Notes under the pieces: generated by a model | Databases searched by the model: none | Seen by the model: only the letters and a program-made list of their open reading frames with translations | What the model was told of the DNA's origin: nothing | NCBI GenBank assembly: GCA_029863525.1 | Contig: JAOTVL010000025.1 | Location: 1 to 35,307, forward strand | Source of the DNA: Gemmatimonadota bacterium | GTDB lineage: Bacteria > Gemmatimonadota > Gemmatimonadetes > Longimicrobiales > Gaopeijiaceae | DNA length: 35,307 nucleotides | Direction of reading: 5' to 3' | Part shown: in pieces, positions 1 to 35,307 of the stretch | How positions within the stretch are numbered: the stretch's first letter is position 1 | How the letters are laid out: every line of letters begins with the position of its first letter | Made by a program: the position numbers and the translations under genes

Positions 1-1
1 C

Positions 2-1987
2 AAGGAGGCCCGTGACGCACGCCATTTGGACCAGGTCGCCTTGGAGCGGGTCCAAGACCTGCTTCCTCTGAAACGCCAGCTGGAACGGATCGACGCGCTT
101 CGGCGAGCCGGTGGGCCGCGCTCGGACCTGGTCGAGCTCCCTGAAGATCTCGTCGGCTATCGCGACGATCTCGAGACACGGCTTGGGATTCTGCGGCGGG
201 ACATCGCCGCGATCGACGCCGACCTCATCGAACCCGACGCGGCCGTCGCCCGCTTCGACGAAGCCTCCGCCCACCTCATCGAGCACCGTGACGCGATCGC
301 AGCCTTCGCCACCCGATCGGCCGGCGGCGCCGACGACCGTGTACGGCTGACAGACGTCCGGGTGCGACGCGAAGAGTCCGAGCTCGAGATCGCCGCCGCC
401 GCGGACAACCTGCTGACCGCCCCCCCGACGGAGTCGGTCTTGGACGCGGTAGAAGCCGTATCCGTGGAGCTACTTCGCGACCGCGTCGCCCGGCTCGACA
501 GGTCGTCCCGCGGTCGGGCACCGGAGGCGACCGCCGCAGTCGAGTCCGGGGGTTCGACGGCCCGCGGACGCGCGGTCGCGCTCGTCGCGGCCGGTGCCGC
601 GCTCCTGGCCTGGGGTCTGCTCGGTGGCCCAGTCGTCGCCGCCGCCGCGGGAGCGGCATGCCTCGGCGTGGGGGTCACCCTCGCCCTGCTTCGTCCGGAC
701 CGGAGCATCACCCCACCGGCGAGCCGGGGACCCACGCTGGACCCGATCCCCGAGCTGCGGCGCGAGATAGAGCAGATGGTCTCCGGCCTTCCCGTGCGCA
801 GCGAGTACCTCGATCCACCTGCGACTCCGTTGCCCACCGCGATCGAGCGTCTCCAGAAGGCCATCGCTGAGGCACGGGCATTCGCAAGGACCGAGCAGGG
901 GCTTGCGGCTCGGATCGCGGCGTTGGATGACGAGGCGCTGCGCCTGCGGGCCCTGCTCGGGCGCGGATCCGAACAGGACAGCGCCGAGCTCGCCCTCACC
1001 CTCGACCGCGAGGTGCGCGAGGCCGAACGAATCCGAGACGCGGCCGAGGTGGCGGAGCGAGAGCGGGCGAGGGTCTTACGCGCACGTGCCACGGGGGTCG
1101 CGGACCTCACCGAGGTCGAAGACCGGATCGCGGCCATCGAGGGGCGCATCTGGCAACTCGCCGCGGGGGCCGCCGGTGGACGCCCCATCGATGTCCTCCA
1201 CAAGCGGTTGGAGGCCCACGCGCGCGCCGATCGGATCGAAGAGGAGTTACAGAATGCCCACCCGGACCTGACCGACCGGGTCGAGCAGATTCGGAGCGCC
1301 GAGGCCCATGGCCTGGCGTGGACCATCGACGACGAGGAGCTCGCGGAGCGCAAACGCCGGCTCGAGGAGCTGGGCGAGACGATCGAGAAGCTGATCGGTA
1401 GGGGCGAAGCGCTGGAGCGGGACATTGCGCACTTTCGCGATCGCGAGACGGTAGACACCGTCGATAGCGAGATCGAGAGCCTCAGGGAGGAAGAGGCCCG
1501 ACTCGTCAAAGAGCGCGACCGGAAGTGGCTCCTCGCCAAGCTCATCCGGGAAGCCGACCGTCGGTTCCGAGAGGAGCACCAGCCTGACCTGTTGCGGCGG
1601 GCCTCGGCGTATCTCGAGCGGCTGACTGGGGGGCGCTACGACCGCCTTCTCGTGGACGAAGAGAGCGACGGGGACCTTTTTCAGCTCCTCGGGCCTCAAC
1701 TCCCCGCACCGGTGGCGCTCGCTCGCCCGATTTCGACCGGTACGCTCGAGCAGGCCTACCTGAGTCTACGCCTCGCGATCGTCGATCACCTCGATCCGAG
1801 CGAGGACCGGCTCCCGCTCTTCGTCGACGAAGCCTTCGTGAACTGGGACGACGATCGCAGAGGACGAGGGCTCGAGGCGCTGTCGGAGGTATCTCGCACG
1901 AGGCAGGTATTCGCATTCACCTGCCACCCGGAAATGGCGGACGAGTTGCGTCGGCGGGGCGCGTGCGTGATTCGCTTGTGGCCCTGA
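2..1987 (+). CDS. YhaN/SbcC-like coiled-coil ATPase, C-terminal part (5' end outside window)
   Basis: The frame is open from base 2, so the gene enters from the left and its N-terminal Walker A half is missing; TTG at 26 is only the first possible start codon inside the window. The visible ~660 residues are long Glu/Arg/Ala coiled coils interrupted by a hydrophobic, Ala/Gly/Val-rich double segment (around residues 180-222 counted from base 26). The end carries ABC-type ATPase motifs: STGTLEQAYLSLRLA (signature-like), LPLFVDEAFVNWD (Walker B and D-loop) and a switch histidine in FTCHPEM. This arrangement, including a membrane-like hairpin inside the coiled coil, resembles B. subtilis YhaN, whose family is linked to DNA repair together with an SbcD-like nuclease. 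A nuclease partner would be expected upstream; this is inference. The 3' end overlaps the next gene by 25 bp. Confidence 0.85.
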   Translation, partial: KEARDARHLDQVALERVQDLLPLKRQLERIDALRRAGGPRSDLVELPEDLVGYRDDLETRLGILRRDIAAIDADLIEPDAAVARFDEASAHLIEHRDAIAAFATRSAGGADDRVRLTDVRVRREESELEIAAAADNLLTAPPTESVLDAVEAVSVELLRDRVARLDRSSRGRAPEATAAVESGGSTARGRAVALVAAGAALLAWGLLGGPVVAAAAGAACLGVGVTLALLRPDRSITPPASRGPTLDPIPELRREIEQMVSGLPVRSEYLDPPATPLPTAIERLQKAIAEARAFARTEQGLAARIAALDDEALRLRALLGRGSEQDSAELALTLDREVREAERIRDAAEVAERERARVLRARATGVADLTEVEDRIAAIEGRIWQLAAGAAGGRPIDVLHKRLEAHARADRIEEELQNAHPDLTDRVEQIRSAEAHGLAWTIDDEELAERKRRLEELGETIEKLIGRGEALERDIAHFRDRETVDTVDSEIESLREEEARLVKERDRKWLLAKLIREADRRFREEHQPDLLRRASAYLERLTGGRYDRLLVDEESDGDLFQLLGPQLPAPVALARPISTGTLEQAYLSLRLAIVDHLDPSEDRLPLFVDEAFVNWDDDRRGRGLEALSEVSRTRQVFAFTCHPEMADELRRRGACVIRLWP

Positions 1988-2895
1988 GTCAGGTGGTCGG
2001 TCGCTCGAAGGTCATTCCATGCGCGGCACCGCTGCACGTCGTCGAGGTCGCGGATGATGCCGCGGACCACGAAGACGCGCTCCCCCGATCGAAGGAGGGT
2101 GCGCGCGCCCGTCCCGCGCGGGAGATCTTCGTCTTGGTGCACGGCTACGGGGGCACCTCGTATTTGTGGCGACATTGGGCGCAGCCCCTCGCGAAGCGTG
2201 GCCGCGTGCTGCTCATCGACCTCAAGGGTTTCGGGGACGCGCCCAAGCCCGACGACGGTCGATACACGCCGAGGGATCTCGCCGACGCCGTGGTCGCGCT
2301 CATTCTCGAGCTCGACCTGACACGAGTGACCCTCGTCGGCCAGTCGCTGGGGGGAGGCGTCGCCCTCCTGGTCGCCCTGTCCCTCCAGGATCGTGACGAG
2401 CCTCGCCTGGCGCGCCTGATTCTGGTCGCGGCCGCGGCATACCCGCAGCGCCTGCCACCCTTGGTCCCGATGTCGAAGCGGCCCCGACTCAGTGAGGCGC
2501 TCATTCGCCTCGTGGGTCCGAAAAGACTCATCCGTTGGGCTACCCGGGCGATCGTCCACGACCCGGGCATCGTAACCGAAGAGCAGGTGGCCGCATACGC
2601 GCGACCGCTCGAGACCCGTGAGGGCCGACGCGCAGCGATGGACGTGGGGCGCCGCATCGTGCCGGACAACCTCGAGCAGATCGTGACCCGGTACCCCGAG
2701 ATCCAGGTGCCGACGCTCCTTCTTTGGGGTGACAGCGACCGGGTTGTCCCGCTCTGGGTGGGCCGCCGGCTCGAGCGCGAGATGCCGCGCGCGCGCCTCG
2801 TCGTCGTTGGCGAGTGCGGCCACCTGGCACCGGAGGAGCGCCCGGTCGCCTCGCTTCAGGCCGTCGAGCGTTTCGTGGAGGAGTATCCGTTGTAG
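1963..2895 (+). CDS. alpha/beta hydrolase
   Basis: This 310-residue protein has the alpha/beta hydrolase fold. The oxyanion strand reads LVHGYGGTSYLW, and the nucleophile elbow GQSLGGG puts the catalytic Ser at residue 128. The acid is Asp259 in WGDSDRVVP and the base is His287 in GECGHLAPEE. The family includes esterases, lipases, haloperoxidases and C-C bond hydrolases, and nothing here identifies the substrate. No signal peptide is evident, so a cytoplasmic location is likely. GTG at 1963 overlaps the end of the preceding ATPase gene by 25 bp, suggesting translational coupling; GTG at 1978 is an alternative. The first ~45 residues are poorly conserved, so the start is the least certain part. 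Confidence 0.88.
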   Translation: MRDSLVALSQVVGRSKVIPCAAPLHVVEVADDAADHEDALPRSKEGARARPAREIFVLVHGYGGTSYLWRHWAQPLAKRGRVLLIDLKGFGDAPKPDDGRYTPRDLADAVVALILELDLTRVTLVGQSLGGGVALLVALSLQDRDEPRLARLILVAAAAYPQRLPPLVPMSKRPRLSEALIRLVGPKRLIRWATRAIVHDPGIVTEEQVAAYARPLETREGRRAAMDVGRRIVPDNLEQIVTRYPEIQVPTLLLWGDSDRVVPLWVGRRLEREMPRARLVVVGECGHLAPEERPVASLQAVERFVEEYPL

Positions 2896-2913
2896 TAATT
2901 GGATCCGTGTGTA

Positions 2914-3606
2914 TCAGCGAAGCCGCTCCCGCCCCAGCGTCCAGAACATCTTGGCGCCGACCCGAAGCGACATGCTCAGTCTTCCCGAAATCTTCGAGAC
3001 GCCCTCGGTCCGCCTCCGATGACCGACCTCCACCTCCTCGATCGCGAGCCCCGTCCGCGCCGCCCGAATCTGCATCTGGAGCGTCCAGCCCCAATTCCGG
3101 TCGTCCATCTCCAGGCGCTGCAGCGCGTCGAACGAGATGGCTCGGAACGGCGGGAGATCCGCGAAGCGTTTCCTGAAGAGCAGCCACACGAGCCCGAGGA
3201 CGATCCGGTTCCCGAGTCGGGCGTGCGGCAGGATCGTGCCGACTTCCCCCTTCACGCCGCGACGGACGCCGAGCACCAGGTCGGCACGTCCTTCGTGGAT
3301 CGGCATGATGAGCCGTTCGATGTCCGCCGGGTCGTCGCTACCATCTGCGTCCATGAAGACCAGAACATCAGGAGCAGTCCCGGATTGACTCAGGTGACGG
3401 ATTCCCGCAAGACATGCCGCACCATAGCCGCGCTCTTCCTCGCGGACGACTTCGGCACCGCCGACTCGGGCCACCTCGGCGGTCCGGTCGGTCGAGCCGT
3501 TGTCGGCCACGACGACGCGGTCCACCCACCCGGGAATCCGGGCAAGGATTCCAGGAAGGGCCCCTTCTTCGTCGAGGGCCGGCATGAGCAGCGACACCCG
3601 TGTCAT
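2914..3606 (-). CDS. glycosyltransferase family 2 (dolichyl-phosphate-mannose-synthase-like)
   Basis: A 230-residue GT-A fold enzyme beginning MTRVSLLMPALDEEGAL, typical of soluble family-2 transferases that move a sugar from a nucleotide donor to a lipid phosphate carrier. The nucleotide-binding DNGSTDRT motif and the metal-binding MDADGSDDP (DxD) are both present, as is the usual glycine-rich segment EERGYGAACLAGI. There is one moderately hydrophobic stretch (IVLGLVWLLF) but no C-terminal membrane domain, so it is probably membrane-associated. I chose ATG at 3606, immediately before the conserved N-terminus, over ATG at 3630, which adds only eight non-conserved residues. It is divergent from the GT-C gene with 53 bp between start codons. 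The pair may form a polyprenyl-phosphate sugar donor and user system; this is inference. Confidence 0.87.
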   Translation of the reverse strand: MTRVSLLMPALDEEGALPGILARIPGWVDRVVVADNGSTDRTAEVARVGGAEVVREEERGYGAACLAGIRHLSQSGTAPDVLVFMDADGSDDPADIERLIMPIHEGRADLVLGVRRGVKGEVGTILPHARLGNRIVLGLVWLLFRKRFADLPPFRAISFDALQRLEMDDRNWGWTLQMQIRAARTGLAIEEVEVGHRRRTEGVSKISGRLSMSLRVGAKMFWTLGRERLR

Positions 3607-3659
3607 GGCCGCGCCGCGCAACGCATGCACCTGGGTCCACGTGAGACCCCATCACGGAC

Positions 3660-4976
3660 ATGACCCCGGGCCCCTCCACCACGAGGACGCTCATCGTGCT
3701 TGGGGCGCTCCAGCTCGGCCTGCTCGCCGTGCTCGGATGGGTGCCGGCGGCCCACCGCTTCCCGTTCCCCGGGCTGGCACTCTTCGGCGCGGCGTTCATC
3801 GCCTACGCCCTCGCCGCGAGGCATCTGGTCCGGTCGGACTCGGTCGCCGCAGTCGGGCTCATCTGGCTTTTCGCGATCGCCATGCGTCTCGCCCTCTTTC
3901 CTCTCACGCCCGTCCTCTCCGACGACGTGTACCGCTACCTCTGGGACGGACACGTCTGGCTGTCCGGCACGAACCCGTACCTCTACGCCCCCGCCGCGGC
4001 GGAGTTGGAGGGTCTGCGAACCGCGTTCCACCACCTCATCAACAACCCCACGGTGCCGACGATCTACCCACCGCTGGCCCAAGCGGCGTTCCTCCTCGTC
4101 GCGGCGCTCGGGTCGTCGATCGCCGTCGCCAAAGCACTCTGGCTCGCTTGCGACCTCGGGACCGCCGTGGTCCTCGCCCGCATCGCGAGAGAGACCGGTC
4201 GGCGAGCGGATCTCGTCCTCCTGCTCTATCTCTGGGCGCCGTTGCTCGTGGTGGAGGTGGCGTGGAGCGCTCATCTCGAGCCGCTCGGCCTGCTACCGAT
4301 GTCGCTCGCGATTCTATGGGCGCGTCGGGCCTCACGTACGGTAGACGCCCGTGCCTCGCTCGCCGCGGGTGCCGCGCTCGCACTCTCGGCGCTCACGAAG
4401 TTCGCGCCGATCGCCGCCCTTCCGGCGCTCGCGCGCCGTCTCGCGTGGCGTCTCGCGTGGCGTCCCGTGGTAGCCTTCGCCGTGGTCACCGGAATCCTGT
4501 ACCTCCCCTTCGTCAACGCCGGCTCGCACCTCTTCGACGGCCTCCGCACGTACGGCGAGCAGTGGTGGTTCATGAAGGGGGCGTTCGGCCTCGTCGAATT
4601 CGCCGTCGGCGATCCGGACACCGCGCGTAGGATCGTGGCGGTGGCCATCGTAGCGGTCGTGACGGGAACCGTCTTCGCTCGCTTCGACTTGGAGCGAGCC
4701 CTGCTCTGGGTGCTCGGCGCAGGCATGATCCTCACACCGACGCTCCACCCTTGGTACGTACTCTGGATGCTCCCGATGGCCGCGCTTCGGGGAGCACGTG
4801 CCTGGCTCCTGCTAAGCGGCCTCGCATTCCTCGGCTACTTCGGCGCGAGCGCCTACCAGGAGACCGGCGTCTGGCCGCAACCGGCGGCCGTCCGCTCGGC
4901 GCTCTGGATCCCGTTTCTCGTCGTCCTCGCCCTCGACGCCGGTCGATCCCTTCGAGCCGACGAGGCGCTCACGTAG
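3660..4976 (+). CDS. GT-C fold polytopic glycosyltransferase (GT87/DUF2029-like)
   Basis: A 438-residue integral membrane protein with about ten or more hydrophobic segments. The first extracytoplasmic loop holds acidic residues in VLSDDVYRYLWDGHVW, then GTNPYLYAP and TIYPPLAQ. This order (acidic pair, YRYxWDG, NPY, YPP) is typical of polyprenol-phosphate-sugar-dependent mannosyl/glucosyltransferases such as GT87 and MptA/B-like enzymes. It should add a hexose to a lipid-linked or surface glycan on the outer face of the inner membrane. Donor and acceptor cannot be read from sequence. A 12-bp tandem repeat at 4437-4470 encodes RLAW-RLAW-RP in one cytoplasmic loop. Its last 165 bp overlap the coding end of the convergent GT2 gene, although the final transmembrane segment looks normal. 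Confidence 0.8.
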   Translation: MTPGPSTTRTLIVLGALQLGLLAVLGWVPAAHRFPFPGLALFGAAFIAYALAARHLVRSDSVAAVGLIWLFAIAMRLALFPLTPVLSDDVYRYLWDGHVWLSGTNPYLYAPAAAELEGLRTAFHHLINNPTVPTIYPPLAQAAFLLVAALGSSIAVAKALWLACDLGTAVVLARIARETGRRADLVLLLYLWAPLLVVEVAWSAHLEPLGLLPMSLAILWARRASRTVDARASLAAGAALALSALTKFAPIAALPALARRLAWRLAWRPVVAFAVVTGILYLPFVNAGSHLFDGLRTYGEQWWFMKGAFGLVEFAVGDPDTARRIVAVAIVAVVTGTVFARFDLERALLWVLGAGMILTPTLHPWYVLWMLPMAALRGARAWLLLSGLAFLGYFGASAYQETGVWPQPAAVRSALWIPFLVVLALDAGRSLRADEALT

Positions 4977-6395
4977 AGCCGGCACCCCCAGCCCCACGTA
5001 GCCCGACAGGAAGAGCACGATGAAGGGCAGCTGGCCCCAATAGCCGCCGGCGACCGCCGCGACGAGATAGACGGTCATGAGCGACGCCATCGCGAGCTTG
5101 ACCCGCGTGTCGAAGGCGACGGCAGAGACCCGATAGGCATCGCGGCGATCTGTCCCGCGCTTGGGCGTTCGAACGAACGGATCGCGGGCGCCGCGGAGGC
5201 CGCGCGCGACCGCCCGGGACACGGGCGCGGACAGTCCGACCCCGAGCGCGAGGGTTCGGAGAACCTCTCGGAACCGGCCACGCCGGGGCCTTCCCCTGAG
5301 CTCCCCCGCCGACCAGTAGAACACGACGAATGGCACCGTGGCCGCCGTGAACAGCAACACATCGACGCCCAGCAGATACTCGAGTCCGAGCGCGCGACGC
5401 GCGACCGCCGACGGGAACAGCAGCAGTGCGAGCGCCCACGTGAGCGGGTGCGCGACGTGCCCGAACAGGTGGATGACCGCCTCCACCTTCACCCCGATCC
5501 GGAAGTCGCCGCGAAGCAATCGTGGGAGGATCTTACGGCCCGTCTGAACCCCACCCTGGGCCCATCGTCGCTGCTGAACCTCGAGCGCGGCGACCGTCTC
5601 CGGGATCTCGGCGGGGACCACCACGTCGTCGAGGTAGACGAAGCGCCATCCGGCCATCTGGGCCCGGTAGCTGACGTCGAGGTCCTCGGTCAGTGTGTCC
5701 GACTGCCAGCCACCCGCCGCCACGAGACATCTGCGCCGCCAGATACCGGCGGTCCCGTTGAAGTTGAAGAACCGGCCGGCTCGGTAGCGCCCCGCCTGCT
5801 CGAAGAGAAAATGCCCGTCGAGCAAGTACGCCTGGGCGCGCGTCAGCCAGTTCCGTTCGCGATTGAGGTGGCCCCACGCGGCCTGCACCATCCCGACGCC
5901 CTCGTCGCGAAACGGCGGCAGTAGGTCACGGACGAGTCCGGGCTCCGGAACGAAGTCGGCGTCGAGAACGAGAAGGAACTCGCCGTCCGCTCGTTCGATG
6001 CCGTACGCCAGCGCGCCCGCCTTGAATCCTTCGCGCGTCGGTCGTCGCACGTGCCGGACGTCGATGCCCCGCCCACGCCAACGGGCGACCCGTTCCTCCA
6101 AAAGCCACGAAGTGGCGTCGTCCGAATCGTCGAGCACCTGGATCTGCAGGAGGTGCGTCGGATAATCGAGCGCACATGCGGCGTCGACCGCGCGCACGGC
6201 GACCGCGCGCTCGTTGTACATCGGCAGCTGCACCGTGACCCGCGGTAGGTGGTCTTCGGGCCATGGCTCGCGCGCTTCCGGGCGGGCGCGCCGTGACCGC
6301 AGGAGCAGGTAGGTCCGATGCGACGCGAACGGGATCAGGAACGCGAAAATGGACGCGGTCAGTGCCAGGACAACGAGGGCGAGCGTTTCGTTCAT
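4812..6395 (-). CDS. membrane glycosyltransferase family 2 (cellulose-synthase/CslA-like)
   Basis: A 527-residue processive-type GT2. An N-terminal membrane helix (residues ~6-30) precedes the catalytic domain, which starts at [11 protein letters not shown]. The conserved acids are DDSDD (89-93), DAD (145-147) and TEDLD (236-240), followed by QQRRW (274-278). These are the D,D,D,QxxRW residues of beta-glycan synthases such as cellulose, mannan and glucomannan synthases. Further membrane helices follow (about 310-345, 355-390 and 455-490). The start ATG at 6395 fits the first helix; the frame stays open far upstream without homologous content. The final ~55 residues are charged, contain no family motif, and lie opposite the convergent GT-C gene, so they look like a run-on tail. 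The product polysaccharide is unknown. Confidence 0.86.
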
Positions 6396-6641
6396 ACGTA
6401 CGACCAATCCCGCCTGTCGGTGCCTGGTTCCGCGATTCGGGGGTTCGGCGGCACGATCGACTCCGCGGCGATGACCGCGCAGAGGGAAGCTGAAAACGCA
6501 CGAGGGGCCACCCCGCGACCCCCGACGTTGCCCCGGGCGGTCGGTTGCGTCAATCTGCAGCGCTCCCGTCCGACACTCTTTTTCGCGAGCTTTCTCGACC
6601 GTTCGGACGACTAGATCACGACGTTTTTCGAGAGGTGTCCC
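6396..6641. other. divergent intergenic region
   Basis: These 246 bp separate the minus-strand membrane GT2 from the plus-strand aminotransferase and must hold promoters for both. I see no small gene, hairpin with a T-run, or clear sigma-70 pair. A purine-rich AGAGGTG at about 6631-6637 sits a few bases before the GTG at 6642 and is a plausible ribosome binding site. Confidence 0.4.
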
Positions 6642-8132
6642 GTGGCAGGTGTGCTCGAGCAGCTGAATGCGATCCGCTCCAAGGCCGGCGAGCGCCGGAC
6701 CGTCGGACTCGACGACAACACCGTTTGTCAGTTCGTGTCGCACGACCCCGACCTTGTCGAGGCGGTCGACGCCGCCACCGAGGAGTTCGAACGACTGAAC
6801 CGCGAATTCCCGGAGCTGATGACGCTCGGCGAGCCCGAACAGGTACAGGCGATCGAAGAGCACTTGGTCAACTTCTACGCCGATGACACGGTGAACCCGT
6901 ATGTGTCGATGGCCGCTCGCGGGCCCTGGGTGGTCACGACCAAGGGTGCCGTCATTCACGACAACGGCGGCTACGGAATGCTCGGCTTCGGCCACGTTCC
7001 CGAGCCGATCATCGACGCCATGACGAAGCCGCAGGTCATGGCCAATGTCATGACACCGAATTTCTCGCAGCTCAGGCTCGCGAGAGCCCTCGAGCGCGAG
7101 ATCGGTCAGCGCCGCGCGGGTGGTTGCCCCTTCACGCACTTCTTGGCGATGAACTCGGGCTCCGAATCCGTCTCCGTGGCCACGCGGATCTCTGACGTGA
7201 ACGCCAAGCTGATGACCGATGAGGGCGGCCGTCACGCGGGCAAGCCGGTCAAGAAGATGTCCCTGGCCGGCGGCTTCCACGGACGGACCGGTCGACCAGC
7301 CCAGTTCTCGGACTCATCGATCAAAGGGTATCACAAGCACCTCGCGACCTTCCGCCACGAGAGCCTGATCACGGTCGAGCCGAACGACGTCGAGGCGCTT
7401 CGGGCCGCCTTCGCGCAGGCAGACAGCGAAGGCTATTTCATCGAGGCGTTCTTCATGGAGCCGGTGATGGGTGAGGGAAACCCGGGCGCGGCGATCACGC
7501 CGGAGTTCTACGCGACCGCCCGAGAGCTCACCACTGCGCATGGGGCGGTCCTTCTGGTCGATTCGATCCAGGCGGGGCTTCGCTCCACCGGATACCTGTC
7601 GGTGGTGGACTACCCAGGCTTCGAGGCGCTCGAGGCGCCCGACATGGAGACGTACTCGAAGGCGCTGAACGCCGGACAATATCCGCTCTCGATCCTCGCG
7701 CTCACCGAGCACGCCGCCGGCCTCTACCGGAAGGGCATCTACGGGAACACCATGACCGCCAACCCGCGAGCCATGGACGTGGGGACCGCCGTGCTCGAGA
7801 TGGTCACCCCCGAGATCCGTCGCAACATCGTCGAGCGGGGCAAGGAGTTCGTGGAGAAGCTCGAGGCGCTGTCTGTCGAGCTCGACGGGGCGATCACCAA
7901 GGTCGTCGGGTCGGGCCTGCTCTTCTCCTGCGAGCTCGATCCGAAATTCAAGGCGTACGGGACCGACAGCGCGGAGGAGTTCATGCGCTTCCAAGGCATA
8001 GGGGTGATCCACGGCGGAGAGAACTCGCTCCGCTTCACCCCGCACTTCGCCGTGACCTCGGAAGAGGTGGATCTCATCGTGGACCACCTGCGCAACGCGG
8101 TCTTGAACGGTCCGAAGCGGGGCGACGCGTAG
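6642..8132 (+). CDS. class III (fold type I) PLP-dependent aminotransferase
   Basis: A 496-residue enzyme of the class III aminotransferase family. Visible landmarks are NSGSESVSVATR (cofactor phosphate region), GGFHGRTGRPA (aromatic/PLP-stacking segment), LLVDSIQAGLRSTG with the pyridine-nitrogen Asp at residue 307, and the Schiff-base Lys340 in YSKALNAGQYPLS. Most relatives have DE-x-Q after the Asp strand; here it is DSIQ, so the enzyme is not a standard GABA, ornithine or acetylornithine transaminase. A lysine-6-aminotransferase-like activity is possible but not shown. About 90 extra N-terminal residues precede the usual core. The start is GTG at 6642, preceded by an AGAGGTG-like binding site. 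The following gene lies 42 bp downstream in the same direction and may be co-transcribed. Confidence 0.85.
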   Translation: MAGVLEQLNAIRSKAGERRTVGLDDNTVCQFVSHDPDLVEAVDAATEEFERLNREFPELMTLGEPEQVQAIEEHLVNFYADDTVNPYVSMAARGPWVVTTKGAVIHDNGGYGMLGFGHVPEPIIDAMTKPQVMANVMTPNFSQLRLARALEREIGQRRAGGCPFTHFLAMNSGSESVSVATRISDVNAKLMTDEGGRHAGKPVKKMSLAGGFHGRTGRPAQFSDSSIKGYHKHLATFRHESLITVEPNDVEALRAAFAQADSEGYFIEAFFMEPVMGEGNPGAAITPEFYATARELTTAHGAVLLVDSIQAGLRSTGYLSVVDYPGFEALEAPDMETYSKALNAGQYPLSILALTEHAAGLYRKGIYGNTMTANPRAMDVGTAVLEMVTPEIRRNIVERGKEFVEKLEALSVELDGAITKVVGSGLLFSCELDPKFKAYGTDSAEEFMRFQGIGVIHGGENSLRFTPHFAVTSEEVDLIVDHLRNAVLNGPKRGDA

Positions 8133-8174
8133 CCCGCGTCCTGCCAAACCGCCCTCCGCTCTGGACGCACCAAC

Positions 8175-9101
8175 GTGTGCCCCCGAGCCTATGGCATGCT
8201 CGACACCCGCCCTATCACACTCCGCGCGCCCGACGCGAAGGTCCTGACCTCCATGGAATGGCAGGCGCGTGACGAGGCGCACCTCGAGCGCGCGCAGCGG
8301 TGGACGCTTCCACACAAGGAGCGTCGCTCTCGCCACGAACCGCACCCGGTCCACGATTTCCTCTTCCAGTACTACATGTACTCGCCGGGGAAGCTCGAGA
8401 CCTGGCACCCTGCTCCGTCCGAGTCCCTCCAGGACTCAGCGGCCGCTCGCGAACGCTTCAGCCCACCGGAATACCGGGCCGCTGGCGGTGTGATCAGTCG
8501 CGACTTCGGCGCTGTCTCACATCAGGTGCGCGAGCAGCTGAGAACGGTCGTGAAGGTACTGGTCGCCACGCAAAGCCAGCCCGCCAACTTCGGATGCTAC
8601 GGGGTCCACGAATGGGCGATGGTCTACGGCGGCCACGACGTTCGCCACGCCGGGATCGCCCCACTCCGACTGCCACAGGAGGAGGTGGACGCCTTCATCG
8701 AGGGTCGACCGATCGCGTGCAGCCACTTTGACGCGTACCGGTTCTTCGCCCCCGAGGTGAAGCCATTGAACCGCGTCCAACTCGAGTGGTCGACCCGCCA
8801 CGAGATGGAGCAGCCGGGTTGCATCCACGCCAACATGGATCTCTATCGCTGGGCCTACACCGCCATGCCCTGGATCGGGAGCGCCGTCCTCCTGGATTGC
8901 TTCGAGCTGGCTGCGGAGCTCCGGATGCTCGATATGCAGGCGAGCCCCTACGACCTCCGAGATCTTGGTTTCGAGCCGGTTCGGGTCGAGACGATGGAGG
9001 GAAGACGCGAGTATCAACGTCGGCAGAGAGAACTCAGCGAAAGGGCGATGGTCTTGCGTGCGGAACTCATAGAGGTGGTCGGGGAGGTGCTCTCCGCATA
9101 G
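8175..9101 (+). CDS. conserved protein of the actinobacterial '3-methyladenine DNA glycosylase'-labelled family
   Basis: A 308-residue soluble protein (301 if started at ATG 8196, which lies closer to the conserved part). It contains HPVHDFLFQYYMYSPGKLETWHP near residue 60, and later NFGCYGVHEWAMVYGG and LDLYRWAY-like stretches. I recognise this as a family common in Actinobacteria that pipelines often label 3-methyladenine DNA glycosylase. I see no helix-hairpin-helix/GPD motif of AlkA-type glycosylases and no TAG or MPG signature, so that activity is unproven here. The abundant His, Trp and Tyr suggest a metal- or cofactor-binding enzyme, which is speculation. It follows the aminotransferase by 42 bp and may share its transcript. 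It converges on the OsmC operon with 24 bp between the genes. Confidence 0.72.
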   Translation: MCPRAYGMLDTRPITLRAPDAKVLTSMEWQARDEAHLERAQRWTLPHKERRSRHEPHPVHDFLFQYYMYSPGKLETWHPAPSESLQDSAAARERFSPPEYRAAGGVISRDFGAVSHQVREQLRTVVKVLVATQSQPANFGCYGVHEWAMVYGGHDVRHAGIAPLRLPQEEVDAFIEGRPIACSHFDAYRFFAPEVKPLNRVQLEWSTRHEMEQPGCIHANMDLYRWAYTAMPWIGSAVLLDCFELAAELRMLDMQASPYDLRDLGFEPVRVETMEGRREYQRRQRELSERAMVLRAELIEVVGEVLSA

Positions 9102-9125
9102 AGGACGAGCCTCCCTCGCGTCGAC

Positions 9126-9590
9126 CTAGCTCTCGACGAACTCTGCCGTCCACCCGATCTCGACCGAGTCCTTGATGGATTGCGCGGTCGGGCACTTGTC
9201 CACGTGCGTGGCCAAGGCCCGATCGACCTTCTCACGATCCGCCCCCTCCGGCAGCCGAATCGTGTAATGCACGTCGATCCGGGTCAGCAAAATGATCCGG
9301 TCCACCACCTCGTTCGTGCCTTCGGCCGTGCAGCTGAGGTCACCGTCCGGAACTGAAATCCCGCGCACCTCCAGTGCGCCGTTGAGCGTTCCGAGTAGTC
9401 AGCCCGCGGCCGCGGCCACGAGATAATCCACGGGCAGCGGCAAGTTGGGTTGGGAGTCGAGGCCGTAGTGCGCCTTTACGGGACCGTGCACACCGAAGTC
9501 GATGGTGGTCCCGTCCTCCAGGGTGCCGCGCCGATGAAGGCCGTCGATCTTTTCGACCGTGGCCTTCGCCACGTAGAACGGTTTACTCAT
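9126..9590 (-). CDS. OsmC-family peroxidase with in-frame UGA (probable selenocysteine) at the catalytic position
   Basis: Read from ATG at 9590, the frame gives 63 residues ending PVDYLVAAAAG, then TGA at 9399-9401, then continues in the same frame as LLGTLNGALEVRGI up to the stop at 9126, for 154 residues in all. OsmC proteins carry their peroxidatic Cys in exactly this context (ELLxAAxxxC followed by a helix, then GI). The resolving-type Cys is intact at residue 133 in HVDKCPTAQSI. UGA at residue 64 therefore replaces the catalytic Cys, best read as selenocysteine. A GGGAGGAG ribosome site precedes the ATG. The start overlaps the upstream small gene by 8 nt. The expected role is selenol-based reduction of organic hydroperoxides in the cytoplasm. 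A sequencing error or nonsense mutation is the alternative, but the downstream hairpin argues against it. Selenoprotein OsmC-like proteins are known from marine metagenomes. Confidence 0.85.
9347..9394 (-). promoter_or_regulatory. candidate bacterial SECIS element (selenocysteine insertion hairpin)
   Basis: On the minus-strand transcript, just 3' of the UGA at 9401-9399, CGGAAC (9393-9388) can pair with GUUCCG (9353-9348), extendable by a U-G wobble. GCGCAC (9379-9374) pairs perfectly with GUGCGC (9368-9363), closing a UGGAG loop (9373-9369). An internal loop of 8 and 9 nt separates the helices. The loop begins 25 nt after the UGA and has G at its second position, matching the known bacterial pattern (loop roughly 16-37 nt downstream with a G among its first two bases). 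The folding was done by eye. Confidence 0.65.
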
Positions 9591-9792
9591 CCGAGTACTC
9601 CTCCCAAGGGTCTGGCTCCCCGCGCTCGAAGCCTTCGCACCGAAGCACGGGCAGAGGTGGGTAACGGGGAAAACGGTTGTCGGTCTTGGACCGCGCACAA
9701 AGGTAAAAGCGCGACCCGCGACGGTTGCCGGTAAGACGGTGGTGCGCGCAGATGCTGCAGAGGCCCACTCGATGATCGGGCTCGGAGCTCAC
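9583..9792 (-). CDS. small conserved four-cysteine protein
   Basis: A 69-residue protein starting at GTG 9792, whose start overlaps the TGA of the upstream pgeF-like gene (GTGA arrangement). It ends in TAA within an 8-nt overlap with the OsmC start. Cysteines lie at 12 and 15 (LCSICAHH), 32 (FYLCARS) and 52 (VLRCEGFE), with the linking sequence RGSRFYLC and RFPRYPPLPVLRC. I recognise this as a short, widespread, uncharacterised bacterial family; the Cys spacing suggests a structural zinc site (inference). No membrane segment or signal is present. The tight coupling on both sides implies that it is made together with both neighbours. It is easily missed because longer spurious frames cover the region. 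Confidence 0.75.
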   Translation of the reverse strand: MSSEPDHRVGLCSICAHHRLTGNRRGSRFYLCARSKTDNRFPRYPPLPVLRCEGFERGEPDPWEEYSDE

Positions 9793-10646
9793 GGTCGAAT
9801 CCCGATGTATCCGACGTGCCGATGGGCATCCCCCGCCCGATGCGAATAGAGATCCGACTCGCTGCAGCGCGTGCAGTGCGCGGATACCGTGAGGTGCCCC
9901 GGCAGCACGCCCGCGCGGACCGCGCGGGCGGCGAGCACACCGCGGAGGTCGAGAGGCTCGGGCTGGTGCGGTACTTCTTGGTCGAGTGCCCGGAACACCT
10001 CCGGACCGACCTCGTAGCAGCTGCCGCAGATCGACGGGCCCAGGTGCACGTGGAGGCCCTCCGGTGGGGTCCCGTACTTCGCATGCATCAACGCCAGCCC
10101 TCGCTCGAGCACCCCCGCGGCCGCGCCTCGCCACCCCGCATGGATCGCTGCGACCGCGCGTCGCGCATCATCGACGGCGAAGATCGGCACGCAATCAGCG
10201 GTCGTGACCGCGAGGAGGGTGCCGGGCTGGTCCGTCATGTGTCCGTCACACGCGTCGACGAGCACGAGTGCCGTCCTACCTAGGCCGAGCGGAGCGTCGC
10301 GGCCGTGCTCACCCGACGGGATGTGATCCTCACCCAACGAGATGTGACGCTCGCCCGACTGACCGTCCCAGACCCGAACGGTCGAGCCGTGGACCTGTTC
10401 GGCATGGACCAACGTCGTCATACCGGTGGCTTTTCCGAGGGCCAACCAATGCTCCTCGACCTCGTCCCGCGGGCGCCCACCCGAGAAGAGTCCCAGATCG
10501 AACGGAACGGGCGCCGACCCTCTCGTCGTGGTGCCTTGGACCAGCCAGGCATAGCGCTCCACCCATTCCTGGTGGACCAGGGCCGGCGGCCGACGGGTCG
10601 GCGTCTCCGAGATGGTCGACACGGCTCCCATAGATGGCGAGGGCAT
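9789..10646 (-). CDS. pgeF: YfiH/LACC1-like polyphenol oxidase family protein (purine nucleoside phosphorylase type)
   Basis: A 285-residue member of the PF02578 (Cu-oxidase_4, YfiH/LACC1) family. The active-site triad is visible: His86 in AEQVHG, Cys152 in TTADCVPIF and His169 in AAIHAGWRG, followed by LGPSICGSCYEVG. Characterised relatives act on purine nucleosides by phosphorolysis or deamination, or edit peptidoglycan precursors, rather than being true laccases. Compared with ordinary members, there is an extra segment of roughly 25-30 residues between VHG and the DACDGHMTD region (about 98-125), rich in Gly and acidic residues. The start ATG at 10646 has no good ribosome site, and ATG at 10631 is an alternative. 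It is the first gene of the coupled pgeF-like / Cys4 / OsmC unit and is divergent from sucA. Confidence 0.88.
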   Translation of the reverse strand: MPSPSMGAVSTISETPTRRPPALVHQEWVERYAWLVQGTTTRGSAPVPFDLGLFSGGRPRDEVEEHWLALGKATGMTTLVHAEQVHGSTVRVWDGQSGERHISLGEDHIPSGEHGRDAPLGLGRTALVLVDACDGHMTDQPGTLLAVTTADCVPIFAVDDARRAVAAIHAGWRGAAAGVLERGLALMHAKYGTPPEGLHVHLGPSICGSCYEVGPEVFRALDQEVPHQPEPLDLRGVLAARAVRAGVLPGHLTVSAHCTRCSESDLYSHRAGDAHRHVGYIGIRP

Positions 10647-10730
10647 TCGATGGTTCGAAATGATGAATTACGGTAGGTTATCGACCGACGAGGACGGTAG
10701 AATCCTCAGAATAGACCGGGCAATCGGACC
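10647..10730. promoter_or_regulatory. divergent promoter region between the pgeF-like gene and sucA
   Basis: This is an 84-bp spacer that is AT-richer than its surroundings. TAGAAT at 10698-10703 is a good -10 hexamer on the plus strand for sucA and would start transcription about 20 nt before its GTG. A matching -35 is poor (TAGGTT, 18 bp upstream). Nothing specific is seen for the minus direction. Confidence 0.35.
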
Positions 10731-13709
10731 GTGAAGGACGACACCCTTTTCGACAGTCAGAACATCGCCTATGCGCAGGCGATGTTCGAGGAATATGCCA
10801 GGAATCCTGACGCCGTCTCCTCTGAGTGGCGTCGGCTCTTCGACAACGGCGGGGCGCTCGCCATCGCCGAGGGACTCCTGATTCCCGACCAGTTGGTCGA
10901 GTCGCGAGGCGCGCGCCGTGCCGAACCGTCCGCTCCGGATGCGCCGACGGCTACTCCGCGAGCTCCCGCGGCCGAGGCGCCCCCTCCTACGTCGAACGGC
11001 CAAGCTGCCAGCTCGGATACCGCGAGCGTTCCCGCGCGGGCGGCCACGGAGGCCGTCGGCCAGGAGCTCAGGCAGGAGCCCTCTTCGGCCGATGTGGCCG
11101 CATCCCATGCACATCGCCTGCAACAGCTCCTTCCCGTCGTGTCCAGAGCGACCGCGCTCGTCCAGGCATTTCGCGATCACGGTCATCGGCTCGCCAGAAT
11201 CGATCCGCTGGGAAGCGAGCCGCCCGGCCATCCTCAGTTGTCGCCCGCCTTCTTCGGCACCTCGACCGAGGAGCTGAAGGAGCTGCCGGCATCGCTGATC
11301 ATCGCCGAGAACGGGTCGGCGGATCGCACGGTTGCCGACGCTTTGGCCGCGCTTGGTGAGATCTACGCCGGCTCGATCGGATACGAGTTCGAGCATCTCG
11401 ACGATCACGTCAAGGTCGATTGGCTCTGGGACCACGTAGAGGCCGGCGAGCACTTGCCTGATCTGTCGCACGAGAAGCGGCGGGACCTGCTGCGACGCAT
11501 CAGCGCGACCGAGGGTCTCGAACAGTTCCTGCACCGCACCTACCTCGGTCAGAAGCGCTTCTCCGTCGAGGGCAACGACATGCTGGTGCCGATGCTCGAC
11601 CTCGTGCTCGAGGACGCCGCTCGGTTCGGCGGAGAGGACGTCGTGCTCGGGATGGCCCACCGGGGTCGCCTCAACGTCCTGACCCACACGGTCGGAGTCT
11701 CTTACGGTGACCTCCTCGCCGAGTTCGAGGGCCCCTCCCGGAAGGGCGGGCAGCTCGATATCGAGGGCACCGGTGACGTGAAGTACCATCATGGAGCGCG
11801 CGGGACGCGCGACGTCGAAGGGGCGGGAACGATCCGCGTGACGCTCGCCCCGAACCCGAGCCACCTCGAGTTCGTCAACCCGGTCGTCATCGGGATGGCG
11901 CGGGCCAAGCAGTGGGCCGACCTCTCGGTCGGCGACAGGCCCAACTTCGACTCGGTCGTACCGGTGCTCATTCACGGGGACGCGGCCTTCGCCGCCGAGG
12001 GCGTCGTTGCGGAGACCCTGAACATGGCGCGCCTGGCCGGCTACGACGTCGGTGGCACGGTCCACGTCATCGTGAACAACCAGGTCGGGTTCACGACGGA
12101 CCCCGCGGAGGGTCGTTCGACCGTGTATTCCAGCGATCTCGCGAAAGGGTACGGGATCCCGATCGTCCACGTGAACGCCGACGACCCCGAGGCATGCCTC
12201 GGCGCGGTACGATTGGCCATGGCGTTCCGACGACAGTTCAACGACGACTTCGTGATCGACCTGGTCGGGTACCGCAGACATGGCCACAACGAAGGGGACG
12301 AGCCGGCGTACACCCAGCCGGTGAAGTACCGGGTGATCGACGATCACCCGACGGTGAGGGCGATCTACGCCGATCGCCTCGTCGAGGAGGGGGTCGTCAC
12401 CGAGGAAGACGTCGCCGACATCCAGGACGAGATCACCGCGCGCCTCCGCGACGTCCAGGACCGCGTGCGCGAGCACTCGCCGGTCGAGGACGACGGGCCC
12501 GACGAAGAGCGGGAAGTGCCCGTGGTACCGGAGACGACGGGTGTGTCGCTCGAGATCCTCGAGCGGGTCAACGCGGCGACGGTCGACGTTCCTGAGGGCT
12601 TCACGCCGCATCCGAAGCTCTGGCGCCAACTTGCCCGCCGGGCGAGCGAGTTCGGGCCCAACCGGTCCCTCGACTGGGGACACGCCGAGACGCTCGCCTT
12701 CGGGAGCCTACTCATGGAAGGCATCCCCGTACGGCTGACCGGGCAGGACTCCGAGCGAGGGACGTTCAGCCATCGGCACGCCGTCCTGCACGACGTGGAG
12801 ACCGGACAAGAGTTCATGCCTCTCTCCGCGGTGGCCGAGGCGCCGTTCGAAGTCTACAACTCGCCGCTCACCGAGACGGCGGTAATCGGCTTCGAATACG
12901 GTTATTCGGTCGCCTGTGACAACGACGCCGTGCTGTGGGAAGCTCAGTTCGGCGATTTCGTCAACGTCGCCCAGGTCATGATCGACCAGTTCCTCTCTTC
13001 GGGACATCAAAAGTGGGGGCAGTACTCCCGGCTCACACTGCTTCTCCCCCACGGGTACGAGGGGCAGGGACCCGAGCATTCGAGCGCGCGACTCGAGCGA
13101 TTCCTCCAGCTGTGCGCGGAGGAAAATATGCGGGTTACGTATCCGACGACGCCCGCCCAGTACTTCCACATGGTCCGACGCCAGGCGCTGAGGCGCCCCG
13201 AGCGGCCGATGATCGTCATGACGCCGAAGAGCCTGCTCCGACATCCGCAGGCCACGTCCACCGTCGCCGAGCTCACCACCGGGAACTTCCGGCACGTCAT
13301 CGCTGACCCGACGGTCGACGATCCCAGCGCCATCACCCGACTCGTGCTCTGCTCCGGCAAGGTCTACTACGACCTGCAGGGGCACGACCGTCGCGGCGAC
13401 GCGGCACACGTCGCGGTCGGACGACTCGAGCTTCTGTATCCGTTCCCCGAGCCGGCACTCCACGACCTCATGTCGCAGTACCCGAATCTCCAAGAGGTGG
13501 TCTGGGCCCAGGAAGAGCCACGCAACATGGGTGGCCTCACCTTCGTCGGTCCGAGACTGCGTGCGGTGGTGCCGCGGAAGATCCCGCTGTCCTACGCGGC
13601 ACGACCCGAGCGTGCGAGCCCGGCGGAAGGGAAATCGTCGAACCACGCGCGCAACCAAGAGACTGTCGTCCTCGAGGCGCTCGGTCTGGAGCGGGAGGAC
13701 AGCGACTGA
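10731..13709 (+). CDS. sucA: 2-oxoglutarate dehydrogenase E1 component
   Basis: A 992-residue thiamine-diphosphate enzyme that decarboxylates 2-oxoglutarate and passes the succinyl group to the E2 lipoyl domain in the TCA cycle. The N-terminal E1o segment NIAYAQAMFEEYARNP is followed by an Ala/Pro/Thr-rich linker (about residues 60-120), then AFRDHGHRLARIDPLG. The catalytic core shows MAHRGRLNVL (His ~310), HGDAAFAAEGVVAETLNM with the ThDP-binding Asp ~417, VNNQVGFTT, and GYRRHGHNEGDEPAYTQP. The C-terminal half has HQKWGQYSRLTLLLPHGYEG. Its length is slightly above the 933 residues of the E. coli enzyme, mainly because of the linker. No transacylase domain is fused, unlike actinobacterial Kgd, and no sucB lies in the window, so E2 must be encoded elsewhere. 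The start is GTG with no strong ribosome site. Confidence 0.96.
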   Translation: MKDDTLFDSQNIAYAQAMFEEYARNPDAVSSEWRRLFDNGGALAIAEGLLIPDQLVESRGARRAEPSAPDAPTATPRAPAAEAPPPTSNGQAASSDTASVPARAATEAVGQELRQEPSSADVAASHAHRLQQLLPVVSRATALVQAFRDHGHRLARIDPLGSEPPGHPQLSPAFFGTSTEELKELPASLIIAENGSADRTVADALAALGEIYAGSIGYEFEHLDDHVKVDWLWDHVEAGEHLPDLSHEKRRDLLRRISATEGLEQFLHRTYLGQKRFSVEGNDMLVPMLDLVLEDAARFGGEDVVLGMAHRGRLNVLTHTVGVSYGDLLAEFEGPSRKGGQLDIEGTGDVKYHHGARGTRDVEGAGTIRVTLAPNPSHLEFVNPVVIGMARAKQWADLSVGDRPNFDSVVPVLIHGDAAFAAEGVVAETLNMARLAGYDVGGTVHVIVNNQVGFTTDPAEGRSTVYSSDLAKGYGIPIVHVNADDPEACLGAVRLAMAFRRQFNDDFVIDLVGYRRHGHNEGDEPAYTQPVKYRVIDDHPTVRAIYADRLVEEGVVTEEDVADIQDEITARLRDVQDRVREHSPVEDDGPDEEREVPVVPETTGVSLEILERVNAATVDVPEGFTPHPKLWRQLARRASEFGPNRSLDWGHAETLAFGSLLMEGIPVRLTGQDSERGTFSHRHAVLHDVETGQEFMPLSAVAEAPFEVYNSPLTETAVIGFEYGYSVACDNDAVLWEAQFGDFVNVAQVMIDQFLSSGHQKWGQYSRLTLLLPHGYEGQGPEHSSARLERFLQLCAEENMRVTYPTTPAQYFHMVRRQALRRPERPMIVMTPKSLLRHPQATSTVAELTTGNFRHVIADPTVDDPSAITRLVLCSGKVYYDLQGHDRRGDAAHVAVGRLELLYPFPEPALHDLMSQYPNLQEVVWAQEEPRNMGGLTFVGPRLRAVVPRKIPLSYAARPERASPAEGKSSNHARNQETVVLEALGLEREDSD

Positions 13710-13751
13710 CGCTCGGCCTCGATGCGCCGCATCGGGCGCCTGCGTGACCTC

Positions 13752-14537
13752 ATGAAGCTACCGTTCGAGCTCGACCGACCCCTGGTGTTCTTCGACCTCG
13801 AGACCACCGGTCTCGACTTGAAGAACGACCGTATCATCGAGCTGGCGTTCATCAAGATCACGCCGGCCGGCGATGTCCTGGAACGGGAGCGCCGATTCAA
13901 TCCCGGGATTCCGATTCCGCCCGAAGCCACCGCGGTGCACGGCATCAGTTACGCCGTCGTCGCCGATGAAGTGGAGTTCTGTCGCACGGCGCGGAGTCTC
14001 GCGGACATGTTCGACGACTGCGACCTGGCGGGCTTCAACGTCCGGCGGTTCGACATTCCGATGCTGCTTCACGAGTTCCACCGGTGCGGCGTCGACTTCG
14101 ACATGGAAGGGCGCTTCGTGGTCGACATGCAGAACATCTTCCACCGCGAAGAGCCTCGGGATTTGTCGGCGGCCGCCCGCTTCTATCTGCAGCGCGACCA
14201 CGAGGAAGCCCACACGGCGCTCGGGGACATCCGCACGTCGGCCGGGGTGCTCGGGGCGCAGCTGCGGCGCTACCCTCACGTTCCCCGTGACCTTGCGGGG
14301 TTGCACGCCTACTGCGAGGAGTACGCTCCGACACGGACGGAGCTCGACCGTTGGTTCAGCCCTCCCGAGGAGGGGCGTGTCTTCCGAAGAGGCAAGCACA
14401 AGGGTCGACCGCTCGAGGAGATCGCCCGCGAGGCGCCGGATTATCTGCTCTGGATGGTCGGCGCGGACGACATGGATGATGAGGTGATCGCGATCGTCAA
14501 CGAGGCGCTTGCGAATACGACACAGACGAGGAGCTAG
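13752..14537 (+). CDS. DEDDh 3'-5' exonuclease with ExoX-like C-terminus
   Basis: A 261-residue RNase T/DnaQ-superfamily exonuclease. The three exo motifs are FFDLETTGLD (metal-binding Asp and Glu), GFNVRRFDIPML (second Asp) and EAHTALGDIRTS (His general base and final Asp). A separate C-terminal block, RVFRRGKHKGRPLEEIA followed by DYLLWMV, matches the small domain found after the exonuclease in ExoX-like proteins. It probably trims single-stranded 3' ends in repair; the polymerase III epsilon role is less likely because no PolC/DnaE-interaction tail is evident. I prefer ATG at 13752 directly before the core; ATG at 13722 would add ten Arg-rich residues. It sits between sucA (42 bp upstream) and the propeller protein (6 bp downstream). 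Confidence 0.88.
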   Translation: MKLPFELDRPLVFFDLETTGLDLKNDRIIELAFIKITPAGDVLERERRFNPGIPIPPEATAVHGISYAVVADEVEFCRTARSLADMFDDCDLAGFNVRRFDIPMLLHEFHRCGVDFDMEGRFVVDMQNIFHREEPRDLSAAARFYLQRDHEEAHTALGDIRTSAGVLGAQLRRYPHVPRDLAGLHAYCEEYAPTRTELDRWFSPPEEGRVFRRGKHKGRPLEEIAREAPDYLLWMVGADDMDDEVIAIVNEALANTTQTRS

Positions 14538-14543
14538 ATCGCC

Positions 14544-17531
14544 ATGAATGACCACGGTACTCGACGCTTTGCATTCGCCGCCCTGGCGGGCGTAACGCTG
14601 CTGGTCGCCGTGCCCGGTACCGTCCGTGCTCAGGCCGCCATATCCACGGAGGACATGCAGTCCCTCTATCCTCGCGCGATCGGCCCGGCCGTGACCGGTG
14701 GGCGGATTCACGACGTCGAGGCGCTTCCCGGCGACGCGTCCACGATTCTCGTGGGCACCGCGTCGGGTGGCCTCTGGAAGACCACGAATCGCGGGCACAC
14801 CTGGACCAATGTCTTCGCCGACAAGCCCGTGAGCACCTTCGGGGACATCGCCATCTCACGCTCTAATCCTCGGGTCGTGTACGCCGGCACAGGCGAGCAA
14901 CAGAACCGGCAGTCCACGTCGTACGGCAACGGCGTGTACCGCTCGGACGACGGTGGTGATTCCTGGCGTCATCTGGGTCTGGAAGAGACCCGTCACACCG
15001 GCAAGGTCGTCATTCACCCCACCAACCCGGACGTCGTGTACGTCGGAGCGCTGGGGAACCTCTGGGCGGACTCGGAAGCGCGGGGTGTCTACAAGAGCAC
15101 CGATGGCGGCCGGAGCTGGAGCAAGGTTCTCTTCGTCGATCGGTTCACTGGCGTGATCGACATGGCCATCGACCCGTCGGACCCGAACACCGTGTACGCC
15201 GCGACCTACCAGCGCCTGCGCCGCGCGTGGGGCTTCAACGGTGGCGGTCCGGGGTCCGGCATATGGAAGAGCGTGGACGGAGGTGCGACGTGGAACGAGC
15301 TCGGCGGAGGGCTGCCGGAGGGCGACAAGGGCCGCATCGGGATCGCGCTCGCCGAGTCGAACCCCCGCGTCCTGATGGCCTTGGTCGAGACCGCGGACGA
15401 GGAGACCCAGGGCCTCTACCGCACAGAGGACGGGGGCCTGACGTGGGAGCGCGTGAACCGGCAAAACATCCGGCCCATGTACTATTCCCACGTCTTCATC
15501 GATCCCACCGACGACGAGCGTGTCTATACCCTCGCTACTCGCTCGTTCGTGAGCGACGACGGCGGCCGGACCTTCACACCGATCGCGCTCGCACCCACGT
15601 ACGACGTCGGCATACACGCGGATCACCATGGGCTTTGGATCGACCCGTCGGATCCTGAGCACCTGTATCTGGTCGGCGACGCGGGACTGCACGAGAGCTA
15701 TGATCGCGGGATCAATTTCCGCCGAATCAACAACTTCCCCGTAGCTCAGTTCTACGGCATCGCGGTGGATATGCGCGATCCGTACTGGGTCTACGGTGGT
15801 CTCCAGGACAACCACTCGTTCTTCGGTCCTTCCGAGACGCGCCGCTGGGCGGGCATTCTCAACGACGACTGGATGCAGAACGGCTTTGGAGACGGCATGT
15901 ACTGGCAGGCCGACCCCACGAACGCGAGGTATTCGTACGGTAGCTCGAACGGTGGCAGCTACTTCCGCTACGACACGCAGACGGGCGACATGCTCGACAT
16001 CTCCCCACCGGAGCCGTTGGGTATGAGCCACCGGTTCGACTGGACGTCGCCGATGATGCTCTCCGAGCACGACCCGAACGTCCTCTACGTTGCCGGTAAC
16101 CGCTTTTTCACCTCGCACGACCGTGGCGGCAGCTGGAGTTGGACCGAGGACCTGAGCCGAGGGATCGACCGGGACACCCTCTCGATCATGGGGGTCCAGG
16201 GTGGCGCGATCGAGATCTCCCGCAATGACGGTACGAGCTCCTTCGGCGAAGCCGTTACGCTCGACGAGTCTCCTCTCGATGCCACGATCCTGTGGGTCGG
16301 CTTCGATGACGGAAACCTGCAGGTGAGCCGGGACGCGGGGGCGACCTGGTCCGAAGTGTCGCGGAATGTGCCGGGCATCAGGGACGGGACGTACGTGAGC
16401 CGCATTACCGCCTCGGCCCGCGCGCCTGGAACGGCATACGCGGCGTTCGACGGGCACCGAGACGGAGATTTCCGTCCGTACCTGTATCGGACCGTGGACT
16501 TCGGAGTGACGTGGGAACCGCTTCACGCCACGCTACCGACCGTGGGTGTGGTCAACGATGTGATCGAGCACCCCGATAACGCCGCGACGCTCTTCGTCGG
16601 CACCGAGCACCATGCGTTCGCGAGCACCGACGCGGGGGCGACATGGGCGAAGATCCCCAACCTGCCCACGACCCACTACGACGACATCCTCATCCACCCG
16701 CGGGAGAAGGATCTCGTACTCGGCACGCACGGTCAGGGCATTTGGATTCTCGACGACACCAGCCCGATCGCCGAGTGGGCCTCCGCCAGCGCACCGGTCA
16801 CCGTCTTTTCCGTCCCGACCGGCACCCTCAAGGTCTACAAGAAGGACACGTCGTACCGAGGGCAGGAGCCCTTCGCGGGCGAGAACCCCGTGGACGGCGT
16901 CCCGATCACCTACAGGCTCGCTTCGGGTGGCGGTGATGCGATGCTGACCGTGACCGACGACGAGGGCGCGCTGGTGCGCGAGATGATCGTCCCGGGCACA
17001 GCCGGCACGCATCGGGTCAACTGGGATCTGCGCCATGGGATTCCAGGCGACGAGGACCGCTGGGAACGGTGGAACGAGCCCGGGCTCCCACGGTCGATCG
17101 AGGAGTGGGGACCTTGGGTCGCACCTGGAACGTTCACCGTGACAGTCTCTGCCTCGGGCGCGACCGGCTCAGCCCAGATCGAGGTCCGCGGAGATCCCGA
17201 CATGCCGATCAGCGTGGCCATGTACGAGAGCCGGGAGCGGTTCATGCTTGACGCTCTGACCCTGATGAACGACATCCGTGAGGTGATGCAGAGCCGAGGG
17301 ATGGGCGGCGGTGGCGGCGGCGGTGGGTTCTTCGGAGGGGGGAACGAGATGCCGGCGACTCCGGCCGAGAAGCTCCGCGCGGCGTCACGCCTCGTGGGTG
17401 GAGTCTACCGTGACCTCAACGGTGGTGCGGTGCGCCAGGCGACGTTGTATCCGCCGACGCAGACGCAGCGAGAACAGCTTCGGACCGCACGACGCCTGTT
17501 CGAAGAGGCGCGCGCCGAGAGGGATCGCTGA
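14544..17531 (+). CDS. secreted VPS10/sortilin-like beta-propeller (BNR/Asp-box) protein
   Basis: A 995-residue exported protein. Residues 1-30 form a signal peptide (basic start, hydrophobic core, cut after TVRAQA). The body is built of Asp-box repeats, for example YRSDDGGDSW, YKSTDGGRSW, WKSVDGGATW, YRTEDGGLTW and VSRDAGATW, which mark blades of sortilin/VPS10-type ten-bladed propellers. After the propeller comes a beta-sandwich-like region (about 760-900, with TYRLASGGGDAML and GTHRVNWDLRHG) and a Gly-rich stretch (G8-FFGGG) before a helical C-terminus. Such proteins are very numerous in Gemmatimonadota and related phyla. They are often annotated as glycosyl hydrolases, but no catalytic residues are evident. 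A GAGGAG site lies just before the ATG. The role is unknown, possibly surface binding or protein/peptide handling. Confidence 0.9.
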   Translation: MNDHGTRRFAFAALAGVTLLVAVPGTVRAQAAISTEDMQSLYPRAIGPAVTGGRIHDVEALPGDASTILVGTASGGLWKTTNRGHTWTNVFADKPVSTFGDIAISRSNPRVVYAGTGEQQNRQSTSYGNGVYRSDDGGDSWRHLGLEETRHTGKVVIHPTNPDVVYVGALGNLWADSEARGVYKSTDGGRSWSKVLFVDRFTGVIDMAIDPSDPNTVYAATYQRLRRAWGFNGGGPGSGIWKSVDGGATWNELGGGLPEGDKGRIGIALAESNPRVLMALVETADEETQGLYRTEDGGLTWERVNRQNIRPMYYSHVFIDPTDDERVYTLATRSFVSDDGGRTFTPIALAPTYDVGIHADHHGLWIDPSDPEHLYLVGDAGLHESYDRGINFRRINNFPVAQFYGIAVDMRDPYWVYGGLQDNHSFFGPSETRRWAGILNDDWMQNGFGDGMYWQADPTNARYSYGSSNGGSYFRYDTQTGDMLDISPPEPLGMSHRFDWTSPMMLSEHDPNVLYVAGNRFFTSHDRGGSWSWTEDLSRGIDRDTLSIMGVQGGAIEISRNDGTSSFGEAVTLDESPLDATILWVGFDDGNLQVSRDAGATWSEVSRNVPGIRDGTYVSRITASARAPGTAYAAFDGHRDGDFRPYLYRTVDFGVTWEPLHATLPTVGVVNDVIEHPDNAATLFVGTEHHAFASTDAGATWAKIPNLPTTHYDDILIHPREKDLVLGTHGQGIWILDDTSPIAEWASASAPVTVFSVPTGTLKVYKKDTSYRGQEPFAGENPVDGVPITYRLASGGGDAMLTVTDDEGALVREMIVPGTAGTHRVNWDLRHGIPGDEDRWERWNEPGLPRSIEEWGPWVAPGTFTVTVSASGATGSAQIEVRGDPDMPISVAMYESRERFMLDALTLMNDIREVMQSRGMGGGGGGGGFFGGGNEMPATPAEKLRAASRLVGGVYRDLNGGAVRQATLYPPTQTQREQLRTARRLFEEARAERDR

Positions 17532-17587
17532 GGGGGCGTCGGGCCGTCGGCCGATCGTCCAGAGTCCGGCTCTTTGGGCTCTCGGCG

Positions 17588-18256
17588 TTGTCCCTCGCCG
17601 TCTGGAACTGCGCTGAGGAGGGCGCCTCGCCCGACGGGGCGCCCGCCGCCCATGAGCCGGCCGAGGTCGAGGCAGGAGTCTTCGGCCAGGCGCCGGCAGC
17701 GACTCGCGGCGTGCCCTCGATTGTCACGCTCACCCCCGTGGCTACCGATGCCGAGGAGGGCTCGGCGGGCGCCGACACCCCGAACGAGGTCGACGATACA
17801 CCGGTGGCCCCGAGGGTCGGAGCCGAAGAAGCCGTCATAGATCAATTCGGACTCCAGTTCTCCCCGCGGGTTCTGGTCGTCCCCGTAGGCGGGACGGTCA
17901 CCTTCATCAACTCCGAAGGCGCGCTGACGCACAACGTCCAGCTTCGTTCGATTACCCGGGACTCCACGATCGTCGACGACGACACGAGCCCCGGCCAGCG
18001 ACTTCGCGTCGAAATCACCGAGGCGGGCGGCTACGACGTCCTGTGTGACATTCACCCGGGGATGACCGCGCTGATCTTCGCGACCGAGGCTCCGTACGCC
18101 GCGGTTGCGGCGGACGACGGCGCGTTCGCACTGGGGCGAGTGCCGGCCGGGGGGTACGATCTTCGAATCTGGACCATCGAGAGCGGCCTCGGTGAGGCGC
18201 GCCTGATCGAGGTCGGATCGGGAAGAAACGAGATCGATCCGACCATGGCGCGATGA
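17588..18256 (+). CDS. cupredoxin-domain (plastocyanin-like) exported protein
   Basis: The cupredoxin domain occupies about residues 82-165 of the frame started at TTG 17588. Copper ligands are His115 (LTHNV), Cys153, His156 and Met159 (CDIHPGM), all intact, so a type-1 copper electron carrier is expected. An Ala/Glu/Pro-rich linker (10-80) precedes it, and a carboxypeptidase-regulatory-like tail (AFALGRVPAGGYDLRIWTIE) follows. The start is doubtful. The frame is open further upstream to CTG at 17528, which overlaps the TGA of the propeller gene and would give a basic-hydrophobic N-terminus (RVRLFGLSALSLAVWNC) resembling a lipoprotein signal, although Asn before the Cys is atypical. TTG at 17588 would cut that signal short. 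It probably acts in the periplasm or at the membrane, co-transcribed with the propeller gene. Confidence 0.75.
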   Translation: MSLAVWNCAEEGASPDGAPAAHEPAEVEAGVFGQAPAATRGVPSIVTLTPVATDAEEGSAGADTPNEVDDTPVAPRVGAEEAVIDQFGLQFSPRVLVVPVGGTVTFINSEGALTHNVQLRSITRDSTIVDDDTSPGQRLRVEITEAGGYDVLCDIHPGMTALIFATEAPYAAVAADDGAFALGRVPAGGYDLRIWTIESGLGEARLIEVGSGRNEIDPTMAR

Positions 18257-18347
18257 CCAGATACGACGTTTCTTCCGGCGAGGTCATCGGGACGCGACAT
18301 GCCCGCGGATCTCGCCGCCTCTCCGTTTCTCGAACCGAAAGACCGTC

Positions 18348-18731
18348 ATGCTTCTATATGCCCACTCCGGACTCCGATACCTCGTCCTTCTCGCGGGGCT
18401 CGCCGTGGTGGTGAACGCGGCCTACGGGCTCGCGACGGGGCGGCCGTACGACAAGCGCATGAGGGTCCTGTCGGCGGCCTTTGCCGGCACGATCGACCTC
18501 ATGGTCCTGCTCGGCGTCGCCTTGCTCTTCACCGGGACCTTCTATCCGCAACTCGGGGGCCACATCGTCATGATGATCCTCGCCGCGGCGGTGGCCCACG
18601 TGGTCCATGGGGTCATGAAGCGGAGGCCACCGGACCAGCAGGGGTACGCACCCCATCTCGTCGGTTCGTTGCTCGCGCTCGGGCTGATCGTCGCGGGCGT
18701 CTTGGCGATCGGCCGACCGATCGTGGGCTGA
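18348..18731 (+). CDS. small four-helix membrane protein
   Basis: A 127-residue protein with four hydrophobic helices (about 8-27, 42-63, 70-88 and 102-124). It starts MLLYAHSGLRYLVLLAG and has His residues within or next to helices (HSGLRY, GGHIVMM, VAHVVHGV). It resembles a family of ~130-residue membrane proteins frequent in Bacteroidetes whose first helix carries an HxxLRW/Y motif and that are sometimes called cytochrome b-like. Heme binding is not demonstrated. It lies 91 bp after the cupredoxin gene and 22 bp before the patatin gene in the same direction. With a copper protein upstream and oxidase assembly genes further down, a redox or membrane role is plausible but unproven. Confidence 0.7.
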   Translation: MLLYAHSGLRYLVLLAGLAVVVNAAYGLATGRPYDKRMRVLSAAFAGTIDLMVLLGVALLFTGTFYPQLGGHIVMMILAAAVAHVVHGVMKRRPPDQQGYAPHLVGSLLALGLIVAGVLAIGRPIVG

Positions 18732-18753
18732 CGACATTCCCACCGCCAGCGAA

Positions 18754-19944
18754 GTGGATTCCCGGCCGCCACTCACGACGATCGAGCCAGCCCCCGACGC
18801 GCGGCGTATCCCCGGCCCGCAGGATCTCGGGTTGGTCATGGGGGGTGGGGGCGCGCGTGCTGCGTATCAGGTCGGATTCCTCCGCTGCCTCGCTCGACGG
18901 TTCCCGGAGCTGGAGATCCCGTACATCACCGGCGTCTCGGCCGGTGCGATCAACGCTGCGCTGCTGGCCTCTCATCACGGCACTTTTCTCCAAGCGGTCA
19001 GGGAGCTATCGCATCTCTGGGAAAGCCTGACGGTCGATCACGTCTTTCGCGTCGACGCTCGCTCCCTAGCAGTCAACAGCGCCCGTTGGCTGCGCCAGCT
19101 CGGGGGGGGTGGCGTCAGGGGTACCTCGCGGGTGCGCGGCCTGGTCGACACGTCCCCGCTCCGCACCTATCTGGCCGAGGCGCTTCACGCGATCGACGGC
19201 GAGCTCACCGGCGTCGAGTACAACATCGCGCGGGGGCGCCTGAAGGCGCTCGCGATCAGCACGACGAGTTACTCGACCGGCGGCTCTGTGACGTGGCTGC
19301 AGGGCCGGGAAGTGGAACAATGGGAACGCCCTCACAGAGTCACAAGACTCGGAAAGATGACGGTCGAACACATCATGGCGTCGGCGGCCCTACCGCTGCT
19401 GTTCCCCGCCATCCGCCTCGGAGACCAATGGTACGGTGACGGTGGGATCCGACTCACGGCACCGTTGTCTCCCGCGCTGCACTTGGGCTCGCGCCACGTA
19501 CTCGCGATCTCGACGCGGTATCCCAAGGGACCGATCGAAGCCGAAGAGACGGCGGTCCCGGGATACCCCCCACCCGCTCAAGTCCTGGGTGTGCTTCTCA
19601 ACGCCGTCTTTCTCGATCTGCTCGACAACGACGCACTGCGCCTCCAGCGGCTGAACCGACTCCTCGAGAGCCTGCCCCCGGAGCAGCGGCACGGCCTGGA
19701 GACCGTGAAACTACTGGTCCTCCGTCCCTCGCAGGATCTCGGCAAGCTCGCCGGCCAGTTCGAGGCGCAGCTCCCGCGCGCGTTCCGATTCCTCACGCGC
19801 GGATTGGGGACGCGAGAGACGAAGAGCCCCGACGTCTTGAGTCTCATTCTCTTCCAGCCCGATTACATCGGGGCGCTCATGGAGATCGGGGAGAACGACG
19901 CGGTCGCCCGCTCGGACGAGATCGCCGACTTCCTGCTTTCCTGA
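18754..19944 (+). CDS. patatin-like phospholipase/lipid acyl hydrolase
   Basis: A 396-residue protein with the patatin catalytic layout. LGLVMGGGGARAAYQVG is the glycine-rich oxyanion region, the Ser of the Ser-Asp dyad is residue 62 in TGVSAGAINAAL, and the Asp is residue 229 in WYGDGGIRLTAP. It would hydrolyse acyl esters of membrane lipids. No signal peptide is seen, so it acts in the cytoplasm or at the inner membrane face, like RssA/YchK-type members. The C-terminal ~150 residues are helical and charged, without a known domain. The start is GTG at 18754; the conserved part begins near residue 24, so a slightly later start is possible. It is in the same direction as the small membrane protein 22 bp upstream. 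Confidence 0.88.
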   Translation: MDSRPPLTTIEPAPDARRIPGPQDLGLVMGGGGARAAYQVGFLRCLARRFPELEIPYITGVSAGAINAALLASHHGTFLQAVRELSHLWESLTVDHVFRVDARSLAVNSARWLRQLGGGGVRGTSRVRGLVDTSPLRTYLAEALHAIDGELTGVEYNIARGRLKALAISTTSYSTGGSVTWLQGREVEQWERPHRVTRLGKMTVEHIMASAALPLLFPAIRLGDQWYGDGGIRLTAPLSPALHLGSRHVLAISTRYPKGPIEAEETAVPGYPPPAQVLGVLLNAVFLDLLDNDALRLQRLNRLLESLPPEQRHGLETVKLLVLRPSQDLGKLAGQFEAQLPRAFRFLTRGLGTRETKSPDVLSLILFQPDYIGALMEIGENDAVARSDEIADFLLS

Positions 19945-20127
19945 AGGCTCCCATGGGCGGGAGGCGAGGGACACCCTGTCCGCCAAGCGAAGGCTCCCCG
20001 CCGACCGATCGGGGTATGGAAACGCCCGGGGAAACGTCGAACATGAATGCCCCGGACGGCGCCTCCAGGGATTAGATTCCAAGACGGCCCTCGAGCCGCC
20101 CGACGCAGCCTCAGCCGGTGGGAATCC
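19945..20127. repeat. intergenic spacer with direct repeat and palindrome
   Basis: The 183 bp between the patatin and acyl-CoA dehydrogenase genes hold a 10-bp direct repeat, GAAGGCTCCC at 19943-19952 and 19989-19998. Between the copies lies a perfect 5-3-5 inverted repeat, GGACA-CCC-TGTCC (19969-19981). These could be regulatory, but no promoter hexamers are clear. Confidence 0.35.
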
Positions 20128-22068
20128 ATGGCCGAAGACAAGAAGCTCGCGACCGTCCACGAGTCTCGAGAAGTCGCGGAGCAGGCGAGGGAGAAGGATT
20201 GGGAGAAGGAGAGTTTCGCGCGGGCGCTCTTCGAGGGCCGGTTCGATCTAAATCTCGTCTACCCGCAGCCCACGCCCGATCCGGAGGAGCAGAAGCGAGC
20301 GGACGTCTTCCTCGCGAAGCTCGAAGCGTTCACTCGGGACCATATCGATGGCGACAAGCACGACCGTGAGGGCTTCGTCCCGCAGGAAGTGCTCGACGGA
20401 CTCGCCGAGCTCGGGGCGTTCGGCATCAAGACCCCACCCGAGTACGGTGGCCTCGGCCTCTCGCAACTGTCGTACCTTCGCGCGCTCGCCATCGTCTCTT
20501 CGCGGTGCGCCTCGACCGGAGCGTTCCTGTCGGCGCACCAGAGCATCGGGGTTCCGGGCCCGCTCCTGAAATTCGGCACCGAAGAGCAGAAGAACCGCTA
20601 CCTCCCACGGTTGGCGAAGGGAGCCCTGTCCGCGTTCGCGCTGACCGAGCAGGACGTCGGCTCGGACCCCGCGAACATGTCGACGACCGCGGAGCTCTCC
20701 GAAGACGGTTCGCACTGGATCCTCAACGGCGAGAAGCTGTGGACGACCAACGGGCCGCGTGCCGAGATCATCGTCGTCATGGCCCGGACGCCGGCGGAGG
20801 ATGGTTCCAAGGGGAAGCCGATCAGCGCCTTCATAGTCGAGACCGAATGGGATGGCGTCGAAGTGCTGCACGAGTGCTCGTTCATGGGGCTCCGAGCCCT
20901 CTCGAACGGCGTCCTCCGCTTCGACAACGTCAAGGTCCCTCGCGAGAACCTCCTTTGGGGTGAAGGCAAGGGGCTCAAGCTCGCGCTCATCACGTTGAAC
21001 ACCGGACGCCTGGCGCTTCCGGCCTTCTGCGCCGCCGCGGGCAAAGGGTGCATGGACATGCTTCGCGACTGGGCGAACTCCCGCGTGCAGTGGGGCCTGC
21101 CGGTGGGCAAGCACGACGCGATTGCACAGAAGCTCGGCAAGATCGCGGCCGACACGTTCGCCATGGAGTCCCTGGTCGAGCTCATCGGCGCCATGTCCGA
21201 CACCGGGCACTTCGACATTCGGCTCGAGGCCGCTGTCGCCAAGATGTGGGCGACCGAGACCGGATGGTCGTTGGTCGACGAGGCCCTGCAAGTCCGGGGG
21301 GGTCGCGGCTACGAGGTGCACGAATCGCTCCTGGCCCGCGGTGAGACCCCGTACCCGATCGAGCGCTTCCTTAGGGACATGCGCATCAACACGATCTTCG
21401 AGGGCTCCTCCGAGATCATGCGCCTCTTCATCGCGAGGGAGGCGGTGGACATGCACCTTTCCGTCGCGGGGGACCTCGTGAACCCCAAGGCCTCGTTCGG
21501 AGCCAAGCTGGCCGCATTGGTGAAGGCCGGGCTGCACTACGCCTGGTGGTACCCAACGCGCTTCCTCGGCTGGAGCTTCTGGCCGAAGTACGGACAGTTC
21601 GGGCGACTCGCGAAGCACGCTCGGTACGTAGAGCGCACCTCCCGAAGACTCGCGCGTGCCACGTTCTACACCATGGCCCGGTTCGGGCCGAGCCTCGAGA
21701 GGAAGCAGGCGGTCCTCGGCCGCATCGTCGACATCGGTGCGGAGCTCCTCGTCATGACCGCCACCATCGTTCGGGCGAAGACGCTGGCCGAGCGCGGAAG
21801 CGGCGAGAAAGGTGCGGCGGTGCTCGCCGACACATTCTGCAGGCAGGCCCGGCGGCGCATCAGCGATCGCTTCCGTGCGCTGTTCCGGAATGACGACGCT
21901 GCTACGTACGCCCTCTCCAAGCGCTTCCTGGCCGGTGAGTTCGAATGGTTGGAGCAGGGGGTCCTCTCCCTGGAGGTCTATCGACGACAAGCTCAAAGCG
22001 CGTCGGGCGAGGCCCCGAACGTCGCGCCCACTGTCGAGTCCAAAGCCGAGCCCGTCGCCGCCCGCTGA
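20128..22068 (+). CDS. acyl-CoA dehydrogenase family protein with long C-terminal extension
   Basis: A 646-residue FAD enzyme for alpha,beta-dehydrogenation of an acyl-CoA. The N-terminal helical domain includes GIKTPPEYGGLGLSQL, the middle beta domain has FALTEQDVGSDPANMST and WILNGEKLWTTN (FAD/substrate contacts), and the C-terminal helical domain has LQVRGGRGYE. The catalytic base is Glu425 in TIFEGSSEIMRLF. About 180 residues follow the usual core, including an aromatic segment (YAWWYPTRFLGWSFWPKYGQF) and a helical end, as in the large 600-residue class near FadE/VLCAD-type enzymes, which often contact membranes. I place the start at ATG 20128 (MAEDKK), preceded by GGTGGGA, rather than 81 bp earlier. 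It precedes ctaA by 8 bp. Confidence 0.9.
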   Translation: MAEDKKLATVHESREVAEQAREKDWEKESFARALFEGRFDLNLVYPQPTPDPEEQKRADVFLAKLEAFTRDHIDGDKHDREGFVPQEVLDGLAELGAFGIKTPPEYGGLGLSQLSYLRALAIVSSRCASTGAFLSAHQSIGVPGPLLKFGTEEQKNRYLPRLAKGALSAFALTEQDVGSDPANMSTTAELSEDGSHWILNGEKLWTTNGPRAEIIVVMARTPAEDGSKGKPISAFIVETEWDGVEVLHECSFMGLRALSNGVLRFDNVKVPRENLLWGEGKGLKLALITLNTGRLALPAFCAAAGKGCMDMLRDWANSRVQWGLPVGKHDAIAQKLGKIAADTFAMESLVELIGAMSDTGHFDIRLEAAVAKMWATETGWSLVDEALQVRGGRGYEVHESLLARGETPYPIERFLRDMRINTIFEGSSEIMRLFIAREAVDMHLSVAGDLVNPKASFGAKLAALVKAGLHYAWWYPTRFLGWSFWPKYGQFGRLAKHARYVERTSRRLARATFYTMARFGPSLERKQAVLGRIVDIGAELLVMTATIVRAKTLAERGSGEKGAAVLADTFCRQARRRISDRFRALFRNDDAATYALSKRFLAGEFEWLEQGVLSLEVYRRQAQSASGEAPNVAPTVESKAEPVAAR

Positions 22069-22076
22069 TCGAGATC

Positions 22077-23003
22077 ATGCTCCACGCACGTGCGTTCAAG
22101 GTCTCGGTCGTCTGGACGCTCGCCCTCCTGTTCCTCGGAAGCGTCGTGCACGCCACCGAGTCGAGCCTGGCGTGCCCGGACTGGCCCACCTGCTTCGGCA
22201 CGATGGTGCCGGAGATGACCGGCGGAGTGTTCTGGGAACACCTCCATCGCCTCGTTGCCGGCGGCCTGGTGCTCATGTTCGGCCTCGCGACGTGGCTCGC
22301 GAAGCAGGAGACCGGGACTCGTCCGAGGATCTTCCGGGCGAGCCTCGCCGGCATGGGACTCCTCGTGGTGCAATCCGTGTTCGGCGGTCTCACGGTCATT
22401 TACCGACTGCCCGATATGGTGTCGACGACGCATCTCACGCTGGCGTTCGGCTTCCTGGCGCTGGCCACGGTACTGGCGGCCGCAACCTCTCGACCGGACT
22501 CGGCGCTGACACCTCGTGCGCCGGCCGTCGGCCGTTCGCTCAGGCTCTATGCCGGTGTCGCCGCGGGGCTGGTCTTCGGACAGTCCGTGGTCGGGGCGTT
22601 GGTTCGGCACACGGATGGCGGCATGTCGTGCCCCGACCTGCCGCTCTGCCTCGGGCAGGTGGTGCCACCCCTCGTGAACATCCAGATCATCTCTCACTTC
22701 ACGCATCGCGTCTTGGCCGTGGTGACGACCGCAGCCGTGCTCGGCGTCGTTTGGTGGGCCTACCGCTCGGACGTTCCCGGCCGCCTCCGTCGGTGGCTCG
22801 TCGCCGCTGCCGCTCTGGTCGTGCTCCAGGTCGGGTTGGGGGTGGCTTCGGTCCTCACGATCCTCGCGGTCGTTCCGGTCTCGACGCACACCCTGGTTGC
22901 GGCGATGCTGCTCAGCGTCCTCGTCTACGTCTCGACCGTCGCCGGAGAGTCTCTCGAGCGACGACCGGAAGCAGGGCGTGACCTCGAGGCGGCCGGAGTC
23001 TGA
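22077..23003 (+). CDS. ctaA: heme A synthase (CtaA/COX15 family)
   Basis: A 308-residue eight-helix membrane protein that oxidises heme O to heme A for cytochrome c oxidase. The internal two-fold repeat is clear. Each half has a heme-ligand pair, Glu54/His57 (WEHLHR) with His119 (TTHLTL), and His210 (HFTHR) with His271 (STHTLV). Each half also has an extracytoplasmic cysteine pair, Cys33/Cys39 (CPDWPTC) and Cys185/Cys191 (CPDLPLC). Having both Cys pairs matches Bacillus-type CtaA. I take ATG at 22077, just before the first helix, rather than earlier codons inside the upstream gene. Together with the DUF420 gene it forms an oxidase-assembly pair; oxidase subunits are not in the window. Confidence 0.92.
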   Translation: MLHARAFKVSVVWTLALLFLGSVVHATESSLACPDWPTCFGTMVPEMTGGVFWEHLHRLVAGGLVLMFGLATWLAKQETGTRPRIFRASLAGMGLLVVQSVFGGLTVIYRLPDMVSTTHLTLAFGFLALATVLAAATSRPDSALTPRAPAVGRSLRLYAGVAAGLVFGQSVVGALVRHTDGGMSCPDLPLCLGQVVPPLVNIQIISHFTHRVLAVVTTAAVLGVVWWAYRSDVPGRLRRWLVAAAALVVLQVGLGVASVLTILAVVPVSTHTLVAAMLLSVLVYVSTVAGESLERRPEAGRDLEAAGV

Positions 23004-23070
23004 CGCACCCGGGCACGCTCGTCGCCGCACCCGAATCCTGCAGAATCGACCCGGACCCCCTTCCGTCCGA

Positions 23071-23508
23071 ATGAATACCGCCGAAGTGGGCGACGCTCTC
23101 GCCCTCGTGAACGCCACGCTGAACGCGACCAGCGCGGTCGCGCTCGCCACCGGCTTCTACTTCATCCGGCGGAAGGTCGTGGACAACCATCGCCGGGCGA
23201 TGCTGACGGCGGTGGGGGCATCTGTGCTGTTCCTGATGTTCTACGTGACCCGGGTTCTCTTGACCGGGACGCACGAGTTCGCCGGAGAGGGCCTCGCCCG
23301 GACCGTGTACCTGTCGGTCCTGATCTCCCATATGGCCCTCGCGGTGGTCGTGGTCCCCTTCGTGGTACGCCTGCTATACCTGGCGCATCGGGAACGCTTC
23401 GCCGAGCACAAGCGTCTCGCCCGTTTCGTCTTTCCCGTATGGGCCTACGTGTCGGTCACGGGACTCGTCGTCTACATCCTGCTCTACCAGATCTACGGGT
23501 ACGCCTGA
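23071..23508 (+). CDS. DUF420 membrane protein (CtaM/YozB-like oxidase assembly factor)
   Basis: A 145-residue membrane protein with four helices and a typical DUF420 sequence: NATLNATSAVALATGFYFIRR, then HRRAMLTAVGASVLFLMFYVTR, VYLSVLISHMALAV, and KHKRLAR-like FVFPVWAYVSVTGLVVYILLY. DUF420 includes Firmicutes CtaM, needed for maturation of heme A-containing oxidases. Its place directly behind ctaA supports the same job here (context inference). Conserved His residues in helices (NHRRAM, ISHMAL) could bind heme or copper. ATG at 23071 is the clear start, 67 bp after ctaA. The next gene begins 3 bp after its stop. Confidence 0.88.
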   Translation: MNTAEVGDALALVNATLNATSAVALATGFYFIRRKVVDNHRRAMLTAVGASVLFLMFYVTRVLLTGTHEFAGEGLARTVYLSVLISHMALAVVVVPFVVRLLYLAHRERFAEHKRLARFVFPVWAYVSVTGLVVYILLYQIYGYA

Positions 23509-23511
23509 AGC

Positions 23512-24450
23512 GTGCACGGCCAAGAGCGCCAGCAGTTGATCGGCTACGTCGAAGCCGTGGCTGCCGCCTCGCTCTGGGGCTCTTCCGGGATATTCGCCGT
23601 CAACCTGTTCCGGCTGGGCGTGCCGCCGGAGAGCCTCGCGCTTCTGCGTCCGCTCGTCGGCGGAGCGATCCTCGTTGCGATCGTCTCCCTTCGAAACGTG
23701 CGCGCCCTGAGAATCGACATGCGGGGACTCACCGTCTTGGGCCTCGCGGGCGGTTTGGCGGTCGGCGTATTCCAGATCGCGTACCAGCTCTCGACGGACG
23801 CCGTGGGCGTGCCATCGACCGTCGCGATGCTCTATCTCGCACCGGCCGTCGTCGCTGCCGCGTCCGGTCCGCTCCTCGACGAATGGCCGAACAGGACCCG
23901 GATCGCGCTCTTGGTGGTCACGCTCACGGGCGTCTGGCTCTCGGTCCTCGGGGCGGACGACGTAACCGCGACCTTCGGGAACGCCGGCGTGGTGTGGGGG
24001 GTCTTGGCGGGCGTGTCGTATGGGGCGTATACCCTCTTCGGTCGCTTCGCCGCTCCCCGTTACGGCTCCGTCAGAACGGTCGTCTACAGCACGCTCGGAT
24101 CCGTCGGATTTCTGGCCCTCGTCGTACCGCTGTCGTCGGGCCCGGTCGTCTGGCCAGGATCGACCACCGCGTGGGCGCTACTCGTCGTGTTCGGACTCCT
24201 CACGATCGCGGTCGCGCACTTCCTCTTCTTCGATGCGCTGTCGCGGATCGACGCCAGCCGCGCATCGATCGCGACAGCGGTCGAACCGGTCGTAGCCGGC
24301 GTGCTTGCGACGCTCCTCCTCTCTCAGGGACTCTCCGCCCTGGGGTGGTTCGGGATCGGCCTTGTGGCGATCGGCGTAGCTGGCGTCGGCCTCACCCGGA
24401 GACCGGGAACGACATCTCGACCTCGGCCCCACCATCCGGCCGGTTCCTGA
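23512..24450 (+). CDS. EamA/DMT-superfamily transporter
   Basis: A 312-residue inner-membrane protein with ten predicted helices in two EamA repeats. The first begins VAAASLWGSSGIFAVNLFRLGVP; the second starts near AGVSYGAYTLFGRFAA and ends with IATAVEPVVAGVLATLLLSQGLS. Members export metabolites, amino acids or drugs, or move nucleotide-sugars; the substrate cannot be read from sequence. The start is GTG at 23512, 3 bp after the DUF420 stop, so it is probably in the same operon, although no functional link to oxidase assembly is obvious. Its last 59 bp overlap the end of the convergent kinase-like gene. The Arg/Pro/His-rich tail there is atypical and may be a run-on. Confidence 0.87.
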   Translation: MHGQERQQLIGYVEAVAAASLWGSSGIFAVNLFRLGVPPESLALLRPLVGGAILVAIVSLRNVRALRIDMRGLTVLGLAGGLAVGVFQIAYQLSTDAVGVPSTVAMLYLAPAVVAAASGPLLDEWPNRTRIALLVVTLTGVWLSVLGADDVTATFGNAGVVWGVLAGVSYGAYTLFGRFAAPRYGSVRTVVYSTLGSVGFLALVVPLSSGPVVWPGSTTAWALLVVFGLLTIAVAHFLFFDALSRIDASRASIATAVEPVVAGVLATLLLSQGLSALGWFGIGLVAIGVAGVGLTRRPGTTSRPRPHHPAGS

Positions 24451-25333
24451 GCGCGATCGCTCCGCCCATCGCTTCCACCAGCTTCCGTGCGTGGGGGAGC
24501 CCGAGACCGAGTCCCTCATCGGAAGTCGAATAGAAGGGGTCGAAGGCCCTCTTGAACGCCTCTTCGCTGAATCCCTTCCCTCGATCCCGAACGACGATCA
24601 CCGCGCGGCGGCCCACCTCGTCGACCGTCAGGTCGATCGTCTCCCCCCCGCCGAACCGCGCCGCATTGTGCAGGACCAGGTAGAGCGCGTCCATGAGCGC
24701 CGGCGGGTTCACATCTGCACGAACCGTCGCCCGCACGAGCATGAGTCGGACGCCCACGTCGTGATCTCCCGCGAACTCACGAGAGACGCTCTGGGCGAGC
24801 CTGGTCAGGTCAGACCCCTGTCGGACCTCGCTCCGCTCCGCGATGAAGAAGTCCAGGTCCTCGAGCGCTCCGCGAGCCCGGGCAATCCGCTCGAGGAGCT
24901 CTTCTTGGTCGCTCTCCCCCGTGACCCCCGAGAGCGGCTCCCCGACCTGGCCGTGGAGGAAGGCGCTGACTCGTCCAATCGCCTCCACCAGAGCTGCCTC
25001 GCGCTCTTCCCCACGAACCTCCTCTCCTGCGGCCACGCGGCCCTCTTCGAACCCCTTGGCGTGGCCCTCCTCCAAGCCCTCAGCCCGCCCCTCGGCACGC
25101 CCCATGGCGCGGCCTTCCTCGAGTCCCTTCCGACGCCCCTCCTGGAAGCCCTCCGAGCGGCCTTCTTCCGAGCCCTCTCGCTTGCCCTCGGCCCGTCCTT
25201 GTAGTCGACCGGCCTCGATTCCGGCGGCACGACCCTCCGACAGCGCCGAATTCCGGCCTGTGCCGCGCCCCACGAAGAAACCGAAGGTGACACCCAGGAG
25301 GAGTGCCGTGATGCCGACGATCAGAGGATCCAT
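24392..25333 (-). CDS. membrane-anchored histidine-kinase-like ATPase with GxxxG-repeat helix
   Basis: A 313-residue protein. Residues 3-22 form one membrane helix. Residues 34-98 contain 17 glycines spaced exactly every fourth position (units such as EEGR, AEGR and FEEG), an extreme GxxxG helix like that known from flagellar FliH and Yae1-type proteins. The C-terminal third is a HATPase_c domain: N-box LHNAARFG (Asn223), G1 VVRDRGKGFS (Asp250), F-box FDPFYST and G2 GLGLGLPHARKLVEAMGG. Between them, FLHGQVGEPL (His127) looks like a degenerate H-box (H....PL), but no full HisKA signature is visible. No sensor domain or response regulator is adjacent. The start ATG at 25333 precedes the membrane helix. 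It may be a signalling kinase whose repeat helix mediates packing or partner contact; this is inference. Confidence 0.78.
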   Translation of the reverse strand: MDPLIVGITALLLGVTFGFFVGRGTGRNSALSEGRAAGIEAGRLQGRAEGKREGSEEGRSEGFQEGRRKGLEEGRAMGRAEGRAEGLEEGHAKGFEEGRVAAGEEVRGEEREAALVEAIGRVSAFLHGQVGEPLSGVTGESDQEELLERIARARGALEDLDFFIAERSEVRQGSDLTRLAQSVSREFAGDHDVGVRLMLVRATVRADVNPPALMDALYLVLHNAARFGGGETIDLTVDEVGRRAVIVVRDRGKGFSEEAFKRAFDPFYSTSDEGLGLGLPHARKLVEAMGGAIALRNRPDGGAEVEMSFPVSG

Positions 25334-25476
25334 ACGTAGTCCGATGTGGGGCGAGCGACCTGGCGCCGCGACTGGATGCGTGGCCAAGGGGGCGAAATTC
25401 TCGCACGGCTGGCAGGGTGCAACAAGTCTCGGTGACCGTTGCGTAGACGCGGGTCGTACAGGTAAGCTCGCGGCCC

Positions 25477-25938
25477 GTGAACCGAATTGCCGAAATCTCG
25501 CGACTCCTTGGGGCGTCGTCCGACGATGCCAATCCGTCGGCCGAGGATGTGATCGATCTCCTCGAGCACGCCCGACACATCGCCGTGATTGGTCTCTCGA
25601 GACATCTGGAGAAGGCCGCGCGGAGGGTGCCCTCGTACCTGGCGGCGAAGGGGTACGACGTGATCCCCGTGAACCCGAACGCTCGCCGACTGCTCGGGCG
25701 ACGGTCATATCCGACCCTGTCGGATGTGCCCGAGCCCGTCGACCTCGTCTTGCTCTTCCGTCCGTCATCCGAGGCGGGACAGATCGTACGCGAAGCAATG
25801 GATCGACCCGACGAGCCTTCGATCTGGCTACAGACCGGAATCGTCGCCCCCGAAGAGGTCGAAGCCGCGAGGGCGAAGGGAAGAACCGTCGTGCAGGACC
25901 TCTGCGTTTTCCGGGTCCATCGAGTACTCGTCACCTAG
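25477..25938 (+). CDS. CoA-binding domain protein (YccU-like)
   Basis: A 153-residue single-domain Rossmann protein of the CoA_binding_2 family. HIAVIGLSRHLEKAARRVP forms the nucleotide-binding loop, followed by GYDVIPVNPNARRLLG, a central DLVLLFRPSSEAG and IWLQTGIVAPEEVEAA. This is the same order as the CoA-binding part of succinyl-CoA synthetase alpha. Small stand-alone members bind CoA, but their role is not established. The start is GTG at 25477; the first 25 residues are variable. It sits alone between two minus-strand genes. The upstream 143-bp spacer contains TTGCGT and GTAAGC 17 bp apart near 25439-25467, a weak promoter candidate. Confidence 0.87.
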   Translation: MNRIAEISRLLGASSDDANPSAEDVIDLLEHARHIAVIGLSRHLEKAARRVPSYLAAKGYDVIPVNPNARRLLGRRSYPTLSDVPEPVDLVLLFRPSSEAGQIVREAMDRPDEPSIWLQTGIVAPEEVEAARAKGRTVVQDLCVFRVHRVLVT

Positions 25939-25972
25939 TTGCGGGCAGCTGCGCGAAGGTGGCAGCTAGACG

Positions 25973-27133
25973 CTACGCTCCCAGCAAATCGGCCAACATC
26001 TCGGTGTGACCCTTGGGACTCACGTCGCGCCACACCCGCTCCACCACACCTCCTTCGTCGATGAGGAAGGTGCTCCGCTCGATACCCATGAGCGGCGTGC
26101 CGTGGACGATTCGCTTGCCCCAAACGCCGTAGGTGGCGGACACCGATCCACCGACGTCGGCGAGCAGCGGGAAGTTCAGGTCGTACTTCTCGCGGAACAC
26201 GCGATGCGATTCGACATCGTCTGCCGAAACCCCGAGCACGACCGCATCGACGCCGTCGAAGCGTGGGAGTGCATCCCTGAAGTCACAGGCCTGGAGTGTG
26301 CAGCCCGGAGTGTCGTCCTTCGGGTAGAAGTACAGCACGACCTTGTGGCCCCGAAAATCGGAAAGCGTCACGGAATCGCCCTCGTCCGAGTCGAGCGTGA
26401 AATCGGGCGCCGGCCGGCCCACCCGGGCTTCGGCGGCCTCGACGGCCGTGCCGTCGTGATCTTCGTCCACTCTCTCGGCTGGCTCGACCACCGTCGCGCG
26501 CGGCCGCACCAACTCACCATCCCAACGGCACAGATCGTCCCCACGCCCCTGGCAAAGCGTGTGTTCGACCCGTGCGGTCCCTCCGAGCGTCTGCTCCAAC
26601 ACCTCCTCCGTAAAGCCCGACAGGAGGTGACACGCGTCGCCCCCTGGGTCGGTGTCTATGAAGAGGTGCGCCCTGGCCTCCACCGTGAACGGCCCCCTGG
26701 CGAAGCCCCCGAGAGATCGCCCGAAGAGCCGCTTCAAAAGCCGTCGAGCCCGGGCCCGGGCGATCGCGAACTGCGCCGACCGAGGCAGGAGGCGAATCCA
26801 CGGAGAGGGACGCGCGCGGTCCGCTAACAAGCGCCCCACGCGGTGAAATACGGCCGGACTGTCGGGCCGACGAATGACGAAGCGAAATAGGCCCTGCACC
26901 TCCTCGTCCGTGAGCCGCACGCGCTTTCTCACGTCTTCCTTGAACGTCCGAATCTGACGCTCCACCACGTCACTCAACCCGAACCGGCGCGGAATCGTCT
27001 GCGTGGGATCCTCGTCCTCGAGGAGCTCCCCCGGCAGATCCATGTCTCGCATGACCTCGAGCAGTCGAAGGGCGACCACGGCCTGCACCCTCCGTACACC
27101 GGTGGAGTCGGGAGCCGCGGGAGTGTCCGTCAA
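25973..27133 (-). CDS. V4R-like sensor domain fused to BCP/PrxQ-type peroxiredoxin
   Basis: A 386-residue two-part protein. Residues ~240-386 are a complete bacterioferritin-comigratory-type peroxiredoxin: APDFTL, then YFYPKDDTPGCTLQACDFRD with peroxidatic Cys278 and resolving Cys283. Residues ~20-210 are not part of any normal peroxiredoxin. The segment FTVEARAHLFID through GDACHLLSGFTEEVL to HTLCQGRGDDLC (Cys168, Cys194, Cys202) resembles the V4R (4-vinyl reductase) ligand-binding fold, including its terminal C-x-G-x-C pattern. Peroxide reduction is therefore likely coupled to a small-molecule or metal-binding module (inference). TTG at 27133 has no ribosome site; GTG at residue 20, behind a GGAGG, is a plausible alternative start. 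It is divergent from the E1-alpha gene across 313 bp. Confidence 0.82.
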   Translation of the reverse strand: MTDTPAAPDSTGVRRVQAVVALRLLEVMRDMDLPGELLEDEDPTQTIPRRFGLSDVVERQIRTFKEDVRKRVRLTDEEVQGLFRFVIRRPDSPAVFHRVGRLLADRARPSPWIRLLPRSAQFAIARARARRLLKRLFGRSLGGFARGPFTVEARAHLFIDTDPGGDACHLLSGFTEEVLEQTLGGTARVEHTLCQGRGDDLCRWDGELVRPRATVVEPAERVDEDHDGTAVEAAEARVGRPAPDFTLDSDEGDSVTLSDFRGHKVVLYFYPKDDTPGCTLQACDFRDALPRFDGVDAVVLGVSADDVESHRVFREKYDLNFPLLADVGGSVSATYGVWGKRIVHGTPLMGIERSTFLIDEGGVVERVWRDVSPKGHTEMLADLLGA

Positions 27134-27249
27134 CGGAGGTCGGCGCTGGGGATTCGAGGAGGGTCGTCCGCCCGGCAGCGTGCGGATGCGATCGCGCTAA
27201 TCTCGGGGAGGCGGTGTCCCGGATCAACGGCGCGAATCGCACGAGGAGA

Positions 27250-27274
27250 TTTGCGATCGACCGAATTTCGCAAA
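27250..27274. repeat. 7-bp inverted repeat, candidate operator
   Basis: TTTGCGA (27250-27256) and TCGCAAA (27268-27274) form a perfect inverted repeat around an 11-bp spacer, in the AT-richer middle of the 313-bp divergent spacer. The symmetry suits a dimeric regulator. It could serve either the V4R-peroxiredoxin gene or the E1-alpha gene. Confidence 0.4.
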
Positions 27275-27287
27275 CGTACCAATATGA

Positions 27288-27318
27288 GAGTGACACTCCG
27301 GGAGGCGGCCCTTATATA
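27288..27318 (+). promoter_or_regulatory. sigma-70-type promoter with overlapping palindrome
   Basis: GTGACA (27290-27295) and TATATA (27313-27318) are 17 bp apart, a good -35/-10 pair in otherwise GC-rich DNA, and point toward the E1-alpha gene at 27447 with a leader of about 120 nt. The palindrome GAGTG-A-CACTC (27288-27298) covers the -35 box and could be an operator. The rest of the 27134-27446 spacer holds no gene I can support. Confidence 0.5.
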
Positions 27319-27446
27319 GAGGCGTCGGCCACGGTCGATGATGAGCGGGGGAGTGTGGAGGAAATCTCGGTGGTCCACCCTGGGGGGGCTGGTTCTTAGC
27401 ACCGTCGAGACCCTTCGCCTCCCCCGTTTCTCGTTTACATTGCGGG

Positions 27447-28592
27447 ATGAGGCGATACCCCGCATTCGACCCCCCAGAATACGTCGACTGGGCTGCTGAT
27501 CCCGCCCGGGTCGAGGCCTACGAGCAGCGCCTCCGCGACGACCCCGACCGCTTCGAGATCGTCATCGATTTGTCTCGAGAGGAGTTGCTCTCCCTCTACC
27601 GTGACCTCCTCCGCACCCGTCTGCACGACATCGGCCTCAAGCGATGGGTGCGCACCGGTGTGATATCCAAGGCGTGGCTGGGCACCGGTGAAGAGGCCGT
27701 CACGGTAGGGACCGTACGCGCGTTGGATCCGAGTCGTGACGTGGTCTCGCCCATGATTCGCAATGCCGGGGCCCTGCACATGATGGGCATGCCGCTCGCG
27801 GACATGTTTCGCGGCTATCTTGCGACATCCGATTCGCCCAACGGAGGCCGCGATCTGCACATCGGCGATCTCGGGGCCGGGATCATCCAGCCGATCAGCC
27901 ACATGGGAACGAGCGTGACCATCATGGCCGGCGTCGCTCTCTCGTTTCGAAATCGTGGGGAGCGACGCGTCGCAATGACATGGGTTGGCGACGGAGCGAC
28001 CAAATGCGCGGCGTGCCACGAAGGGATGAACTTCGCGGCGGTTCAAGATCTGCCGGCTATCTTCGTCGTCCAAGACAACCGGGTCGCACTCGGCACCCCC
28101 GCCGAGATCCATGGAGCCGGTGATCTCCATGCCTGGGCCGACATGTACGGCATCGACGCCTGGATCTGCGACGGCAACAACGTCCTCGACGTGTACGCGG
28201 CCACGAAGATCGCGTCCGAACGGTGTCGGATGGGTCGCGGTCCGGCCGTCATCATCGCCGACACGTTCCGCATGGGAGGCCACGCAACCCACGACGAGCG
28301 CGAAGCACGAGAGACATTTCCCGCCGTTCTGTTCGAGCATTGGGGGAAGAGCGATCCGATCGGGCTGTTCGAGACGTACCTGGAGAGAAAGGGGATCGAG
28401 TCGCAGGTGCTAGCGCGTATCGACGAAGAGGTCACCCGTGAAATGGAGGCGGCCGCCGATGAAGCGTTGAGGTCGACGGACCGCGTGCCGCCACCGGAGC
28501 GGGCGCTGTACGAGGGCGTCTCGGAGGGTGGGACCTTGATCGGAATCGAGAACCGCCCGATCCGGATCGACGGATCGCCGTCGACGCCTTGA
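27447..28592 (+). CDS. thiamine-diphosphate 2-oxoacid dehydrogenase E1 alpha subunit
   Basis: A 381-residue E1-alpha of the pyruvate/branched-chain/acetoin dehydrogenase type. The ThDP-Mg motif runs from GDGATKCAACHEG (Gly181-Asp182-Gly183) to the Asn in VVQDNRVALGTP. Other landmarks are RTGVISKAWLGTGEEA, GRDLHIGDLGAGIIQPISHMG and the phosphorylation-loop-like RMGGHATHDE. The subunit decarboxylates a 2-oxoacid together with a beta subunit and hands the acyl group to an E2 lipoyl protein. No beta subunit or E2 is next to it, so partners must be encoded elsewhere; the substrate is unclear. The motif usually reads GDGxTSxGxxHEG; here Lys and two Cys occupy that loop. ATG at 27447 lacks a strong ribosome site. 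A hairpin with a T-run follows the gene. Confidence 0.87.
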   Translation: MRRYPAFDPPEYVDWAADPARVEAYEQRLRDDPDRFEIVIDLSREELLSLYRDLLRTRLHDIGLKRWVRTGVISKAWLGTGEEAVTVGTVRALDPSRDVVSPMIRNAGALHMMGMPLADMFRGYLATSDSPNGGRDLHIGDLGAGIIQPISHMGTSVTIMAGVALSFRNRGERRVAMTWVGDGATKCAACHEGMNFAAVQDLPAIFVVQDNRVALGTPAEIHGAGDLHAWADMYGIDAWICDGNNVLDVYAATKIASERCRMGRGPAVIIADTFRMGGHATHDEREARETFPAVLFEHWGKSDPIGLFETYLERKGIESQVLARIDEEVTREMEAAADEALRSTDRVPPPERALYEGVSEGGTLIGIENRPIRIDGSPSTP

Positions 28593-28603
28593 ACGCTCCG
28601 CCG

Positions 28604-28633
28604 ACTTGAAACATCTTACATGTCAAGTTTTTT
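28604..28633 (+). terminator. rho-independent terminator candidate after the E1-alpha gene
   Basis: ACTTG (28604-28608) pairs with CAAGT (28624-28628), and ACAT (28611-28614 region) pairs with ATGT just inside, with two bulged A residues and a CTTAC loop. A run of six T ends at 28633. It starts 12 bp after the E1-alpha stop and lies 47 bp before the sigma factor gene, so it should insulate the two. Confidence 0.6.
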
Positions 28634-28679
28634 CGGATCTGATCGCGCTTGGCTCCGACAACTCGGACAAAGGTGACCC

Positions 28680-29309
28680 ATGGTCAACGCAAATCCTGAG
28701 AACGTGAGCCAGACAGTCGCAGAGCGCCCGCTCGAGGACCTCAGTGATGAGGAACTCGTCACGGCGCACCTGGAGGGCCGGCCGGGCGCCTTCCAGCGTC
28801 TCTACGATCGTTACCGGGACCGCCTGGTACACTTCATTACCCGGAAGACGGGTGACTCCGACCGGGCTCAGGACCTGGTCCAAGAGGCGTTCATCCGAGT
28901 CACGCGTCATCTCCACCGCTTCGACACTTCGAAGAAGTTCTCCACGTGGGTCTACACGATCGCGGGGAACCTCTCGAAGAACGAGCTGCGCAACCGTTCA
29001 CGCAGCCCTCTCGTGCTGTTTCAGCGCCTCACGGGGAACTGGGACGACGACCATCGTCCCATCCAGTTCGAGGATTACTCGATGCGACCCGACGACCTCT
29101 ACCGGAAGCGGTACCTCCGTCGGTTGGTCGAGGACACCGTTCAGACGCTTCCGGAGCACCACAGGCTGGTTTTCCGACTCCGAGAGCTCGAGGGCAAGAG
29201 CTACGAGGAGATTTCGGAGATCACGGGGGTGAATCTGGGAACGGTGAAAAGCCGTCTGCACCGGGCACGGAATTCCTTCGCCCAGCGGATCGAGCCCTTC
29301 CTGAACTGA
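28680..29309 (+). CDS. ECF-type RNA polymerase sigma-70 factor
   Basis: A 209-residue group 4 sigma factor. Region 2 spans about residues 38-108: AFQRLYDRYRDRLVHFITRK, DRAQDLVQEAFIRV (core binding) and FSTWVYTIAGNLSKNELR (-10 recognition). Region 4 spans about 148-205: LPEHHRLVFRLRELEGKSYEEI and the helix-turn-helix GVNLGTVKSRLHRAR. The linker between them is fairly long and contains LFQRLTGNWDDDH. The N-terminal ~30 residues are extra. ATG at 28680 is preceded by AAAGGTGA. No anti-sigma gene with a zinc-finger or membrane helix follows; instead a PspA-like coiled-coil gene comes 142 bp later. Control could be transcriptional or by a distant anti-sigma. Promoter specificity is unknown. Confidence 0.93.
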   Translation: MVNANPENVSQTVAERPLEDLSDEELVTAHLEGRPGAFQRLYDRYRDRLVHFITRKTGDSDRAQDLVQEAFIRVTRHLHRFDTSKKFSTWVYTIAGNLSKNELRNRSRSPLVLFQRLTGNWDDDHRPIQFEDYSMRPDDLYRKRYLRRLVEDTVQTLPEHHRLVFRLRELEGKSYEEISEITGVNLGTVKSRLHRARNSFAQRIEPFLN

Positions 29310-29320
29310 AGCTTCCGTAC

Positions 29321-29342
29321 CACTCTGTTCGTACTGAGAGTG
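29321..29342. repeat. inverted repeat upstream of the PspA-like gene
   Basis: CACTCT (29321-29326) and AGAGTG (29337-29342) are perfect inverted copies with a 10-bp spacer, in the 142-bp gap between the sigma factor and PspA-like genes. No T-run follows, so it is an operator candidate rather than a terminator. Its right arm belongs to the octamer TGAGAGTG, which also occurs at 27285-27292 in the E1-alpha promoter. Confidence 0.35.
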
Positions 29343-29451
29343 CGAAGATCGTTCTGTCGACCCTCGAGGTCGACCCCTGTTCGGTCCGGCAACGGCCCAA
29401 GCGATCGAGCTCCGGAGCCCGCGGCCCGAGGGAGCTGAAGAGGTACGACTC

Positions 29452-30126
29452 ATGTTCGAAGACCTGCGCAACGCCTTCAAAGAGGCTCTGGACAACTTCA
29501 GCAAGGAGCTGAACCGCGATCAGGTCTCCGAAACCGCCGACAAGCTCCTCGTCGGCATGCGGAACGAGATCGTCGACGAGAAGGCACAGGTATCGGGCCT
29601 CGAAGATCAAATCGCGAAGGCGACCTCCGACATCGAGCGCCTCAGCAAGGAGGCCGCGACCGCCCGGCGCCGGGAGACGATGGCACTCGCGATCGACGAC
29701 CCCGAAACGGCGAAGCTCGCCGCTCAATACGCGGTTAAGGTCGAGAACCACCGCGAGGTGCTTCGCAAGAAGGTCACGGCGCTCGAAGAGGAGCTCGCGT
29801 TCCGCAGCGAGACGCTCAAAGGCATGTACGCCCAGTTCGAAGACGCGAAGGAGAAACGCGCCGCGCTGAAGGCGACCACCGGCCGATCGGGGGCGCGAGA
29901 GACGCTCTCGGCCGCGGACGACTTGTTCGCGGAGCTCGATCGCATGGCCGAGAAGATCGAGGGCACCGAGGCGAGCGCAGAAGCCGCGGAGGCATTCTCC
30001 GATATCGACTTCGATGAGGGCTCGGAATTCAGGATCGAGCTGGACGAGTCCGAGGGACCGGAGGAGCTGGACGTCGACGCTGCGCTGGAGGAGCTCAAGC
30101 GACGGATGGAGCGGGACGGACCCTAG
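29452..30126 (+). CDS. PspA/IM30-like coiled-coil protein
   Basis: A 224-residue, highly charged, soluble protein. Residues ~20-140 form long coiled-coil helices, including EKAQVSGLEDQIAKATSDIERL, ARRRETMALAIDDPETAKLAA and HREVLRKKVTALEEELAF. The heptad pattern and the spacing of the helices recall PspA/IM30 (ESCRT-III-related) membrane-maintenance proteins. The N-terminus (MFEDLRNAFKEALDNFSKEL) could form an amphipathic helix as in that family. The C-terminal ~60 residues are very acidic (DIDFDEGSEF, DESEGPEELD) and end with a short helix. Assignment is by pattern only; it could be another coiled-coil family. A GAAGAGG site precedes the ATG. Its position behind an ECF sigma factor would suit envelope-stress control (inference). 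Confidence 0.6.
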   Translation: MFEDLRNAFKEALDNFSKELNRDQVSETADKLLVGMRNEIVDEKAQVSGLEDQIAKATSDIERLSKEAATARRRETMALAIDDPETAKLAAQYAVKVENHREVLRKKVTALEEELAFRSETLKGMYAQFEDAKEKRAALKATTGRSGARETLSAADDLFAELDRMAEKIEGTEASAEAAEAFSDIDFDEGSEFRIELDESEGPEELDVDAALEELKRRMERDGP

Positions 30127-30153
30127 GGTGGATCCGGGTTACGCGGGCGCGGA

Positions 30154-30179
30154 GGCCCCCATACGGGCCCCCTAGGGGT
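30154..30179. terminator. possible bidirectional hairpin between convergent genes
   Basis: GGCCC (30154-30158) and GGGCC (30165-30169) can pair around CCATAC, directly followed by the palindrome CCCCTAGGGG, which includes the stop codon of the minus-strand gene. The hairpin is GC-rich with no T-run, so intrinsic termination is doubtful. Confidence 0.3.
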
Positions 30180-30690
30180 CGTTGTCCGGGTCCTCCGGAT
30201 CGGAGTCCACCTCGTTCGCGAGGTCCCTCAGGAACAACAATCCAGCGCACTCGCCCGCCAAGAACAGGATGTCCTCACGCGCCGGCCGAGCCAAAGCCTC
30301 CTCCCGCCCGCTACCCCCATCGACGACCAAGGTCCAGGTACGCCCTGCACGCGAGCCCAGGTAGACCACGAGTCCCTCTGCCTCGAAGTCGATCAGGGTC
30401 GGCCCCTCGTCCGGATCGAAGCGAGGGATGAACCCCGGATCCAGCGCCTGACGCGCCGGATCGGAACCGATGTCGAGTATGACGAACGGAGTCACGTCAT
30501 CCCGGCGGCCCTCCTCGGACCACGCGATCAGAGCGCGTTCAGCCTGGGCCAGGTAAATGATCCGCCATAGAGGCAACGCGAGCCTCGATCGCTCACCCTG
30601 AGCACCCCAAAGCGCCATCGTGCCGCGTGGCAGATCCGAAGCAGGCTCACGCTTCAAATATCGGGTGATGTCGATGATCTCGTCGGACAT
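30172..30690 (-). CDS. hypothetical protein
   Basis: A 172-residue acidic soluble protein that I do not recognise. It starts MSDEIIDITRYLKREP, continues with a hydrophobic/beta-like region (SRLALPLWRIIYLAQAERALIAW, then PFVILDIG), a GPTLIDFEAEGLVVYLGSRAGRTW stretch and a very acidic end (DSDPEDPDNDP). There is no signal peptide, long membrane helix, Cys cluster or nucleotide-binding motif. Coding is supported by GC-rich codon bias, a clean ATG start at 30690 and lack of a better frame on either strand. It converges on the PspA-like gene with 45 bp between them and is divergent from the GlsB-like gene. Confidence 0.6.
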   Translation of the reverse strand: MSDEIIDITRYLKREPASDLPRGTMALWGAQGERSRLALPLWRIIYLAQAERALIAWSEEGRRDDVTPFVILDIGSDPARQALDPGFIPRFDPDEGPTLIDFEAEGLVVYLGSRAGRTWTLVVDGGSGREEALARPAREDILFLAGECAGLLFLRDLANEVDSDPEDPDNDP

Positions 30691-30816
30691 CCCGCAATCG
30701 ACTAGAAGCGAACGGCTCCGTCAAACGGAGGTCCAGGGTGGCTCCGGGCGCGGCCTTCGAATAACTTTTCGAGCACTTTTCGGCCACCCGAGAAACGACC
30801 CGAACCTCGTATCGAT

Positions 30817-31095
30817 ATGCAGAACTGGATCGGCATCGCCATCTGGATCATCATGGGCGCCGCGATCGGCCTGGCAATGAGAGCCGTGATCAGCCGGCCC
30901 GAGGAGCAGCCCGGTCACGCGCAGATCATCGCGGTCCTGGGAGCCTTCGGCGCGGTGATCGGCGGCATGCTCGGCGTCGGAATCGTTCACCTGTACGATC
31001 CGCTCGCGCTCAGCTTCGGCGGAATGGCAGGGGCTGCTCTCTTGGCGCTCCTCGTGACCTTCATCTACCGCTGGGGTCTCCGGACCCTCATCTGA
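30817..31095 (+). CDS. GlsB/YeaQ/YmgE-like small membrane protein
   Basis: A 92-residue protein with three hydrophobic helices: WIGIAIWIIMGAAIGLAM, IIAVLGAFGAVIGGMLGVGIV and GMAGAALLALLVTFIYRW. Small-residue-rich helices and the GAxIGxxxR-like first segment are typical of the transglycosylase-associated (GlsB/YeaQ/YmgE) family. That name is historical; no enzymatic activity is known, and members are often stress-induced. The spacer upstream (30691-30816) is AT-richer, with TTTTCGAGCACTTTTCGG, and probably holds the promoter. It is followed 58 bp later by the M20 peptidase gene in the same direction. Confidence 0.72.
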   Translation: MQNWIGIAIWIIMGAAIGLAMRAVISRPEEQPGHAQIIAVLGAFGAVIGGMLGVGIVHLYDPLALSFGGMAGAALLALLVTFIYRWGLRTLI

Positions 31096-31153
31096 CCGTT
31101 CGGGGCGGGGTAGCGCGACAAAGCCCGCCGCACTCCCTCCCAACCCCCATCCG

Positions 31154-32521
31154 ATGTCCGACGTCCTGCGGTTCATCGACGACAACCTCGGTCGCTTTCG
31201 TAGCGAGCTCTACGACTTTTTGCGGATCCCGTCGATCAGTGCCAAGGCAGAGCACGATGGAGATACTCGAGCCGCCGCCGAGTGGTTCTCTGCACGGGCC
31301 GAAGAGGCCGGACTCGAGGCGACGATCCACGACACGCCCGGGCATCCGATCGTGGTCGCCGAGTGGCGCGATGCGGGACCCGAGGCACCCACGGTCCTGA
31401 TCTACGGGCACTACGACGTTCAACCGCCCGAGCCCCTCGAGCTCTGGACCTCCCCTCCGTTCGAGCCGACTGAGCGCGATGGGCGCATCTACGCTCGCGG
31501 CTCCGCCGACGACAAGGGCCAGCTCTACATGCACGTGAAGGCCTTGGAGGCGCACTTCGCGACGGGCTCGACGCTGCCGATCAACGTCGTGGTCCTGGCC
31601 GAAGGTGAAGAAGAGGTGGGCTCGCCCAACCTCGTGCCCTTCGTGGAAGAGCATGCGGAGCTCCTCTCCTGCGACGTCGTCCTGATCTCGGACACCGGCA
31701 TGTACGCCGAGGGGCTGCCCTCCCTCCTCTTCTCACTCCGTGGCCTCGCCTACTTCGAGATTCACGTGCACGGTGCCGTCAGCGACCTGCATTCCGGAGA
31801 ATACGGGGGCGCGGTGACCAACCCCGGCAACGCGATCTCCCAGATCATCGCGTCACTGCACGATGCCGAAGGGCGGGTCGCCATCCCGGGGTTCTACGAC
31901 GAAGTGGTCGATTGGGACGTGGAGACCCGCCGCCAGATCGCGGAGCTTCCACACTCCGATGAGGCGTTCGCTCGCGAGCTCGGGGTCGCTGCGCTCACGG
32001 GTGAAGACGGATACTCCACGCTGGAGCGGCTCTGGATTCGCCCGACGTGCGACGTCTGCGGGATCTTGTGCGGCTACACGGGGGAGGGTGCCAAGACCGT
32101 ATTGCCGAACCATGCGATGGCGAAGATCAGTTTTCGGCTCGTGCCGGATCAGAATCCCGACCACGTCCGGGCTCTGCTCGAAGCACACGTCGAGGCCATC
32201 AAGCCGAACGGGGTCACGGTCGAAGTCCGCGAGCTTCACGGGGGTCGGCCCTGGAAGGCGAGCCTGCTGGGCCCGATTTTCGAGGCCGCGGCCGACGCAT
32301 TGGAGGAGGCGTTCGGTACGAAGCCGGTCCCGATGGGTGGCGGAGGATCGATTCCGATCGTCGTGGAATTCGAGGAGCGCCTGGATGCGACCGCCCTCCT
32401 GGTCGGCTTCTCCCTGCCGGGGTGCAACCTCCACGCCCCGGACGAGTGGCTGCCCATCGACAACTACGAGAAGGGGATCGGGGCACTGGCGATGCTCTAC
32501 GAGAAGCTCGGAACTGCCTGA
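31154..32521 (+). CDS. M20-family metallopeptidase (dipeptidase)
   Basis: A 455-residue cytosolic di-zinc peptidase. The catalytic motifs are YGHYDVQPP (zinc ligand His86 and Asp88), YARGSADDKGQ (bridging Asp119), AEGEEEVGS (general-base Glu plus ligand Glu), LISDTGMY (ligand Asp) and the C-terminal ligand His in NLHAPDEWLPIDNYEKG. The inserted dimerisation (lid) domain spans about residues 200-350, with VSDLHSGEYGGAVTNP. This is the form often annotated as dipeptidase or as a CNDP-like hydrolase; no signal peptide is present. Its size matches the family. The ATG start is at 31154. It converges on trpE with 53 bp between stop codons. Confidence 0.92.
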   Translation: MSDVLRFIDDNLGRFRSELYDFLRIPSISAKAEHDGDTRAAAEWFSARAEEAGLEATIHDTPGHPIVVAEWRDAGPEAPTVLIYGHYDVQPPEPLELWTSPPFEPTERDGRIYARGSADDKGQLYMHVKALEAHFATGSTLPINVVVLAEGEEEVGSPNLVPFVEEHAELLSCDVVLISDTGMYAEGLPSLLFSLRGLAYFEIHVHGAVSDLHSGEYGGAVTNPGNAISQIIASLHDAEGRVAIPGFYDEVVDWDVETRRQIAELPHSDEAFARELGVAALTGEDGYSTLERLWIRPTCDVCGILCGYTGEGAKTVLPNHAMAKISFRLVPDQNPDHVRALLEAHVEAIKPNGVTVEVRELHGGRPWKASLLGPIFEAAADALEEAFGTKPVPMGGGGSIPIVVEFEERLDATALLVGFSLPGCNLHAPDEWLPIDNYEKGIGALAMLYEKLGTA

Positions 32522-32574
32522 CTCCGGCGCCTTCGCGAGCGACCGCCGCCTAGACACTGGGGCCCTCCGTCGCT

Positions 32575-34077
32575 TCAGTCCGCCGACCCTGTCACCATGG
32601 CCGCGGCCCGCAGCAACGCCCGTGCCTTGTTGATCGTCTCCTCGTACTCGGTCGCCGGGTCCGAGTCCGCCACGATCCCCGCTCCCGCCTGCAAGTAGGC
32701 GACGTCGTCCTTGGTGAGCACGGTCCGGATCGTGATCGCGGTGTCCATGCTGGCGCCGCCGTAATTGAAGTGACCGACCGCGCCGGCGTAGGGACCCCGT
32801 CGCACCGGCTCCAGCTCGTCGATGATCTCCATGGCTCGGACCTTCGGAGCCCCCGAGACCGTTCCGGCCGGAAAGCACGCGCGGAAGACATCGATGGCTC
32901 CGAGTCCGTCTCGGACTTTTCCCTCGACCTGGCTCACGAGATGCATCACGTGGGAATAGCGCTCGACCACCATCAGGTCGGGGACCGTGACCGTACCGTA
33001 CTGCGCGACGCGTCCGACGTCGTTGCGCCCGAGATCGACGAGCATGCGGTGCTCCGCGAGCTCCTTCTCGTCGGCTAGCAGATCCTCCGCGAGCCTCCTC
33101 TCCTCCTCGGGTGTCGCCCCCCGTGGCCGAGTCCCCGCGATGGGGCGCAGCGTGATGGTCCCGTCTTCGACGCGCACCAGCACCTCGGGCGAGCTCCCGA
33201 TCAGCGCCACGCCGTCGAGCTCGAGAAAGTACAGATACGGCGAAGGATTGAGGCTACGCAGGGCTCGGTAGAGCTCGAAGGGCGTCGAGCGCAGGGGAAA
33301 ACCGAGTCTCTGGCTGAGGACGACCTGGAAAGCGTCACCGGCGAGAATGTACTCACGAATTCGCTCGACGCCCGCTTCGAACTCCTCTCGAGCCATCGAG
33401 CTCGTGAAGCGCAGATCCTCCTCGGACTCGCTTCGGAGGGAAAGAGGTGGTGGGGCGGCGCGCCGACCGAGTTCGTGCACCAACTCCTCCGTGCGTCGCG
33501 CCGCCCCATCATACGCCGCGCGCAGATCCGAAACGGACATCCCCGCCTCGACCGGGACGGCCGCGATGGCCATCGCGCGGCCCCTCAGGTTGTCGATCGC
33601 GAGGACGACGTCGGTGAAGACGAATAGACCGTCCGGTACGCCGAGATCGTCTTCGGGCTCTTCGGGCAACGCTTCGATCGACCGAACGATGTCGTACCCG
33701 AAATATCCGACGGCACCACCCCAGAACCGGGGGAGCCCGTCCACCTCCGCCGGGGTGCGTTCACGGAGCCGTCGGTCCAAGTCGTCGAGGGGGTCCCCGG
33801 CCTCGACCTCGACCCACCCGCCCTGGGGGGTCCACTCACTCACGGCTCCTCGATGAAGCCGCCACGCCGAGGAGGGCCGCGTGCCGAGGAACGAGTACCG
33901 CGCCCATTGTTCTCCACCGACCACCGACTCGAGGAGGAATCCGAAGGGCGGTTCTGCTAGCTTCGCGTACGCCGTGACGGCGGTGTCTACATCGAACAAG
34001 AACTCTCTCCACACCGGCACCAGGTTGGCCTGGGCGGCGAGTGACGAGAATCGATCGAAGGACGGAAAGAGCTGCAT
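32575..34077 (-). CDS. trpE: anthranilate synthase component I
   Basis: A 500-residue chorismate-utilising enzyme that makes anthranilate from chorismate and ammonia/glutamine, the first step of tryptophan synthesis. The N-terminal TrpE domain holds ESVVGGEQWARYSFLG (feedback/tryptophan-site region). The catalytic domain has GDAFQVVLSQRLGFPL, NPSPYLYFLELDG, IGSSPEVLVRVEDG, LRPIAGTRPRGATPEEE, FPAGTVSGAPKVRAMEII and AGAGIVADSDPATEYEET. These patterns favour TrpE over the para-aminobenzoate enzyme PabB. No trpG or other trp gene is beside it within the window; the partner could be further left on the minus strand only if separated by the M20 gene, so trp genes appear dispersed. Its ATG lies only 27 bp from that of the divergent hydantoinase gene. 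Confidence 0.93.
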   Translation of the reverse strand: MQLFPSFDRFSSLAAQANLVPVWREFLFDVDTAVTAYAKLAEPPFGFLLESVVGGEQWARYSFLGTRPSSAWRLHRGAVSEWTPQGGWVEVEAGDPLDDLDRRLRERTPAEVDGLPRFWGGAVGYFGYDIVRSIEALPEEPEDDLGVPDGLFVFTDVVLAIDNLRGRAMAIAAVPVEAGMSVSDLRAAYDGAARRTEELVHELGRRAAPPPLSLRSESEEDLRFTSSMAREEFEAGVERIREYILAGDAFQVVLSQRLGFPLRSTPFELYRALRSLNPSPYLYFLELDGVALIGSSPEVLVRVEDGTITLRPIAGTRPRGATPEEERRLAEDLLADEKELAEHRMLVDLGRNDVGRVAQYGTVTVPDLMVVERYSHVMHLVSQVEGKVRDGLGAIDVFRACFPAGTVSGAPKVRAMEIIDELEPVRRGPYAGAVGHFNYGGASMDTAITIRTVLTKDDVAYLQAGAGIVADSDPATEYEETINKARALLRAAAMVTGSAD

Positions 34078-34104
34078 GAACTCGGGGTGTCGCGGGGGCG
34101 CGCG

Positions 34105-35307
34105 ATGAGCGCCCCAATGTCCAAGAGCCCGCAGGGGGCGTCAACGTCGGATCGGCCCGGAGCGACCATACCGATTCTCGCCGTCGACACCGGGGGCACG
34201 TTCACCGATTTGGTGCTCCTGGAAGACGGCGTCATCCGGACGCTCAAGGTCCTCTCGACCCCCGACGATCCGTCTCGTGCGGTGCTCGAGGGTATCCGCG
34301 AGATCCTGGGCGACCGGTCCCGATTCACCCTCCTTCATGGGTCTACCGTCGCGACGAACGCGCTCCTGGAGCGCCGGGGGGCGCGCGTGGTCCTCGTGAC
34401 GAACGAAGGCTTCGAGGACATCATCGAGATCGGACGCCAGAACCGGCCGCAGTTGTACGCGCTCGTCGGACACCGCCTACCACCCCTCGTCGCACGCGAG
34501 GACCGCCTCGGGATTCCGGGCAGACTCGGACCCGACGGCGACGAGGTCATGCCTCTCGACGCCGACAGGCTGGCTGGGCTCTTGAGCGAAGTCCGGGCTC
34601 ACGGGGCGGAGTCGGTGGCGGTCACGCTCCTGCACTCCTACGCCAACCCGGCGCACGAAGAAGCGGTGGCAGACGCGTTGGCGGGACTCGGACTACCGCT
34701 CTCGGTTTCGAGCCGGCTGCTCCCGGAGTTCCGAGAGTACGAACGCACGTCGACGACCGTGATGAACGCATACGTGGCACCCATCATGGACCGCTACTTG
34801 GGCCGACTCGCAGAGGGCGCCGGCGCGGACCGGATTACGATCATGGGCTCGAACGGGGGCGCGCTACCCATCGGGCGGGCACGCTCCGAGCCGGTGCACA
34901 CGGTCCTGTCGGGACCGGCGGGCGGGGTCGTCGGCGCCCTAACCTGGGCGAAGAGGGCCGGTCACGAATCCGTCCTGTCCTTCGACATGGGCGGCACGTC
35001 CACCGACGTTTCCCTCTGTCCCGGCCGTCCACTGCGGACTCGCGAATTCGCGATCGGCGGGCAGCCGGCCGCGATTCCCGTGATCGACATCAATACCGTA
35101 GGCGCCGGCGGTGGCTCGATCGCACGCGTGGACGCGGGCGGCGCGCTTCGGGTAGGGCCGCAGAGCGCCGGCGCCCAGCCGGGGCCGATCTGCTACGGAA
35201 ACGGCGGCACCGAAGTCACGGTGACCGATGCCCATGTCTGGCTTGGTCGACTCCCGGCAGACGCTTTTCTCGGGGGGGGGCGCGCGCTCGATCGGGCCGC
35301 GGTCGAG
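34105..35307 (+). CDS. hyuA: hydantoinase A/5-oxoprolinase family protein (3' end outside window)
   Basis: The frame is open from ATG 34105 to the last base, giving 401 residues of a protein normally near 690. The actin-like ATPase motifs are clear: PILAVDTGGTFTDLVLLEDG at the start, LLHGSTVATNALLERRG, LSGPAGGVVGA, and the second phosphate loop SFDMGGTSTDVSLCPG. They are followed by the family hallmark INTVGAGGGSIARVD and GPQSAGAQPGPICYG. It should use ATP to open a cyclic amide such as 5-oxoproline, N-methylhydantoin or hydantoin. The usual partner, HyuB, would lie to the right. It is divergent from trpE with 27 bp between starts. Whether the substrate is oxoproline or a hydantoin cannot be decided from the part visible. 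Confidence 0.9.
   Translation, partial: MSAPMSKSPQGASTSDRPGATIPILAVDTGGTFTDLVLLEDGVIRTLKVLSTPDDPSRAVLEGIREILGDRSRFTLLHGSTVATNALLERRGARVVLVTNEGFEDIIEIGRQNRPQLYALVGHRLPPLVAREDRLGIPGRLGPDGDEVMPLDADRLAGLLSEVRAHGAESVAVTLLHSYANPAHEEAVADALAGLGLPLSVSSRLLPEFREYERTSTTVMNAYVAPIMDRYLGRLAEGAGADRITIMGSNGGALPIGRARSEPVHTVLSGPAGGVVGALTWAKRAGHESVLSFDMGGTSTDVSLCPGRPLRTREFAIGGQPAAIPVIDINTVGAGGGSIARVDAGGALRVGPQSAGAQPGPICYGNGGTEVTVTDAHVWLGRLPADAFLGGGRALDRAAVE

Follow-up and report, generated by a model that had tools for sequence, protein, structure and literature searches.

A predicted selenocysteine-containing OsmC-fold protein from an apparently Sec-only subfamily of Gemmatimonadota

Described OsmC-like selenoproteins and the position of this locus

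OsmC selenoproteins were already on record in 2005 (PMC1088965). In the accessible portion of that Sargasso Sea survey, 3 OsmC-like sequences with the motif UxxT were described, Cys homologues were required by the search, and bacterial selenoprotein genes were given a stem-loop directly 3' of the UGA whose small apical loop contains a G as a feature. OsmC-like selenoproteins are listed once in the available part of a 2026 review (PMC13188914), and 'gemmatimonad' is absent from its main text; neither OsmC nor 'gemmatimonad' is mentioned in the available part of deep-Sep (PMC12013277). Literature on OsmC or Gemmatimonad combined with selenoprotein or selenocysteine was judged by titles, and no title among those listed concerned the clade described here.

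The window (the whole stretch of 35,307 nucleotides that was analyzed) almost certainly encodes, at 9590-9126 of the minus strand, a selenoprotein of OsmC fold, with a predicted Sec64, SECIS-guided insertion, a proposed redox cycle and membership of an apparently Sec-only clade, designated A/B. This reading is based on sequence comparison. With the Sargasso Sea proteins and NCBIfam model NF041052 (OsmC_like_Se), the clade shares the OsmC domain, the replacement of the active-site Cys by Sec, and a stem-loop 3' of the UGA. The locus could thus be a plain member of that family in a new host, a view favoured by the shared Pfam domain and by Sec at a comparable site. Against this, the window protein scored 30.2 bits with NF041052 and did not reach the cut-off of 95, and four clade A/B relatives gave 22.4-28.4 bits in three cases and no match in the fourth, i.e., at most 30.2 bits in the five tested. 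Across 148 genomes, 116 had a match to the model at E 1e-3 and one (G053) was over the cut-off; the protein of this sole passer has Cys, in the motif CYMT (= CxxT), consistent with the published UxxT spacing, whereas clade A/B has Thr at +4 (ULLGT), unlike UxxT. The Sargasso Sea/NF041052 proteins also have Cys homologues (by the requirement of the search), and none were found for clade A/B. Simple membership of the known family was therefore considered unlikely. The preliminary description had held that OsmC-like selenoproteins were already described, with which the accessible text of the Sargasso Sea survey (PMC1088965) agrees, and that this gene looked undescribed, which fits the model score and the title search. 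The kind is already known, and clade A/B is apparently a distinct, undescribed subfamily, set apart by motif and model score.

The gene, its neighbours and the Sec machinery

Translation of the minus strand from 9590 to 9126 gave M...GULLGTLNGALEVRGI...KCPTA... up to the stop, with a single TGA at residue 64 (9401-9399). The standard ORF listing breaks the gene into two fragments (9126-9368 and 9399-9698). The C-terminal fragment by itself was over the Pfam OsmC cut-off (PF02566; 31 bits vs. 27.5), the N-terminal fragment by itself had no Pfam match, and the read-through protein scored 53.6 bits over residues 51-146 (computed with C in place of U). In the alignment to the family profile, the active-site Cys of Thermus OsmC (1ukk_A) falls opposite residue 64 and its second Cys opposite residue 133; 2onf_A likewise has Cys opposite Sec64. 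A Shine-Dalgarno-like stretch, GGGAGGAG, lies immediately 5' of ATG 9590. What had been claimed of the gene from its letters was borne out at each of these points: one in-frame TGA at the catalytic Cys of OsmC, homology running on past it to 9126, a second active-site Cys133, a ribosome site before the start, and two fragments under simple gene calling. Feature coordinates are given in Table 1.

Table 1. Features of the Sec-OsmC locus, with positions in the window
Feature	Position	Strand	Details
pgeF/YfiH-like gene (Cu-oxidase_4)	9789..10646	-	First gene of an apparent three-gene operon
Small CxxC...C protein (LCSICAHHRLTGNRRGSRFYLC...)	9583..9792	-	69 aa; GTG 9792 start chosen by analyst
Sec-OsmC gene, clade A	9126..9590	-	ATG 9590, TAG stop 9128-9126; 154 aa; predicted Sec64
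In-frame UGA, predicted Sec codon 64	9399..9401	-	Aligned with OsmC active-site Cys
Predicted SECIS apical hairpin	9363..9379	-	+22..27 pair with +33..38 (U of UGA = 0); 6 pairs; loop UGGAG
Cys133 codon, second redox residue	9192..9194	-	In the KCPTA motif; no variation among 47 aligned proteins

The osmC gene forms an apparent operon with pgeF and the gene of the small CxxC protein, which overlap by 4 bases; the latter overlaps osmC by 8. The small protein had no Pfam match. Of 63 distinct clade A genes, 31 had a homologue of it encoded upstream and 27 had pgeF there (window gene included in both counts), and each was seen in 0/12 of clade B; these counts include several flanks too short to judge. 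The sets of distinct genes are defined in the next section.

A search of the genome for selA, selB, selC and selD had been proposed, with absence of any Sec machinery named as a ground for rejection, and all four were present above their cut-offs: selA (529.5 bits), selD (385.1 bits), tRNA-Sec (70.3 bits, anticodon tca) and selB (313.8 bits; the match extends to profile position 343, and the reading frame continues roughly to the end of the contig). No tRNA was found in the window by ARAGORN. The SelD of this genome (L196, G000:C55:24569-25492) itself has an in-frame UGA, in the motif GAGUACK.

Among the 148 genomes, selB was over the cut-off in 101 and tRNA-Sec in 100. In the 78 genomes with a TGA-bearing OsmC match (TGA-OsmC), selB and/or tRNA-Sec was found in 75 and both in 68; the three with neither (G009, G019 and G022) are drafts, 81-83% complete. 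Machinery was found without TGA-OsmC in 31 genomes, and 39 had none of the three (co-occurrence, Fisher P = 4.6e-13 over the 148 genomes, kinship ignored). One genome of the same genus (G008, 87% complete) had selB and tRNA-Sec and no OsmC match in either the 148- or the 395-genome search.

Reassignment of UGA throughout the genome, for example to Trp instead of Sec, would likewise leave the frame open, as would any such code. This was rejected as extremely improbable, because TGA is a normal stop in 3 of the 6 window genes checked (it terminates pgeF, the 2-oxoglutarate dehydrogenase E1 gene and a BNR-repeat gene); in addition, both 1ukk_A and 2onf_A have Cys at this position, and selA, selB, selC and selD are all present.

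Conservation of the UGA and of the RNA 3' of it

Matches to the protein were found in 91 of the 148 genomes (own genome included), and in 78 at least one match had one TGA. In the remaining 13 only matches without a stop were seen, at 29.2 bits at most, and all matches above 30 bits in this set carried one TGA; here and in the 395-genome search, stops were counted per match and not by alignment column. Columns were checked for 108 chosen loci, including 12 clade B rows and 8 no-stop rows. From 107 of these an OsmC-like protein was obtained, and 100 of the proteins carry U within [LM]xGT[LF]; the other 7 were distant Cys OsmC proteins of the same class (28-35% identity over the matched stretch), whose Cys aligns with the Sec, and at locus L101 no OsmC-like match was found by this method. 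Removal of identical coding sequences reduced the 100 to 75 distinct genes (63 of clade A, 12 of clade B), which were selected for UGA presence and are therefore informative on its surroundings, not on the UGA itself.

In the wider phylum search, 158/395 Gemmatimonadota genomes had a match. The matches listed reached down to E ~2e-54, and among them TGA was present in every row; each genome with a best E <1e-12 had a TGA row in one of the searches. When 20 of these Gemmatimonadota genomes were searched again, all full-length matches (at least 162.7 bits) had TGA, and no stop-free full-gene match exceeded 44 bits. Genome G214 gave two pieces, apparently of one split gene, at 88.2 bits with TGA and 64.6 bits without, the latter ending just 5' of the Sec codon. 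An additional TAG or TAA lay within the matched range in G064, G369, G297 and G070 (among matches listed).

Relatives were also sought by other routes. A total of 41 loci, close relatives only (identity up to 88%), were found in named genomes, with record titles of Gemmatimonadetes, Gemmatimonadota, Gemmatimonadales or Longimicrobiales, plus 'Bacterium HR33' and two 'Deltaproteobacteria'. The latter two (L070 and L071) come from one bin with identical coding sequence, and this bin was taken as presumably mislabelled. No relatives of the Sec-OsmC were found in the viral contigs and plasmids searched.

The preliminary description had asked whether the UGA is conserved in relatives or whether they have random stops in this gene: TGA was present in 78/148 genomes, the U lay at the same column in 100/107 proteins from the loci checked, and random stops were not seen. 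This bears on a sequencing error or a decaying pseudogene, either of which might be suspected in a draft genome (221 contigs, 3.62 Mb, 83% complete) in which the ORF listing shows two fragments. That other assemblies carry the TGA as well argues against an error; furthermore, clade A proteins are 51-89% identical to the window protein on both sides of the UGA column (47-row alignment), and synonymous codons right after the UGA are almost frozen. Error and pseudogene were both rejected on these grounds as highly improbable.

The RNA 3' of the UGA was compared across the 75 distinct genes. All six pairs of the predicted hairpin were kept in 74/75, the exception being L084 (clade B), and the apical loop was UGGAG in 64, UGGAA in 9, UGGAU in 1 and UGGCA in 1. 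The clade A/B genes thus have a predicted post-UGA stem-loop with a G in its small apical loop, of the described bacterial kind. Compensatory changes occurred: pair 26-34 was A-U in 55/63 clade A genes and G-C in 7/63 of clade A and 11/12 of clade B, and pair 25-35 changed from C-G to U-A in L112 (clade A) and, at a locus added later, in L174 (clade B). Cells altered on both sides numbered 19, whereas 500 shuffles averaged 4.9 and never exceeded 10 (kinship ignored). In further rows, which partially overlap the first 75-gene set, six pairs were present in 36/37, not in L172 (clade B); the U-bearing loci L179 and L187 escaped the pattern. Both L084 (G141) and L172 (G280) keep the UGA without forming the usual hairpin register, and they have in common a GGAGCCCUGGAAGCC stretch that may form an alternative stem-loop.

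Codon choice within the hairpin was close to uniform in clade A: Gly71 was GGC in 63/63, Leu73 CTG in 63/63, Arg76 CGC in 62/63, and Ala72 GCA in 55/62 and GCG in 7/62. At the remaining conserved positions listed for these four amino acids, 4-6 codons apiece were in use, and some two-codon residues outside the hairpin were also fairly fixed (e.g., Lys132, AAG in 57/60). These near-frozen synonymous codons are most naturally read as selection acting at the RNA level, and this codon choice is the strongest sign for the predicted SECIS. The folding energy of the hairpin in the window sequence by itself was unremarkable (z = -0.98) and the Rfam scan of the window gave no match, so that support for the hairpin comes from comparison and not from a curated family.

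Fold, paralogues and proposed chemistry

With the OsmC/Ohr proteins (PF02566), clade A/B shares the fold, a helix with the catalytic residue, and a second Cys on a later helix; it differs in having Sec for Cys and in the replacement of the Glu at -10. An AlphaFold2 model (47-row alignment, C for U) had a pLDDT of 96.2 and a pTM of 0.89, and the best PDB matches of this predicted fold in Foldseek were OsmC/Ohr proteins (the top 14 rows spanned TM 0.66-0.79). The best structural match was a putative OsmC of Thermoplasma; 2onf_A gave TM 0.79 and E. coli OsmC (1qwi_A) TM 0.72, and identity to the solved OsmC/Ohr structures listed was 12-25%. Residues invariant in the 47 aligned rows, which were selected for UGA presence, were Y6, G17, R20, G33, H35, D55, U64, G67, T68, G71, L73, R76, G91, Y109, H129, C133 and P134, and both redox positions of OsmC/Ohr (64 and 133) are among them. 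As G71, L73 and R76 lie within the hairpin, RNA constraint adds to their conservation at the protein level.

A second Sec-OsmC is present in the same genome (L083, G000:C106:11686-12114); it belongs to clade B, is 36% identical to the window protein and has a hairpin of the same type. A tree was built from 58 proteins (19 of clade A, 19 of clade B, 18 Cys rows and 2 rows of a further type, X) with midpoint rooting, the Cys rows being a sample from the same class of bacteria. Single origins were supported for A (99/98) and B (95/87). The joint A+B branch (94/87) was narrowly below the program's star limit and contained no Cys row; the 18 Cys rows and 2 type X Sec rows fell outside it. Cys members near clade A/B were sought in the 395 Gemmatimonadota genomes and none were seen among the matches listed, with the pieces of the split G214 gene left out of this tally; none were found when 20 of these genomes were searched again. 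Together, A and B would make up a distinct OsmC subfamily of Gemmatimonadota with two paralogous forms, apparently Sec-only. It might further be suggested, at somewhat less than even confidence, that fixation of Sec preceded the duplication into A and B, that the UGA and a common SECIS hairpin were retained in both lines, that loss of Sec decoding led to loss of the gene and not to a Sec-to-Cys change, and that the chemistry is impossible with Cys.

Type X comprises L193 (G140:C118:2470-4847) and L194 (G123:C87:460616-462987), with the motifs GLGAUTSMT and ALGSUMSMT at the active-site UGA. It is like clade A/B in having the UGA at the OsmC active-site position and in its bacterial class, and unlike it in belonging to another OsmC subfamily, among Cys members (five-row branch, 98/92). 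Type X would seem to represent a separate recruitment of Sec within this bacterial class.

OsmC/Ohr proteins work by a two-residue redox cycle, with a peroxidatic and a resolving residue. OsmC/Ohr peroxidases use a catalytic Arg and Glu, the Glu lying ten residues before the Cys. Arg20, invariant in the 47 aligned rows, is a candidate for that Arg. In the Sec proteins, position -10 from Sec was Val in 63/63 clade A genes and Leu or Ile in 12/12 of clade B, and -9 was Asp in 75/75 distinct genes; Glu was at both -10 and -9 in 11/11 Cys OsmC proteins compared. Since the Glu at -10 is replaced and -9 is Asp, substrate and mechanism may differ from those of Ohr.

Sec insertion at residue 64 is predicted, and the enzyme activity is inferred. 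In the proposed mechanism, SelB with Sec-tRNA-Sec would bind the hairpin 22-38 nt 3' of the UGA and direct Sec to residue 64, a step for which the comparative evidence is strong. By analogy with OsmC/Ohr, the Sec64 selenolate would attack a hydroperoxide or similar oxidised substrate to give a selenenic acid, which Cys133 would resolve to a selenenylsulfide; a dithiol would then reduce the latter. The protein could instead be an OsmC-fold Sec protein that is not a peroxidase, and that, e.g., reduces another oxidised substrate or takes part in selenium or sulfur transfer. The residues at -10 and -9 in all 75 distinct genes point that way, as does the putative OsmC of Thermoplasma as best structural match, whereas both OsmC/Ohr redox positions are retained in the 47 aligned members. 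This option was regarded as somewhat unlikely. A peroxidase role for the Sec-bearing OsmC fold is the putative assignment retained here.

With this locus, Gemmatimonadota gains a well-supported selenoprotein subfamily; among the literature titles listed, none dealt with selenoproteins of the phylum, and the gene is one that ordinary ORF calling breaks in two. Sec-only families could be missed by searches for Sec/Cys pairs, such as the accessible text of the Sargasso Sea survey (PMC1088965) describes as required. The preliminary description had not mentioned the predicted SECIS hairpin, the second Sec-OsmC paralogue of the genome or the apparent absence of Cys members from the lineage, of which the last is the more unusual; as no Cys counterpart is apparent, the question of why some enzymes retain costly Sec becomes testable.
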